A stretch of 64,000 bases of DNA from positions 84,479 through 148,478 of the forward strand of contig JAJTHE010000021.1 in NCBI GenBank assembly GCA_021298815.1, read 5' to 3'. Under the pieces are notes generated by a model. It saw only the letters and a program-made list of their open reading frames with translations, was not told where the DNA came from and made no database searches. Every line of letters starts with the position of its first letter. Position 1 is the stretch's first letter. Positions 1 through 64,000 of this stretch are shown here, in pieces. The position numbers and the translations under genes were made by a program. This DNA is from Betaproteobacteria bacterium (lineage in GTDB: Bacteria > Pseudomonadota > Gammaproteobacteria > Burkholderiales > CAIKXV01).

Positions 1-661
1 CCAGCTTGCGCCAGTCTTCGCCGCGGCGTTCCAGCACGGCGCGGATCTCCGGATCGCCGAACTTCACCAGCGAGGTCTCGTCGATCTGCAGGTAGGTGCA
101 GCCAGCCGCATGCAACGCGGCGAACTCCTGCCGGTAGACCTCGATCACGTCGGCCCAGAAGCCGTCGAGCGAGGTGTAGGCGTCGCGCAGGATGGCGTCG
201 TTGCCGCCCATGAAGTGCAGCACGATCGGCGAGGGCACCGTCATCTTCGGCGTGCACGTCGTGATCGAGCGCACGAAGGCGAGGTGCTCGGCGAAGATCG
301 GCCCGGTCCAGCGCAGCGGCTTGTGGATGACCAGCTTCTCGACCGGGATGGTGTCGCCCTTGCCGTTGCGATGGACGAAGTCGCCCGGCTCGGCCTTCAG
401 GCCGCCGGATCCCAGCGCCTTGCGGAAGAAGTCGACGATGTAGTTCTGCCGGCGGAATTCGCCGTCGCTGACGATGCGCAACCCGGCGGCCTCCTGCCGC
501 GCGACGACCTCGCGGATGGCGTCGTCCTCGATGCGCTCGAGTTCGTCGTCCGCCAGCAGGCGCTTGCGGCGCTGCTCGCGCGCTTCGATGAGATGCGCGG
601 GGCGCAGCAGGCTGCCGACCTGGTCGGCGCGGAAGGGGGGCGAGTGCGGGGCGGCGGTCAT
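1..661 (-). CDS. Cobalamin-independent methionine synthase II (MetE C-terminal-like) family protein, partial (runs off window start)
   Basis: Hand translation of the minus strand from ATG at 661: MTAAPHSPPFRADQVGSLLRPAHLIEAREQRRKRLLADDELERIEDDAIREVVARQEAAGLRIVSDGEFRR...YLQIDETSLVKFGDPEIRAVLERRGEDWRKL; typical UROD/MetE-like barrel motifs (DQVGSLLRP, SDGEFRR, QIDE). Absent from ORF track because it is open at the edge. Confidence 0.85.
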   Translation of the reverse strand, partial: MTAAPHSPPFRADQVGSLLRPAHLIEAREQRRKRLLADDELERIEDDAIREVVARQEAAGLRIVSDGEFRRQNYIVDFFRKALGSGGLKAEPGDFVHRNGKGDTIPVEKLVIHKPLRWTGPIFAEHLAFVRSITTCTPKMTVPSPIVLHFMGGNDAILRDAYTSLDGFWADVIEVYRQEFAALHAAGCTYLQIDETSLVKFGDPEIRAVLERRGEDWRKL

Positions 662-834
662 GTTCTTCTCGTTATGTCCGGTTCTGCGAGTGAATCCGTG
701 CGGGGTGGGATGCTCCGCCATGGAAGAGGGGGCGTCAATCGGGTGGGAAAACGGTTGGCGAGTGGGGGTTTCCGGCAAGGCGGGGCGGGCGGTGGCGGGA
801 TACGTTCGAGGCATCTTGCGACGCGATCATCTGG

Positions 835-855
835 CACATATACTCGCACATATAC
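835..855. promoter_or_regulatory. Putative antitoxin operator: two direct copies of CACATATAC with 12-bp periodicity just upstream of the RHH antitoxin
   Basis: CACATATAC at 835-843 and 847-855; first antitoxin ATG at 861. Confidence 0.45.
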
Positions 856-860
856 GTTCC

Positions 861-1106
861 ATGATGGATGCCATGGCGCAGATCACCCTGTACCTTGACG
901 AGGAAACCGACGCTTTGCTGACCAGGGCTGCCTCAGCGTCCGGCCTGTCGAAAAGCCGCTGGGTAGCCCGTGCGATCCGCAGCCATGCGGACGACGCCTT
1001 GCCGGATGCGTTCAGAGGGCTGGCGGGTGCGTTCCCCGACTTCCCGCTGCAGGACTGCGCTGCCGATGCGCGATTGCCGCCGGACACGCCGAGGATCGGC
1101 TTCTGA
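861..1106 (+). CDS. Ribbon-helix-helix (CopG/VapB-like) antitoxin
   Basis: MMDAMAQITLYLDEETDALLTRAASASGLSKSRWVARAIRSHADDALP...; RHH pattern, directly followed by a PIN gene. Start corrected from the longer track ORF 474..1106. Confidence 0.8.
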   Translation: MMDAMAQITLYLDEETDALLTRAASASGLSKSRWVARAIRSHADDALPDAFRGLAGAFPDFPLQDCAADARLPPDTPRIGF

Positions 1107-1517
1107 GTGTTCGCGCTCGATACGAACACTGTCAGCTACTACTTCCGCGGTGACCCTCAGGTCGTGCCCCGGATGCACGCGCTGCCTCCCGCGCGGCTGC
1201 TCGTGCCCAGCGTGGTGGTCTACGAACTGCGCTACGGTCTGCTGCGACTGCCGCCTGCAGCGGCGCAGCCTCGCCTCGAAGCGCTGGACACCTTCCTCGA
1301 AGCCCTTCAGGTGCTCGATTTCGACGAGGGGTGCGCGCAGGTCGCGGCGTCATTGCGTGTGCGCCTCGAGGGGGCAGGAAGCCCCATCGGTCCCCACGAT
1401 CTGCTCATCGCGGCTACTGCACTGCGCCACGGTGCGGCACTGGTCACGCGCAACGTCGCTGAATTCTCGAGGGTGCCGGGGCTGGAGGTGGTGAACTGGC
1501 ACGACGTCACGCCCTGA
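1107..1517 (+). CDS. vapC: PIN-domain ribonuclease toxin, VapC family (GTG start abutting antitoxin stop)
   Basis: MFALDTNTVSYYFRGDP...VVVYELRYGL...PIGPHDLLIAATALRHGAALVTRNVAEFSRVPGLEVVNW; intact PIN acidic residues. Confidence 0.9.
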   Translation: MFALDTNTVSYYFRGDPQVVPRMHALPPARLLVPSVVVYELRYGLLRLPPAAAQPRLEALDTFLEALQVLDFDEGCAQVAASLRVRLEGAGSPIGPHDLLIAATALRHGAALVTRNVAEFSRVPGLEVVNWHDVTP

Positions 1518-1546
1518 ATGCTCCCACCGGCCGGAACTTCACTGCC

Positions 1547-2419
1547 ATGAGCGACGCATCCGCGCCGTCCCCGCTCCCCGCACCGCCCTGGCTGCGCATC
1601 CTGCGCCATCCGGGCGTGCGCCTGCTCCTGCTCGGCTTCCTGCTGTTCTACACGCTGGGCTTCAGCAACCATTTCATGGCGGCGCAGGAAGGCTCGCCGC
1701 TGGCAGCCCTCGCGGTGGCGGTCGGCATGGTCGCGCTGGGCCTGGCGATCTACGCGGGCTTCGTCCGCTGGGTGGAAGGTCGCCAGGTCACCGAGCTCGC
1801 GCTGTCGCCGGCCGCGCGTGAACTGGGCCTCGGCCTGGCGGTCGGCACCGCGCTCTACACGTCCTGCGTGCTGGTTCTGATGGTGCTGGGCATCTACCGC
1901 ATCGAGGGGCTGAATCCGCTGTCTTTCCTGCTGCCGGCCGTGGCGATGGCGCTGAGTTCCGGCTTCCTGGAAGAGCTGCTGTTCCGTGGCGCGCTGTTCC
2001 GGATCGTCGAGGAGTGGGCGGGCAGCTGGGTGGCGCTGGTGGTGTCTTCCTTCGTATTCGGGTTCCTGCACCTGGTGAATCCCGAGGCCACCGTCACCGG
2101 TGCGCTGTTCAGCAGCATCGAGGCCGGCCTGCTCCTCGCGGCCGCGTACATGGTCACGCGCCGCCTGTGGCTGGGCATCGGCTTCCATGTGTCGTGGAAC
2201 TACACCCAGTCGGCGGTCTTCTCCGGCATCGTCTCCGGCGGCGAGGCCGCGCCGGGGTTGATCCGGGACACGATCGAAGGGCCGGCCCTGCTGACCGGCG
2301 GGTCGTTCGGCATCGAGGCGTCGCTGACCGCGTTCGTGTTCTGCACGGCCGTGGGCATCGTGCTGCTCAGGATGGCGATGCGGCGGGGCCACGTGGTGCC
2401 GCCGTCGTGGAAGCGCTGA
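1547..2419 (+). CDS. CPBP family intramembrane (glutamic) metalloprotease
   Basis: Multiple hydrophobic segments and FLEELLFRGALFR (EExxxR) plus SSFVFGFLHL motif. Confidence 0.85.
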   Translation: MSDASAPSPLPAPPWLRILRHPGVRLLLLGFLLFYTLGFSNHFMAAQEGSPLAALAVAVGMVALGLAIYAGFVRWVEGRQVTELALSPAARELGLGLAVGTALYTSCVLVLMVLGIYRIEGLNPLSFLLPAVAMALSSGFLEELLFRGALFRIVEEWAGSWVALVVSSFVFGFLHLVNPEATVTGALFSSIEAGLLLAAAYMVTRRLWLGIGFHVSWNYTQSAVFSGIVSGGEAAPGLIRDTIEGPALLTGGSFGIEASLTAFVFCTAVGIVLLRMAMRRGHVVPPSWKR

Positions 2420-2488
2420 CCCCGCGGTAGGGCGTAGACTCGAGCCAGACGTCGATCCATCGACGCAGCCGCACCCCGGAGGAGAACC

Positions 2489-3457
2489 ATGCGCCATCTC
2501 GCGATTGCCGCGACCGCCCTTGCCATTGCCTTGCCGCCCACCCATGCGGCTGCGCAGTCCTTCCCCGCCAAGCCCCTGCGCATGGTGGTGCCCACCGCAC
2601 CCAGCGGTTCGGCCGACATCATGGGCCGGCTCGCCGCCGAGCACCTGCAGAAGCGCCTGGGCCAGCCGGTCGTGGTCGAGAACCGCCCCGGCGCGGGACA
2701 GACCATCGCCACCAACGCGGTCGCGCGCAGCGAGCCGGATGGCTACACGCTGCTGCTGGTGACGGTGAGCTATGTCATCAACCCGGCGATCTATCCGAAG
2801 CTGCCCTACGATCCGAACACGGACCTCACCGGGGTTGCGATGCTGGGCCGCGGGCCGCTGCTGGTGGCGGTGCATCCTTCACTGCCCGTGCGTTCGGTGA
2901 AGGAACTGATCGCGCTGGGACGTGCCCGGGCGGGCAAGCTCGACTTCGGCAGTGCCGGCGCCGGCACCATCCCGCACCTGGCCGCCGAACTGTTCGTGAG
3001 CTATGCGAAGGTGCCGATGGTGCACGTGCCCTACAAGGGCATCGCGCCCGCAGTCGCGGCCGCCGTCGCGGGCGAGGTGCCGGTGGTGTTCTCGAGCACG
3101 CCGGCGGTGAGTCCGATGGTGAAGGCGCAGCGGCTGCGTGCGCTGGCGGTCACCACGGCGAAGCGGGCGGCGTTCATGCCCGAGCTGCCCTCGGTCGCGG
3201 AAGCCGGCGTGCCCGGCTATGACGTGGCGACCTGGTGGGGCGTGCTGGCACCGGCGAAGACGCCGGTGGCCATCGTCAACCGGCTCAACGACGAGATCCG
3301 CAAGGGCATGGCGTCCGACGAAGCCACCAGCGTGATCATCGCCAACGGCGCGGTACCCGAGCTGCAGATGATGCCGGACCAGTTCAATGCGCTGCTGACG
3401 GCGGAGATCGCGGCCTGGAAGAAGGTCGTCCGCGAACGCAACATCAAGGCGGACTGA
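2489..3457 (+). CDS. TTT substrate-binding protein (TctC/Bug family)
   Basis: Signal peptide; FPAKPLRMVVPTAPSGSADIMGRLAAEHLQKRLGQPVVVENRPGAGQ...MVHVPYKGIAPA. Confidence 0.95.
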   Translation: MRHLAIAATALAIALPPTHAAAQSFPAKPLRMVVPTAPSGSADIMGRLAAEHLQKRLGQPVVVENRPGAGQTIATNAVARSEPDGYTLLLVTVSYVINPAIYPKLPYDPNTDLTGVAMLGRGPLLVAVHPSLPVRSVKELIALGRARAGKLDFGSAGAGTIPHLAAELFVSYAKVPMVHVPYKGIAPAVAAAVAGEVPVVFSSTPAVSPMVKAQRLRALAVTTAKRAAFMPELPSVAEAGVPGYDVATWWGVLAPAKTPVAIVNRLNDEIRKGMASDEATSVIIANGAVPELQMMPDQFNALLTAEIAAWKKVVRERNIKAD

Positions 3458-4382
3458 CCAGGCCCAGTGCCTGCAGCATGTCGCGGGTGAAGGCGCGCTC
3501 GTCGTCGAGGAACGACTGCAGCGGCGTGCCGGTGAGCAAGTGGTCGGTCCAGCCGTTGGCGGCCAGTTCGTCCTGCCACTGCGGGTGCCGGACGGCCTTG
3601 CCCAGCACCTGCGTCCAGTACGCCAGATGCGCGCTGCCGATGCCCGGCGCAGCGAGCACGCCGCGCCACTGGCCGATGACGCAGGGCACGGACGACTCGG
3701 TCCATGTGGGTGCGCCGGCGAACACGCCAGACAGGCGAGCGGGTGCGGACACCACCAGCGTGCGGACGGTGCCGGCCTCAAGCGCCTTGCGCGCACTGAC
3801 CGCGGAGATCACGCCGAGCTGTGCATTGCCTGCGGCCACGTCGTCCACCGCGTAGGGTGCCGACTCGAACACGCGCAGGTCCAGCTTGCGGGGATCGGCA
3901 CCCGCGTGCGTGAGCAGCTGTCCCATCGCGATATGGCTCGTGCTGCCGACGGCAGTCGCCAGCGAAATCCTGATCGAGGCGGGATCGGCGGCGAGCATCG
4001 AGAGCAGGGTCGTTGCATCGCGGATCGGGGAATCGGCCGGCACGATGAACGCGAGGTACTCGGTGAACAGGTTCGCCACCGGCACCAGCGCCGCATGGTC
4101 GAAGGTGCCGGTGCCGAGGATGCGGTTGCTCAGCAGCGGTGGCGCGCTGATCGACAGCACATGCGGATCGCCCGCGCGTGCGCGCAACGCCTCCCAGGCA
4201 TGGCCACCGCCGTTGCCCGGCAGGTTGGCGAGCGTCATCGGCACGTCGATCAGCTTCGCCGATTCCAGGATGCGGATCAGCGTGCGCGCCGGGCGATCCT
4301 GGCCGCCACCGGGCGGGGTGCCGACGATGAATTCGATCTCGCGGGTGGGGTGCCAGGCGGGTGGCGGGGTGGATGGTGTCAT
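3444..4382 (-). CDS. TctC/Bug-family binding-protein homologue without a recognisable signal peptide
   Basis: MTPSTPPPAWHPTREIEFIVGTPPGGGQDRPARTLIRIL...MTLANLPGNGGG; Bug-like core begins within ~15 residues of the start. 3' end overlaps the convergent 2489..3457 gene by 14 nt. Confidence 0.8.
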   Translation of the reverse strand: MTPSTPPPAWHPTREIEFIVGTPPGGGQDRPARTLIRILESAKLIDVPMTLANLPGNGGGHAWEALRARAGDPHVLSISAPPLLSNRILGTGTFDHAALVPVANLFTEYLAFIVPADSPIRDATTLLSMLAADPASIRISLATAVGSTSHIAMGQLLTHAGADPRKLDLRVFESAPYAVDDVAAGNAQLGVISAVSARKALEAGTVRTLVVSAPARLSGVFAGAPTWTESSVPCVIGQWRGVLAAPGIGSAHLAYWTQVLGKAVRHPQWQDELAANGWTDHLLTGTPLQSFLDDERAFTRDMLQALGLVSPP

Positions 4383-4415
4383 GGGGCTTCCCTGCTCGCC
4401 GGCGTGCAGTCGCCG

Positions 4416-5363
4416 CTACTCCGGCTTGATCCCGATCGCCTTGACCACCCTGGCCCAGCGCGCGATCTCTTCGCGCACGAAGCGGGAAAACTCCTCGGGC
4501 GAACTGGGCGCCACGTCGGCCCCGAGCGCGTTGAGCTTGCTGGTGATGTCGGGGTTCCTGAGTATCTTCGCCGACTCGTTGCTCAGCCGGCCGATGATGC
4601 TGGCGGGTGTGCCTGCCGGCGCGAACAACCCGAACCACAGCGTCACGTTGTAGCCGGGCACACCCGACTCGGAAACCGTCGGCACGTCGGGAAGCTGCGA
4701 CGAGCGCTTCTCGCCGGTGACTGCGATCGCACGCAGGCGTCCCGACTGCACATGGGGCAGCCCGCCCGGGAAGCCCAGCGACGCGAGCTGGATATGTCCG
4801 GCGATGAGATCGCTGGCGACCGCGCCCGCGCCCTTGTAGGGCACGAAGGTCATCTGGATGCCGAGCAGTTCCATGCCGAGGTGGTTCGGCGAGCCGCTGT
4901 TGGCGCCGTAGGCGAGCTCCCCCGGGCGTGCCTTGCCCAAGGCGAGAAGGTCCTTCACCGACTTCACCCGCAGGGATGGATGCACTGCCAGGATGCTGGG
5001 AAAGACTGCTCCCTGGGTGACTGCGGCGAGGTCCTTCGCCATGTCGTAGGACAGCTTCTGGTACAGGCTCATCCCGACGGCTTGCGGCGAGCCTGCGATG
5101 AGCAGGGTGTGGCCGTCTGAAGGCGACTTCGCGACCAGTTCCGCGCCGATGTGGCCACCGCCGCCCGACCGGTTCTCGACGATGACCGGCCGGCCGAGGC
5201 TTTCGCCCAGCCCCGGCGCGAGGAAGCGCGCCAGCACGTCGGCCGAACCGCCGGGTGCCAGTGGCACGACAAGGCGCACTGGCCGCGTCGGATAGTCCTG
5301 CGCCGTGGCCGCGAGCGGCAGTGCGGCGAGCGCGTACGCGGCGACGCGAACGAGTGGCTTCAC
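4416..5363 (-). CDS. TTT substrate-binding protein (TctC/Bug family)
   Basis: MKPLVRVAAYALAALPLAATAQDYPTRPVRLVVPLAPGGSADVLARFLAPGLGESLGRPVIVENRSGGGG...MTFVPYKGAGA. Confidence 0.95.
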   Translation of the reverse strand: MKPLVRVAAYALAALPLAATAQDYPTRPVRLVVPLAPGGSADVLARFLAPGLGESLGRPVIVENRSGGGGHIGAELVAKSPSDGHTLLIAGSPQAVGMSLYQKLSYDMAKDLAAVTQGAVFPSILAVHPSLRVKSVKDLLALGKARPGELAYGANSGSPNHLGMELLGIQMTFVPYKGAGAVASDLIAGHIQLASLGFPGGLPHVQSGRLRAIAVTGEKRSSQLPDVPTVSESGVPGYNVTLWFGLFAPAGTPASIIGRLSNESAKILRNPDITSKLNALGADVAPSSPEEFSRFVREEIARWARVVKAIGIKPE

Positions 5364-5449
5364 GGACTCCTCCTGTCTGGTCTGGCGTCGATCTTTGCCG
5401 ACGTCTGCGGGGCGTGGGTGCTGCGGGGCGTTAGGTCAGGCGATCCGCA

Positions 5450-6358
5450 TCAGTCGAAATCGTAGACCTTGCGCGGGTTGTCGAGCAGGATCCTGTGCTG
5501 CTGAGCGGGATCGTCGGTCCACGCGGACAGGACGTCCAGCAGGTCGCCGTCGTTGGGCATCACGAAGTTGGCGGGCATATGGCCTGGCACGGCAGGATGG
5601 GGCCAGTCGCTGCCCCAGACGGTACGATCGGGTGCCGCCGCGATCAGGGCCTTCGCGAACGGCACCACGTCCGGCCACGGATACGGCAGTTCGGATAGCC
5701 GGTAGGGTGCGGACAGCTTCACCCAGAACCGCTCTTCCCGCATGAGCTCGAGCAGGGCGGCGAAGCCGGGGTGCGTGACGCCGGCCTCCGCGGGGATGTG
5801 GCCCATGTGGTCGAACACGACATGCACCGGCAGCTTGCGCAGGCGCGGGGCGATCTCGGGCAGGTTGCGCGAGTCGACATGCAGCTGCACATGCCACTTG
5901 AACGGACTGACGCGGGCGGCGATCGTTTCGAGGTCGTCGAGCATCAGCCCGCTCTTCGCGAACAGGTTGACGCGCACGCCGCGGAAGCCCGCCTTGTGCA
6001 GTCGATCGAGTTCCTGCTCCGGCACGTCCGTCGGGACCACCGCGACGCCGCGCCATGCGCCCTTCATCTCGACCAGCGTATCGAGCTGGCGCTCGTTGTC
6101 CATCCCGTACACGCTGGGCGTGACGAGCACGGCGCGCGAGATGCCCAGCGTCGCCAGCAACGCACGGTACTGCGCGAGCGTGACGTCAGGCGGCGTGAAC
6201 AGGCGCTTGGGCGAGAACGGGTAACGCGCCACCGGACCGAAGATGTGCGCGTGGCAGTCGATCGCGCCAGCGGGCGCCTGCAGCTTCGGCTTGCGTGGCG
6301 ATACGTCGGGGCCATCGCAGATCGGGATGCCATCGGCATCCAGCGGGGCGTTGCTCAT
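5450..6358 (-). CDS. Amidohydrolase-superfamily protein resembling 2-pyrone-4,6-dicarboxylate lactonase (LigI-like)
   Basis: AIDCHAHIFGPVARYPFSPKRLFTPPDVTLAQYRALLATLGISRAVLVTPSVYG...VVFDHMGHIP...VWGSDWPHP. Confidence 0.8.
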   Translation of the reverse strand: MSNAPLDADGIPICDGPDVSPRKPKLQAPAGAIDCHAHIFGPVARYPFSPKRLFTPPDVTLAQYRALLATLGISRAVLVTPSVYGMDNERQLDTLVEMKGAWRGVAVVPTDVPEQELDRLHKAGFRGVRVNLFAKSGLMLDDLETIAARVSPFKWHVQLHVDSRNLPEIAPRLRKLPVHVVFDHMGHIPAEAGVTHPGFAALLELMREERFWVKLSAPYRLSELPYPWPDVVPFAKALIAAAPDRTVWGSDWPHPAVPGHMPANFVMPNDGDLLDVLSAWTDDPAQQHRILLDNPRKVYDFD

Positions 6359-6433
6359 CGGGGACCTCGCACGGTGTTTTCTGAAGTCAGCGTAGCATAG
6401 CCAATCGTCAAACTACGCGCGACCGAGGACCCC

Positions 6434-7183
6434 ATGGCGGACAAGCCACTCACCGGCAAGATCGATCCCAGACGCATCGTGATGCGCGACATACCCCGTC
6501 CCTCGCGGGCGGTGATCGAGGACTTCCTCGCGCTCACGGATCTCGCGGGAACGGTGTCCGATGCGATGGACGAGCTGGGCATCGACGCGGCCATCCCGGC
6601 CGGGGTGCTCCACCCGATGCTGCCTGGTGCGCGCATGGTCGGACCGGCAGTCACCGTGCGCAACATCCGGCAGTCGGTGCCGCCGACGCTGGGCGCGATG
6701 GAGCGCAAGTCGAAGCAGGCCGACCTCGAGGCGCACAACCTTGCCGAGCCTGGCGACGTGATCGTGATCGAAGGTGCGGTCGATGTCTCCAGCCTCGGTG
6801 GCAACTCGTGCACCCTCGGCCATCGGCAGGGCGAGGCCGGCGCGATCATCGATGGCGCCACGCGAGACGTCGAGACGGCCCGGCGGCTGGGCTATCCGGT
6901 CTGGGCCCGGGGCGTGAGCCTTGTCACCGGCAAGTGGCGGATGGAGACGGTCGCGATCAACGGCCCGGTGCAGATTGCCGGCGTGCCGGTGGACGCGGGC
7001 GACCTGGTGGTCGCCGATGACAACGGCGTGTGCATCGTGCCGCGTGCGCGCGTGGCCGAGGTGCTCGCCCGTGCGCAGGCGCTGTCGGCGGCCGAAGACG
7101 AGCGCGCCCGCGATGTCGCAGCAGGGATGAGCATCCCGGACGTGGCGAACAAGGCGTACTTCAAGAAGATCGGCGGGAAGTGA
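6434..7183 (+). CDS. RraA-family protein / 4-carboxy-4-hydroxy-2-oxoadipate aldolase-like
   Basis: TVSDAMDELGI...MVGPAVTVRN...GDVIVIEGAVDVSSLGGNSCTLGHRQGEAGAIIDGATRDVETARRLGYPVWARGVS. Confidence 0.85.
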   Translation: MADKPLTGKIDPRRIVMRDIPRPSRAVIEDFLALTDLAGTVSDAMDELGIDAAIPAGVLHPMLPGARMVGPAVTVRNIRQSVPPTLGAMERKSKQADLEAHNLAEPGDVIVIEGAVDVSSLGGNSCTLGHRQGEAGAIIDGATRDVETARRLGYPVWARGVSLVTGKWRMETVAINGPVQIAGVPVDAGDLVVADDNGVCIVPRARVAEVLARAQALSAAEDERARDVAAGMSIPDVANKAYFKKIGGK

Positions 7184-7205
7184 CGCACTCGCTGTCCTGA
7201 ATCGC

Positions 7206-8384
7206 ATGCGCGACAACGACCTCTTCCGCCGCTTCCCCAGCATCCCGATGATGCGCAGCGCCGCACGGCGGCGGCTGCCCCGCTTCGCCTTCGAATACCT
7301 CGACGGCGGCGCCGGCACCGACATTGGCATCGACCGCAACTGGCGTGCGCTCGACGCCGTCGAGATCGTCCCGCGCTATGGCGTGTGCACCGCACTGCCG
7401 CCGGTCGACACCGAACTGTTCGGCTGCCGCTATGCCGGCCCGGTCGGCGTGGCACCGATGGGCAGCCCGGCGATCTGCTTCCCGGGCGCCGACCGCATGC
7501 TCGCGGCCGCGGCGCAGGCGGCGCGGCTGCCCTACACGCTGAGCGCCGTCGGAGGCATGACGATCGAGGAGGCCGCCGCGGTCGCGCCGGACGTGTTCTG
7601 GTTCCAGCTGCCCCGCCTGTCGCTCGATGGCCATCGGATCGGCCTGGACATGGCGAGTCGCGCGCAGGCGGCAGGCGCGCATGCGCTGATCCTCACGCTG
7701 GACACCCCGGTGCGCACCACCCGGCCGCGCGAAGTGCGCAGCGGCGTCACCACGCCGTTCCGTGTCGACCTGCGCATGCTGGTCGAGATCCTCGGCGCAC
7801 CGTCATGGGCGCGGGCGATGCGCCGGCACGGCGTGCCCCGCTTCGCGAGCTTCCGGAAGTACGCGCCGAACGCGGGCCTCGCCGAGATGGCCGAGTTCGT
7901 GGCCCGGCAGACGCCCGGCGCGTTCGACTGGGAGGAGGTCGCGCTGTTCCGCGACCACTGGAAGGGGTCGCTGCTGGTGAAGGGCATCCTGCATCCGCAG
8001 GATGCGGAGCGGGCGCTGGCGATCGGTTGCGACGGGATCGTCGTGTCCAACCATGGCGGCCGGCAGGTCGATGCGCTGCCGCCGCCGGTCGACGTGCTGC
8101 CGGCGATCGTGCGCACGGTCGCCGGCCGTGCGACGGTGCTGATGGATTCCGGCGTGCGCAGCGGCACCGACATCGTGCGTGCCGTGGCCCTCGGGGCCGA
8201 TGCGGTGCTGATGGGCAAGTGCTTCCTGTGGAGCATCGGTGCGATCGGCGAGCGCGGGCCGCTGCATGCGATGGACCTGCTCCTGGGGGAGGCGCGGGCG
8301 TCGCTGGGGCAGGTCGGGGCGTTGACGCTGGCCGAGGCGCGGAAGGCGGAGGTGCGGCATGCGGCGGCGTACAGGTTCGCCTGA
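7206..8384 (+). CDS. FMN-dependent alpha-hydroxy-acid oxidase/dehydrogenase (LldD/glycolate oxidase family)
   Basis: FAFEYLDGGAGTD...GVAPMGSPAICFPGAD...LVKGILHPQDAERALAIGCDGIVVSNHGGRQVD...VLMDSGVRSGTDIVRAVALGADAVLMGK. Confidence 0.92.
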   Translation: MRDNDLFRRFPSIPMMRSAARRRLPRFAFEYLDGGAGTDIGIDRNWRALDAVEIVPRYGVCTALPPVDTELFGCRYAGPVGVAPMGSPAICFPGADRMLAAAAQAARLPYTLSAVGGMTIEEAAAVAPDVFWFQLPRLSLDGHRIGLDMASRAQAAGAHALILTLDTPVRTTRPREVRSGVTTPFRVDLRMLVEILGAPSWARAMRRHGVPRFASFRKYAPNAGLAEMAEFVARQTPGAFDWEEVALFRDHWKGSLLVKGILHPQDAERALAIGCDGIVVSNHGGRQVDALPPPVDVLPAIVRTVAGRATVLMDSGVRSGTDIVRAVALGADAVLMGKCFLWSIGAIGERGPLHAMDLLLGEARASLGQVGALTLAEARKAEVRHAAAYRFA

Positions 8385-8472
8385 CCCGAGGTATCGACCG
8401 GGTAACGGTGCTTCCGCCCGTTGCAGCAAGTCCCCGAGAGGGTAGACTTGTCAGCTGCAGAAGGCAGGCCCC

Positions 8473-8727
8473 ATGGATAGCTGGCCCGTTCAGGATGCAA
8501 AGGCGCGATTCAGCGAAATGCTCGATGCCTGCCTCAACGAGGGGCCGCAGCTCGTCACTCGTCGCGGGACGGAGGCAGCGGTGCTTGTTCCTGTCGGAGA
8601 GTGGCGCCGCCTGCAAGCCGCCGCACGGTCTTCGATCAAGCAGTTGCTGCTCAGCGACGAAGCGCGCCACGAGTTCCGGTTGCCGGCCCGCGGCAGTGCG
8701 CGGCGCCGCACGCCTGCCGCTGCATAG
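8473..8727 (+). CDS. Phd/YefM-family antitoxin, no toxin gene adjacent
   Basis: MDSWPVQDAKARFSEMLDACLNEGPQLVTRRGTEAAVLVPVGEWRRLQ; next downstream gene is a convergent tctC on the other strand. Confidence 0.85.
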   Translation: MDSWPVQDAKARFSEMLDACLNEGPQLVTRRGTEAAVLVPVGEWRRLQAAARSSIKQLLLSDEARHEFRLPARGSARRRTPAAA

Positions 8728-8768
8728 GGGGAGGGCCTGATGCACGGCACTGAGCAGTGCTACCCGAC

Positions 8769-9740
8769 CTATTCCTTCGCAACCAGGTTCGCCGCCTCGA
8801 TCATCGGCTTCCATCGCGCGCTTTCGCTGGCGACGAACCGGTTGAACGTCTCCATGCTCATCGCCTCTGGCAGGAGGCCGTAGCGGCTCAGCTGCTTCTG
8901 CACCTCGGGCCGCGCGAGGAAGGTCGAAAGTTCTGCGTGCAGTCGCGTGGCGACCGGCCTCGGAAAGCCCGCCGGCGCCGACAACGCGTACCAGGTCGAG
9001 CTCACCAGCGACGGGTGCCCCAGTTCGCGCAGCGTCGGTACGTCCGGGTAGTCCGCCAGCCGCTGCGATGACGTGACGGCGAGCGGAAGCAGCGTGCCTG
9101 CACGGATGAACGTCGAGGTCGAGGCGGAGGTCAGCGTCGAGAAGACCACGTGCCCGCCGGCGGCATCGGCGAGACCCTGCACCGTGCTGCGGTAGGGCAC
9201 GTGCGACACGCTGATCTTCAGCGCGGCGGCAATGGCCTCGCCCATCACATGGCCGTCGGAGCCGACGCCGGCCGATGCGAAGGTCATCGGCCTGCCGAGG
9301 GCCTTGCCGTACTCGATGAACTCGGCGACCGTCTTCACCTTCGTGCTCGGATGCACCGCGAGCATCACGGGCGGGCCGGCGATGTAGGCGATGTGGGTGA
9401 AGTCCCTGATCGGATGGTAGGGCGTCTTCGGCGCGATCACCGGCACCAGCGACATCGTGGTGAGGTTCGTCACGCCCAGCGTGTAGCCGTCGGACTCCGC
9501 CTTCGCGATCGCCTGCGCGCCGATCGCCCCGCCGGCACCGGTGCGGTTCTCGACGATGAACGGCTGCTTGAAGGTGGCCGACAGGTGGTCCGCGACGAAG
9601 CGGGAGACGATGTCGGCGGTGCCGCCCACGCCGAACGGGGCAATGATGCGCACCGGGCGCTGGGGCCAGTCCTGGGCGAGGGCGGATGTCGTCGTGAACC
9701 CTGCGGCGGTGAGCAGCAGGACGACCAGTCGCTTCGTCAT
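8769..9740 (-). CDS. TTT substrate-binding protein (TctC/Bug family)
   Basis: MTKRLVVLLLTAAGFTTTSALAQDWPQRPVRIIAPFGVGGTADIVSRF...VSHVPYRSTVQG; start corrected from the 564-aa track ORF. Confidence 0.93.
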   Translation of the reverse strand: MTKRLVVLLLTAAGFTTTSALAQDWPQRPVRIIAPFGVGGTADIVSRFVADHLSATFKQPFIVENRTGAGGAIGAQAIAKAESDGYTLGVTNLTTMSLVPVIAPKTPYHPIRDFTHIAYIAGPPVMLAVHPSTKVKTVAEFIEYGKALGRPMTFASAGVGSDGHVMGEAIAAALKISVSHVPYRSTVQGLADAAGGHVVFSTLTSASTSTFIRAGTLLPLAVTSSQRLADYPDVPTLRELGHPSLVSSTWYALSAPAGFPRPVATRLHAELSTFLARPEVQKQLSRYGLLPEAMSMETFNRFVASESARWKPMIEAANLVAKE

Positions 9741-9753
9741 GGTCTGGGTTCCA

Positions 9754-11124
9754 TCAGGGCAGGGGTTCGCTGCCGGCAGGCACTGTTGCCTCCGCCAGCG
9801 CGGCCGCGCGTGGCAGCCCGTCGGTCCTGCCTGCGAGCTGCAGCAGTCGCCGCGCACCCTCGGCACCCAGCACGCGGCTCGCGCAATCGAGGAACTTCTC
9901 TTCATGGTCGGCCTCGGACATCGGCCACTCGCTCGAGCCGGGCGATCGGTCGACCCGGCGCCTGAAGGTGCCGCGGCGCGTGACGAGTTCGAGGTCGTTG
10001 TAGCCGACGGTCCCGGAGTAGACCTTGTCGTCGGGAATCCGGTAGCGCCGTACCTTCTGCATGAGTTGCCGCGCCTCGGGCCGGGCCAGCATCGCGTCCG
10101 TGTAGGTCTCCAGCGTGATGCGGCGATCCAGCAGCGTTGCGGCGATCGAATACTGGATGCTGAACTTGCCCTCTGCACCGGTGCGCGGGTCGTCGTACTT
10201 GAGCGCATCGTCGCTGCCGGGCGGGAATCCGACCGAAACTGCTTCGACCTCGTCGGTCGCGATCCGGTGTTCGGCGAGCATCTCCAGCAGGCCGCCGATC
10301 GGCCGGTGGTTGCACGAGCAGCACGGCCATCGCTTGTAGTTGATGCCGGGGTCGACCAGCGCCCAGCGCGAGCCCAGTTCCTCGACCAGGCTTGCGAACG
10401 GTCGGCCATCGTCGCCGGCATACGTCGCAAGGAAGCTTTTCCTGCCACCGAAGATGTCCGCATCGCCGGTGAAGCCCTGCCGAGCCAGCCAGGTCGACAT
10501 CACCGCACCGCGTGCTGCGAGTCCTGCATGGAACGGCTTGGTCATGGTGCCGAAGTTGCGCGTGTGGCCCGATGCCTGGGAGGCTGCGATGCCCCAGGCG
10601 CTGCAGAGTTGCCCGGCGTCGAGGCGGTACAGCCTTGCTGCTGCCGCGGTGGCGGCGAACACGCCTGCCGTCGAGGTCGGATGCCAGCCGCGAAGGTAGT
10701 GGCCGTTGCCGAGCGCCCGGCCGACCACGCCTGCGACCTCCAGCCCGAGGACGTACGCGCCCAGGGCCTCGCGCCCGGATGCGCCCGTTGCCTCCGCGAC
10801 GGCGAGCACGGCCGGCACCAGCGTCGAACTCGGGTGCCCGCGCTGGGTCGGCAGGGTGTCGTCGAAATCGAGCGCATGCACGAACATGCCGTTTGCGAGC
10901 GCCGCATCGGCCGGCGTGGCGCGCAGCGTGCTGCCCCAGACGGTCGCCTGCGGCTTGCCACCGGATTCGGCGACCCAGCGCCGCGCGATCGCGCTGCCCT
11001 CGTCGAGCGTTCCCGCCAGGCCGCACGCCAGCGCGTCGGCGATCGCGATGCGGGCGCCGTGCAGCACCGCCTGTGGTACCTCGGCCGTCTCGACCACAAA
11101 CCTTGCCATGCGCTCGGTCGTCAT
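9754..11124 (-). CDS. MmgE/PrpD family protein
   Basis: MTTERMARFVVETAEVPQAVLHGARIAIADALACGLAGTLDEGS...NGMFVHALDFDDTLPTQRGHPSSTLVPAVLAVAEATG...GTMTKPFHAGLAARGAV. Confidence 0.9.
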   Translation of the reverse strand: MTTERMARFVVETAEVPQAVLHGARIAIADALACGLAGTLDEGSAIARRWVAESGGKPQATVWGSTLRATPADAALANGMFVHALDFDDTLPTQRGHPSSTLVPAVLAVAEATGASGREALGAYVLGLEVAGVVGRALGNGHYLRGWHPTSTAGVFAATAAAARLYRLDAGQLCSAWGIAASQASGHTRNFGTMTKPFHAGLAARGAVMSTWLARQGFTGDADIFGGRKSFLATYAGDDGRPFASLVEELGSRWALVDPGINYKRWPCCSCNHRPIGGLLEMLAEHRIATDEVEAVSVGFPPGSDDALKYDDPRTGAEGKFSIQYSIAATLLDRRITLETYTDAMLARPEARQLMQKVRRYRIPDDKVYSGTVGYNDLELVTRRGTFRRRVDRSPGSSEWPMSEADHEEKFLDCASRVLGAEGARRLLQLAGRTDGLPRAAALAEATVPAGSEPLP

Positions 11125-11128
11125 GCGC

Positions 11129-12109
11129 TCAGTCGCCCTTGATGCGCAGGCGGGTGATGATGCGGGTCCACTTCTCCGCATCGGCCGCCATGAACCGGGT
11201 CATCTCCTGCGCCGTCATGCCCGCCGGGTCTGCGCCCAGTCCGTTCCGGACCTGGTCGAGGAACTCCGGCACGTTGAGCAGCCCGACGATGGCGTTGCCG
11301 AGCAGCGCGACGATGTCCGGGGGCGTCTTCGCCGGTGCTGCGAAGCCGTACCAGGACCCGGCCGCATAGCCCGGGACGCCGGCCTCGGCGATCGTGGGGA
11401 CATCCGGGAGCAACGCCGAACGCCGGCTGCCTGTGGTGGCCACCATGCGCAGCCGGCCCGCCTTCACGAAGGGCATCAGCGGACCGATCGAATTGAAGGT
11501 GAGGTCGATCTCGCCCGCGACCGCAGCGGAGATCGCGAGTGCCTGCCCCTTGTAGGGGATGTGGGTGAAGTCGACGCCCGCCATGTTCTTGAACAGTTCC
11601 CCTGCAAGGTGCGTGGAACTGCCCGTGCCGGAGGAGGAGAAGTTGAGCTTCCCCGGGTTGGCCTTCGCGACCGAGATCACGTCACGCACCGTCTTCACGG
11701 GTACCGACGGGTGGACGACCAGGGCGTTCTGCGTGATGCAGACCAGCGCGACCGCCGCGAGGTCGCGCGCCGCGTCGAAGCCGCTCTTCGGATACAGCGC
11801 CGGAATGGAGGACAGCGACGAATTGACGGCCAGCAGCGTATAGCCATCCGGCGGCGATTTCGCCACGAGCTCGTTCGCGATCAGCCCCGCTGCGCCCGAG
11901 CGGTTCTCGACCAGCACCGGCTGTCCGATGCGCTCGGTGAGCGCCTGGGCCACCATGCGCGCGGAGAGGTCCGCTGCACCACCGGGCACGAAGCCGACGA
12001 TGATGCGTATCGGCCTGGCCGGGAACCCCTGGGCGGCAGCGGCGCCATTCCCCGCGACGATTGCAGTGATGACCGTCATCCAGCACAGCAATCGGAGTCT
12101 CGTCGGCAC
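11129..12109 (-). CDS. TTT substrate-binding protein (TctC/Bug family); GTG start at 12109 or ATG at 12079
   Basis: AAAAQGFPARPIRIIVGFVPGGAADLSARMVAQALTERIGQPVLVENRSGAAG...DFTHIPYKGQAL. Confidence 0.92.
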   Translation of the reverse strand: MPTRLRLLCWMTVITAIVAGNGAAAAQGFPARPIRIIVGFVPGGAADLSARMVAQALTERIGQPVLVENRSGAAGLIANELVAKSPPDGYTLLAVNSSLSSIPALYPKSGFDAARDLAAVALVCITQNALVVHPSVPVKTVRDVISVAKANPGKLNFSSSGTGSSTHLAGELFKNMAGVDFTHIPYKGQALAISAAVAGEIDLTFNSIGPLMPFVKAGRLRMVATTGSRRSALLPDVPTIAEAGVPGYAAGSWYGFAAPAKTPPDIVALLGNAIVGLLNVPEFLDQVRNGLGADPAGMTAQEMTRFMAADAEKWTRIITRLRIKGD

Positions 12110-12304
12110 GGATGCATCCCCTCGCAGAAAGTAGGAAACACAGGACCAAGCATCGAATGCACTGTACGTGCTGGTCTGCGGGAGGTCAAATCGAGAGGGC
12201 GGCTGGGCCGCGGACTTTCGCCTAGAATCCGGGCAACCTTGCCTTGGTGGTCCCGCAAGACGTCGAACCCCATCGACGCGCCCGCCGCCGCACCAGGAGG
12301 ATGA

Positions 12305-15037
12305 ATGACCCCAGCGGTTTCCCCGCAGGACGCGATTGCCCTGCGCCGCGTGCTGCCTGTCGACGGTGTCGACCACGATTACTTCAGCCTCGCTGATGCG
12401 GCCAGCCTCGGCCTCGCCGGCGTCGACCGCCTGCCGTTCACGATCAAGGTGTTCGTCGAGAGCCTGATCCGCCAGCGCGCGCTGGGTCGGTCCGGTCCGG
12501 AAGACCTCGCCAGCCTCGCGCAGTGGCTGCACGCGCGCGGGAAAGACGGCAAGGGCGACCAGGGCGATCGGCAGCATCGGGACTGCGAGATCGGCTTCCG
12601 CCCCGCGCGGATGATGATGCCCGACTCCTCCGGCATCACGCTGCTCGGCGACATGGCCGCGATGCGCGATGCGATGGTCGACCTGGGCGGGGACCCGCGC
12701 CGGATCAACCCGCAGATCCAGCTCGACTTCATCGTCGACCACTCGGTGATGGTCGAGGCGCAGGGGCGTCCCGATGCGCTCGTGTTCAACATGCAGCGCG
12801 AGTTCGAGCAGAACCGGGAGCGCTACGAGTTCCTGCGCTGGGGCAGCCGGGCGTTCGGCAACCTGCGGGTGTTCCCGCCGGGCTCGGGCATCCTGCACCA
12901 GATCAACCTCGAGTACCTCGCGAGCGTCGTGTTCACTGCCGAGGTGGACGGCCGCAGGCTGGCGTATCCGGATTCGCTGATCGCTATGGACAGCCACACC
13001 GCGATGACCAATGCACTTGGCGTCGTCGGCTGGGGTGTCGGCGGACTTGAGGGTGGCACCGTGGCGCTCGGCGAGCCGATCTCGATCCTGGTGCCGGAAG
13101 TCGTCGGTTGCCGGCTGGTCGGCCGCCTGCCCGCCGGCACCACCGCCACCGACCTGGCGCTGACCGTGACGCAGGCGATGCGCCGCCACGGGGTGATCGC
13201 CAAGGTGGTGGAGTTCTTCGGCCCGGGCGTGGACACGCTCATGCTGCCCGAGCGGGCGACGCTGTCCAACATGACGCCGGAGTACGGCGCGAACATGGGG
13301 TTCTTCCCGGTCGATGCGGAGACGCTGCGCTACCTGGCGCTCACCGGCCGTACGCCGTCGCAGGTGGCCCTGGTCGAGGCGTACTGCCGGGCGCAGGGCC
13401 TGTGGCGCGACAGCGCCGGCACGGCGCCGGACTATGCGCAGGTAGTCGAGGTCGACCTCTCCGCCGTCGAGCCGGTGATGGCTGGCCCGGGCAGGCCGGA
13501 TGCGCGCGTGCCGCTCGCCCAGGTGCCGGCGGCGTTCGCCGCGGCCGCGGCACCGGCTGCCGCCGATGCGTCCGCGCGCGTGCCCCTGCCCGGCATGGAA
13601 GACACGCTCGGCGATGGCGACGTGGCGATCGCCGCGATCACCAGTTGCACCAACACCTCGAACCCGATGGTGATGATCGCCGCCGGCCTGCTCGCGCGCA
13701 ACGCGCGCCGGCGCGGGCTGACGGTGTCGCCGCGGGTGAAGACCTCGCTCTCGCCCGGCTCGCGGGTGGTGGCCGACTACCTCGCGCGCAGCGGCCTGCA
13801 GGAAGACCTCGATGCGCTCGGCTTCCAGGTCGCCGGCTTCGGCTGCATGACCTGCATGGGCAACTCGGGGCCGCTGGCCGAGCCGGTGCTCGCAGCCATC
13901 GACGAGGCGAAGCTGGCCACGGTGGCGGTGCTCTCGGGCAACCGCAACTTCGATGCGCGCATCCATCCGGCCGTGCGCGCGAACTTTCTCGCCTCGCCGC
14001 CGCTGGTGGTGGCCTGTGCGATCGCCGGCACGATCGTCCGCGACCTCACCTGCGAGCCGCTGGGCACCGACCCGGAAGGCCGCCCGGTCTTCCTGCGCGA
14101 GATCTGGCCCGGCACGGACGAGGTGCGCGCCGTGCTCGACCGCACGCTCGATGCCGACCTGTTCCGTGCCCGCTACGCGAGCATCCTCGACGGTTCGCCG
14201 CAATGGCAGTCGCTGGTCGCACCGGACACGCCGCGCCATGCCTGGCGGGACGGCAGCCACTTCATCATCCGCCCGCCGTTCTTCGAGGGCCTGCCGCCGG
14301 CGCCACCGCCGGTGCGGCCGCTGCACGGTGCACGCGCCCTGCTGATGCTCGGCGACATGGTGACCACCGACCACATCTCGCCGATCGGTGCGATCCCGGC
14401 GTCCGGCCCGGCCGGCCGCTACCTGCAGTCGCTCGGCGTCGCGCCGAAGGACTTCGTGAACTATGCTGCGCGCCGCCTGAACCACGAGGTGATGGTACGC
14501 GGCACGTTCGCGAACCTGCGACTGCGCAACGAACTCACGCCGGGCGTCGAAGGATCATCGACCGTGCATGTACCGAGCGGGCAGGCGATGTCGGTGCACG
14601 AGGCGTCGGAGCGTTATCGCGCGGATGGCATCCCGCTGGTGGTGGTCGCCGGCCGCGAGTACGGTGCCGGTTCCTCGCGCGACTGGGCGGCCAAGGGCAC
14701 GGCGCTGCTCGGCGTGCGCGCGGTGATCGCCGAATCGTTCGAGCGCATCCATCGCTCGAACCTGGTGGGGATGGGCGTGCTGCCGCTGCAGTTCCCGGCC
14801 GGCACCACGCGCAGGACCCTGGGCCTGACCGGCCACGAGTCGTTCGACGTCGACACCGTCGCGGCTGCGCAGGGCACCAAGGCCGATGTTGCATGCACGA
14901 TCGTCCGCGCCGACGGCAGCCGCATCCCGATCACGCTGACCGCGCGCCTCGATACGCGGCTCGAGGTCGACTACTACCGGCACGGCGGCATCGTCCAGCA
15001 TGTGCTGCGCAAGTTCCTGGAGGAGACACCCCGATGA
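12305..15037 (+). CDS. Aconitase-superfamily hydratase (AcnA/IRP-like, divergent)
   Basis: LPFTIKVFVESLIRQ...DFIVDHSVMVEAQG...AAITSCTNTSNPMVMIAAGLLARNA...GFGCMTCMGNSGPL...LSGNRNFDARIHP...MVTTDHISPIGAIP...GAGSSRDWAAKGTALLGVRAVIAESFERIHRSNL. Confidence 0.92.
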   Translation: MTPAVSPQDAIALRRVLPVDGVDHDYFSLADAASLGLAGVDRLPFTIKVFVESLIRQRALGRSGPEDLASLAQWLHARGKDGKGDQGDRQHRDCEIGFRPARMMMPDSSGITLLGDMAAMRDAMVDLGGDPRRINPQIQLDFIVDHSVMVEAQGRPDALVFNMQREFEQNRERYEFLRWGSRAFGNLRVFPPGSGILHQINLEYLASVVFTAEVDGRRLAYPDSLIAMDSHTAMTNALGVVGWGVGGLEGGTVALGEPISILVPEVVGCRLVGRLPAGTTATDLALTVTQAMRRHGVIAKVVEFFGPGVDTLMLPERATLSNMTPEYGANMGFFPVDAETLRYLALTGRTPSQVALVEAYCRAQGLWRDSAGTAPDYAQVVEVDLSAVEPVMAGPGRPDARVPLAQVPAAFAAAAAPAAADASARVPLPGMEDTLGDGDVAIAAITSCTNTSNPMVMIAAGLLARNARRRGLTVSPRVKTSLSPGSRVVADYLARSGLQEDLDALGFQVAGFGCMTCMGNSGPLAEPVLAAIDEAKLATVAVLSGNRNFDARIHPAVRANFLASPPLVVACAIAGTIVRDLTCEPLGTDPEGRPVFLREIWPGTDEVRAVLDRTLDADLFRARYASILDGSPQWQSLVAPDTPRHAWRDGSHFIIRPPFFEGLPPAPPPVRPLHGARALLMLGDMVTTDHISPIGAIPASGPAGRYLQSLGVAPKDFVNYAARRLNHEVMVRGTFANLRLRNELTPGVEGSSTVHVPSGQAMSVHEASERYRADGIPLVVVAGREYGAGSSRDWAAKGTALLGVRAVIAESFERIHRSNLVGMGVLPLQFPAGTTRRTLGLTGHESFDVDTVAAAQGTKADVACTIVRADGSRIPITLTARLDTRLEVDYYRHGGIVQHVLRKFLEETPR

Positions 15038-16020
15038 AACGCATCCCCGCATTCGCCCCCGCCTTCCTGCTGCTGCCGATCCTGTTGCCTGCGGCCGGTG
15101 CGGCCCGGGCGCAGCCGGCCGAGTATCCGCTGAAGTCCATCCTGTTCATGGTGCCGCAGGCCGCGGGCGGCTCCACCGACACCCTGGCGCGATTGATAGG
15201 CCAGCGCCTGGGCGATGCTTTGGGCGTGACGATCCTCATCGAGAACCGGCCGGGCGCCAACGGCATCATCGGCACGGAAGCGGCGCTCAAGGCGGCGCCC
15301 AATGGCGGTACCCTGGTGGTGAGCGGCACCGGCATCATGGCGATCAACCCGAGCCTGTACCCGAAGCTCTCGTACGACCCGGTGCGCAACTTCGCGCCGG
15401 TGGCGAACTTCGGCTACTCGACCAGCGTGCTGGTGGCGCACCCGTCGCTGCCGGTGAAGACGATCGCCGACGTGATCGCACTGGCGAAGAAGAAGCCGGG
15501 TGCGATCAAGTACGCGTCGGCTGGCGTGGGCAGCTCGCCGCACCTGTCGGCTGCGCTGTTCCAGCACATGTCCGGGGTCGACGTGCTGCACGTGCCGTAC
15601 AAGGGCAGCACGCCCGGGGTCAGCGCGACGCTCACCGGCGAGACCGAGATCATGTTCACCGGCGTGGCCTCGGCGCTGTCGTTCATCAAGGCCGGCCGCC
15701 TGCGTGCGATCTCGATCAACGGGCCGCGGCGCAGCCCCGCGCTGCCGAACACGCCGACGGCGGGCGAGTCCGGCCTGCCGGGCTTCGAGGCCGACTTCTG
15801 GATCGGGCTGTTCGCGCCCGCGGGCACGCCGCGTGCGCTGATCACGCGGCTGAACACCGAGGTCAACCGCATCCTCACCGCGGACGCGATGAAGGAGCGG
15901 CTGACCGAGCTCGGCGTCGACCCGGTGCCGGGCACGCCCGAGCAGTTCGGCGAACTGCTCGTGCGCGACATCGAGCGCTGGGCGAAGGCGGTGAAGGCGG
16001 CCGGGCTGAAGGGCGAGTAG
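15034..16020 (+). CDS. TTT substrate-binding protein (TctC/Bug family), ATGA-coupled to the aconitase gene
   Basis: ARAQPAEYPLKSILFMVPQAAGGSTDTLARLIGQRLGDALGVTILIENRPGANG...VLHVPYKGSTPG; ATG at 15034 overlaps TGA ending 15037. Confidence 0.93.
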   Translation: MKRIPAFAPAFLLLPILLPAAGAARAQPAEYPLKSILFMVPQAAGGSTDTLARLIGQRLGDALGVTILIENRPGANGIIGTEAALKAAPNGGTLVVSGTGIMAINPSLYPKLSYDPVRNFAPVANFGYSTSVLVAHPSLPVKTIADVIALAKKKPGAIKYASAGVGSSPHLSAALFQHMSGVDVLHVPYKGSTPGVSATLTGETEIMFTGVASALSFIKAGRLRAISINGPRRSPALPNTPTAGESGLPGFEADFWIGLFAPAGTPRALITRLNTEVNRILTADAMKERLTELGVDPVPGTPEQFGELLVRDIERWAKAVKAAGLKGE

Positions 16021-16041
16021 CGAGGCGGTATCCGGGTGCGA

Positions 16042-17001
16042 TCAGTTCGCGGTCGCGCCCGATTCCTTCACGATCTTCCCCCACTTCGCGGTCTCGCTCT
16101 TCACGTACGCCGCGAACTCCGCCGGCGTGCTCCACACCGGTTCCAGCCCGGCGGCGGTGAGCCGCGCGCGCAGGTCCGGGTTCTGCACGGCCTTCACCGT
16201 CACCGCATTGAGGCGGTTGACGATCTCCGGCGGCGTGCCTGCGGGCACGAACAGCCCGTACCAGTTGTTGATCTCGTAGCCCGGCACGCCCGACTCGGCG
16301 ATGGTCGGCAGGCCGGGCAGCCCCTCGAAGCGCCGGGTGCCGGTCAGGGCGACGGCGCGCAGCTTGCCGGCCTGGATGTAGCTGATCGCGGTCGCCACCG
16401 AGGAGAAGCTGAGCTGGGTGCGGCCGGCGATCAGGTCGAGCATCGCCGGTGCGCCGCCCTTGTAGGCGATGTGCGTCATCGTGGTGCCGGTCATCGAGGC
16501 GAACAGCTCGCCAGCGAGATGGGTGTCGGTACCGGTGCCGGCCGACCCGTACGAGAGCTTGCCCGGGTTGGCCTTCGCATGCGCGACCAGGTCGGCGACG
16601 GTCTTCACCGGCAGCGTCGGCGTGACCACCAGCACGCTCAGCCCGTTCACCGCCAGGCTGACCGGGATCAGGTCGCGCATCGGGTCGAACGGCAGCGTCT
16701 TGAACAGCGAGGGCGCGATCGCGATGCCGCCGAGGTGGCCGAGCGCGATCGAGTAGCCGTCGGCCGGCGACTTGGCGACGTAGTCGAGGGCGAGGGTGCC
16801 TCCGGCGCCGGTGCGGTTCTCGACCAGCATCGGTTGCTTCAGCACTTCGCCCAGTTCCTGGGCGATCAGCCGTCCCGCGATGTCGGCGCCGCCGCCGGGG
16901 GCGAACGGGATCACCAGGCGCATCGGGCGGTTGGGCCAGGCCTGCGCGAAGCAGTTCGTGCCCAGCAGGCACAGCAAGAGGAACCCCGGAAGCCTGCGCA
17001 T
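16042..17001 (-). CDS. TTT substrate-binding protein (TctC/Bug family)
   Basis: MRRLPGFLLLCLLGTNCFAQAWPNRPMRLVIPFAPGGGADIAGRLIAQELGEVLKQPMLVENRTGAGG...MTHIAYKGGAPA. Confidence 0.94.
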   Translation of the reverse strand: MRRLPGFLLLCLLGTNCFAQAWPNRPMRLVIPFAPGGGADIAGRLIAQELGEVLKQPMLVENRTGAGGTLALDYVAKSPADGYSIALGHLGGIAIAPSLFKTLPFDPMRDLIPVSLAVNGLSVLVVTPTLPVKTVADLVAHAKANPGKLSYGSAGTGTDTHLAGELFASMTGTTMTHIAYKGGAPAMLDLIAGRTQLSFSSVATAISYIQAGKLRAVALTGTRRFEGLPGLPTIAESGVPGYEINNWYGLFVPAGTPPEIVNRLNAVTVKAVQNPDLRARLTAAGLEPVWSTPAEFAAYVKSETAKWGKIVKESGATAN

Positions 17002-17056
17002 CGATGTCGTCCTTTCGAATGGGCGCCCGACCCTCCGGGCCGGGGCATGACGCCTG

Positions 17057-19294
17057 CTAGACCCGCCGCAAACCCTCCAGCAGCTTCGCCGGCGTGAACG
17101 GTACCGAGCGCATCCGCACCCCGGTGGCATCGAAGATCGCATTCGAGATCGCCGAGGGCACGACCGCCGCGGTAGGTTCGCCCGCGCCCCAGGGCGCCTC
17201 GCGCGGGCGATCGATCAGGTCGATCACCACGTCGGGTGCATCCGGGAAGCGCAGGATCGGATAGGTCGCCCAGTCGCGGCTGGTGACGGTGGAACGGTCG
17301 AAGCGCAGTTCCTCGAACAGCGCGCGGCTCGCGGTCTGCACCACGTTGCCTTCGATCTGGTTCTTCAGGCCGTCGGGGTTGATGATCTGCCCGCAGTCGT
17401 GGGCGACGAAGAAGCGGGTCACGCGCACATGCCCGGTCTTCCGGTTGACCTCCACCTCGGCCACCGCGGCGACGTAGGTGCGCACCAGCTCGTACTTGAC
17501 GTAGGACACGCCGCGACCGCGCAGCACATCGCCGCTGCCGCCACCGCGGGCGTTCGGGCCGCCGCGCGGCTGCCAGGCGGCGAGCTTCGCCACCCGTTCC
17601 AGCGCTTCCACGCCGCGCCGGTCGTCCAGCGCGCGGATGCGGAACATGAGCGGATCGACGCCGGTCGCATGCGCAAGCTCGTCGATGAACACCTCGTTGC
17701 CGAAGGTGTTCTGCATCCGCCCCGGTGTGCGGATCCAAGATGGACGGAACGGCGTGTGGGCGAGCCGGTGCGCGACCGAGCGGATGTTCGGGAACCGGTA
17801 CTGGATCGCCAGGTGGTTCTGCACGCTGCCCGGGTGCGAGGCATCCACCGGCATGCCTGCGTGCTCGGCGGCGACCAGCGTCGCGCGCGATACCGACTGG
17901 CCGGCCGGTATCCAAGCCTCGGAAGACCATGCGACCACGTTGCCCAGGCTGTCGAGCGCGGCGACGTAGTCGATGAGCGTCGGCGGTCCCTTGGGATCCC
18001 ATACATGCTCGTCGGCACGGCTCCACTGTACCCGCACCGGCTGCTTGAACGAGCGGGCGATCAGCGCGGCGTCGGCCGCGGCGTCCTCGTGGCCGTTGCG
18101 GCCATAGCAGCCGGAACCTTCGATGTAGCTGCAGCGGACCTGCTCGGCCGGCAGCGAGAACATGTCGGCGAGCTGCCGGCGCAGTTCGTGCGTCTGCTGC
18201 GAGGCGCTCCAGCAGTGCAGGTTGCCGTCGGTCCACTGCGCCACGGCGCAGGACGGGCCGATCGAGCCGTGGGTGTGGATCGCGAAGTCGAAGGTGGCGC
18301 GTAGCGTGCGGGCCGCCTTCTCGACCACCTCAGGTGCCTTGCCGACGTTCTGCGTGACCTCGTCGCGCAGCACCGGGGTGCGCCGCACTTCGTCCCACAG
18401 CCGGTCCATCGCCGGCAGGCCTTCCCAGTTCGCCCACTCCGCTCGCAGCGCGCGCGCGGCCCGGATCGATGCCCACTCGTCGCGCGCGACCACCGCGAGG
18501 AAGTTGCCGTGCCGCACGGTCGCGACATAGCCGGGGATACGCTTCGCCGCGCTGTCGTCGACTTCGCCGAGGCGGCCGCGCATCGTCGGCGGCCGCACCA
18601 CGCGCGCATGCAGCATGCCGGGCAGGCGGAAGTCGTGCATGAACTCGAAGCGGCCGGTGACGATCGCCGGGATGTCCACGCGCGGCACCGGCTTGCCCAC
18701 CACGGTGTACGTGGCCGGGTCCTTGGTGCGGACCTTGGCGTCGACCTTGAGCGCGAACTGGCGGCCGCCGATCAGCTCGCCATAGGCCAGGCGACGCCCG
18801 TCCGCGGCGACCACGGCGCCGGCCTGCGTCGACAACGAGGCTGCCGGCAGGGTCCAGCGGCGTGCGGACTCCTCGATCAGTGCGGCGCGCGCGGTGGCCG
18901 CCGCCCGCCGTACCTCGACGCCGCCGCGCGAGATCGACACGCTGCTGATCGTCGCGCCCTGGTCGGGCGTGAGCAGGGTGTCGCCCTGCACGACGTCGAT
19001 GCGCTCCAGCGGCGTGTCGAGTTCCTCGGCGGCGATCTGCATCAGCGCGGTGCGCACGCCAGTGCCGAGGTCGACCTTGCCCGAGTACACGGTCACCCGT
19101 CCGTCGGCGCCGATGGCGAGGAAGCCGTCCACCTCGGACAGCGACAGGCTCTTCGGGGCCACGTGCCCCTTCGCCGCCACGGCGGCCGCGGCGTTCGTCG
19201 ATGCGCCTGATGCGAACGACACGACCATCGCGCCGCCTGCGAGCAGGAAGGTCCTGCGGTCGATCGATGGCGAGTCCATACCGGTTGCGTCCAT
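17057..19294 (-). CDS. Molybdopterin-binding (large) subunit of xanthine dehydrogenase family hydroxylase, TAT-type N-terminus (isoquinoline/nicotinate dehydrogenase-like)
   Basis: DRRTFLLAGGAMVVSFASG N-terminus; GKVDLGTGVRTALMQIAAEELD...HGSIGPSCAVAQW...GSGCYGRNGHEDAAADAALIARSFKQPVRVQWSRADE. Confidence 0.9.
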   Translation of the reverse strand: MDATGMDSPSIDRRTFLLAGGAMVVSFASGASTNAAAAVAAKGHVAPKSLSLSEVDGFLAIGADGRVTVYSGKVDLGTGVRTALMQIAAEELDTPLERIDVVQGDTLLTPDQGATISSVSISRGGVEVRRAAATARAALIEESARRWTLPAASLSTQAGAVVAADGRRLAYGELIGGRQFALKVDAKVRTKDPATYTVVGKPVPRVDIPAIVTGRFEFMHDFRLPGMLHARVVRPPTMRGRLGEVDDSAAKRIPGYVATVRHGNFLAVVARDEWASIRAARALRAEWANWEGLPAMDRLWDEVRRTPVLRDEVTQNVGKAPEVVEKAARTLRATFDFAIHTHGSIGPSCAVAQWTDGNLHCWSASQQTHELRRQLADMFSLPAEQVRCSYIEGSGCYGRNGHEDAAADAALIARSFKQPVRVQWSRADEHVWDPKGPPTLIDYVAALDSLGNVVAWSSEAWIPAGQSVSRATLVAAEHAGMPVDASHPGSVQNHLAIQYRFPNIRSVAHRLAHTPFRPSWIRTPGRMQNTFGNEVFIDELAHATGVDPLMFRIRALDDRRGVEALERVAKLAAWQPRGGPNARGGGSGDVLRGRGVSYVKYELVRTYVAAVAEVEVNRKTGHVRVTRFFVAHDCGQIINPDGLKNQIEGNVVQTASRALFEELRFDRSTVTSRDWATYPILRFPDAPDVVIDLIDRPREAPWGAGEPTAAVVPSAISNAIFDATGVRMRSVPFTPAKLLEGLRRV

Positions 19295-19307
19295 GGTCGT
19301 CCCCTGG

Positions 19308-19778
19308 TCAGGCCATCGTCGAAGCGGCGCGCTTCACGGCGCGCACGATGCGCACGTGCGTGCCGCAGCGGCAGAGGTTCCCGGCCAGTGCCGCGCGGAT
19401 CTCCTCGTCGCTGGGCGAGCGGTTGCGCTCGAGCAGGGCCTTGGCCTGCATGATCATGCCGTTGATGCAGTAGCCGCACTGCACGGCCTGTTCGTCGATG
19501 AAGGCCTGCTGCAGCGGATGCAGCCTGCCGGCATCGCCGATGCCTTCGAGCGTGGTCACCGGCTTGCCCGCCGCGGCAGACACCGGCACCGAACAGGACC
19601 GCACGGCCTGCCCGCCCAACTGCACCGTGCAGGCGCCGCATTGGCCGAGCCCGCAACCGAACTGCGGTCCGCGCAGGCCGACCTGGTTGCGCAGCGCATA
19701 GAGCAGCGGCATGTCCGGGTCGTCCACCGTGACGCGGGTGGTGCGCCCGTTGACCCGCAGGGCGTACGTGTGTGCCAT
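19308..19778 (-). CDS. (2Fe-2S) small subunit of xanthine dehydrogenase family hydroxylase
   Basis: CGLGQCGACTVQLGG...QCGYCINGMIMQAKALL...LCRCGTHVRIVRAVKRA: two [2Fe-2S] motifs. Confidence 0.95.
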   Translation of the reverse strand: MAHTYALRVNGRTTRVTVDDPDMPLLYALRNQVGLRGPQFGCGLGQCGACTVQLGGQAVRSCSVPVSAAAGKPVTTLEGIGDAGRLHPLQQAFIDEQAVQCGYCINGMIMQAKALLERNRSPSDEEIRAALAGNLCRCGTHVRIVRAVKRAASTMA

Positions 19779-19979
19779 GGGTCCGATCCCCCGATGTGGT
19801 TTCCCTGGCCCCGGTCTTCGCGGGGATCCGATGACACCCAGCATACACCGACACTTGACGATCGCGCGCGGGCCTCCGAACATGCGCGATCGCTGCAGTT
19901 TGGCCCGGCTCTTGCTTGCCGTGCGTTGGCCATCCGCTGGCCATCCGTTCCCTCATGTCAACCGTACTGGCGAAGCCTC

Positions 19980-21002
19980 GTGACCTCCCGACCGTCCCTT
20001 CCTTCCGTTCCTCCGCGCCGCGTGGCCGTCCCGCGCCGATCCATCCTTGCCCTGCACCTGGCCACCATGCCGGCCCTGCTGCCCGCGCTCCTGGCAACGC
20101 CAGCTTTCGCCCAGTCCTGGCCCGAGAAGCCGATGCGCATCATCGTGCCCTGGGCGCCTGGCGGCAGCACCGACATCGTCGGGCGCATGCTGGCGTCCGA
20201 CCTGTCCAGGCGCTTCAGCCAGAACGTGGTGATCGAGAACCGCGCCGGTGCGGGTTCCATCGTCGGCCTCGAGTTCGCCGCCGCCGCCGCCCCGGACGGC
20301 TACACCTGGATGCTAACCTCCACCGGCTACGGCTTCATCATCCAGAAGGCCAAGGTCGACCTGGTCAACAGCTTCGCGCCGGTCGCGATGATCGGCACCA
20401 GCGACAGCGCGCTGGTGGTGCACCCGGCGTTCCCGGTGAACAACGTGAAGGAACTGATCGCGATCGCGCGCAAGCGGCCGAACGAGATCAACTTTGCCTC
20501 CTCCGGCATCGGCGGCTTCCCCCACCTGAACACCGAACTGTTCATGCTGCTGTCGAAGACGCGCATGACGCACGTGCCGTTCAAGGGCGGCGGCCCGGCG
20601 CTCGCCGACAACGTCGCCGGCAACTCGCAGCTGCAGATCGGTTCGCTGCCCGGTGCGCTGCCGTTCATCAAGAGCGGGCGCCTGCGGCTGATCGCGATGG
20701 GCGGTCCGAAGCGCAACCCGGCCTTCCCCGACGTGCCCACCATAAACGAGTCCGGCCTGCCGGGCTACGAATCGCAGATCTGGTTCGGCCTGTTCGCGCC
20801 GCGTGCGACGCCGCCGAACATCATCGGGCAGATGCACGGTGCGATCAACGCCGTGCTCGAGACGCCAGACATGGTGCGCCGGCTCGACGAGCAGGGCGTG
20901 ATGATCTCGCGCCGCACCACCGCCGAGTTCGCGAAGCTGATGGAAGTCGAGACCGCGAAGTGGGCGAAGGTGATCAAGGCGGCGAACGTCACCGGCGAAT
21001 GA
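19980..21002 (+). CDS. TTT substrate-binding protein (TctC/Bug family); start uncertain (GTG 19980 chosen)
   Basis: LLATPAFAQSWPEKPMRIIVPWAPGGSTDIVGRMLASDLSRRFSQNVVIENRAGAGS...MTHVPFKGGGPA. Confidence 0.92.
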   Translation: MTSRPSLPSVPPRRVAVPRRSILALHLATMPALLPALLATPAFAQSWPEKPMRIIVPWAPGGSTDIVGRMLASDLSRRFSQNVVIENRAGAGSIVGLEFAAAAAPDGYTWMLTSTGYGFIIQKAKVDLVNSFAPVAMIGTSDSALVVHPAFPVNNVKELIAIARKRPNEINFASSGIGGFPHLNTELFMLLSKTRMTHVPFKGGGPALADNVAGNSQLQIGSLPGALPFIKSGRLRLIAMGGPKRNPAFPDVPTINESGLPGYESQIWFGLFAPRATPPNIIGQMHGAINAVLETPDMVRRLDEQGVMISRRTTAEFAKLMEVETAKWAKVIKAANVTGE

Positions 21003-21082
21003 CCGCGCCCGCATGGGCATCCCTCACCGAGCGCACCTGATCCAGCGCACCTGATCCAGCGTACCCACCCGGAGGCCTGAAG

Positions 21083-22072
21083 ATGACCGTGAAGACCGGT
21101 ACAGCGGCACTGTGCGCAGCAATGATCACCGTTTCACCCCTGGTCGCCAGCCTCTCGCAGGCGCAGGATGCATGGCCGTCCCGGCCGATCACGCTGATCG
21201 TGCCGTTCCCGCCCGGTGGCGCGGGCGACATCGTCGCCCGGCCGCTGGCAAACCAGCTCGAACGTCTGTTCAAGCAGCCGGTCATCGTCACCAACCGTCC
21301 CGGGGCCGCGGGTGCGATCGGCACCGCGGCGGCGGCCGCAGCGAAGCCCGACGGCTACACGCTGCTGGTGACGATCTCCTCGTTCAGCACGGTGCCCGAG
21401 GTCGATGCCCTGTTCAAGCGGCCGCAGGCCTTCACCCGCGAACAGTTCATCCCGATCGCCCGCCTGACCGCCGATCCGCCGCTGCTGGTGGCCAACCCGG
21501 CGGCGCAGTGGCGATCGGTGAAGGAACTGGTCGCCGCCGCACGCAAACGGCCGGGCGAGATGTTCTACGCGCACTCGGGCCTGTATGCCCCGCAGCACAC
21601 GGCGATGGAGATCTTCGCCACCGCGGCAGGCATCCGGCTGCAGGACGTTCCCTACGTGGGCGGTGCGCCCGCGATGGCGGCGGTGCTCGGCGGGCATGCC
21701 ACCATGCTGGCTGCCTCGCCTGCCCTGTCGTCGCCGCATGTAAAGGCAGGCAAGGTGCGGGTCTACGGCACCTGGGGTGCCGAGCGCAACGCGCTCTACC
21801 CCGACGTGCCGACGCTGATCGAGCTCGGCTACAAGGCCGAGTTCTACAACTGGACGGGGGTGTTCGCCCTGCGCGGCACGCCTGAGCCTGTCGTGCGCCA
21901 GCTGCGCGACGCGGTGCGCCAGGTCGTCACCGGCGAGGAATACCGTTCGGCGATGTCAAAGGTGCTGACGCCGGTGGCCTTCCAGGACTCCCCGGAGTTC
22001 CAGAAGTTCCTCGAGGTGGACGCGCGGCGGGTGGGCGAGGCGATCCGGACGATGCGCAAGCCTTCGGAGTAG
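21083..22072 (+). CDS. TTT substrate-binding protein (TctC/Bug family), divergent central region
   Basis: QAQDAWPSRPITLIVPFPPGGAGDIVARPLANQLERLFKQPVIVTNRPGAAG...LQDVPYVGGAPA. Confidence 0.92.
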   Translation: MTVKTGTAALCAAMITVSPLVASLSQAQDAWPSRPITLIVPFPPGGAGDIVARPLANQLERLFKQPVIVTNRPGAAGAIGTAAAAAAKPDGYTLLVTISSFSTVPEVDALFKRPQAFTREQFIPIARLTADPPLLVANPAAQWRSVKELVAAARKRPGEMFYAHSGLYAPQHTAMEIFATAAGIRLQDVPYVGGAPAMAAVLGGHATMLAASPALSSPHVKAGKVRVYGTWGAERNALYPDVPTLIELGYKAEFYNWTGVFALRGTPEPVVRQLRDAVRQVVTGEEYRSAMSKVLTPVAFQDSPEFQKFLEVDARRVGEAIRTMRKPSE

Positions 22073-22087
22073 GCAACTCGGCGGCCT

Positions 22088-22606
22088 TCAGCGCCGGACT
22101 GCCACCCGCTGCACCATCGCAGGCTTCGGGCTCGCGACCTCGCCCTCCTCGAACGCCAGCACGGCCAGGCCGGGGAAGGCGGTGCGAAGTTCCCCCGGCC
22201 GCAGCAGGAACGCCGGGTTGGTCGGCCGTCCGAAGCGCTCGTTGCCGAGCATGAACGTTTCGTAGACCAGCAGCCCGCCTGCGTCCAGGGCGGCTGCGAT
22301 CCGCGGGAACAGCGGGCGATGCAGGTAGTTGGTGACCACGATCGCGGCGAAGCGTCGCTCGCCCAGCGGCCACGGGCTGCCGTCCTCGAGGTCTGCCGGG
22401 ATGTACTCGACGCCGGGCAGGTCGCGCAGGGTGTCCGGTCCGCCAGGGTCGAGCGGCTGCCGGTCGACCGCGACCACCGGCAGGCCGCGCGCCGCGAACC
22501 AGCGCGCGTGGCGGCCGCTGCCGCAGGCGAGGTCGAGCACCGGGCCGGTGGCGACCTGGGCGCCCCAGCGGGTGACCCAGGGAGAGGGCGGGATGGGCAG
22601 CGTCAT
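22088..22606 (-). CDS. Class I SAM-dependent methyltransferase
   Basis: GPVLDLACGSGRHARWFAARGLPVVAVDRQ...AIVVTNYLHRPLFPRIAAALDAGGLLVYETF. Confidence 0.85.
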   Translation of the reverse strand: MTLPIPPSPWVTRWGAQVATGPVLDLACGSGRHARWFAARGLPVVAVDRQPLDPGGPDTLRDLPGVEYIPADLEDGSPWPLGERRFAAIVVTNYLHRPLFPRIAAALDAGGLLVYETFMLGNERFGRPTNPAFLLRPGELRTAFPGLAVLAFEEGEVASPKPAMVQRVAVRR

Positions 22607-22676
22607 GTCGCGATGGTATTCGAGCCCCGGGGCTGAAGTCGCATCGTCAGGCCCCCGATCTGCTACCGTCCGGCGC

Positions 22677-24857
22677 ATGTCCCTCTCCCCATACCTCTTC
22701 TCCCCCCGCGGCATCGCCATCGTCGGCGCCAGCGGCGACATCACGCGCTTCGGCGGCCAGACGGTACGTGCGCTGAACACCTCGGGATATGCCGGGGGCA
22801 TCTACCCGGTGAATCCGAAGTACGCCGAGATCGATGGCCGCCGGTCGTATGCGTCGGTCTCCGCGATCGACGGGCCATGCGACCTCGCGGTGATCGCGCT
22901 GCCGGCGGCACACGTGGCCGGTGTGGTGGCCGAGTGCGCGCGCAAGGGCATCGGCCATGCGGTCGTTCTGGGCGGCGGCTTCCGCGAGATCGGGCCCGAG
23001 GGCGAGCGGCTCGAGCAGGAGATGCTCGTGGCTGCGCGGGCCGGCGGCGTACGGCTGATCGGGCCGAACTGCATCGGGCTGGTGAACGTGCATGCCCACG
23101 TGGTCGCGGCGTTCGGCAGCCTGACCCGTCCGCCGAAGCTGCAGCCCGGCGGCGTGTCGGTCGCGGTGCAGAGCGGCGGCTTCGGCATGAGCGTGGTGAT
23201 CCAGGCGGCGATCGCCGGGGTGGGCTTCCGCCATGTCGTTGCGACCGGCAGCGAGTCGGACATAACGATGCCGGAACTGCTCGACCACTATGTAGACGAC
23301 CCGCAGACGAAGGTGATCTTCGCCTACATCGAAGGCGTGGCCGACGGACGTGCGCTGATGGCTGCGCTTGATCGCGCGCGCGCGGCGGGCAAGCCGGTGG
23401 TGGTGTGGAAGGCGGGCAAGACGGGGCAGGGCGCGCGCGCGGCGGCTTCGCATACGGCCAACCTCACGAGTACCTATGCGGTCTACCGCGCGGCGCTGCA
23501 CCAGTGTGGCGTCGTCGAAGTGTCGAGCGCGGAACAGGTGGTTGATTTCCTGGTCGGGCATGCGGGCGCGTCACTGCTGGCGTCGGAGGCTGCGCAGCCG
23601 TCATGGCCAGCCCGCGTGCCGAAGGGGCGCAACGTGGCGATCGTCACCAACACCGGCGGATCCGCGGTGGTGTTCGCCGATGCGGCCGACGAAGCGCAGC
23701 TGTCGCTGGTGCCGTTGGGCGAGGTGACCCAGGCGCGGCTGCGCGAGCTGCTGCCGCCACTGGCGGCCGTGGGCAACCCGGTGGATACCACCGCCGGCTA
23801 TCCGCGGCCGGAGCACGAGGCGTCGTTCCGCGCGGCGTTCGAGACGCTGCTCGCCGACCCGGAGGTGCACCAGCTGTGCGTGCTGTTCGGTACGATCATG
23901 GGCCCGTCGTTCGCGCTCGGCGCGCGCGTGCTGGCGGAGGCGGCGGTGAAGTTCGACAAGCCGGTGTTCGCGGTGAGCGCGGTGCCGGCGTCGGTGTCGA
24001 GCGTCGGGCACGCGTTCTTCGCCGGGGCCGGCATACCGCTGCTGTCCTCGCCCAACCGCGCGGCGCAGGTGATGGGCCAGCTCGCCGATTTCGCGCAGGC
24101 GCGCCGGCGGGGCGCGGCGGTCTCGCCGACCGCGCAGGTGCCGCCCCTTCGGCATCCGCTGCCGGCGGGCGATGTCACGCTCGACGAGCTCGAGAGCAAG
24201 GCGGTGCTGCGGGCGGCCGGCATCCCGGTGACGGCCGATGTCTGCATTCCGCTCGATGCGGCGCTGCTGCAAGGCGGGCGCAGCGGGCAGGCACGGGACG
24301 CCGGGAAGATCGCCTTCCCCGTCGCGCTGAAGCTGCTGTCGCGCGACATCGCGCACAAGAGCGACATCGGCGGGGTGCGCGTGGGCATCCGCGATGCGGC
24401 CGCGCTGGTCGAGGCGGCCCGTGAGATGCTGTCGCGGGCGTGCGCCGAGGCGCCCGAGGCGCGGCTGGGCGGGCTGCTCGCCTGTCCGATGGTCGAGGGT
24501 GGCATCGAGACGATCGTCGGCGTGGTGAACGACGAGACCTTCGGGCCGGTGGTCGCGCTCGGGCTCGGTGGCGTGCTGGCCGAGACGCTGAAGGACGTGG
24601 TGTTCCGCATCGCGCCGTTCGATCGCGACGAGGCGTGGTCGATGATCGCCGAGCTGCGTGCGGCCGCGGTGTTCGACGGCCCGCGCGGCCGGCCGGTGGC
24701 CGACCGGGCTGCGCTGGCGGATGTGCTGGTCAAGGTGTCGGCGCTGGCGTGGACGCTGCGCGAGCGCATCGCCGAGCTCGACATCAACCCGCTGGTCGTG
24801 CGGGCGGACGGCGAGGGGGTGGTGGCTCTGGATGCGCTGCTGGTGCTGCGCGGCTGA
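22677..24857 (+). CDS. Acetate--CoA ligase (ADP-forming)/acyl-CoA synthetase family, fused alpha-beta subunits
   Basis: PRGIAIVGASGDITRFGGQTVRAL...VIALPAAHVAGVV...GPNCIGLVN...AIVTNTGGSAVVFADAADEAQL...HKSDIGGVRVGIRDAAAL...GLGGVLAETLKDVVFRIAPF...LDINPLVV. Confidence 0.92.
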   Translation: MSLSPYLFSPRGIAIVGASGDITRFGGQTVRALNTSGYAGGIYPVNPKYAEIDGRRSYASVSAIDGPCDLAVIALPAAHVAGVVAECARKGIGHAVVLGGGFREIGPEGERLEQEMLVAARAGGVRLIGPNCIGLVNVHAHVVAAFGSLTRPPKLQPGGVSVAVQSGGFGMSVVIQAAIAGVGFRHVVATGSESDITMPELLDHYVDDPQTKVIFAYIEGVADGRALMAALDRARAAGKPVVVWKAGKTGQGARAAASHTANLTSTYAVYRAALHQCGVVEVSSAEQVVDFLVGHAGASLLASEAAQPSWPARVPKGRNVAIVTNTGGSAVVFADAADEAQLSLVPLGEVTQARLRELLPPLAAVGNPVDTTAGYPRPEHEASFRAAFETLLADPEVHQLCVLFGTIMGPSFALGARVLAEAAVKFDKPVFAVSAVPASVSSVGHAFFAGAGIPLLSSPNRAAQVMGQLADFAQARRRGAAVSPTAQVPPLRHPLPAGDVTLDELESKAVLRAAGIPVTADVCIPLDAALLQGGRSGQARDAGKIAFPVALKLLSRDIAHKSDIGGVRVGIRDAAALVEAAREMLSRACAEAPEARLGGLLACPMVEGGIETIVGVVNDETFGPVVALGLGGVLAETLKDVVFRIAPFDRDEAWSMIAELRAAAVFDGPRGRPVADRAALADVLVKVSALAWTLRERIAELDINPLVVRADGEGVVALDALLVLRG

Positions 24858-24877
24858 TCAGCGGTTCCCGGGAAGGG

Positions 24878-25894
24878 TCATGGCCGGATCCCCGCATCCC
24901 GGATCGCCTTGCCCCATTTCGCGATCTCCGCCTTGTGGAAGGCGCGGAACTCCTCGGCGCTGCTGCCGACGCCCTCGATGCCCAGGCCGGCAAAGGTCTC
25001 GGCGGTCTCCGGTGCCTTCACCGCCCTGACCACCGCGGCGGTCAGCACCTGCGCGATCGGCCGCGGCACCGCCGCCGGTGCGCACATGCCCTGCCAGCTC
25101 ACGCCCTCGAAGCCGGGCACGCCGCTGTCGGCGATCGGCACCAGCGACGGCATCAGCGGCGAGCGCGTGCGCTTGGAGATGCCCAGCGCGCGCACGCGGC
25201 CCGACTTGATGTGCTGCACCGATGCGCTGATGGAGTCGAACATCATCTGCAGGTTGCCGGCGAGCAGGTCGTTGGTGGCCGGTGCCGTGCCCTTGTAGGG
25301 CACGTGCGTCGCCTTGATGCCGGTCATCGACACGAAGATCTCGGTGATCAGGTGCGAGGCCGAGCCGATGCCGGCCGACCCGAAGCTGATCGAGCCCGGC
25401 TTCGCCCGGGCGAGCGCGATCAGCTCCTGGACGCTGCCGGCCGGCGAGTTCGCCGGCACCAGAAGGACGAACGGTGCGCTGGAGACCATCGACAGCGGTG
25501 CGAAGTCGCGGATCGGGTCGTACTTAACTTTCGACAGCAGCGGGTTGAACACCGCGACGCTGGAGGTGCAGAGCAGGATTGTGTGGCCGTCGGGCCGCGC
25601 GGCCGTTGTGAGTTCGGCCGCGATCGAGCCGCCGGCACCCGCACGGTTGTCGACCACCACCGTCTGCCCCATGTTCTCGCCCATCTTCTGCGCGACGATG
25701 CGCGCGACGATGTCGGCGACGCCGCCGGGTGCGAAGGGGACGATCATGCGCAGCGGACGCTCGGGAAAACCTGGAGATTGCGCGGCTGCCGGGGCGGAGG
25801 GCACCGCGAAAAGGATGGCAAGGGCGGCGATGGTTCCCTGCGCAGCCAGTGCTGGCCGGCGGGCGTGAGCCGGATGGTGGAGCGGACGGAACAT
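24878..25894 (-). CDS. tctC: TTT substrate-binding protein (TctC) in operon with tctBA
   Basis: PAAAQSPGFPERPLRMIVPFAPGGVADIVARIVAQKMGENMGQTVVVDNRAGAGG...ATHVPYKGTAPA; downstream of tctB-tctA. Confidence 0.93.
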   Translation of the reverse strand: MFRPLHHPAHARRPALAAQGTIAALAILFAVPSAPAAAQSPGFPERPLRMIVPFAPGGVADIVARIVAQKMGENMGQTVVVDNRAGAGGSIAAELTTAARPDGHTILLCTSSVAVFNPLLSKVKYDPIRDFAPLSMVSSAPFVLLVPANSPAGSVQELIALARAKPGSISFGSAGIGSASHLITEIFVSMTGIKATHVPYKGTAPATNDLLAGNLQMMFDSISASVQHIKSGRVRALGISKRTRSPLMPSLVPIADSGVPGFEGVSWQGMCAPAAVPRPIAQVLTAAVVRAVKAPETAETFAGLGIEGVGSSAEEFRAFHKAEIAKWGKAIRDAGIRP

Positions 25895-25941
25895 CGGCAG
25901 GGCCTCCTTCGGTGCAGTATGGCACGGAGGCGTTTGCCGAT

Positions 25942-27453
25942 TCACCCCTCTGTCTCGAGTTTCACCCGCCGGCCGCGGAAGCGCAGGCGCCGGATCGCCC
26001 AGGGCGCGCACAGCGACACCGCGGTGAGCGCGAGGAAAACGACCACGATCGGGCGCTCGAGCAGCAGGTGCAGGTCTCCCTGGGTCATGATCATCGACTG
26101 GCGCAGCGCCTCTTCCATCCGGCCGCCGAGCACCAGGCCCAGGATCACCGGCGCGAGCGGAAAGCCGTGCCGGCGCATGTAGAAGCCGAGCACGCCGAAG
26201 CCGCAGAGGAACAGCAGGTCGAGCAGCTGCTGGTTCGTGTTGTAGACGCCCACCACGCAGATCACCATGATCACCGGCAGAAGCAGGGTCATCGGTACGT
26301 AGAGCAGGCGCACGAACAACCCGACCAGCGGCAGGTTCAGGATCAGCAGCATCACGTTGCCGACGTACAGCGCGGCGATCAGCCCCCAGGCCACTTCGGG
26401 ATGCTGGGTGAACATCAGCGGGCCGGGGTTGATGTTGAGCGAGATCAGCGCGATCAGCAGGATCGCGGTGGTGCCCGATCCGGGTATGCCAAGCGTGAGC
26501 ATCGGCACCATCGCACCCGCGCTGGCGGCATTGTTCGCGGACTCGGGTGCAGCCACGCCCCGGATCTCGCCCTTGCCGAAGCGCTCGGGATGCTTGCTCA
26601 CCTGCGTTTCGACCGAGTACGACAGGAACGAGGCGACGCCCGCGCCGGCGCCCGGCATGATGCCGACCAGGAAGCCGATCACGCTGCCGCGGCCGATCGA
26701 GCCGAGGCTGTCGCGGATCTCCCTCAGGGAGATGAACAACCGGTGCCGGATCACGCTGCGCGCCGTGCCCGCTCGAAGCTCGTTCGTGTTCAGCAGCACT
26801 TCCGAGATCGCGAAAAGCCCGATGGTCACGATCAGGAACTCGATGCCGTCGAGCAGCTCGGGCATGTTGAACACGAAGCGCTGCACGCCGGTGACGTCGG
26901 TGCCGATGGTGGAGATCATGAGGCCGAAGGTCATCGCCAGCAGGCCCTTGGCGAGCGAGTTTCCGGACAGCGCGGCCACCGACGACAGGCCGAAGATCAT
27001 CAGCACGAAGTACTCCGGCGGGCCGAAGCTCAGCGCCCAGTCGGCGATCGCGGGTGCGAAGAACATCAGCGCGACCACGCCGCTGGTGCCGGCGATGAAG
27101 GAGCCGATGGCGGCGATGCAAAGCGCCGGCCCGGCGCGTCCCTGCAGTGCCATCTGGTGGCCGTCCAGGCACGTGACCACCGAGGAGGTTTCCCCTGGCA
27201 CGTTGAGCAGGATGGATGTCGTCGAGCCACCGTACATCGCACCGCTGTAGAGCGCGGCCAGCATGATGACTGCGCCCACCGGGTTCATCGTGAGCACGAT
27301 CGGCAGCAGCACCGCCAGCGCGCCGGCCGGGCCGATGCCGGGCAGCACGCCGACCACGGTGCCGAGGAAGGCGCCGATGAACGCCAGCATCAGGTTCTCG
27401 GGCCGCAGTGCCACTTCGAAGCCGCTTGCCAGCAACGGCAGTACGTCTCCCAT
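25942..27453 (-). CDS. tctA: TTT large membrane subunit TctA
   Basis: FLGTVVGVLPGIGPAGALAVLLPIVLTMNPVGAVIMLAALYSGAMYGGSTTSILLNVPGETSSVVTCLDGHQMA...GIMPGAGAGVASFLSY...ESANNAASAGAMVPMLTLGIPGSGTTAILLIAL. Confidence 0.97.
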   Translation of the reverse strand: MGDVLPLLASGFEVALRPENLMLAFIGAFLGTVVGVLPGIGPAGALAVLLPIVLTMNPVGAVIMLAALYSGAMYGGSTTSILLNVPGETSSVVTCLDGHQMALQGRAGPALCIAAIGSFIAGTSGVVALMFFAPAIADWALSFGPPEYFVLMIFGLSSVAALSGNSLAKGLLAMTFGLMISTIGTDVTGVQRFVFNMPELLDGIEFLIVTIGLFAISEVLLNTNELRAGTARSVIRHRLFISLREIRDSLGSIGRGSVIGFLVGIMPGAGAGVASFLSYSVETQVSKHPERFGKGEIRGVAAPESANNAASAGAMVPMLTLGIPGSGTTAILLIALISLNINPGPLMFTQHPEVAWGLIAALYVGNVMLLILNLPLVGLFVRLLYVPMTLLLPVIMVICVVGVYNTNQQLLDLLFLCGFGVLGFYMRRHGFPLAPVILGLVLGGRMEEALRQSMIMTQGDLHLLLERPIVVVFLALTAVSLCAPWAIRRLRFRGRRVKLETEG

Positions 27454-28026
27454 CTAGAACGCCCGCCCGAAGGCGAGGAGCGTGCTGGGCGGAAGCTTGA
27501 TGCCCAGGCCCATGTGGAACACCAGGAAGATCACGCCGGTGGCCAAGACGGCATAGGCCAGCGCGCTGCGCCAGCGCGGATGGCCCAGGTAGCGGAAGGT
27601 CACGGTCAGGAACACCACGGTCGACAGCATGAAGCCCAGCCATTCGAATGCCAGCACGTAGGCGAGCAACAGCCCTGCCGGCACCAGGGCGGGAAGGTCG
27701 GGGTCGGGGTCGGGGTTGGAGGCCGTGGCAGGGGCGATGGCGGCACCGGCTCCGGTGACATCGGTGCCGGCGGCGTCATCGCCGGACGCATCCGCCCTCG
27801 ATGCAGGCCCGCCGTTGATGAACAGCACGACGCACAGCAGGACGCCGAACGCCGCCAGCACCGCCGGGAACAGCGCTGGGCCGATCACGTCGCCCTGCAG
27901 GGCGGCGGACAGCTCGGAGCCGCCCCATCCATAGAGCAGCACGATACCCAGGCAAAGAAGGGCGATGACGCGGTCCGCGCCCAGGCGATGCCGGGGTCCG
28001 GGCTGGCTGCCGCTCGACGTTGCCAT
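27454..28026 (-). CDS. tctB: TTT small membrane subunit TctB, with low-complexity Ala/Asp/Pro linker
   Basis: 190-aa four-TM-like protein abutting tctA; linker ...ASNPDPDPDLPALVPAGLLLAYVLAFEWLGFMLSTVVFL. Confidence 0.9.
   Translation of the reverse strand: MATSSGSQPGPRHRLGADRVIALLCLGIVLLYGWGGSELSAALQGDVIGPALFPAVLAAFGVLLCVVLFINGGPASRADASGDDAAGTDVTGAGAAIAPATASNPDPDPDLPALVPAGLLLAYVLAFEWLGFMLSTVVFLTVTFRYLGHPRWRSALAYAVLATGVIFLVFHMGLGIKLPPSTLLAFGRAF
27687..27715 (+). other. Potential G-quadruplex motif (sequence GGGCGGGAAGGTCGGGGTCGGGGTCGGGG) inside tctB
   Basis: At least four runs of three or more G within 29 nt; encodes the DPDPDPD linker on the opposite strand. Confidence 0.5.
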
Positions 28027-28041
28027 CGGAGCGCGCTCCGC

Positions 28042-28866
28042 TCAGCCGCGCCAGTTGTCGGCAGCGCCGTCGCGCTCGATCTTTTCTTCCAGCAGCGGCG
28101 TCGAACGCACCACCGCGTAGCGTGCATGTGCCGCCCCCACCGTCCATCGGCCTGCCGCACCCTTGGGGATGTGCAGCAGGTCGCCGGCCTGCGCGACCTT
28201 TCGCTCGCCCGCGATGTCGGCGTCGAGTTCCCCGCTGATCACGTAGGCAAACAGCTCATGCGGCGCGGCGGCCGTTTCGTGGCGATGGCCGGGCGGTGCG
28301 TCGACCAGGCCGAACGCCAGGTGCGGGCCCTCGACCCACTGCTCGTGCAGCCCGGACGACGCGGGTGCATCGAGCGACTCGATCATCGGATAGAAGCATC
28401 GTCCCAGGCCGTCGATGATTGCGCCCGATTTCCCGGGGTCCTTCTCCCTGCCGGGCCACTGGCCTTCCTTCAGAGCCTTCGCGACCTGCACCGCCGAGGG
28501 CGCCTCGTCGGGCAGCGACTCGTCGGCCGCCGAACCGATCAGCGTCCAGGTGCGGTCCTTGATGTACAGGTACTGGGTCTCGCCGTCCTCGGTCGCCCGG
28601 AAGCTGTGGCGCGCACACGGCGGGATGTGCACGAAGGTTCCCGGGTGCACGATGCGGCGGTCGGTTCCGACCACGCAGTTGATCTTGCCGATGATCGGGA
28701 AGGTCATCAGCTCGTTCGGGTGGTAGTGGAGCTCGGAACCCGTTCCTGCCCGCTTGATGTTGATGCGGAAGTACATGTACTGGCCCTCGATCACCGGCCC
28801 CTCGCCCGACGACAGATGGGGGTTGAGGTGATGGCGTTCCATCCGGGCCAGCTGGAAGTAGGGCAA
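28042..28866 (-). CDS. Two-cupin-domain protein (bicupin)
   Basis: GSELHYHPNELMTFPIIGKINCVVGTDRRIVHPGTFVHIPPCARHSFRA and PPGHRHETAAAPHELFAYVISGELDADIAGERKVAQAGDLLHIPKGA. Confidence 0.85.
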   Translation of the reverse strand: MPYFQLARMERHHLNPHLSSGEGPVIEGQYMYFRINIKRAGTGSELHYHPNELMTFPIIGKINCVVGTDRRIVHPGTFVHIPPCARHSFRATEDGETQYLYIKDRTWTLIGSAADESLPDEAPSAVQVAKALKEGQWPGREKDPGKSGAIIDGLGRCFYPMIESLDAPASSGLHEQWVEGPHLAFGLVDAPPGHRHETAAAPHELFAYVISGELDADIAGERKVAQAGDLLHIPKGAAGRWTVGAAHARYAVVRSTPLLEEKIERDGAADNWRG

Positions 28867-28906
28867 GGCGGTCTCCTGTGTGGGCGTGCGTGCGCCGCAA
28901 CGGCGG

Positions 28907-29902
28907 TCAGGCCTTCTTCGCCATCTCGGCCATGATCTGCGCGTAGAGCTTGTCTTCGCTGTCGATGAACGCGTCCAGGCTGGCGCCGATGATCCAGTCC
29001 TCGATCAGTTCATTCTGCCGGGTGTACTGCTTCCACTCGGCGGTCGCGCGCACCCGGTCGAGCGCGTTCACGTAGAAGCGCAGTGCTTCCGGCGGAATGC
29101 CGGGCGGCGCCATCACGCCGCGGAACTGCTTCAGGACCCGGAACTTGTGGCCCAGCGAGGCGAAGGTCGGCACGTTCGGGTAGAGGTCGGACTCGTAGAC
29201 GGCGGCCAGCATGCGCAGCCGGCCGGCCTTCACGTGCTGGTCGGCTTCCGACGGTTGCTCGAGCACGAAGTGGACATGGTTGCCGAGCAGCGCGGTCACT
29301 GCCTCCGCGCTCGACTTGAAGGGGGTGTAGGAGAACTCGACGCCGTTCTCGCGCGCGAGGTCCCGACCGGCGATAGACGGCGGCGTGCCGAAACCACCGC
29401 CGCCCTGCAGCACCAGGCGCGGCTTCTGCCGCGCCGCATCCAGCACGTCCTTGACCGTCTTCCAGGGCGATGCCGCGTTCACGTACATCAGCATCGGTTC
29501 GACCAGCATGATCGCCACCGGCGTGAAGCTGCGCACGGTCACGTCGGACTTGGTGAGCTGGGGTCCGACGATCAGTTGCGGCGTGAAGCCGATCAGGATG
29601 TGCGGGTTGCCGCGGTTCTGCACGGCCACATGGCGCCGCGCGCGATCGCCGCGTCCACCCGGCAGGCTCTCGACGGCGATGCGGGCCTCGACGATCCGGT
29701 TCTTTTCCCAGGCGCCGGCGAGCTGGCGCAGGAACATGTCGATGCCCGAGCCGGGGCCGGCATGGGTGGCGAGCACGATGCGTTCGGTCGGCGTCCAGAC
29801 GGCGGCCTGCGCCGCATTCGCATGGCGCCAGGGAAGGCCGGGCGCGGCCAGCGCCAGCGGCGCAGCCACGAGCTTCCGCCGAATGGCAGACGGGTGCGGC
29901 AT
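28907..29902 (-). CDS. Divergent TctC-like substrate-binding protein
   Basis: AAQAAVWTPTERIVLATHAGPGSGIDMFLRQLAGAW...ESLPGGRGDRARRHVA...FSYTPFKSSAEAVTALLGNHVHFVLEQPSEADQHVKAGRLRMLAAVYESDLYPNVPTFASLG. Confidence 0.8.
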   Translation of the reverse strand: MPHPSAIRRKLVAAPLALAAPGLPWRHANAAQAAVWTPTERIVLATHAGPGSGIDMFLRQLAGAWEKNRIVEARIAVESLPGGRGDRARRHVAVQNRGNPHILIGFTPQLIVGPQLTKSDVTVRSFTPVAIMLVEPMLMYVNAASPWKTVKDVLDAARQKPRLVLQGGGGFGTPPSIAGRDLARENGVEFSYTPFKSSAEAVTALLGNHVHFVLEQPSEADQHVKAGRLRMLAAVYESDLYPNVPTFASLGHKFRVLKQFRGVMAPPGIPPEALRFYVNALDRVRATAEWKQYTRQNELIEDWIIGASLDAFIDSEDKLYAQIMAEMAKKA

Positions 29903-30237
29903 GTGTGCTCCTCCTTGCTGCGCGCTGGTTGTCCCGGTCGAGTGCCGCTTCTTCTACGCGGGCGGCTGTCGTGCCGCGAGGGCGTGCATGGCCGTTCGGA
30001 GGCCATGTCGAAAACGCCGGTGCATCCTGCGCCGGTTGCCACGTGCGCCACCAATCTATGCGTCCGATGGCGACGAGTCAACCCTGTGCGCTGGTGATGT
30101 CGCCTGCCTGCCCATGCCCGCCCGGGCGCGGTTTGCCAAGGCGGACATGGCGCGTGCGCCGCACCCGTGACATTCTCGGAAACCGGCCGGAGGTTTTCGG
30201 ATCGCCGGATGGCTGAACGGGACAGACAGGAGATGAC

Positions 30238-31020
30238 ATGGACGCAGGCAGTGCAATGACCACGGAAGTGAAACGCGTGACCATCGACGATGGCGTGGCG
30301 CTGGTTACCCTCACCCGCCCGCAGGTGATGAACGCGGTCAACCTTCAGTTGCGCGCCGAGATCATCGAGTTCGCGCGCGAGCTCGATTCGGACCCCTCGG
30401 TCAGCGTCGTGGTGATCACCGGCGAAGGCGACAAGGCGTTCTGCGCCGGTGCCGACCTGAAGGAGCGGGGCACGCGCAGCGTCGCCGAGCTCTACGACGA
30501 GCGCCGCTTCTTCCGCAACCGCTGGGTGAACTCGGTGGCTTCGATGGCCAAGCCGACGATCGCTGCGATCAACGGCTACTGCCTCGGCGGCGGCTTCGAG
30601 CTGGCGTTGCAATGCGACCTGCGCATCGCGTCCGACAACGCGACCTTCGCGCTGCCTGAGGTCGGGCTGGGTTTCCTGCCCGGCGCCGGTGGCACGCAGC
30701 GGCTGCCGCGCGCGGTCGGCCTGCAGAAGGCGAAGGAACTGATCTTCACCGGCCGTCGCTTCGATGCTCGAGAGGCCGAGCGCCTCGGCCTCGTGCTGCG
30801 CGTGGTACCGCAGGCGGAACTGATGGCAGCGGCGATGGACCTCGCGCGGTCGATCGCCCGCCAGCCGCGCATGTCGCTCATCCAGGCCAAGATCGCGCTC
30901 AACGCGTCGCAGGAGACGATGCTGTCGGGCGGGCTGCAGGCCGAGAACGAGGCGTGGCTGCCGTGCCTGCTGTCGGATGCATGGAAGGGGCAGGTGGCAA
31001 AGTTCGGAGGCAAGGGGTAG
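30238..31020 (+). CDS. Enoyl-CoA hydratase/isomerase family protein
   Basis: VALVTLTRPQVMNAVN...VVVITGEGDKAFCAGADLKERG...AAINGYCLGGGFELALQCDLRIASDNATFALPEVGLGFLPGAGGTQRLPRAVG. Confidence 0.95.
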   Translation: MDAGSAMTTEVKRVTIDDGVALVTLTRPQVMNAVNLQLRAEIIEFARELDSDPSVSVVVITGEGDKAFCAGADLKERGTRSVAELYDERRFFRNRWVNSVASMAKPTIAAINGYCLGGGFELALQCDLRIASDNATFALPEVGLGFLPGAGGTQRLPRAVGLQKAKELIFTGRRFDAREAERLGLVLRVVPQAELMAAAMDLARSIARQPRMSLIQAKIALNASQETMLSGGLQAENEAWLPCLLSDAWKGQVAKFGGKG

Positions 31021-31098
31021 GATGCTTTCTGAATAAGGCATTCAAAACAATGAGTTCCGCGCAGTGGAACCGCGCGCATCTCCGAGGAGCCGATACGC

Positions 31099-32214
31099 AT
31101 GCCTGCCAGTACCCTGTTCTCGCCGTTCAGCCTGCGCGGGTTGCAGCTTCCGAACCGCATCGTCATTTCGCCGATGGGTCAGTACTCGGCGGACGAGAGC
31201 GGCCGCGCCACCGACTGGCACCTGATGCACCTCGGGCACCTCGCGATGTCGGGCTCGGGGTTGATGTTCACAGAGGCCACTGCGGTGCAGCCGCAGGGCC
31301 GCATCAGCCGGCACGACCTGGGCATCTGGTCCGACGACCATGTCGAGCCGATGAAGCGGGTGGTCGACTTCTGTCGCACGCATGGCGGCGCGAAGCTCGG
31401 CATGCAGCTCTATCATGCGGGCCGCAAGGGTTCGGTGTCGGTGGCGTGGGAGGGACAGAAGCCGGTGTCGGAGGCCGACGGCGGCTGGAAGACATTCAGT
31501 CCGTCGGCGGTCGCGCACGGCGGTCGCGCGATGCCGGTCGCGCTCGATGAACTGGGTATTCGCGAGGCGATCGAGGCATTCGCCGCCGCAGCGCGTCGTG
31601 CGGATGCGGTCGGCTTCGATACGCTCGAGATCCACGGCGCGCATGGCTACCTGATCCACAGCTTCCTCTCGCCGTTCGGCAACCATCGCACCGATGGCTG
31701 GGGCGGCTCGCGCGACAACCGGATGCGTTTCGCGCTCGCGGTGTTCGATGCGATCCGCGCGGTCTGGCCCGAGCGCAAGCCGTTGGGAATGCGGCTGTCC
31801 GCGACCGACTGGGCCGAGGGCGGGTGGTCGATCGACGACAGCGTCGAACTGTCCGCGAAGCTGCGCGAGCATGGCTGCGATTTCGTCACGGCATCGAGCG
31901 GGGGCGTGACCGCCGAGCAGCGGCTCAAGGTGCATCCTGGCTACCAGGTGCCGTTCGCCGAGCGTATCCGGCGCGAGGCGGGCGTTGCAACGATCGCGGT
32001 CGGGCTGATCACCGAGGCGCGCCAGGCCGACGAGATCCTTGCCACGGGCAAGGCGGACCTGGTCGCGCTGGCTCGCGGCATGATGTTCAACCCGCGCTGG
32101 CCCTGGCACAGCGCCGTCGAACTGGGCGAGTCGGTGTTCTATCCGAAGCAGTACGACCGGTCGCATCCGTCGATGCGTGGCGGCGACTTCCTGAAGCCGG
32201 TGCGCGACAGGTAG
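31099..32214 (+). CDS. NADH:flavin oxidoreductase, Old Yellow Enzyme family (YqjM/NamA-like)
   Basis: LFSPFSLRGLQLPNRIVISPMGQYSADESGRATDWHLMHLGHLAMSGSGLMFTEATAVQPQGRIS...GAKLGMQLYHAGRKGS...DTLEIHGAHGYLIHSFLSP. Confidence 0.95.
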   Translation: MPASTLFSPFSLRGLQLPNRIVISPMGQYSADESGRATDWHLMHLGHLAMSGSGLMFTEATAVQPQGRISRHDLGIWSDDHVEPMKRVVDFCRTHGGAKLGMQLYHAGRKGSVSVAWEGQKPVSEADGGWKTFSPSAVAHGGRAMPVALDELGIREAIEAFAAAARRADAVGFDTLEIHGAHGYLIHSFLSPFGNHRTDGWGGSRDNRMRFALAVFDAIRAVWPERKPLGMRLSATDWAEGGWSIDDSVELSAKLREHGCDFVTASSGGVTAEQRLKVHPGYQVPFAERIRREAGVATIAVGLITEARQADEILATGKADLVALARGMMFNPRWPWHSAVELGESVFYPKQYDRSHPSMRGGDFLKPVRDR

Positions 32215-32232
32215 CACACGACGGGCAGCACG

Positions 32233-32274
32233 CAAGAAGCAGCACACAAGAAGCAGCACACAAGAAGCAGTACA
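32233..32274 (+). repeat. Three tandem copies of a 14-bp unit, caagaagcagcaca (third copy has one mismatch)
   Basis: caagaagcagcaca caagaagcagcaca caagaagcagtaca, in the 89-bp gap between the OYE gene and tctC. Confidence 0.9.
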
Positions 32275-32303
32275 CGACAGCAAAACCTCTGGGAGGAGGC
32301 AAC

Positions 32304-33299
32304 ATGCGCAGGCGTTCGATCGCCCTTGCGGCGATGGCTGGTGTGCTGGCGGCGACCGCTGCCCCCGCGTTTCCACAGGCGGCCGGTAGCAGCGCCCGCG
32401 ACTTCCCGACGCGCCCGTTGCGTCTGGTCCTCGGCTATGCACCGGGCGGTACCACCGACATCCTGTCGCGGCTGCTGGCCGTGCACCTGTCCCAATCGCT
32501 CGGCCAGCCGGTGATCGTCGACAACCGGCCCGGCGCGAGTGCGATGATCGGCAGCCATGTGGTGGCCACGGCGGTTCCCGATGGGCATACGCTGCTGATG
32601 ACCCCCAGCGGCACGCACACATCGAACCTCAGCCTCTACCGGAAGGTTCCCTACGACACGGTGAAGGACTTCGCGCCGATCACGCTGTTCGCCTGGGTGA
32701 GCAACATGATCGTCACCCATCCGTCGACGCCGCTCAACAGCCTGCAGGACGTGATCCGCCAGGCGAAGGCATCGCCCGGCAAGCTGACCTATGCCTCGGT
32801 TGGCATCGGCTCGGTGTCGCACCTGTCGGCCGAGATGCTGAAGAACCTCGCGGGCATCGACGTCACGCACGTTCCGTACAAGGGCGGCGGCCCTGCGCTG
32901 GCCGCGATCGCGGCCAATGAAGTGACCATCATGTTCGCGGCGCTGCCCTCGGCCAGTTCGTTCGTGCAGGCAAAGCGCATCAAGCCGCTGGTGGTGACCA
33001 GCCCGAAGCGTTCGCCGACCTTGCCCGATGTTCCGACGGTCGCCGAGGCCGGCATCGCCGGCCTCCAGGTCATGGAGTGGTACGGTGCACTGGCGCCTGC
33101 CGGCACGCCGCGCGGCGTCGTGCAGCGACTGCGCGATGAACTGGTCGCCATCATCAAGCGTCCCGAGATCACGGCGCGCTTCATCGAGCTTGGCGCGGAT
33201 CCCGACTTCATGACGCCAGAGGCGTTCTCGAAGCAGATCGATGCCGATATCCGGATGTGGGCCGCCGTGGTCAAGCAGTCGGGCATACGCGCCGATTGA
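32304..33299 (+). CDS. TTT substrate-binding protein (TctC/Bug family)
   Basis: ARDFPTRPLRLVLGYAPGGTTDILSRLLAVHLSQSLGQPVIVDNRPGASA...VTHVPYKGGGPA. Confidence 0.94.
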   Translation: MRRRSIALAAMAGVLAATAAPAFPQAAGSSARDFPTRPLRLVLGYAPGGTTDILSRLLAVHLSQSLGQPVIVDNRPGASAMIGSHVVATAVPDGHTLLMTPSGTHTSNLSLYRKVPYDTVKDFAPITLFAWVSNMIVTHPSTPLNSLQDVIRQAKASPGKLTYASVGIGSVSHLSAEMLKNLAGIDVTHVPYKGGGPALAAIAANEVTIMFAALPSASSFVQAKRIKPLVVTSPKRSPTLPDVPTVAEAGIAGLQVMEWYGALAPAGTPRGVVQRLRDELVAIIKRPEITARFIELGADPDFMTPEAFSKQIDADIRMWAAVVKQSGIRAD

Positions 33300-33356
33300 G
33301 CGCGCGCACTGCCGCTTCCGCGATGGAGGAGGCAAGTGCGCGTCCCGGCGGTGGCG

Positions 33357-33608
33357 TCACCCGTGGTGCGCGCTGCGCTGCCGCTGCGCGCGCACGCGCT
33401 TGTAGACCATCGTGTAGAGCCCGGTGAACATCAGGATCGGCCAGAGGAAGACGCTGATCGCGACCCACATGGTCCGGCCATCCATCGGACCCCGCTCGCC
33501 GTTGCTGCTGCGCGAGACGGTGCCCTCGCTGAACAGATGGCGGACCGGGTAGGTCGCCAGGCCGAACAGTGCACCAATGACGAGGAACGAGACGATCATG
33601 CTGTTCAT
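33357..33608 (-). CDS. Small hypothetical membrane protein, two predicted TM segments
   Basis: MNSMIVSFLVIGALFGLATYPVRHLFSEG...MWVAISVFLWPILMFTGLYTMVYKRVRAQ. Confidence 0.6.
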   Translation of the reverse strand: MNSMIVSFLVIGALFGLATYPVRHLFSEGTVSRSSNGERGPMDGRTMWVAISVFLWPILMFTGLYTMVYKRVRAQRQRSAHHG

Positions 33609-33751
33609 GGTGAGACTCCCGTGGTCGGCACGCGCAGGCGGGCGGCGTGCGAAACTGGAGTCTGACATGCCAGATGGACAAATGCATGTGTCATTCTAGT
33701 GTGACGGTCCCGCAGAAGACACCTTCAGGCATTTTTCGATGCTGCGCTGCG

Positions 33752-33873
33752 GTCACTCCACCTTGATGTTCGCCGCCGCGACGATCTTGCGGAACTTGTC
33801 GATCTCGCTGCGGATGTGCGCGTCGAACTGTTCGGGCGACAACGGTGCCGGTTCCGCGCCGAGCGAGGCGAGC
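33752..33873 (-). pseudogene. Truncated 3' remnant of a tctC gene (39 codons plus stop), near-identical to the 3' end of 37756..38739
   Basis: 119/122 nt identical to 37755-37876; encodes LASLGAEPAPLSPEQFDAHIRSEIDKFRKIVAAANIKVE* with all three differences synonymous. Confidence 0.92.
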
Positions 33874-33888
33874 GGCCGGCGCACGGCA

Positions 33889-34923
33889 TCAGTCCGCCCG
33901 GATGCCCGCCTCCCTGATCACCGTCGCCCACTTGGTGATCTCTGCCTTGATGAATGCCGCGAACTGGGCGGGGGTGTTGCCGACCGGCTCGAACCCCTGT
34001 TCGAGCAGGGCCTGGCGGGTATCGGGCAGCGCCAGTGCAGCGGCCACGTCGCGCTGGAACTTCTCGGTGATCGCAGCCGGCGTTCCGGCAGCCGCCAGCA
34101 GCCCGCTCCACTGGTTGACCTCGAAGCCGGGAATGCCGCTTTCGGCGACCGTCGGCAGTTCCGGGAACAGTGAGGATCGCCTGTCGGTGGTGACCGCAAG
34201 CGCGCGCAGCCGCCCGGCCTTCACCTGCTGCAGCACGGAGGGCACGTTCGGGAACATCATGTGGACCTGTCCGCTCACCAGGTCCAGGATCGCCGGCGGC
34301 TGGCCCTTGTACGGCACGTGCACGATCCGGCTCCTGCTGGCGGACTTGAACAGCTCCGCGGCCATGTGCGCCGACGCGCCGGTGCCGGAGGACGCATAGT
34401 TCAACGCATCGGGCCGCGCCCTCGCCAGCGCGATCAGCTCGCGCACGTTCTTCGCCGGAACCGTCGGATGCACCACCAGCATCAGCGGCGAAGAGGACAC
34501 CAGCGTGATCGGCGCGAAGTCCCTGACCGGATCGTAGATCGGCTTGCGCGACAGGCTCGGATAGGTGGTGAAGGTCGCCGGGACGAGCACCACGGTGTAT
34601 CCGTCCGGCGCCGATCGCGCGGCCGCCTCGGTGCCGACGTTGCCGCCTGCGCCCGGCCGGTTGTCGATCACGACCGTCTGCTTCCACGATTCGCCGAGCT
34701 TCTGGCCGATCAGCCGGGACACGATGTCCGCGGCGCCGCCGGGTGTGAACGGCACGATCCAGCGGACCGGTTTCGCGGGCCACCCGGATGCCAGATCGCC
34801 GCTCGCCTGGGCCTGCACTCCGCATGTGCCGGTGCACAGCGCGAGGGCGGCAGCGCCTGCGCCTGCCCGGCGCGACAGGCTTGTCCGGCCGACCGGATGC
34901 GTCCGGCACGCAATGCCGCTCAT
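33889..34923 (-). CDS. TTT substrate-binding protein (TctC/Bug family), ATGA-coupled to upstream flavoprotein gene
   Basis: SGWPAKPVRWIVPFTPGGAADIVSRLIGQKLGESWKQTVVIDNRPGAGG...IVHVPYKGQPPA. Confidence 0.94.
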   Translation of the reverse strand: MSGIACRTHPVGRTSLSRRAGAGAAALALCTGTCGVQAQASGDLASGWPAKPVRWIVPFTPGGAADIVSRLIGQKLGESWKQTVVIDNRPGAGGNVGTEAAARSAPDGYTVVLVPATFTTYPSLSRKPIYDPVRDFAPITLVSSSPLMLVVHPTVPAKNVRELIALARARPDALNYASSGTGASAHMAAELFKSASRSRIVHVPYKGQPPAILDLVSGQVHMMFPNVPSVLQQVKAGRLRALAVTTDRRSSLFPELPTVAESGIPGFEVNQWSGLLAAAGTPAAITEKFQRDVAAALALPDTRQALLEQGFEPVGNTPAQFAAFIKAEITKWATVIREAGIRAD

Positions 34924-36656
34924 GCGGCGAGCGCGGCGGTAACCGCGCCGGGCGGGGGCTCGGCGGCGTCCAGGCCGGGCACCGGCCGCAGCGCATGCTT
35001 CACCGACCCGCCTTCGTTCCAGAGTACGAAGTTGCCGAGGAACCTCGCATCGTCGCGCTCAGGGAAGTCGAGGCGGCAGTGACCACCCCGGCTTTCCTCA
35101 CGCTGCAGGGCCGCCGTCGCCAGCATCCGCGCGACCTGCACCAGGTTGCGAGTCTCCAGCGACAGCCGCAGGCAGTCGAAGCGATCGCGCGCCGTCTCGC
35201 CGCGCACGCCGACATCCGCGAAGCGGGCCTCCAGCGCATCGAGCCGGGCCAGTGCGTGCTGCAGGCGATCGGCGCGCCGCACCAGGCCGACCGATTCGAC
35301 GACGAGTGCCTGGACCGCGTTGCGCCATTCCTCCGGCGAGTCGCCGCCGCTGCGTTCAGACCAGGAGGCCAGTGCCGCCACGCCGGACTGCCAGTCGCCC
35401 CGGTCGTCTGCCACCGACGGCGTCGCCTTGCATTCGAGCGCGGCTGCCATGCCGGCACGGAAGCCGAACACATAGCTGTCGATCAACGCCGCGCCACCGA
35501 GGCGGTTGGCGCCATGGATGCCCCCTGCCGCCTCGCCGCCGACGTAGAGGCCGGGCACGGTGCTGCGTCCCCATTCGTCGATACGCACGCCGCCGAGGTA
35601 GGTGTGCGGGCAACTCGTCACTTCCAGGAAGTCCCGGCTGAGGTCGACGCCGCCGTTGCGGAAGGTCTTGATGATGTCTGCCGATGCGCCGGAATTCGCA
35701 TGCTCGAACACGTGGCGGATGTCGATCCGCACGGCGTTGTGTTCGGTGCCACGGCCCTCGAACAGCTCCATCGCGACAGCGCGGTTGAGCATCGAACGCG
35801 TCGATCGCTCCATGCGTTCGGGGTCGTAGCGCGCCATGAAGCGTTCGCCGTCCCGGTTGAGCAGGTAGCCGCCTTCGTTCAGGAATCCGCTCGAATGCGG
35901 GGGATAGCCGGCGAGCTTCGCCGGTGCGGCGGTGATCATCTGGTAGTCGATGAATTCCATGTCGATCAGTTCGGCGCCGGCGCGCCAGGCCATCGCATAG
36001 CCGTCGCCGGTGATCGTCGGCGGCGAATCGTTCAGGGCGTGGAGCTGGGGGGCACCGCCGGTGGTGAGCACCGTCGCGCGTGCATGCACCACCACCGGCG
36101 TGCCTTCGCGGTAGCGGAAGCCCCAGGCGCCGACCACCCGGTCCTCATGGCGCAGCAGGTCGACCAGCATCACATGGTCCATCGGCGCGACGCCTGCGCC
36201 CTTCGTCTTGCGCGACAGCGCGTTCATCAAGGGTTTGCCCATCAGGCGGCCACAGTGGACGAGCCGCGCATGCCGGTGGGGGAATGCGCCCATCTTCTGG
36301 TCATAGGTGCCGTCGGCCAGTCGTGCCAGCCCCAGGCCCCAGGCATCGAGTTCGAGGGTGCGGTCGATCGACTCGGTGCACATCAGCATCGCCAGCCGGC
36401 GGTTGTTGAGGCCGAAGCCACCGGTGATCGTGTCCTCGAAGAACAGCTCGGGATTGTCGTCCGCGCTCGAATGCCCGATCGCCACCGAGTGGCCGCCGCG
36501 CGCCATCGACGAACTGCCCGATGCATAGGTGCCCTTGGTCAGCAGCATCGGCGTTATCCCCGACCGCAGCGCGGCTACCGCCGCCATCATGCCGGCCACC
36601 CCGCCGCCGATGATCAGCACGTCGGTCGACAGCCGCTCCACCTCATTCATGGCCAT
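34920..36656 (-). CDS. FAD-dependent oxidoreductase of the fumarate reductase/succinate dehydrogenase flavoprotein type
   Basis: TDVLIIGGGVAGMMAAVAALRSG...MARGGHSVAIG...TTGGAPQLHALNDSPPTITGDGYAMAWRAGAELIDMEFIDYQ...VPGLYVGGEAAGGIHGANRLGGAALIDSYVFGFRAG. Confidence 0.92.
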   Translation of the reverse strand: MAMNEVERLSTDVLIIGGGVAGMMAAVAALRSGITPMLLTKGTYASGSSSMARGGHSVAIGHSSADDNPELFFEDTITGGFGLNNRRLAMLMCTESIDRTLELDAWGLGLARLADGTYDQKMGAFPHRHARLVHCGRLMGKPLMNALSRKTKGAGVAPMDHVMLVDLLRHEDRVVGAWGFRYREGTPVVVHARATVLTTGGAPQLHALNDSPPTITGDGYAMAWRAGAELIDMEFIDYQMITAAPAKLAGYPPHSSGFLNEGGYLLNRDGERFMARYDPERMERSTRSMLNRAVAMELFEGRGTEHNAVRIDIRHVFEHANSGASADIIKTFRNGGVDLSRDFLEVTSCPHTYLGGVRIDEWGRSTVPGLYVGGEAAGGIHGANRLGGAALIDSYVFGFRAGMAAALECKATPSVADDRGDWQSGVAALASWSERSGGDSPEEWRNAVQALVVESVGLVRRADRLQHALARLDALEARFADVGVRGETARDRFDCLRLSLETRNLVQVARMLATAALQREESRGGHCRLDFPERDDARFLGNFVLWNEGGSVKHALRPVPGLDAAEPPPGAVTAALAA

Positions 36657-36665
36657 CTCGCCACC

Positions 36666-37559
36666 TCAGGATTGCGGGAGCAGCTTCGCTCCGAAGGCTT
36701 CGGTGCCGCAGATCGCGGTACGGTGCATCAGCCGGCGCAGCGGCAGCGCGTAGTCGCCCACCGCCATGTGCTGGGTCGAGTAGTTGTCCCACATGACCAG
36801 GTCGCCTGCCTGCCAGCGGTGCACGTAGACCGCTTCTTCCCGCGTGACATGCTCGTGCAGCCTGCGCAACAGCGGCGCGGAGTCTTCCTCGGACAGGCCT
36901 TCGAACGAGAAGGTATAGGTCCTGTTGACGTAGATGCAGCGGCGGCCGGTCTCCGGATGGGTGATCACCGCGTCATGCGAGAGGTCCGGCGTGGCGGCCT
37001 TCTGGGCAGCGGTGAGCGGCGGACGCGCGTGGTCCTTCGCGCGTTGTGCCCGCTTGCGTTCCTGGGCGCGGTGGTACTGGAAGACACCGCGCTGCCGGTC
37101 GAGCCAGCCACGGGTCTCGGCGTCCAGTGCATCGTAGGCATGGGCGGTGCTCGCGAAGTGCGTGTCGCCGAGCACCCTTCCGTCCTTCATCGGCACCTCG
37201 ATCGCATGCAGGAACGTGTAGCGGGCCGGGTGCTGCATGAAGCACAGGTCGGTGTGCCAGTCGTCACCGGCGTACGCAGAGCCGATCGACCGCTCGTTCT
37301 CCTTGACGTTCGAGATCAGGTGGATCTCGGGATGCCCGGGCAGTGCGAACTCCTGCCGGACATGGCGGTCCGGTTTCCCGAACCGCGCGGTGAACGCGAC
37401 CAGCTGCTCCGGCGCCAGCGACTGCCCGCGCAGGTAGATCATCCCGTTGCGGTCGAACAGGGCCTTCAGCGCGGCGAACGTCCCGTCGTCGATCCCCCGC
37501 GACAGGTCGAGCCCGCGCACCTCGGCGCCGAGCGGCCGGTCTCCGGCATTGATATCCAT
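36666..37559 (-). CDS. TauD/TfdA-family 2-oxoglutarate/Fe(II)-dependent dioxygenase
   Basis: AEVRGLDLSRGID...ALKALFDRNGMIYLRGQ...DDWHTDLCFMQHPARYTFLHAIEVP...VHRWQAGDLVMWDNYSTQHMAVGDY. Confidence 0.93.
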   Translation of the reverse strand: MDINAGDRPLGAEVRGLDLSRGIDDGTFAALKALFDRNGMIYLRGQSLAPEQLVAFTARFGKPDRHVRQEFALPGHPEIHLISNVKENERSIGSAYAGDDWHTDLCFMQHPARYTFLHAIEVPMKDGRVLGDTHFASTAHAYDALDAETRGWLDRQRGVFQYHRAQERKRAQRAKDHARPPLTAAQKAATPDLSHDAVITHPETGRRCIYVNRTYTFSFEGLSEEDSAPLLRRLHEHVTREEAVYVHRWQAGDLVMWDNYSTQHMAVGDYALPLRRLMHRTAICGTEAFGAKLLPQS

Positions 37560-37755
37560 GCTCCTCCCGCTTCACCCGCGCCCGGTGGTGTCCGCGGCGT
37601 CCAGTGTCGTCCTTGGCCGGTAGTGTCTCTGCGGACCCTTTCCGGACCTTGTTCGCGATGCTACGCACCGACGGGGCGTCGGAGCAATAGGGGCGGAGCT
37701 ATACAGGCCATTGTTGCAGCCTATGCAGATGGCCGTAAGCCCTCGCGCGCGGGCG

Positions 37756-38739
37756 TCACTCCACCTTGATGTTCGCCGCCGCGACGATCTTGCGGAACTT
37801 GTCGATCTCGCTGCGGATGTGCGCGTCGAACTGTTCGGGCGACAGTGGTGCCGGTTCTGCGCCGAGCGAGGCGAGCCGCGCCTTGATCTCGGGCAGCGCC
37901 ATCGAACGCACGATCTCCTGGTTGAGCTGGTTCACGATCGGGCGCGGCGTGCGGGCGGTGGTCAGGATGCCGAACCAGGGATCGAAGACGTAGCCCTTGA
38001 CGCCGGACTCGCCGATCGTCGGCACGTCGGGCAGTGCGCTCGCCCGGCTGCCGGTGGTGGTGGCGATCGCCAGCAGCTTGCCGGTGTTCACCAGCGGCAC
38101 CACGTTCAGGATCGGCGACAGGTTGAAGGTGATGGCGCCGGTCATCGCGCCGGTCATCGCCTCGGGGATGCCCTTGAACGGCACGTGCGTGACGTCGATG
38201 CCGGCGAGGTTCTTCAGCAGCTCGCCCGCGAGGTGGTTGGCGCTGCCGATGCCCGGGGTGGAATAGGTGAGGGTGCCCGGCTTGGCCTTCGCGAGCGCGA
38301 TGATGTCCTTGACCGACTTGATGCCCGAAGCGGGCGAGACCACCAGGATGCTGGGCACGTTCGCGAAGCGGGTGATGCCAGCGAAGTCCTTCACGGTGTC
38401 GTAGGGCAGGCTCTTGTAGAGCGCCGCCGACACCGCATGTCCGGCCGATACCGACAGCAGCGTGTGGCCGTCCGGCGTGGCCTTGGACACGATCTCGGCG
38501 GCGACGATGCCGCCGGCGCTCGGCCGGTTGTCGACGATCACCGGCTGGCCCCAGGCTTCGGTCAGCCGCTGGCCGGCGATGCGCGGCAGCAGGTCGGCCG
38601 TGCTTCCGGCGGAGAAGCCCACCAGGATGCGGATCGGGCGCTTGGGGTAGTCGGGCGCAGGTTGCGCCAGGGCCGCCAGCGGCAACAGGGTGAGGGACGT
38701 TGCTGCTGCCATCAGGATCGACCGCGACGCGTGTGCCAT
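37756..38739 (-). CDS. TTT substrate-binding protein (TctC/Bug family); paralogue of the 33752-33873 remnant
   Basis: QPAPDYPKRPIRILVGFSAGSTADLLPRIAGQRLTEAWGQPVIVDNRPSAGG...VTHVPFKGIPEA. Confidence 0.94.
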   Translation of the reverse strand: MAHASRSILMAAATSLTLLPLAALAQPAPDYPKRPIRILVGFSAGSTADLLPRIAGQRLTEAWGQPVIVDNRPSAGGIVAAEIVSKATPDGHTLLSVSAGHAVSAALYKSLPYDTVKDFAGITRFANVPSILVVSPASGIKSVKDIIALAKAKPGTLTYSTPGIGSANHLAGELLKNLAGIDVTHVPFKGIPEAMTGAMTGAITFNLSPILNVVPLVNTGKLLAIATTTGSRASALPDVPTIGESGVKGYVFDPWFGILTTARTPRPIVNQLNQEIVRSMALPEIKARLASLGAEPAPLSPEQFDAHIRSEIDKFRKIVAAANIKVE

Positions 38740-38810
38740 GCATGCCCTCCTCGTGAAGTACCCCTGCGAGCATAGACCGCGCCACCGTCGGTGACCAGTG
38801 GCCAGTGGCA

Positions 38811-39680
38811 TCAGGACCGCGGTTGCAGGGGAGGATGCGGTGGCTTGCGTGCCACGATCAGCCGGTAGCGCACCGCGCCGCGCAACTGCAGCAGCTCGAG
38901 CGTGCGCCCGCCGATGTCCGCCTGTTCGCGCAGGTCCCGGCCCAGCAGGCCCAGCCAGAAGGCGCGGCGCTGCAGCCGGGCACGCAGCGCGTGCAGCGCC
39001 TCGGCTTCGCCGAGCAGGATCAGGTCGGTGAGGTCCCGCTCGCCCACGCGCTCCAGGCCGGCCGCGTCGATCGCCGCGCGCCATGCGGCGGCAGGCGGCG
39101 CGACCGGGCAGCGCCACATGCGCTTGAACAGTGCGAGGTCCGCTTCGTCCTGCGGCGACAGCCCCGGCTCGGGCATGTCGTCGACGATGACCAGGTATCC
39201 GCCGGCGTCGAGGTGGGTAGCGAGGTTGGCGATGCTGCGTCCTGGATCCGTCGCGTGGATCAGCGATTCGATCGCGATCGCCAGGTCGAACGGCCCCGGC
39301 AGCGGATCGTCGTAGCTGCGGCATTCGAAGTGCAGTCGATCGGCGAGGTCGCGCCGCGCGGCCTCCTCGCGCGCACGCCGGACCTGCACCGGGCTCAGCG
39401 TGATGCCCAGCCAGCGGCCGCCGACCTTCGGCTGCAGGTCGAAGGCCGTGGCGCCGTAGCCGCAGCCGGCGTCCAGGATGCGCGGGTCGGCGGGCAGGGC
39501 AACGCCCTCGAGCATCAGCCGATGGATGACGGTCGGGCTCGCCGGCCCGCCCTCCGGGTCGCGCAGCGCACGGTGGATGGGCTGGGTCTGGCTTCCGGTC
39601 TGCGCGCGGTGGTCGCGCAGCGGCGCGAAGCGGTCCAGCCAGGCGTAGTAGCGGGCGATGCGGCGGGCGTGGGGGGTCAA
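38811..39680 (-). CDS. SAM-dependent methyltransferase (cyclopropane-fatty-acid-synthase-like)
   Basis: PRILDAGCGYGATAFDLQPKVGGRWLGITLSPVQVRRAREEAARRDLADRLHFECRSYDDPLPGPFDLAIAIESLIHATD. Confidence 0.85.
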   Translation of the reverse strand: MTPHARRIARYYAWLDRFAPLRDHRAQTGSQTQPIHRALRDPEGGPASPTVIHRLMLEGVALPADPRILDAGCGYGATAFDLQPKVGGRWLGITLSPVQVRRAREEAARRDLADRLHFECRSYDDPLPGPFDLAIAIESLIHATDPGRSIANLATHLDAGGYLVIVDDMPEPGLSPQDEADLALFKRMWRCPVAPPAAAWRAAIDAAGLERVGERDLTDLILLGEAEALHALRARLQRRAFWLGLLGRDLREQADIGGRTLELLQLRGAVRYRLIVARKPPHPPLQPRS

Positions 39681-39731
39681 GGCCGTCGCGTGCTCAGCGG
39701 CAGGACAGGCGCGAGGCGGCGGCGCACCCGT

Positions 39732-40691
39732 TCAGTTCAGCGGAATGCCGGCATCGCGCACGACCTTCGTCCAGCGCGCGAGGTCTTCCCGGATGTAGGC
39801 CGTGAACTGTTCTGGGCTGCCGGGGATCGTCTCGAGCGCCATCGAGGCGAACCGTTCGCGCACGTCGGGCCGTGCCAGCGCCTTGTGGACCGCTGCATTC
39901 AGCCGCCCGATCACATCCCTGGGCGTGGCCGCCGGCGCCAGCAACCCGGTGATGCTGGTGACCTCGAAGCCCTTGACGCCGGACTCGGCCATGGTCGGAA
40001 TGCCGGGCAGGACCGTGGAGCGTGCGGCTGAACTGATGGCGATCGGGCGGAACTTTCCACCCTTGACCTGTCCGACCGAGTTCGCGAGCTGGTCGAACAG
40101 GAGGTCCACGTGGCCGCCCATCAGCGCGGCACCGGCCGGACCGGTGCCCTGGAAGGGCACATGCACGAACTTCGTCCCGGTGATCGTCTGGAACAGTTCG
40201 CCGACCAGGTGCCCGACGCCGCCGGACCCCATCGTGAACGTCTCCGGCTTGCGCTTCGCGATCGCGATGAACTCCTTCATCGTGCTGGCCGGTACCGAGG
40301 GATGCACGACCAGCACGAACGGCGTCATGCCGATCATCGAGACCGGCGCGAAGTCGCGCACCGGATCGTACGGGCTCTTCTTCTGCAGGCTGGGCGCGAC
40401 GCTCAGCGTGCTGTTGGAGCCGAGCAGCAGCGTATAGCCGTTGGGTGCGGCACGCGCGACGAACTCGGTGCCGATCAGGCCCTGCGCGCCGCCGCGGTTC
40501 TCGATGACCATGTTCTGGCCGAGGATCTCGGTCAGCGCCGGGCCGATCGCGCGGGCGGTCACGTCGACGGTGCCCCCGGGCGGGAACGGGACGACGATGC
40601 GGACCGGTTGCGACGGATAGGCCTGGGCCAGCGCGCTGCCGGTCGCCAGCGTCGCGAGCGCCATGAGGATCGTGCGTGTCGAGTCGGTCAT
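39732..40691 (-). CDS. TTT substrate-binding protein (TctC/Bug family)
   Basis: ALAQAYPSQPVRIVVPFPPGGTVDVTARAIGPALTEILGQNMVIENRGGAQG...FVHVPFQGTGPA. Confidence 0.94.
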   Translation of the reverse strand: MTDSTRTILMALATLATGSALAQAYPSQPVRIVVPFPPGGTVDVTARAIGPALTEILGQNMVIENRGGAQGLIGTEFVARAAPNGYTLLLGSNSTLSVAPSLQKKSPYDPVRDFAPVSMIGMTPFVLVVHPSVPASTMKEFIAIAKRKPETFTMGSGGVGHLVGELFQTITGTKFVHVPFQGTGPAGAALMGGHVDLLFDQLANSVGQVKGGKFRPIAISSAARSTVLPGIPTMAESGVKGFEVTSITGLLAPAATPRDVIGRLNAAVHKALARPDVRERFASMALETIPGSPEQFTAYIREDLARWTKVVRDAGIPLN

Positions 40692-40698
40692 CGTCTGC

Positions 40699-41493
40699 TT
40701 ACTCCGGATTGCGCGCAGCATAGCCGATGCGCTGGAGGAACCCCTCCAGGATGGGATCGAAGACGTCCGGCCGTTCGAAGTTCGGCATGTGCGCGGCGCG
40801 ATCGATCACATGCCATTCCGCGTCGGGTATGCGCGTCGACATCAGTTCCATCTGCTCGAAGATCTCGCGTTCCTCGGAAACGCCGGCGACCAGCAGCGTC
40901 GGCACCCGGATCTCGGAAACCCGCTCGGTATGGTGGATCTCCGCGAGCAGCGCCTCCTCTTCCGCGGCCCGCACATGCAGCGGCGTCTTCAGGTACTCCG
41001 AGACCGCCCATTCCTTGACGGCCGGCGGGGTGTCCGCGTGCAGCTGCTTGTCGACCAGCCCGCGTGCGACGGACTCCCAGCCGCGTTCGCGCACGGCCCG
41101 GTGGAAACCCGCGACATCGCGGCCGCGCCTGGAGCAGGGCGATCCGATCAGCACCAGGCCCTTCAGGTTCGACCCGTGCTCGAGTGCGTAGAGCTGCGCG
41201 ACGATGCCGCCGACCGAGCATCCGACAAGCACGAAGTCGCGAAGCTGGAGTGCGTCGACGATCTCGACATAGTCGCGCAGGAAGTCCGCCATCGCGTAAC
41301 TGCCTTCGGGCTTTTCGGAATCGCCATGGCCGCGCAGGTCGAACGCGAGCACGCGGTAGCCGGCGGAGAACCGGTCGAGCTGCGGCTGGTAGAACTTCGC
41401 GCTGGCCGGCGTCGAATGGAAGCAGACGATCGGCCTGCCGCTGCCTGCTTCGAGATAGTGGAGGCGGCTTCCGCGTACGGTCAGGTAGGGCAC
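40699..41493 (-). CDS. Alpha/beta-fold hydrolase
   Basis: PIVCFHSTPASAKFYQPQLDRFSAGYRVLAFDLRGHGDSEKPEG...FVLVGCSVGGIVAQLYAL (GCSVGG nucleophile elbow). Confidence 0.9.
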   Translation of the reverse strand: MPYLTVRGSRLHYLEAGSGRPIVCFHSTPASAKFYQPQLDRFSAGYRVLAFDLRGHGDSEKPEGSYAMADFLRDYVEIVDALQLRDFVLVGCSVGGIVAQLYALEHGSNLKGLVLIGSPCSRRGRDVAGFHRAVRERGWESVARGLVDKQLHADTPPAVKEWAVSEYLKTPLHVRAAEEEALLAEIHHTERVSEIRVPTLLVAGVSEEREIFEQMELMSTRIPDAEWHVIDRAAHMPNFERPDVFDPILEGFLQRIGYAARNPE

Positions 41494-41565
41494 TGACGGG
41501 TTCCTTGGGAGGGGCGAACGGCTGCGAGTCTACCCGCCCTCGCTGCACGGATGTCTGTCCAGCGT

Positions 41566-41901
41566 TCAGGACATGAGGGCGGCAAACCGGGCGGGCGTGA
41601 GGACCCGGCCCTTGATGTCCGGCGCGGCCGGGGCCTTGTCCATGGGAGCCAGCACGATCGCGTGCTGGACGATGTCGGTGAGAAGGGCATCCGTCTCGGC
41701 AGCGGTGAGCCCATGGAGCTTCTGCACCTTCGGCTGCACGAGTGCCGCGCGATACTCGGCAAGGACCTGTTGGGACAGGACGAAAGGAAAACGGGCCGAC
41801 ACCATCCCGTCCAGTATCCGGGCCGTCGGAGACGTGTCGTCCTTCGTCAGGAGCCCCGCGACCAGCACGTTCGTGTCGACCAGCGCGAGGGGTATCCGGC
41901 T
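41566..41901 (-). pseudogene. Decayed PIN-domain toxin gene (no canonical start; C-terminal catalytic segment missing)
   Basis: SRIPLALVDTNVLVAGLLTKDDTSPTARILDGMVSARFPFVLSQQVLAEYRAALVQPKVQKLHGLTAAETDALLTDIVQHAIVLAPMDKAPAAPDIKGRVLTPARFAALMS; no ATG/GTG/TTG near the N-terminus in frame and no late PIN acidic/T-G-D segment. Confidence 0.65.
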
Positions 41902-41933
41902 TGCGGTGTCCGGCGCTCCCGCTTGGACAGCTG

Positions 41934-42182
41934 TCAGTAGTGCGGCGGCAGTTCCTGCCTCGACCCTGCCCCGTCCCCGCTGCCGTCCTCCTCGCCCATC
42001 TCTTCCACCCGCCCCCGCAGCCGCACCAGTTCCCGCGCCAGCGCCTCGAGCTGCTGCTGCTGGCGTGCGACGGTACGGTTGAGTTCGTCGAGCAGGTCCT
42101 CGGTGAAGCTCGCTTTGACCTCGAGCGCCATCAGGCGCTCGTCCATGCCCGGCGCTCCGGTGCCGTCGCCGGTGTCGGCCAT
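41934..42182 (-). CDS. slyX: SlyX family protein
   Basis: MADTGDGTGAPGMDERLMALEVKASFTEDLLDELNRTVARQQQQLEALARELVRLRGRVEEMGEEDGSGDGAGSRQELPPHY; coiled coil with C-terminal PPHY. Track shows only the over-extended 41934..42800 ORF. Confidence 0.88.
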   Translation of the reverse strand: MADTGDGTGAPGMDERLMALEVKASFTEDLLDELNRTVARQQQQLEALARELVRLRGRVEEMGEEDGSGDGAGSRQELPPHY

Positions 42183-42955
42183 CAGTGGTTGATGTAGCCG
42201 CCGTCCACGCAGATGTCCTCGCCCTGCAGGAAGGCCGGGGCGTCGGTGGCGAGGAAGAAGGCGACATCGGCGATCTCGCCCGGTTCGCCCAGCCGGCCGA
42301 GCGGCACGTACTGGCTGATGCGGCGGGCCATCTCTTCCGGCTCGGTGCGCAGCCGGTCGATCAGCGGCTGGGTCTTGATCGGGCCCGGGCTCACCGAGTT
42401 CACCTGGATGTTGTCCTTGCCCAGCTCGTAGGCCATGGACTTGGTCAGGTGCAGCAGCGCGGCCTTGGTCAGGCCGTACAGCGCGCGCTTCGCGTAGGTC
42501 ACGTGGCCGAGCTGGCTGGCGATGTGGATGATGCGGCCGCCACCCTGGGCGCGCATGATCGGCACCACGGCCTGGCTGGCGAAGAACGGCGTGGCGATGT
42601 TCACGCCGACCACCGCATCGAACTGGGCGCGGGTGTAGTCGCCGAAGTTGTACGGCGCGCGGATGCCGGCATTGTTCACCAGCACGTCGATGCGGCCGAA
42701 CCGCTTGTGCGCGTCGGCGATCATCGCTTCGGCATTGCCAGACACGGAAAGATCGTAGATGCCATGTTCGATCGTGCCGGCCTCCGGGTAGGCCCGGCAT
42801 TCGGCCTGTGCCGTCTCGAGCTGTTCCTTCGTGCCCTCGGCGACGAGGAACACCGACGCGCCGGCCTCGGCGAAGCGCTTCGCGATGGTGTTGCCGATGC
42901 CATTCGGGGTGGATGCGCCGGTGACGACGCAGAACCGGCCTTTCATCGATGCCAT
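42182..42955 (-). CDS. SDR family oxidoreductase
   Basis: CVVTGASTPNGIGNTIAKRFAEAGASVFLV...VLVNNAGIRAPYNF...YGLTKAALLHLTKSMAYELGKDNIQVNSVSPGPIKT. Confidence 0.93.
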   Translation of the reverse strand: MASMKGRFCVVTGASTPNGIGNTIAKRFAEAGASVFLVAEGTKEQLETAQAECRAYPEAGTIEHGIYDLSVSGNAEAMIADAHKRFGRIDVLVNNAGIRAPYNFGDYTRAQFDAVVGVNIATPFFASQAVVPIMRAQGGGRIIHIASQLGHVTYAKRALYGLTKAALLHLTKSMAYELGKDNIQVNSVSPGPIKTQPLIDRLRTEPEEMARRISQYVPLGRLGEPGEIADVAFFLATDAPAFLQGEDICVDGGYINH

Positions 42956-42968
42956 GGTGCCTCCTGGT

Positions 42969-43814
42969 TCAGCTGGCCGCGGCGAACTCTCGCGTGCGGA
43001 TCTCGACCTGTTCGTCGCGGGCAGCGTAATAGCGCGCGACAGCATCGGTGCGGAACGCGGTGACCTCGGGGTCGAAGTCGAAACGCACCCTCGGTTCGTG
43101 GTCGAAATGGTTGTATCGGTCGACGCCACGCATCAGCATCGCGGTGTGCCGGACCGATCCGGTGCAGCGCACCGAGGTCGGAATGTAGCTCACGCCCAGG
43201 CCGATGCGCCGGCGCGACGAGTTATTCGGGTCGGAGTAGTGCACCAGGCGGGTGTGGTGCAGCGACATCTCGCCAGGCTGCAGCGGGATGGTCTTCACCA
43301 CGCTGGAGTCCACCGGCTCGACGATATGCTGGCCCTTGGACAGCAGGCTGCCGTTGCCCGGGGCGTCGGCATGGCGAAGCTGGCCCAGGGTGTGGCTGCC
43401 GGGCAGGTAGTTCACGCTGCCGTTATCTTCCACGCTGTCGGTCAGTGCGATCCATGCGGTGACCTGCACGGCCGGGTCGAGCGGGAAGTAGGTCGAGTCC
43501 TGGTGCCAGCCGACGAACGACGGATCGTTCGCGTTCTTGATCCAGACGGTCAGGTTGTAGAGCAGGATGTCCGGCCCGATCGCGTCCTCGACCGCGTCGA
43601 GCACGTTGGCGTCGTGGATCACCTCGTCCACCCACTTGAGCGACAGGTGGGCCTTGGTGCGCAGCACCTTCTTGAAGTCCGCGCCCATCGACCGTTCGCC
43701 AGCCTCGAGGCAGGACAGGTAGTAGGCCGCCTTCTCGGCGCTGAACACGCGCACCGGGTGGGTGCAGCCTTCCGCCGCGTACTCCTTCGCCTGTGCCTCG
43801 GTAAGCCGCTTCAT
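42969..43814 (-). CDS. Phytanoyl-CoA dioxygenase (PhyH) family protein
   Basis: FVGWHQDSTYFPLDPAVQVTAWIALTDSVEDNGSVNYLPGSHTLGQLRH...LQPGEMSLHHTRLVHYSDPNNSSRRRIGLGVSYIP. Confidence 0.93.
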   Translation of the reverse strand: MKRLTEAQAKEYAAEGCTHPVRVFSAEKAAYYLSCLEAGERSMGADFKKVLRTKAHLSLKWVDEVIHDANVLDAVEDAIGPDILLYNLTVWIKNANDPSFVGWHQDSTYFPLDPAVQVTAWIALTDSVEDNGSVNYLPGSHTLGQLRHADAPGNGSLLSKGQHIVEPVDSSVVKTIPLQPGEMSLHHTRLVHYSDPNNSSRRRIGLGVSYIPTSVRCTGSVRHTAMLMRGVDRYNHFDHEPRVRFDFDPEVTAFRTDAVARYYAARDEQVEIRTREFAAAS

Positions 43815-44848
43815 CAGGAGCCTCCTTCGATCGAGACGTTGGCCTTCTTCACCACCGCCGACCACTTGCGGGTCTCCTCGCGGGCGAACGCCGCGAGCTG
43901 GGCGGGCGTGCCGCCGATCGGCTCCACGCCCAGGTCGGCGAAGCGGGCGCGCAGGTCCCGGTCATTGGCGAGGATCGCCCCGGTGGTGCCGTTGAGCAGC
44001 GAGATGATCGCGCCCGGCGTGCCGGCAGGCGCCAGCAGGCCGAACCAGGACAGCGACTCGTAACCCGGCAGGCCGGCTTCGGCGAACGTGGGTACGTCGG
44101 GCAGCAGCGGCGAGCGCCGGCTGTCGGCTACCGCCAGCGCGCGCAGCTTGCCGGCGCGGATCGGGCCGATCGCCGGCGGCAGGTCGTTGATCATCAGCTG
44201 TACCTCGCCGGCCATCAGCGCGACGCCCGCGGGGCCGCCACCCTTGAACGGGATGTGCACGATGTCGGGCAGCTGCGCCACCATCTTGAACAGTTCGGCC
44301 GACAGGTGCACCGAGGTGCCGTTGCCCGAGGACGCGATGGACAGCTTGCCCGGACGCGACTTCGCGTAGGCGATCAGCTCCTTCAGCGAGGTCACGGGCA
44401 GGCCGGGCGTGGACATCAGCACGAACGGTCCCTTCGCCAGCAGCACGATCGGCGCGAGGTCGCGCGCGACGTCGTAGCCGAGCTTCGGGTAGAGGCTTTC
44501 GTTGATGGCCAGCGTGCTGGTGGTGCCGAGTACCAGCGTGTAGCCATCGTTGTTGGACTTCACCGCGATCGCGGTGCCGATGGTGCCGCCGGCGCCGGCG
44601 CGGTTGTCGATCAGGAACGGCTGGCCGAGCTTGTCGCCGAGCTTCTGCCCGAGCACGCGTGCCAGCACGTCGGTGGAGCCACCGGGGGCGAACGGCACGA
44701 TCAGCCGCACCGGGCGGTCGGGATAGGCCGAGGCAGCGGCCGCTGGCCCGGCCACGGTCGAGAACAGGGCCGCGGTCGCGGCCGCGGCTGCGGCGACGCG
44801 CAGGGCTGCCGCGGTGCCGCGTCTTGGTGCGTTGTCCATTGCAGCCAT
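43814..44848 (-). CDS. TTT substrate-binding protein (TctC/Bug family)
   Basis: ASAYPDRPVRLIVPFAPGGSTDVLARVLGQKLGDKLGQPFLIDNRAGAGG...IVHIPFKGGGPA; stop overlaps PhyH start (TGATG). Confidence 0.93.
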   Translation of the reverse strand: MAAMDNAPRRGTAAALRVAAAAAATAALFSTVAGPAAAASAYPDRPVRLIVPFAPGGSTDVLARVLGQKLGDKLGQPFLIDNRAGAGGTIGTAIAVKSNNDGYTLVLGTTSTLAINESLYPKLGYDVARDLAPIVLLAKGPFVLMSTPGLPVTSLKELIAYAKSRPGKLSIASSGNGTSVHLSAELFKMVAQLPDIVHIPFKGGGPAGVALMAGEVQLMINDLPPAIGPIRAGKLRALAVADSRRSPLLPDVPTFAEAGLPGYESLSWFGLLAPAGTPGAIISLLNGTTGAILANDRDLRARFADLGVEPIGGTPAQLAAFAREETRKWSAVVKKANVSIEGGS

Positions 44849-44850
44849 CC

Positions 44851-45894
44851 TCACTCCGCCTTGATCCCGGCGGCGCGGATCACCTTGCCCCAGCGCTGGT
44901 GGTCGCCCGCGATGTAGGTCGCGAACGCGGCCGGGCTGCTCGACACCGGCATCACGCCGAACTCGACCATGCGCTTGCGCACGTCCTCGCCCTGCAGCGC
45001 GGCGACCGCGTCGGCGTTGACCCGGTTGACGATCTCCGCCGGGGTGCCGGCCGGCGCGAACAGCCCGTACCAGCTCACCGATTCATAACCGGGCAGGCCC
45101 GCCTCGGCGATGGTCGGCACGTCGGGCAGCAGTTCGAAGCGTTTCGCCGACGTCAGGCCCAGCGCACGCAGCCGGCCGGTGCGGATCGGGCCGATGGCGG
45201 TAGCCACGGTCGAGAACCCGGAGTCGACGTTGCCGGCGAGCAGGTCGAGCATCGCCGGCGCACCGCCCTTGTAGGGGACGTGGGTCATCCGGATGCCAGC
45301 CATGCTCATGAACAGTTCGGTCGCGATGTGGTCGGATGCCCCGGTGCCGCCGGAGGCGAAGGTGAGCTTGCCCGGATGGGTCTTCGCCAGCGCGATGTAG
45401 TCCTTCACCGTCTTCACCGGCAGCGCCGGGTGCACGGACAGCACGTTCAGCGCCTGGCCGACCGGCGTGATCGGCGCGAGGTCCCTCAGCGGGTCGAAGG
45501 ACATGCGCGCGTACATGTGCGGGTTGATCGCGACCTGCCCGGAGGTTGCCATCACCAGCGTGTAGCCGTCGGGCGCAGCCTTCGTGACCAGTTCCACGCC
45601 GAGGTTGCCGCCTGCGCCGCCGCGGTTCTCGATCACCAGCGGCTGGCCGAGCCGGGGCGCCATCGCCTGCGCGACGGTGCGTGCGCTGAGGTCCACGGCA
45701 CCGCCCGGGGCGAACGGCACGATCAGCCGGATCGGGCGCGACGGCCAGGACTGGGCATGGGCGGCCGTGGTGGCAGCCGCGAAGGCAGCCAGGATGCAGG
45801 CCGCCTGTGTCGTGGAAGACACCGCCGCGCGCCGCAGCCGCGAGGCGCGTCGGATCGCTGCGGGAGGCACTGGCTTGCGTGCGGTATCAATCAT
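44851..45894 (-). CDS. TTT substrate-binding protein (TctC/Bug family)
   Basis: AAHAQSWPSRPIRLIVPFAPGGAVDLSARTVAQAMAPRLGQPLVIENRGGAGG...MTHVPYKGGAPA. Confidence 0.93.
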   Translation of the reverse strand: MIDTARKPVPPAAIRRASRLRRAAVSSTTQAACILAAFAAATTAAHAQSWPSRPIRLIVPFAPGGAVDLSARTVAQAMAPRLGQPLVIENRGGAGGNLGVELVTKAAPDGYTLVMATSGQVAINPHMYARMSFDPLRDLAPITPVGQALNVLSVHPALPVKTVKDYIALAKTHPGKLTFASGGTGASDHIATELFMSMAGIRMTHVPYKGGAPAMLDLLAGNVDSGFSTVATAIGPIRTGRLRALGLTSAKRFELLPDVPTIAEAGLPGYESVSWYGLFAPAGTPAEIVNRVNADAVAALQGEDVRKRMVEFGVMPVSSSPAAFATYIAGDHQRWGKVIRAAGIKAE

Positions 45895-46024
45895 CAAAAA
45901 ATTATGCGGGGCGGTACAGGGCAAGTCAAACACGGCGGGGGTGCGGGACCGTGTCCGGCGCTGTTCCGGGCCACGGCGAGCAGGTAGCATCGGGCATCGG
46001 GGTCCAACGACGCGAGATGCCAGG

Positions 46025-46927
46025 ATGAGTACTGACCAGCCTTCGAAGCCGCTCCGTATCAGCATGACCCACCTGGGCGCAGCCGGTTGGGAGATCACCG
46101 ATGGCCGCACCATCGTCCTGCTGGACCCGTTCCCCTCGCGCATCCGCTACAAGGGAAAGGCCTTCGGCAACACGGACGCGCCTTCCTACCCGGGCGATCA
46201 CCGCCCGGTGTACGGGCTCGACGACCCGGTCTACTCGGACATCGAGGAGATCGACCGGCGCATCCGGGGTGCGCACTACGTCCTGGTCTCGCATTCGCAC
46301 TTCAACCACTGCATGGACGTGCCCTACATCGCGCGCAAGTACGGTTCGAAGGTGATCGGCAGCGGCAGCACGGCGAACATCATGGCCGCCTACGGGGTGC
46401 CCGATGCACAGATCTATGCCGTGCACGGCGGCCAGGACTACCAGTTCCCCGAGCTATCGGTGCGCGTGGTGCCCAGCCTGCATTCCCCGCTGGCCGAGCG
46501 GCACTACTTCGACGGCGATGCGGTGCCGCGCAACCTGAAGGTGCCGATGCGGCTGGGCGAGTTCGCCGAAGGGGGCACGTTCGCCTACCTGCTGCGCATC
46601 GGCGGGCGCCAGATCCTCATGTTCGGTTCGATGAACTTCATCGAACGCGAGGTCGAAGGGCTGCGCCCGGATGCCGCGCTGGTGGCAGCGGGAAAGGCGC
46701 GCCTGCACCTGTACGACTACACCGGCAGGCTGCTGCGCGCGCTCGGGCATCCGAAGCTCGTGGTGGCGACCCACTGGGACGTTCAGGCCGCACCCTACGG
46801 GGCGCCGCAGGACGATGCGCTGGCCCAGGCCGGGACGTTCGTCGAGGAGGTCCGCCGCACTTCGCCGCAGGCGCGGGTCGTCCTGCCGCGCCACTTCGAG
46901 ACGGTGGTGCTGGAGCCCGACGAATGA
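46025..46927 (+). CDS. Metallo-beta-lactamase-fold hydrolase with a variant HxHxNH motif
   Basis: TIVLLDPFPSR...GAHYVLVSHSHFNHCMDVPYIARKYGSKVIGSGSTANI...LHSPLAERHYFD...GGTFAYLLRIGGRQILMFGSMNFIER. Confidence 0.82.
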   Translation: MSTDQPSKPLRISMTHLGAAGWEITDGRTIVLLDPFPSRIRYKGKAFGNTDAPSYPGDHRPVYGLDDPVYSDIEEIDRRIRGAHYVLVSHSHFNHCMDVPYIARKYGSKVIGSGSTANIMAAYGVPDAQIYAVHGGQDYQFPELSVRVVPSLHSPLAERHYFDGDAVPRNLKVPMRLGEFAEGGTFAYLLRIGGRQILMFGSMNFIEREVEGLRPDAALVAAGKARLHLYDYTGRLLRALGHPKLVVATHWDVQAAPYGAPQDDALAQAGTFVEEVRRTSPQARVVLPRHFETVVLEPDE

Positions 46928-47925
46928 GCCGCCGCTGCGGTCTGACGACGATGGCGACCACGGCGCTGGTCGGCGCCCTCGTCCCGCTGGCTGCGTGCGC
47001 GCAGTCGGGCAAGGCCGAGCCCGCGTACCCGAACCGGCCGCTGCGCATGCTGGTCGGGTTCGCGCCGGGTGGCGCCAACGATCTGCTGGCCCGGATCATC
47101 GGGCAACGGCTGTCCGAAGCGTTCGGCCAGCCGGTGGTGGTCGACAACCGCACCGGCGCGGCCGGGATCATCGCGTCCGAAGTCGTGGCCCGCGCGCAGC
47201 CGGATGCGCACACCCTGCTGCTGGGTTCGATCGGTGCGCAACTGTTCGTGCCGCTCATCCGGCGCGGCGGCATGCCGTACGACACGCGAAAGGACCTGCT
47301 GCCGGTGAGCCAGGTCGGGCAGGCCGGGACGGTCCTCGTCGTACGCGCGAATTCTCCCGCGAAGACGGTCAAGGAACTGGTCGCGCAGGCAGCTGCCAAC
47401 CCGGGCAGGCTCACCTTCGGATCGGCCGGTGTCGGCAACTCGCTGCATATCGCGACCGAGCTCTTTCGCATCGCGGCGGGTATCGAACTGCTGCACGTGC
47501 CGTACAAGGGAAACGCACCGGCGCTGGCTGCCGTCCTGGGCGGCCAGCTCGACATGCTGTTCTCCGCGGTGCCGCCCGCGCTGCCGCTGGCCGAGGCCGG
47601 GAAGCTGCGCATGCTCGGCGTGTCGACATCGAAACGCCTGACCGGGATCGAATCGGTACCGACGATCGCCGAGGCGGGCGTCCCCGGCTACGAGATGGCG
47701 AGCTGGTACGGCGTGTTCACGAGTGGCGGCTCGCCCGCGCCTGCCGTCATGCGCGTGGCCGCCGAAGTGCGAAGCGCCGTCGAATCCCCCCGGATCCGCG
47801 AACTGATGCTGGCGCAGGGTATTGAGCCGCTTGCCAGTTCTCCTGTCGCGTTCGCGAAGTTCCTCGACGCCGAGTTCCGCAAGTGGGGAAAGGTGATCGA
47901 GTCTGCGAAGATCCAGCCGGACTGA
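46924..47925 (+). CDS. TTT substrate-binding protein (TctC/Bug family) with possible lipobox (LAAC)
   Basis: LVGALVPLAACAQSGKAEPAYPNRPLRMLVGFAPGGANDLLARIIGQRLSEAFGQPVVVDNRTGAAG...LLHVPYKGNAPA; ATGA-coupled to the MBL gene. Confidence 0.93.
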   Translation: MSRRCGLTTMATTALVGALVPLAACAQSGKAEPAYPNRPLRMLVGFAPGGANDLLARIIGQRLSEAFGQPVVVDNRTGAAGIIASEVVARAQPDAHTLLLGSIGAQLFVPLIRRGGMPYDTRKDLLPVSQVGQAGTVLVVRANSPAKTVKELVAQAAANPGRLTFGSAGVGNSLHIATELFRIAAGIELLHVPYKGNAPALAAVLGGQLDMLFSAVPPALPLAEAGKLRMLGVSTSKRLTGIESVPTIAEAGVPGYEMASWYGVFTSGGSPAPAVMRVAAEVRSAVESPRIRELMLAQGIEPLASSPVAFAKFLDAEFRKWGKVIESAKIQPD

Positions 47926-48012
47926 AGGCGAGGCTCGGGGCCTTCGTTGACGTGGGCTGCAGGCATCTCCCAGAATGCGACGATGGTCCCCCAACTCCCC
48001 GGGAGTCGTCCG

Positions 48013-48975
48013 ATGCCTTCCAGGCGTACCTGTCTTGCCAGCCTCGGCCTTGCCTGCGTCCCGTTCGCTGCCATCGCCCAGGACTGGCCCTCGAAACCGG
48101 TGCGCCTCGTCGTGCCCTTCGCGCCAGGCGGCGCCACCGACGTTGTCACCCGCATCTTCGCGCAGCGTTTCCAGGAGGCCTTCGGGCAGACCTTCCTGGT
48201 CGAGAACCGCGGCGGCGCTGGCGGCCTGCTCGGGGCCCAGGTCGTCTCCAAGGCCGCACCGGACGGCTACGCGTTCGTGATGGGCACGACCGGCACCCAT
48301 GCGGTCAACGCGACGCTGTACGAGAAGACCGGGTTCAACCCGCTGCGCGAATTCGCGCCGGTGACCCGGGTCGCACTGCTGCCGAACATGATCGTCTCGC
48401 ATCCGTCGCTGCCGGCGCGCACGGTGAAGGAACTGATCGTTCTCGCGCGGCGCCAGCCCGGGGTGCTGAACTACGCGGCGGCCGGCAATTTCCTCTACAT
48501 GAGCGGCGAGGTGTTCAGGCTGCAGGCCGGTGTCGACATGACGGGCATTCCGTTCAAGGGCAGCGGCCTGGCGATGACCGCGGTGATGAGCGGCGACGTC
48601 GCGCTCGCGGTGACCACGGTCGGATCGGCGCTGCCGCACGTGCGCGCGGGAAAGATACGGCCGATCGCGATCACCAGCCTGCGCCGGATGGCGCTGGTGC
48701 CCGACGTGCCCACGGTGGCCGAGTCCGGTCTGCCGGGGCACGAGACCGTCGCGTGGTACGGGTTGTTCGCGCCGACCGGCACGCCTGCCGCGATCCTGTC
48801 CAGGGTAGCCGGAGAGGTGGCCCGGTTGTCGAAGACGGGCGAGATGCGCGATGCGCTCGCAGCGCAGGGCGCCGAGGCGGTCGGCGATACGCCGGAAGCG
48901 TTCGCGGCCATCATGCGCAGCGATGTCGTGCGCTGGGGAGAAATCGTGCGCCGCACGGGCGCGCGGCCCGACTGA
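48013..48975 (+). CDS. TTT substrate-binding protein (TctC/Bug family)
   Basis: MPSRRTCLASLGLACVPFAAIAQDWPSKPVRLVVPFAPGGATDVVTRIFAQRFQEAFGQTFLVENRGGAGG...MTGIPFKGSGLA. Confidence 0.93.
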   Translation: MPSRRTCLASLGLACVPFAAIAQDWPSKPVRLVVPFAPGGATDVVTRIFAQRFQEAFGQTFLVENRGGAGGLLGAQVVSKAAPDGYAFVMGTTGTHAVNATLYEKTGFNPLREFAPVTRVALLPNMIVSHPSLPARTVKELIVLARRQPGVLNYAAAGNFLYMSGEVFRLQAGVDMTGIPFKGSGLAMTAVMSGDVALAVTTVGSALPHVRAGKIRPIAITSLRRMALVPDVPTVAESGLPGHETVAWYGLFAPTGTPAAILSRVAGEVARLSKTGEMRDALAAQGAEAVGDTPEAFAAIMRSDVVRWGEIVRRTGARPD

Positions 48976-49023
48976 TCGGCCGGCCCGCTCGGCTGCTGTC
49001 GTCCCGCGAACGCCGACGCCGAC

Positions 49024-49905
49024 TCAGCTGCCCGCGCGGCGGCGCGCTTCCTGCGCGCAGGCCTCGAGCAGCCGGGACAGGTCTGCCCGCACCCGCTCGA
49101 AGCCTTCGTTGCGCCGGAAGGTCTTCACGTCCATGAAGTTCTTCTTGTTGATCTCGATCTGGATCGAGTCCACGCCGTTGCCGGGCGCGCCATGGCGCCG
49201 GATCAGTTCGTTGCCGACATAAGGGTCGTTGACGGTCACGGTCCAGCCGTAGGAGCGCAGAGTGTCGACGACGAAGGCCATCGACGCCGGCGAGGCGGTG
49301 CGGCCGTTGAGGTCGCTGATGCAGAAGTCCGGCCGGGGCTTGCCGGCATCGCTGTGCGTCGGTGCGCCGACCGCCGACATGCAGTGGCAGGACAGCTGCA
49401 TCGCATAGCCTGCGCGGCCGTGCGCGGCCTGGATCAGCCGCAGCAGTTCCGCATGGTAGGGACGGTGGTAGCGCGCGAGGCGCTCCTCTATCTCGGCCGG
49501 GGTCAGCCGGCGCTCCTGCATCGGTTCTCCGTAGCGCGACAGCGTCTTGATCAGGCCGAGGCCGCGCAGGGCGGTCGGCGTCGGCTTCAGCGGCGCCGGG
49601 AACGTACCGTCCACCACCGCCGGGTCGAGATCGAGCTCGTCGCGGTTCACGTCCATGAAGGTGTTCGGGAAGCAGGCGTAGAGCAGGGTCCCGCCGGCCT
49701 TCGGCGTGTGGGCGAACAGCTCCTCGACGTACATCGACGCGTTGTCGTGCAGCACGGTGAACGGCAGGGGCGAGCGGAACTCGTGCGGATACTCGCGCCC
49801 GCTGCGCGATACGTCGACCACCATTGGCGCGGGTTCGCCCACGGGATCGTGGCGGATCCAGATGCCGGGGAGGATCGCGACGGCGGATTCGGTGGCGTTC
49901 GGCAT
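49024..49905 (-). CDS. N-formylglutamate amidohydrolase family protein
   Basis: MVVDVSRSGREYPHEFRSPLP...DNASMYVEELFAHTPKAGGTLLYACFPNTFMDVNRDELDLDPAVVDG...SDLNGRTAS...INKKNFMDVKTFRRNEGFERVRADLSRLL. Confidence 0.9.
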   Translation of the reverse strand: MPNATESAVAILPGIWIRHDPVGEPAPMVVDVSRSGREYPHEFRSPLPFTVLHDNASMYVEELFAHTPKAGGTLLYACFPNTFMDVNRDELDLDPAVVDGTFPAPLKPTPTALRGLGLIKTLSRYGEPMQERRLTPAEIEERLARYHRPYHAELLRLIQAAHGRAGYAMQLSCHCMSAVGAPTHSDAGKPRPDFCISDLNGRTASPASMAFVVDTLRSYGWTVTVNDPYVGNELIRRHGAPGNGVDSIQIEINKKNFMDVKTFRRNEGFERVRADLSRLLEACAQEARRRAGS

Positions 49906-50045
49906 GGCGGCTCCTGTGGGAAGGCGGAAGGCTGTCCGGCGATCGGAACGCGATGGTACCGTCTGGCGCTATGATCCTGCCCGGGCCATCGACGCCACTG
50001 CCCGCCAGAGGCAGGCGCCGCGGTGGGCCGTCCCGGAGAGCTCGC

Positions 50046-52205
50046 ATGACCGAACAGGCACGACCCTGGTGGCAGGGACCCAACCGGGTCCTGCTGATCA
50101 ACCTGCGCGAGGGCGACGAGCCGCGCATCGAGGCCGAGGCGCTGGTGGCCGATGCGAAGCGCTTCTCCGCGACCGCCTTCTGCATCAGCGGCGGCGGTAT
50201 CGTCGCCTTCTACCAGACGAAGATCGACGGCCACCGGATCAGCAGCGGCCTGGGCTCGCGCGACCTGCTGGACGAGATCGTGCCGGTCGCGCATCGGGAG
50301 GGCATGCACGTGCTGGCCCGCATCGACCCGAGCTGCGCGCCGAAGGCGCTCGCCGACGTCCATCCCGACTGGTTCACCCGCGATCGCGACGGCAACCTGT
50401 GCGAGGTCAGCGACCATTACGTGACCTGTCCGAGCGGGCGCTACTACCGCGAGCGGATGGCGGAAGTGGTGACCGAGATCCTCACCCGGTATCCGGTCGA
50501 CGGCATCTGGAACAACGCCGGCAAGTTCGGCGCATGGGACACCACGGTCTGCTACTGCAACTCCTGCCAGGCCTCGTTCCGCGAATATGCCGGCGAGGCG
50601 ATCCCGCTCGACGAGGACTGGGAGGACCCGACCTGGCGCCGGTTCAACGAATGGCGCTACCGGCAGATCGCCGACTGGGTGAAGCTGATGCATGGCGCGA
50701 TCCACGCGGCCAACCCGAAGGCGATCTTCATCTCGGCGGTGCAGCTGATGGAGTCGCTCGAGACGATCCAGATCGGCGGCTGGGACATCGACTACTGGCT
50801 CGATGGCCAGGACGTGCTGACCTTCGAGTGCCAGCGGCGCAACACCGCGCCCTGGTGGCCGGGCCTGCAGGCGAAGTACCTCGCCTCGCTCGGCCCCGAC
50901 CGGCCGCGCTGGATGACGGTGAGCTACTTCTATCCCTGGTGGCGCCTGTCCGCCTCGCCCGAGGCCGAGAACCGCGCCTGGATCGCGCAGCAGTTCGCCA
51001 ACGGCGTGTCGAGCTGGCTGCACATCAACGGCGGCTATTCGCCGCTGTTCGACCGCCGCTCGCTCGAGCCGATGCGCGAGGTCTTCGCGCGGCTCGCACG
51101 CTGGGAAGGCTATTTCGATGGCGCGCGTTCGGTGGCGCAGGTGGCCATGGTGTTCTCGCGCCACACGCAGGACAACTACGGCCGGGGAAAGCCCGGTCCC
51201 CGGTACTTCGATCCGGTGCGTGGCACCTACTGTGCGCTGCAGGAGGCGCACATCCCGTTCGACCTGCTGTCGGACAAGTTCCTCGATGCCGCGACCCTCG
51301 CCCGCTACCGTGCGGTCGTGCTGCCGAATGCGGCCTGCCTGTCCGATGCAGTGGTGGCCGTGCTGGTCGACTACGTGAAGGGCGGCGGTTCGATCGTCTG
51401 CAGCTTCGAGACCGGCCGCTACGACGTCGAGGGGGCGCCGGTCGAGCGGCCGGCTCTGGACGCACTGCTCGGGGCACGGCGCACCGGCGTACGGCGCGAC
51501 CTGAAGTCGTCCTACGCGAAGCTCGAGCGCCGCGACGACCCGCTGCTCGACGGCATCGGCGACACCGACCTGCTGCCGAACGATGGTGCGCTGGTCGAAC
51601 TGGCCATCGGTCCCGTGCCGGCCGGCGCCGCGGCGCGTGCAGTGCCGCTGACCCTGATCCCGCCGGTGATCGCCCATTCGGGCGCGACGATCAGCATCCC
51701 GGAGTACAGCGCGATCGGCAGCGGCACCGACATCCCGGTGGCCCTGCGCGGCACCTTCGGCCAGGGTCGGGTCGTCTACTTCGCCAACCAGATCGACGCG
51801 CTGTTCTACCACTACGGATTCCCCGACCTCGGACGCGTGCTGGCCAACGCCGTGGCCTGGGCGATCGGCGACGATCGGCAACTGCAGGTCGATGCGCCCG
51901 ACCATGTCGACGCGACTCACATGCGGCAGCCGATCCCGAACGGCAGGCGCGACCTCGTGCACCTTGTGAACTTCCCGGTGGGCAAGCACCTGAACACCGG
52001 CTGGCGCCATCCGGGCACCGCCATCCATCCGGTGTCCGGCATCACGGTGTCGCTGGGTTGCGGCGAGGGCGAGCGCCTGCGCGGCGTGCGGGTCGCATCC
52101 AGCGAGACGAAGCTGGTGCCGGTGCTGCGTGATGGCCGGGTCGAGGTGGTGGTGGACAATCTCGACGACCACGAGATCGTCGTGTTCGAATTCGAAGGTC
52201 GTTGA
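50046..52205 (+). CDS. Putative glycosidase-like protein: N-terminal (beta/alpha)8-type domain plus beta-galactosidase-trimerisation/GATase-like domain
   Basis: 720 aa; EALVADAKRFSATAFCISGGGIVAFYQTKI...LDEIVPVAHREGMHVLARIDPS...VDGIWNNAGKFGAWDTTVCYCNSCQASFREYAG...YRAVVLPNAACLSDAVVAVLVDYVKGGGSIVCSFETG...QGRVVYFANQIDALFYHYGFPDLGRVLANAVAWAIG. Confidence 0.7.
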   Translation: MTEQARPWWQGPNRVLLINLREGDEPRIEAEALVADAKRFSATAFCISGGGIVAFYQTKIDGHRISSGLGSRDLLDEIVPVAHREGMHVLARIDPSCAPKALADVHPDWFTRDRDGNLCEVSDHYVTCPSGRYYRERMAEVVTEILTRYPVDGIWNNAGKFGAWDTTVCYCNSCQASFREYAGEAIPLDEDWEDPTWRRFNEWRYRQIADWVKLMHGAIHAANPKAIFISAVQLMESLETIQIGGWDIDYWLDGQDVLTFECQRRNTAPWWPGLQAKYLASLGPDRPRWMTVSYFYPWWRLSASPEAENRAWIAQQFANGVSSWLHINGGYSPLFDRRSLEPMREVFARLARWEGYFDGARSVAQVAMVFSRHTQDNYGRGKPGPRYFDPVRGTYCALQEAHIPFDLLSDKFLDAATLARYRAVVLPNAACLSDAVVAVLVDYVKGGGSIVCSFETGRYDVEGAPVERPALDALLGARRTGVRRDLKSSYAKLERRDDPLLDGIGDTDLLPNDGALVELAIGPVPAGAAARAVPLTLIPPVIAHSGATISIPEYSAIGSGTDIPVALRGTFGQGRVVYFANQIDALFYHYGFPDLGRVLANAVAWAIGDDRQLQVDAPDHVDATHMRQPIPNGRRDLVHLVNFPVGKHLNTGWRHPGTAIHPVSGITVSLGCGEGERLRGVRVASSETKLVPVLRDGRVEVVVDNLDDHEIVVFEFEGR

Positions 52206-52230
52206 AGACCGAACCAGGGAGGGGATGCAG

Positions 52231-53247
52231 ATGAAGCCTGTCGACTCGCAGGGACCCAACGCCATCGCGCGCGGATGTTCGATCGCCGTGGTGGCTGCCG
52301 CCGGCGTGGTGCTCACGATGCCGGCCGACCCCGCGCTGGCGCAATCGGGTGCCTATCCGAACCGGCCGATCCGGATGATCGTGCCGCTGCCTGCCGGCGG
52401 GCCGACCGACATCCTGGTGCGGCTGATCGCCACGCCGATGCAGGACCGCCTCGGCCAGCCGGTGGTGGTCGACAACCGGCCCGGGGCGAGCGGCAACATC
52501 GGCGCAGACCTGGCGGCCAAGTCCGCACCCGACGGCCACACGCTGTTCGCCGGCACTTCGGGGCCGCTCGCCAACAACGTCAGCCTCTATACCAAGCTGC
52601 CCTACGATCCGGTGCGCGACTTCGCGCCGGTCGCGCTGGTGGCCACCGCGCCGTTCGTGCTGGCCGTGCATCCGTCGCTGCCGGTGACCTCCGTGAAGGA
52701 ATTCATCGCCTACGCCAAGGGACGCCCCGGCAAGCTCAACTATGGCGCGGTGCCGGGGGCGGCTGCGCACCTGGCGACCGAGATGTTCCGCATGCTGGCC
52801 GGCGTGGATGCGGTGCATGTGCCGTACAAGGGTGCCGGCCCGGCCACCGTCGACGTGATCGCCGGGCAGATCCAGTTCACCTTCGCATCGACGCCGGGGG
52901 CGATCCCGCATGTGAAGACCGGCAAGCTGCGTGCGCTGGCGGTGACCAGCCCGAAGCGCATCTCCGGTGCACCCGACCTGCCGACGGTGGCCGAGGGTGG
53001 CGGCCCGGCGATGTCGGCGCAGGTCTGGTACGGCGTGGTCGCCCCGGCGCGCACGCCGCAGGCGATCGTGCAGCGTCTGTACACCGAGATCGAGCAGATC
53101 GTGAAGACGCCGGCCACCCGGGACCGGATGTTGCAGAACGATTTCGAACCGGCGCTGATGACGCCCCAGGAATTCGGTGCGTTCATCAAGTCCGAGATCG
53201 CGACCTGGGCAAAGGTCGTGAAGGCGGCAGGCATCAAGGCGGATTGA
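52231..53247 (+). CDS. TTT substrate-binding protein (TctC/Bug family)
   Basis: ALAQSGAYPNRPIRMIVPLPAGGPTDILVRLIATPMQDRLGQPVVVDNRPGASG...AVHVPYKGAGPA. Confidence 0.94.
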   Translation: MKPVDSQGPNAIARGCSIAVVAAAGVVLTMPADPALAQSGAYPNRPIRMIVPLPAGGPTDILVRLIATPMQDRLGQPVVVDNRPGASGNIGADLAAKSAPDGHTLFAGTSGPLANNVSLYTKLPYDPVRDFAPVALVATAPFVLAVHPSLPVTSVKEFIAYAKGRPGKLNYGAVPGAAAHLATEMFRMLAGVDAVHVPYKGAGPATVDVIAGQIQFTFASTPGAIPHVKTGKLRALAVTSPKRISGAPDLPTVAEGGGPAMSAQVWYGVVAPARTPQAIVQRLYTEIEQIVKTPATRDRMLQNDFEPALMTPQEFGAFIKSEIATWAKVVKAAGIKAD

Positions 53248-53334
53248 AGCGTGGCCGGACATCGGTCGCTTCGCGAACCGATGCCGCGCCGGCTGGTCTA
53301 ATTGATCCCGCACGCAATCGAAAGGGCCACCCCA

Positions 53335-53718
53335 ATGGCAATCCCCTGGCTGACCGTACTGCAGGCGGTCCCCTGGACCGAGGTCATCCGCAACGCACCG
53401 AAGGTGGCCGACGGCGCGAAGAAGCTGTGGAGTTCGGTGGCCGGCCGGCCGGCGCAGACTGCCGTCGGGGGTGGTGCGATGGCGCAGTCGCGCGGCGACG
53501 CTTCGCCCGCAGGGCTGCAGGCACGCGTCGATTCGCTGGAATCGACCGTCGCCGCGCTGCACGACCAGTTGCTGTCCTCCGCGGAGCTGATCAGGCAACT
53601 CGCCGACCAGAACACGCTGCTCGTGCAGCGCGTCGAGGCCAACCGCGTGCGCTCGGTGCGCATGTCGTGGGCGCTCGCCGTGGTGGCCGTGGTCGCGGTG
53701 GCGGGGGTGGCCTGGTAG
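53335..53718 (+). CDS. Small hypothetical protein: coiled coil plus C-terminal TM helix
   Basis: MAIPWLTVLQAVPWTEVIRNAPKVADGAKKLW...LQARVDSLESTVAALHDQLLSSAELIRQLADQN...MSWALAVVAVVAVAGVAW. Confidence 0.65.
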   Translation: MAIPWLTVLQAVPWTEVIRNAPKVADGAKKLWSSVAGRPAQTAVGGGAMAQSRGDASPAGLQARVDSLESTVAALHDQLLSSAELIRQLADQNTLLVQRVEANRVRSVRMSWALAVVAVVAVAGVAW

Positions 53719-53757
53719 GTCCCTGCGTGGCGCGGGGCGGGTCGGTACAGCGCAGGT

Positions 53758-54555
53758 TCAGCGCAGGTTGTTCCGCAGCACCACCAGCCAGGGCCGGCTC
53801 GCCGTGGGCTGCAGCAGGCCCCTCGAATCGAGCGCCACGTCGGTCCAGGTGACCGCATCGCGCACGTTGCCGCCGATCGCACCGAGCAGCCCGGGCGCGA
53901 CGCTGACCACCAGGTCGCAGTGGTAGGTGCCTCGGCTGTCGTCGCTCGCGAGCTGCGCGAAGGTGGTGACGACGCCGGCGGTCCATGAACGCGCCGCGCA
54001 GATGAGGTCGCCGACCCTCGGTGCGGCGCGCCGCGCGTCGAGTGCCTCGAAGCCTGCGGTGTCCGGGAAGTCGTGGATGCGCTTGATGTAGTCCCAGTGG
54101 CGCGCGCTGGGCGTGAACACCTGCCGCGGCACGCCGGCCGCATGCATCAGGAAGGAGATGAACACGGCCGACCAGGGTTGCAGCGAGCCGTCGCCGAGCA
54201 GCATGCGCTCGGTCGGGAAGTCGCTGCCGCGAAGCACGAACCAGTACATCAGCACGCGGCTGGTGTAGTCGGGTTCGTACTCGTTTCGCGCCGGGCGCGC
54301 AGCCGGTGCGTCCGTGGCGGGCCGGGGTCGGCCGGCGGCGTCGATCCGCGGGCTGCCCCAGAGCGCCCACTCCTGCCGTGCGATCGCGACCAGCCGCTCG
54401 CGCGTGCCCTGTATCCGGACCGCGCGGTCGGGTGCAACGGGTGTCGCGCGGGTCGACCGGTCGGGCGGCGGTGCGACGGTCGCGCAGCCGGCCAGCGCGA
54501 GCAGGCAGAGTGCAGTGGCAAGGCAGGCAACCGACCGGGCAGGGCATGCATTCAT
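53758..54555 (-). CDS. DUF2272-like putative lipoprotein
   Basis: ATALCLLALAGCATVAPPPD lipobox; RLVAIARQEWALWG...SRVLMYWFVLRG...WSAVFISFLMHAAGVPRQVFTPSARHWDYIK...PRVGDLICAARSW. Confidence 0.75.
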   Translation of the reverse strand: MNACPARSVACLATALCLLALAGCATVAPPPDRSTRATPVAPDRAVRIQGTRERLVAIARQEWALWGSPRIDAAGRPRPATDAPAARPARNEYEPDYTSRVLMYWFVLRGSDFPTERMLLGDGSLQPWSAVFISFLMHAAGVPRQVFTPSARHWDYIKRIHDFPDTAGFEALDARRAAPRVGDLICAARSWTAGVVTTFAQLASDDSRGTYHCDLVVSVAPGLLGAIGGNVRDAVTWTDVALDSRGLLQPTASRPWLVVLRNNLR

Positions 54556-54635
54556 GCCGAAAAGTCTAGCATCCGGCCGGTGCATCGCCGCGCGTAGAAT
54601 CCGCTGCACGCCATCAACGCATACGAGATCAGACG

Positions 54636-55442
54636 ATGTCCAGGATGTCCGGCAAGGTTGCCTTTCTCACCGGCGCGGGTGCCGGCATCGCACGTGCGAC
54701 GGCACGCGCGTTCGCGCGCGAGGGTGCGAAGGTCGCGCTGTTCGAACTGGACGAGGCGGCCGGCCGGTCCGCCGAGGCGCAGATCCGTGCCGAAGGCGGC
54801 GAGGCCCTGTTCATCCGCACCGACGTGACCCAGGACGCGCAGGTGAAGCATGCGGTCGCGCGCACGGTCGAGGCCTTCGGCCGGCTCGACGTGATCATGA
54901 ACTGCGCCGGCGGTTCGCTGCAGGACGACCGGCCGGTGCACCTGATGGACCTCGACACCTGGCACCGGACGATGGCGCTCAACCTGCTGCATCCGTTCCT
55001 GTGCTGCCGCCATGCGATCCCGCACATGATCGCGGCCGGTGGCGGATCGATCATCAACTTCTCGTCCCACCTCGGGCTCAAGGGATCCGAGAAGCCGGCC
55101 TATGCGGCGGCCAAGGGCGGCATCATGTCGTTCACGCAGACGCTGGCGGCGCAGTACGTCGGCTACAACATCCGCGCCAATGCGATCGCGCCGGCGATCG
55201 TGCGCACCGAGCGTTCGATCGCGCGCTGGGAGAACAAGGACTGGCTGTTCTCGGACAACCCGTCGCCTGCGGCGAAGGCGCGCATCGCGATGCAGAAGCT
55301 CTATCCGTTCTCGGTCGGCGAGCCGGAACACATCGCGGCGATCGCGGTGTTCCTCGGGTCGGACGAGTCACGCATGGTCAACGGCACCACCATCGCGGCC
55401 GATGGCGGACGCTCGACCGTGCTGAAGGTCTCGGTGGACTGA
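54636..55442 (+). CDS. SDR family oxidoreductase
   Basis: VAFLTGAGAGIARATARAFAREGAKVALFELDEAAG...VIMNCAGGSLQDD...YAAAKGGIMSFTQTLAAQYVGYNIRANAIAPAIVRTE. Confidence 0.93.
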   Translation: MSRMSGKVAFLTGAGAGIARATARAFAREGAKVALFELDEAAGRSAEAQIRAEGGEALFIRTDVTQDAQVKHAVARTVEAFGRLDVIMNCAGGSLQDDRPVHLMDLDTWHRTMALNLLHPFLCCRHAIPHMIAAGGGSIINFSSHLGLKGSEKPAYAAAKGGIMSFTQTLAAQYVGYNIRANAIAPAIVRTERSIARWENKDWLFSDNPSPAAKARIAMQKLYPFSVGEPEHIAAIAVFLGSDESRMVNGTTIAADGGRSTVLKVSVD

Positions 55443-55466
55443 GGCGCCGGGCAGCAAACACCCGGC

Positions 55467-56948
55467 TCAGCGCCCAGGGTCAGCCAGCGCGTCCAGCACG
55501 CCGGGGGCGAACGCGCCGTCCAGCGTGTCGGCCAGCCGGTCGAACACGGCCTCGAGCGGTTCCGGCGTGACGCCGAACAGCGCGGCGACCACCGCCGGGT
55601 TCTCGAACAGCCCGTGCAGGTACACGCCGAGCACGGACTGCTGCTGCCAGCCGATCGGCGCGGTGTCGCCGGTGCGCCGTAGCACGCTGTCGATGTCGCC
55701 TTCGTCCTGGTCGCGGAAATCGCCCTGCCCCGGGGTGCTGCGTCCGAGGCGGATCTCGTAGCCGTCCGCCTCGACGCCGGTGAGCGCAGCCCAGGCGCCA
55801 TGCAGCATGCCGAAGCGTGCGCGTGTCTTCACCAGCAGCTTGTCGGCCTCGAACCGGGTGCGCAGCGGCAGCAGCGCCAGGCCCGGCTCGGACGCGGGCA
55901 GGCCACCCTCGATGCCCTGCGGGTCTTCGATGCGCTCCCCTAGCAGTTGCATGCCGCCGCAGATGCCCAGCAGCGGCAGGCCGGCGCGCGCATGGGCACG
56001 CACCGCTTCGTCGAGGCCGGTGCTGCGCAGCCAGGCGAGGTCGGCCAGCGTGTGCTTGCTGCCGGGCAGGACGAGCCAGCGGGCATTGGCGACGGTGGCG
56101 CGGTCGGTGGCGAACGCGACGCGTATCCCGGCCCGGCGCAGCGACTCGAACTCGTCGAGGTTGCTCGCATGCGGGCAGGCGATCACCACCACCTGCGGCG
56201 GCTCGTGCGCGTTGCGCGGCACGGCGTCTTCTTCCGGCAATCCGTGGTCGCGCACATGCGGGACCACGCCGATCACCGGTACGCCGGTCAGCGCGACGAG
56301 TTGCCCGGGGCCCGGTGCCAGCAGCGCCGGATCGCCGCGGAAGCGGTTCAGCACGAAGCCGCGCAGCTGCGACCGGACCCGCGCATCCATCAGCGCATGG
56401 GTGCCGTAAAGGTGGGCGAAGGCACCGCCGGGGTCGATGTCCGCCACCAGCAGGCAGGCGGCTGCGGCATGCACGGCGGTGCGCGTGTTCACGTAATCTT
56501 CCGCCGCCAGGTTGATCTCGGCGGGCGAACCGGCGCCTTCGATCACCAGCAGGCCATGGCGCGCGCCCAGTGCGTCGAGCGCCTCGCGCGCGATCGGCCA
56601 CAGGTGGCTGCCGCGTTCGCGCCAGGGCATCGCACCCAGCGCGGGGTCGACCCGGCCATTCACGACCACCTGTGCACGGCCGCCGGCTTCCGGCTTGAGC
56701 AGCACCGGGTTCATGCCGGCGCCGGGCTCGACGCCCGCGGCCAGCGCCTGGAAGTACTGCGCGCTGCCGATCTCGCCAGTGCCGCCGCCCTCGAGCGCGA
56801 CCACCCGCGCATGGTTGCTCATGTTCTGCGCCTTGAACGGCGCGACGTCGAAGCCGCGGCGGTGGTACCAGCGGCACAGGGCAGTCGCGAGCCAGCTCTT
56901 GCCGGCACCGCTGGTGCAGCCCAGGACCATGATCGCGCGCGCCTTCAT
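55467..56948 (-). CDS. cobQ: Cobyric acid synthase
   Basis: MVLGCTSGAGKSWLATALCRWYHRRGFDVAPFKAQNMSNHARVV...GSAQYFQALAAGVEPGAGMNPVLLKPE...LLGICGGMQLLGERIEDP...GWQQQSVLGVYLHGLFENP. Confidence 0.96.
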   Translation of the reverse strand: MKARAIMVLGCTSGAGKSWLATALCRWYHRRGFDVAPFKAQNMSNHARVVALEGGGTGEIGSAQYFQALAAGVEPGAGMNPVLLKPEAGGRAQVVVNGRVDPALGAMPWRERGSHLWPIAREALDALGARHGLLVIEGAGSPAEINLAAEDYVNTRTAVHAAAACLLVADIDPGGAFAHLYGTHALMDARVRSQLRGFVLNRFRGDPALLAPGPGQLVALTGVPVIGVVPHVRDHGLPEEDAVPRNAHEPPQVVVIACPHASNLDEFESLRRAGIRVAFATDRATVANARWLVLPGSKHTLADLAWLRSTGLDEAVRAHARAGLPLLGICGGMQLLGERIEDPQGIEGGLPASEPGLALLPLRTRFEADKLLVKTRARFGMLHGAWAALTGVEADGYEIRLGRSTPGQGDFRDQDEGDIDSVLRRTGDTAPIGWQQQSVLGVYLHGLFENPAVVAALFGVTPEPLEAVFDRLADTLDGAFAPGVLDALADPGR

Positions 56949-57739
56949 GGCGAGGGGACGGCGACCCAGCGGGTGCCGTCGCGGCCGTCGATGCGCTCGA
57001 TGCTGATGGCCTGCTCGAACACGTCCGCCAGTGCCGCATGCAGGGCCGGATCGTCCGGGTGGCCGGCAGCGTGCACGCGTCCATGAGCCATCACGACCAC
57101 GCGGTCCGCGGCCAGCGCCAGCGTGAGGTCGTGCAGCACGACCGCGACCGCGACCTGCTGTCGGACCAGCCCGGTGATGCAGCAGAGCACCGCACGCTGG
57201 TGGGGTGCGTCGAGGTGGGTGGTGGGTTCGTCGAGCAGCACCACCGGCGCCTGCACCGCGAGCACGCGGGCGAGCAGTGCACGCTGGCGTTCGCCGCCGG
57301 AGAGTTCGCCCAGGCGCCGCGCGGCGAAGGCGGTCGCACCGGTGGCTTCCAGTGCGAGGTCGACCGCGCGCCGGTCTTCCGCGTCGGGCGTGCCGAACAG
57401 GCCCTGGTGAGGCAGCCGGCCGAGCGCGACGATGTCGCGCACCGCAAGGTCACCGTCGGCTTCGCCCTGCTGGGCCAGCCAGGCGATGCGTCGTGCACGC
57501 TCGCGCGGGGCCAGCGTGTCGATGCGCGCGCCCCCGGCAAGCACCGCGCCGCTGTCGGGGCGGCGCAGCCCGGCGAGTACCGACAGCAACGTGCTCTTGC
57601 CGGCGCCGTTCGGTCCGACGATCGCGGTCCATTGCCCGGCGGCAAGCGAGATCGACACGTCGTCGAGCACGCGCCGGCCATCGAGGGTCACGCACAGGCC
57701 GGTTGCTTCCAGCGGGGCTGCGACAGGGGCAAGGGTCAT
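56945..57739 (-). CDS. Cobalamin/Fe(III)-siderophore-type ABC transporter ATP-binding protein (BtuD-like)
   Basis: WTAIVGPNGAGKSTLLSVLAGL (Walker A), LGELSGGERQRALLARVLAVQAPVVLLDEPTTHLD; start corrected from the 642-aa track ORF. Confidence 0.93.
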   Translation of the reverse strand: MTLAPVAAPLEATGLCVTLDGRRVLDDVSISLAAGQWTAIVGPNGAGKSTLLSVLAGLRRPDSGAVLAGGARIDTLAPRERARRIAWLAQQGEADGDLAVRDIVALGRLPHQGLFGTPDAEDRRAVDLALEATGATAFAARRLGELSGGERQRALLARVLAVQAPVVLLDEPTTHLDAPHQRAVLCCITGLVRQQVAVAVVLHDLTLALAADRVVVMAHGRVHAAGHPDDPALHAALADVFEQAISIERIDGRDGTRWVAVPSP

Positions 57740-58764
57740 GCGTGCCTCCGCCGCAGCAGCACCAGCAGGTAGATGCCGCCGAGCACCGCGGTGAGCACGC
57801 CCACCGGCAGTTCCTGCGGCGCGACCAGCGTGCGCGCCGCGATGTCGCCCGCCAGCAGCAGCACGCCACCGGCCATGGCCGACAGCGCGAGAAGCGGTCC
57901 GTGCGCGACGGTCACGCAGCGGCGCACCAGGTGCGGCGCGACCAGGCCGACGAAGGCGATCATGCCGGCCTGTGCCACCGCCGCACCGGTGGCCATCGCC
58001 ATCACGGCGACCAGCAGCAGGCGCACCTGCTGCAGCGGCACGCCGAGGCTGGCCGCGCTCGCCTCGCCGAGCACCAGTGCATCGAGTGCGCGCGAGACCC
58101 GCATGGCCGCCGGCAGAACCACGGCCAGCACGCAGCCGAGCACCAGCGCGCTGTGCCAGCCGAGGAAGCCGGTGGTGCCGAGCAGGAAGATCTGCTTGCC
58201 GCGCATCGCCTCGGGCGACACCAGCATCACCAGGTCGGACACGGCGGTGAGTAGCACGCCGACCACCACGCCGCACAGCAGCAGCGACAGCGGACGTCCC
58301 GCGCCGCCAGCCAGCAGCAGCGTCAGCGTGACGCCTGCCAGTGCACCGATGAAGGCTGCGCCGACCAGCCCCACCTGCAGCAGCGCGCCCGCCGTGGCCA
58401 GTCCGATCGAGGCGCCCGCGGCGCTGCCCGCTGCCAGCACCAGCACCACGCCGAGGCCGGCACCCGCCGCCGACCCGAGCAGGTAGGGGTCGGCGAGCGG
58501 ATTGCGGAACAGGCCCTGTGCGACCGCACCGGCGAAGCCGAGCAGCGCACCGGCGAGCCAGGCGCCGATCGACCGTGGCGCGCGGATGTCGCGCAGCAGC
58601 GTCCATTCGTCGGCCCAGGCCAGCGACCAGCCGTCGCTGCCAGCGGCGAGTCCGGCGAGCAGCAGCAGCACGCTCGCGGCGGCGAGCATCAGGGCGAGGC
58701 CGGACGCGGTGGCCAGGCCCCGGGGGGCGATCGCTGCCTGCGGGCTGCCGGTCGTGGTGTTCAT
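57736..58764 (-). CDS. FecCD-family ABC permease (BtuC-like)
   Basis: LLRDIRAPRSIGAWLAGALLGFAGAVAQGLFRNPLADPYLLGSAAGAGLGVVL...AQAGMIAFVGLVAPHLVRR...GDIAARTLVAPQELPVGVLTAVLGGIYLLVLLRR. Confidence 0.95.
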   Translation of the reverse strand: MNTTTGSPQAAIAPRGLATASGLALMLAAASVLLLLAGLAAGSDGWSLAWADEWTLLRDIRAPRSIGAWLAGALLGFAGAVAQGLFRNPLADPYLLGSAAGAGLGVVLVLAAGSAAGASIGLATAGALLQVGLVGAAFIGALAGVTLTLLLAGGAGRPLSLLLCGVVVGVLLTAVSDLVMLVSPEAMRGKQIFLLGTTGFLGWHSALVLGCVLAVVLPAAMRVSRALDALVLGEASAASLGVPLQQVRLLLVAVMAMATGAAVAQAGMIAFVGLVAPHLVRRCVTVAHGPLLALSAMAGGVLLLAGDIAARTLVAPQELPVGVLTAVLGGIYLLVLLRRRHA

Positions 58765-59657
58765 CGACCGTCCTTCGCGAGCGTGGAGAAGCATTCGACG
58801 AGCAGGTCCGCGGCCTCGCCCAGCCGCGGACCGGGCCGCACCAGCATGTCGTAGGCAGCGGGCGGGAAGGCACAGGTACGCTGCTCGCGCAGCGCCGACA
58901 GCCCCGGCCAGCCCGGCCGCTTCGCCATGTCCCGCAGGCCGGCCTCGCTGGCGAGGATCAACTGCGGTTGCGCGCGCACCACATACTCGGGGTTCAGGCG
59001 CGGGAACACGCCCATCGATGCCGGCACGATGTTGCCCATGCCCAGCCGCGCCAGCACGTCGCCGACGAACGAACCCTCGCCCGCGGCATGCGGCGCGGAC
59101 GACACCTCGAAATAGACCCGCTGGCCACGCATCGACGGCGGCACGCGGGCGGCTGCAGCATCGATGCGTGCCGAGATCGCGCGCCACTGCACGTCGGCCG
59201 CACCGGGGTCGCCGATCGCCACCGCGATCGCGCCCAGCACGCGCCGCGTGTCGGCCAGCGTCTTCGGTTCCAGCGCGAGCACCGGGATACGCAGCGCCTC
59301 GAGCCGGTCGATCACGCGCGCCGACGACGCGGCAAGCACCAGGTCCGGCTTCAGCGACACGATGCGCTCGACCTGCGCATCTTCCAGCCCGCCCAGGCGC
59401 GGCAGTCGTTCCACCTGCGGCGGCCAGTTCGAGAAGCGGTCGATGCCGACCAGTCGATCGCAGGCGCCGAGCGCGCAGGTGGCTTCGGTCAGCGCGGGTA
59501 GCAGGGTGATGATGCGCCGGGCCGGGGCGGCGAGACGCAGCGTGCGGCCCCGGTCGTCGACGATGGCGAGGGTGGGCGTGGAGGTCGGTGCGGCGGCGCA
59601 CGCAGGCGCAACAGCGACCGAAGCCAGCGCGGCGAGTCCGTACAAGAGCTTCCGCAT
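58761..59657 (-). CDS. Periplasmic cobalamin-type ABC substrate-binding protein (BtuF-like)
   Basis: PARRIITLLPALTEATCALGACDRLVGIDRFSNWPPQVERLPRLGGLEDAQVERIVSLKPDLVLAASS; operon with BtuC/BtuD-like genes and cobQ. Confidence 0.9.
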   Translation of the reverse strand: MRKLLYGLAALASVAVAPACAAAPTSTPTLAIVDDRGRTLRLAAPARRIITLLPALTEATCALGACDRLVGIDRFSNWPPQVERLPRLGGLEDAQVERIVSLKPDLVLAASSARVIDRLEALRIPVLALEPKTLADTRRVLGAIAVAIGDPGAADVQWRAISARIDAAAARVPPSMRGQRVYFEVSSAPHAAGEGSFVGDVLARLGMGNIVPASMGVFPRLNPEYVVRAQPQLILASEAGLRDMAKRPGWPGLSALREQRTCAFPPAAYDMLVRPGPRLGEAADLLVECFSTLAKDGR

Positions 59658-59795
59658 GCCTGCCGTCCACCCTGGCTGCTGCACAATCGCCCCTCTGTTC
59701 GACAGGCCGGGCGGTCCCGCAACACCTGACGCGCGGCTAGGTTAACCTGCGGCAGACGGCGCTGCAAACGCCAACGGTGCACAGGAGGAGGAAGC

Positions 59796-60794
59796 ATGCA
59801 TATCGAACGACGACCCGCGGGTCATGGACGGGCCTGGCCGCGCCAGACGATGGTGGCGGCCGCCACCCTGCTGCTGGCGCCGCTCGCCGGGGCCCAGGCC
59901 TACCCGTCGAAGCCGATCCGCATGGTGATCCCGATCGCCGCCGGCGGCGGTACCGATGCCATGGGCCGGTTGATCGCCCAGCGCCTCGGCGAACAGCTGG
60001 GCGTATCGGTGATCGTCGAGAACCGCGCCGGTGCCGGTACCGTGATCGGCACCGAGATCGTCGCGCGTGCGCCAGCCGACGGCTACACGCTGATGACCGT
60101 GGCTCCCGAGTTCGTGATCAACCCGGGGCTGGTGCGCAAGCTGCCGTACGACCCGATCCGCGACTTCGCGCCGATCACCCAGCTCACCTCGGGCCAGTAC
60201 TACCTGTCGACGCATCCGACGGTGCCGGTGAAGACGCCGAAGGAGTTCATCGCGCTGGTGCGATCGCGCCCCGGACAGGTGACCTTCGGCTCCTCGGGCA
60301 ACGGCAGTGCCAACCACCTGGCCGGCGTACTGTTCCAGCAGATGACCAATACGAAGCTGGTGCATGTGCCGTACAAGGGTGCCGGGCCCGCGGGCGCGGC
60401 ACTGATCGGCGGCCAGATCGACTTCATGTTCAGCAACGTCGCATCGGCGATGCCGTTCCTCAAGTCGGGCAAGCTGCGCGCGATCGCCGCGACCGGCGAG
60501 AGGCGCCCGGCGATCACGCCGAACGTGCCGACCCTGGCCGAGTCCGGCGTTCCCGGTTATGTGGTGACCGGTTTCTTCCTGCTGCTCGCGCCGGGCAACA
60601 CGCCGAAGGAGATCGTCGGCCGGCTGAACGCGGAAGCGGTGAAGGCCCTGCAGACGCAGTCGATGCGGGACACGCTGGCGGCACTCGGGCTAGACCCGGT
60701 CGGCAGCACCCCGGAGGCGACTGCGACCTTCATCAAGGCCGAGATCGACAAGTGGATACCTATCGTGCGCGCGGCAGGCGCGCAGACGGATTGA
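59796..60794 (+). CDS. TTT substrate-binding protein (TctC/Bug family)
   Basis: GAQAYPSKPIRMVIPIAAGGGTDAMGRLIAQRLGEQLGVSVIVENRAGAGT...LVHVPYKGAGPA. Confidence 0.94.
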   Translation: MHIERRPAGHGRAWPRQTMVAAATLLLAPLAGAQAYPSKPIRMVIPIAAGGGTDAMGRLIAQRLGEQLGVSVIVENRAGAGTVIGTEIVARAPADGYTLMTVAPEFVINPGLVRKLPYDPIRDFAPITQLTSGQYYLSTHPTVPVKTPKEFIALVRSRPGQVTFGSSGNGSANHLAGVLFQQMTNTKLVHVPYKGAGPAGAALIGGQIDFMFSNVASAMPFLKSGKLRAIAATGERRPAITPNVPTLAESGVPGYVVTGFFLLLAPGNTPKEIVGRLNAEAVKALQTQSMRDTLAALGLDPVGSTPEATATFIKAEIDKWIPIVRAAGAQTD

Positions 60795-60801
60795 GTTCTC
60801 G

Positions 60802-62181
60802 ATGAGCAATGCCGCGACCGTGACGGGCGACGCTGGCGTCGGTGCGGTTACCGCACGCCTGGCCGCCTTCGTCGCGCAGGCCGACGCCGCAGCGATTCCC
60901 GAGGCCGTTCTGCACGAGGGTCGCCGCTGCCTTGTGAACCTGTTCGGCGTGGCCCTGCATGCGACGCAGGATCCGGCGCTGCCGATGCTGCTCGACGTGC
61001 TCGAGGCCGAAGGTGGCCGGCCGCGCGCGACGGTGATCGGCTGTAGCCGGCGGGTGCCGCTGCTGCATGCGGCGCTCGCCAACGGGCTGCTCGCCCATCT
61101 GGACGATTTCGACGACACCTTCTTCCCGACGGTGCTGCATCCCTCTGCGCCAACGATCCCGGCCGTGCTGGCACTGGCCGAGGACTGCGGCACGGACGGC
61201 CGTACCTTCCTGGCCGCCACGGTGCTCGGCCTGGAAGCCTGCTGCCGCGTCGCGCTGTCGATCCAGCAGATGCGCCATGGCGCGCTCTGGCACATGACCG
61301 GCACCGCCGGAGTGTTCGGCAGCGCCGCCGCCGCGGGCCGACTGCTGGGGCTGGATGCATCGACGATGGCCGTGGCGTTCGGGCTCGCTGGTACCCAGGC
61401 CGGTGGCCTGCGCGAAACCTTCGGCACGATGACCAAGGCGTTCCATCCGGCGCGCGCTGCGCAGTCCGGGCTGCTTGCTGCACTGATGGCGCAGCGCGGC
61501 TTCAGCAGTACTTCGCGCATCCTCGAAGGGCCGCACGGCTTCGCGCAGGCCTTCGCCGCCGGGGCGTTCGACGCCGGGGCGATCACCGACGGCCTCGGCG
61601 AGCGCTGGCTGCTGATGGACAGCGCACCCAAGCCCTATGCGTCGGCGATCCTGAGTCACCCGATGGTCGATGCGATGCTCGCGCTGCGCACCCAGCCCGG
61701 CGTGTCCCCGGCGCAGGTGGTGCGCATCGGCGGACGGGTGAACCCGCTTGCGATCCGGCTGGAGAGTCGGCCCGAGCCCGCCGATGGGCTGGCTGCGCGC
61801 CTGTCGTTCCAGCACGCGATGGCGGCGGCGTTCGTGGAGGGTGCCTGCCTGCCGGCGCAGTTCACCGATGCGCGAGTGCACGACCCGGCGGTGGCCGGCG
61901 TGCGGCGGTTGATCGAGATGACGCCAGACCCCGCGATACCGCAGCACGGCTGCGAGGTCGAACTGTCGCTGGCCGACGGGCGGGTGCTGCGCCAGTCGAT
62001 CGAACATGCGACCGGGAGTCCGGGGCGACCGGTGAGCGATGTGCAGCTGGAGGCGAAGTTCCTCGCGCTGGCGGGCACCGTGCTGACTACGGCGCGGGCG
62101 CGGCGACTGCTCGATCGGCTGTGGCGGGTGGATGGGCTGCCGGATGTCGGTGTGCTGATGCGGGCTTGTCGCAGACCGTAG
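60802..62181 (+). CDS. MmgE/PrpD family protein (second copy in window)
   Basis: ALANGLLAHLDDFDDTFFPTVLHPSAPTIPAVLALAEDCG...MTGTAGVFGSAAAAGRLLGLDASTMAVAFGLAGTQAGGLRETFGTMTKAFHPARAAQSG. Confidence 0.92.
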   Translation: MSNAATVTGDAGVGAVTARLAAFVAQADAAAIPEAVLHEGRRCLVNLFGVALHATQDPALPMLLDVLEAEGGRPRATVIGCSRRVPLLHAALANGLLAHLDDFDDTFFPTVLHPSAPTIPAVLALAEDCGTDGRTFLAATVLGLEACCRVALSIQQMRHGALWHMTGTAGVFGSAAAAGRLLGLDASTMAVAFGLAGTQAGGLRETFGTMTKAFHPARAAQSGLLAALMAQRGFSSTSRILEGPHGFAQAFAAGAFDAGAITDGLGERWLLMDSAPKPYASAILSHPMVDAMLALRTQPGVSPAQVVRIGGRVNPLAIRLESRPEPADGLAARLSFQHAMAAAFVEGACLPAQFTDARVHDPAVAGVRRLIEMTPDPAIPQHGCEVELSLADGRVLRQSIEHATGSPGRPVSDVQLEAKFLALAGTVLTTARARRLLDRLWRVDGLPDVGVLMRACRRP

Positions 62182-62293
62182 CAATCCGCTCGGGAGCGGG
62201 CAGAAGGGTAGCGAGGCGAGCGGGGTGCGGCAGCTCGGGGTCGACGGGACCTGCGACCACTCGATCGGCGTGGCGCAGGCGGTCAGCAGGATC

Positions 62294-62397
62294 GCTGTCA
62301 GCAGTTCGATGCCCAGATCTGCAAACCGCCTGCTGAACTCGGGGAGGGACTTGTACGGCGCGTCCGGGCTGACCACGAACACCGCCTCGACGAGGGT
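62294..62397 (-). pseudogene. Short decayed tctC remnant, apparently internally deleted
   Basis: Minus strand encodes TLVEAVFVVSPDAPYKSLPEF|SRRFADLGIELLT directly after an in-frame TGA; first part matches the central TctC segment, second resembles the C-terminal RFADLGIE region. Confidence 0.55.
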
Positions 62398-62569
62398 TCA
62401 TCTACAGTCCTTGCAGTCGGGTTGGCGTGGATCGCTTCGATTCGCTGCCGCCGCGCATGCGCGCATGAAGGCCAGCGATCGAGGCGCTGTCGACGGATTG
62501 GATGCAAACTTCGTATCGGACAAGGGCAAACGTCGACTCGCGGACGGTTACTGTCCCCGGCCAGCAGGA

Positions 62570-62602
62570 CGGACCGCCTGACCCTCTGCGCTAGGCGGTC
62601 TG
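62570..62602 (+). other. Stem-loop, perfect 8-bp stem GACCGCCT/AGGCGGTC with 13-nt loop
   Basis: ggaccgcctgaccctctgcgctaggcggtct; no following T-tract, so not a confident intrinsic terminator. Confidence 0.4.
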
Positions 62603-62686
62603 ATGCAACACATACCGCGAACACGGCGGGTCCAACCGCACCGCGCCTGGCCGGAGATGACGGCCACCATCAGGGAGGAGAACGTC

Positions 62687-64000
62687 ATGCAAGGTCATTC
62701 GTCAGGCGCCGTTGCGCGCCTGTTGAGCTTCGCCGCGCTGGCGCTGCTGGTTGCCGGCTGCGCGATCACCCCCGCGCCGCTGGAGGAAAGCAGCCGGCCG
62801 ATCGCCGGCTATCTCGACTACTCCTGGGACAAGAACTCGGTGCTGTTCAATACCCGCGAGCGCAGCCGGCGGACGGTGTTCATGGACACCTTCTATCCCT
62901 TCGATCCCTCGCTGCGCTACAACAACGCCGAGGCGCTGGTGCGCCATGAACTCGACCATCGGCCATTCATGCAGGACGGCGTGCTGATGGTGGCCCTGTC
63001 GGACCTGCGCAGGATCTACGCGCCGTTCATGAGCTACTCGGTCGACGCCACGACTCAGCGCTTCACGGTGCAGCACCATTTCTTCCGCAAGCGGGTGGCG
63101 GCGGGCTCGGGTTCGCGCGCGCCGACGATCGAATACACCAGGATCGCCTGGCAGGGGGCCTATGCGCTCGGCAGCACGGCGGCGACCTCCTCGTCGGCCA
63201 CCCACGCCATGGTCACCGACCGCAACCAGATCGACAAGGCGGCGGTGGCCAGTGCGAGCGCGGCCGCTGCGGCGACGCTGGCCGCGGCACCGGTACAGCG
63301 TAACGGGCGCATCTATGTGCCGGTGGCGAGCTTCATGCGCACCCTCGGCAAGACCATCACCGACGATACCGCCGCCAGTGGCTATCTGGCGGTGAGCCAT
63401 GTCGCCCCGCAGGACACGGCAGATGACCTCTTCAACCCGGGATACGCCAACCGCGGCCTGCCCAATACGCCGATCACCGCGGCGCGGGTGAAGGCCATGA
63501 ACGGCCTGCTCGACGGCAGCATCGACCGCGGCAACCTGTGGTTCTCGATGTATCTGGGCGACATCCGGGTGTTCAGCGGCAGGACCGATGCGAACGGGCA
63601 GGATATCCACGTGATGTCGGCGGTGGACCGCATCGTCCCCTATCGCCTGTACGTGCCGGCGCGCTACGACTCGCGGCAGCCTTCGAGGTTCACCTTCAAC
63701 CTGCACGGCGCCACCGGAAACGAGAACGCCCCCTTCGAACGGCCGAACGACCATCTGAAGCACCATCCTTCGGCGCTCGGGCTGAACAGCCTCGAAGCCT
63801 ACGCCGACCACTACAACTACATCATCCTGTCACCCAACGGCTGGACGCGCGGGCCGGTGTGGGGCAGTGGGCCCGGCGAGCAGATCATGCTGGCCGCGCT
63901 GGAGCAGGTCCGGCAGCGGTACAGCATCGACCCCCAGCGCATGTTCATCTTCGGAAACTCCGCCGGCGCTGCGGGCGCGATGAGCTTCGTGCGGCGCCAC
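62687..64000 (+). CDS. Putative lipoprotein: copper-amine-oxidase-N-type stalk domain fused to esterase/PHB-depolymerase-like alpha/beta hydrolase; partial at window end
   Basis: Hand translation, open for 438 codons: MQGHSSGAVARLLSFAALALLVAGCAITPAP...DGVLMVALSDLRRIYAPFMSYSVDATTQRFTVQ...YVPVASFMRTLGKTI...YRLYVPARYDSRQPSRFTFNLHGATGNENAPF...RYSIDPQRMFIFGNSAGAAGAMSF. Absent from ORF track (no stop in window). Confidence 0.75.
   Translation, partial: MQGHSSGAVARLLSFAALALLVAGCAITPAPLEESSRPIAGYLDYSWDKNSVLFNTRERSRRTVFMDTFYPFDPSLRYNNAEALVRHELDHRPFMQDGVLMVALSDLRRIYAPFMSYSVDATTQRFTVQHHFFRKRVAAGSGSRAPTIEYTRIAWQGAYALGSTAATSSSATHAMVTDRNQIDKAAVASASAAAAATLAAAPVQRNGRIYVPVASFMRTLGKTITDDTAASGYLAVSHVAPQDTADDLFNPGYANRGLPNTPITAARVKAMNGLLDGSIDRGNLWFSMYLGDIRVFSGRTDANGQDIHVMSAVDRIVPYRLYVPARYDSRQPSRFTFNLHGATGNENAPFERPNDHLKHHPSALGLNSLEAYADHYNYIILSPNGWTRGPVWGSGPGEQIMLAALEQVRQRYSIDPQRMFIFGNSAGAAGAMSFVRRH

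Follow-up and report, generated by a model that had tools for sequence, protein, structure and literature searches.

Gene order around tctC_A and the 122-bp repeat

In the window, by which we mean the whole stretch of 64,000 nucleotides that was analysed, an intact tripartite tricarboxylate transporter receptor gene, tctC_A, is followed on the same strand by three co-directional genes and then by a detached stretch of 122 bp that repeats its own 3' end (Table 1). The interval listed for tctC_A is the one analysed; the start may lie slightly further upstream, and 37756-38783 was used in the comparison with relatives. The three intervening genes are tightly packed, with a gap of 9 bp between the dioxygenase and flavoprotein genes and an overlap of 4 bp between the flavoprotein gene and tctC2, and 195 bp separate tctC_A from the dioxygenase gene. 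Since these are the only genes of the insert, it carries no integrase, recombinase or replication gene. Its G+C content (0.688) is close to that of the window (0.694).

Table 1. Coordinates of the features at the tctC_A locus (positions in the window)
Feature	Position	Strand	Evidence
103-aa ORF	33357..33668	-	Directly after tctC_A in five relatives; no Pfam family
Second 122-bp repeat copy, very probably the displaced native 3' end of tctC_A; detached from any gene	33752..33873	-	119/122 vs 37755-37876; continuity in relatives
Inserted module, 3881 bp (4003 bp including one repeat copy)	33874..37754	-	Empty site in seven congeners
Second tctC (tctC2), last gene of the module	33889..34923	-	PF03401, E=2e-75
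FAD-binding fumarate reductase / succinate dehydrogenase-type flavoprotein gene	34920..36656	-	PF00890, PF02910
TauD/TfdA-family dioxygenase gene, first gene of the module	36666..37559	-	PF02668, E=8e-60
First 122-bp repeat copy, the 3' end now serving intact tctC_A	37755..37876	-	
tctC_A, intact tripartite tricarboxylate transporter receptor gene	37756..38721	-	PF03401, E=6e-64

Sequence comparison within the window showed that 33752-33873 and 37755-37876 are identical at 119 of 122 sites at a constant offset of 4003 bp, and that similarity collapses just outside the match at both of its ends. The repeated stretch holds the final 39 codons together with the stop codon and 2 nt. The module is bordered on both sides by a direct repeat, with tctC_A intact on one side. 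All three differences (fragment/gene GCG/GCA, CCG/CCA and TTG/CTG) are synonymous. They lie close together, in codons 6, 10 and 11 of this 39-codon stretch, those in codons 10 and 11 at neighbouring bases, and from there on about 90 bases are identical. The tctC2 stop codon ends at 33889, in a different frame and 15 bp (33874-33888) from the fragment. Recomputation therefore confirmed what an earlier note on this DNA had described, namely a match at 119/122 with abrupt ends, three synonymous differences and a position 15 bp past the stop codon of another tctC. Because the next best match to the 122-bp stretch in the same genome reaches only 79% over 79 bp, the repeat reflects neither chance nor the ordinary similarity among tctC paralogues.

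Translation of the fragment was considered as a candidate function and rejected as unsupported, its frame being open for only 55 codons and a GTG start giving 43 aa. This GTG lies in the fragment frame just after the tctC2 stop, and the region 33753-33889 could in principle encode a 43-aa peptide with the C-terminus of tctC_A, although there is no evidence of its use. The leftover 3' end probably has no function.

The empty site in congeners

The region 33300-38800 was searched against 60 related genomes, and larger pieces of eight congeners were then compared with the window. In genomes of the same genus, tctC_A and the segment 33345-33873 adjoin, and their matches overlap by about 120-131 bp. 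In seven congeners (G001-G004 and G006-G008) a single tctC_A, with a DNA identity of 83-91%, runs straight into the DNA that in the window lies downstream of the fragment, and in five of these the 103-aa ORF is found beside tctC_A, with protein identities of 75-91% (L010, L011, L012, L014 and L015). When the flanks of the window were joined with 33874-37876 (the module and one repeat copy) omitted, they aligned unbroken to all seven congeners at 83-90% over 0.9-1.4 kb (G007 89%, G003 88%, G008 88%, G006 88%, G004 83%, G002 90% and G001 85%, the alignments of G002 and G001 beginning near the fragment, where the ORF region differs). An empty site with one repeat copy is thus present in these seven congeners; the insertion site was not found in congeners G005 and G009. 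Moreover, the native DNA downstream of tctC_A in G007, G003, G008 and G006 aligned with the DNA downstream of the fragment and not with that downstream of the intact copy, and for 37560-37754 a search of eight congeners at E<=1e-3 yielded a single match, of 45 bp at 80%.

Since the single tctC_A of the relatives directly joins the DNA now found below 33752, the fragment is very probably (at a probability of about 0.9) the original 3' end of tctC_A beside its native downstream DNA, displaced by about 4 kb by the inserted module. The insertion left tctC_A whole, with its last 122 bp at both borders of the module. The earlier note had viewed the fragment as recently copied and akin to the paralogue 4 kb away, which remains valid, and further as a truncated allele or second paralogue, which the empty sites in relatives contradict. 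High identity and exclusively synonymous differences would be in keeping with truncation of a separate, recently functional paralogue or allele at 33752-33873, but the fragment occupies the native position of tctC_A next to native downstream DNA and received just one of the three changes (see below), and this reading is almost certainly wrong. Likewise, the alternative of an independent element, such as a small RNA or peptide, finds no place in the relatives, which carry this sequence as part of tctC_A, at its end, and not apart from it.

An assembly artefact, the 122-bp repeat having led the assembler to place the module here, might be suspected, since the genome is a draft (5.39 Mb, 173 contigs, completeness 88%) and the repeat contains a run of about 90 identical bases. 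However, non-homologous DNA abuts the repeat at the boundary 33873/33874, so that at least one real molecule probably carries a repeat-module junction; in addition, the repeat copies differ at three sites and the G+C content of the module fits the window. We therefore regard an artefact as very unlikely.

The wider region is a hotspot rich in tctC genes. The window (1-64000) is collinear with eight congeners, and blocks of one to several genes have often been gained or lost along it (for example 31011-33358, 38802-41556 and 45754-50031). The eighth congener, G010, lacks tctC_A except for its last bases: approximately the last 25-30 bp of the 3' end remain beside the 103-aa ORF (L031, 10000-10459), an independent change bordered in the same gene end. 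No gene-end overlap like the one described here was found at other junctions between the window and its relatives.

Age of the duplication and distribution of the module

Comparison with relatives allowed each of the three synonymous changes to be assigned to one of the copies. GCA and CCA of the intact gene are bases found in no relative, which places two changes in the intact copy, while TTG of the fragment, equally found in no relative, places one in the fragment (the L015 row of the site table is out of register owing to the offset used, and the gapped alignment of L015 agrees with the assignment). Two synonymous changes are expected in the intact gene, which is presumably under selection. 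A single random change is synonymous with a probability of approximately 0.24, or 0.34 if it is a transition, and since only one of the three changes arose in the fragment, the pattern can be explained without selection on the fragment. The assignment thereby ruled out selection on the fragment as inferred from the purely synonymous pattern, and the argument in the earlier note that such a pattern would be unexpected for neutral decay no longer holds. The copies differ from each other at 3 of 121 sites, whereas each differs at 7 of 121 from G007, the nearest relative, so that either the duplication postdates the split from the nearest species sampled or the copy was derived from a very close strain.

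At strict thresholds the flavoprotein gene was found in none of the ten congeners and in no other genome among 398 sampled in the order and 369 in the class. When one genome per species was scanned, a search that detects only close relatives, just two draft genomes, L021 (84%) and L022 (71%), yielded close relatives of the flavoprotein. In L021 the flavoprotein gene is followed by a tctC 72% identical to tctC2, and tauD (77%) lies in the opposite orientation; within the genus of L021 the flavoprotein occurs in 1 of 21 genomes. The L021 module has no direct repeat of at least 40 bp, and the L021 genome contains no close tctC_A. This independent occurrence argued against the idea that the module always inserts with gene-end repeats, which was rejected. 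The L021 contig is labelled as a Bordetella parapertussis MAG, a species label that looks doubtful for a genome of 3.6 Mb with at least 150 tctC-type matches.

Absence of the flavoprotein from the congeners and from nearly all genomes searched indicates that the insert was acquired from elsewhere, and its sporadic distribution fits a horizontal gain of the module. Carriage on a plasmid was considered and discarded: no plasmid DNA matched the fragment, and plasmid-borne relatives of the flavoprotein reached only 33-37% identity.

Route of integration and known systems

Integration by a single crossover through short gene-end homology appears to be the best mechanism for the observed arrangement, and we hold it with roughly even confidence. 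One crossover between tctC_A and a circular or circularised DNA carrying the module and a short 3' piece of tctC_A would yield an intact tctC_A, followed by the module and then by the leftover 3' end. A direct repeat of the gene end together with a whole gene is the product expected from a circle with a short 3' piece. When one-sided homology to lacZ was used in E. coli, a diagnostic PCR indicated partial duplication of lacZ for 56 of the 60 Lac- integrants, and 14 sequenced integrants had duplications of 109-950 bp that were explained by a single crossover with a truncated circle (PMC3240628). The circular intermediate is putative, the insert having neither an integrase nor a replication gene, and a donor with tctC_A joined to the module was found neither among the 60 related genomes nor in the one-per-species scan or the order and class samples. 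The closest module found, that of L021, counts against a single crossover in having an inverted tauD, no direct repeats and no close tctC_A.

Two other routes would result in the same end product. The first is homology-facilitated illegitimate recombination, in which a close strain with the module behind its tctC_A supplied linear DNA. Recombination would have taken place within tctC_A, and the far end of the donor DNA would have been joined illegitimately to the recipient's tctC_A at a point 122 bp short of the gene end; we regard this scenario as clearly less probable than not. The product would be identical if the illegitimate end fell upstream within the gene, and the process has been proposed for effector-immunity modules of Vibrio cholerae, in which the displaced old immunity gene stays downstream (PMC5361080). 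However, none of the genomes searched has a tctC_A natively followed by the module, and in the E. coli assay this process was rare and was predicted to leave the target with a deletion rather than a duplication (PMC3240628). A tandem duplication of tctC_A, followed by insertion of the module between the copies and deletion of most of the second copy, is unlikely. Gains and losses of several genes are frequent across this region in the genus, but three steps are needed, and intermediates were not encountered: each of the seven congeners that have tctC_A (7/7) has one copy and an empty site.

One may ask whether tctC gene ends, being so numerous, serve in these genomes as recurrent landing sites for modules that carry a tctC end and arrive by short-homology crossover; we consider this a long shot, and were it true, the leftover end would allow a precise loss of the module later. 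The present repeats, with about 90 bp of identity, could permit RecA-dependent loss of the module. The locus provides a clean and relatively dated example of how a catabolic and transport module joins a variable, gene-rich region without breaking its target gene. It also cautions against taking such remnants of genes, or the synonymous differences they carry, for functional paralogues that were truncated.

In summary, the locus is a real, well-resolved and ordinary footprint of gene gain by recombination and gives no indication of a new system. Genomic islands at tRNA genes restore the 3' end of their target gene upon integration. As in such islands, the target gene stays intact here and the insert lies between direct repeats of that gene's 3' end, but the insert has no integrase, the target is a protein gene and the inserted DNA is only 4 kb long. 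A similar trend is known from type VI secretion effector-immunity arrays and Rhs loci, where the arrival of a new module at a gene leaves the former 3' part behind, downstream of the module (PMC5361080); in contrast, the C-terminus and thus the protein is unchanged here, the cargo is metabolic, and nothing suggests that selection maintains the leftover. Campbell-type integration of pJA2 at lacZ in E. coli (PMC3240628) likewise left the gene end directly duplicated on either side of the insert, over 109-950 bp there and over 122 bp here, with the difference that the present case is a natural event between wild DNAs, known from its integrated product alone.
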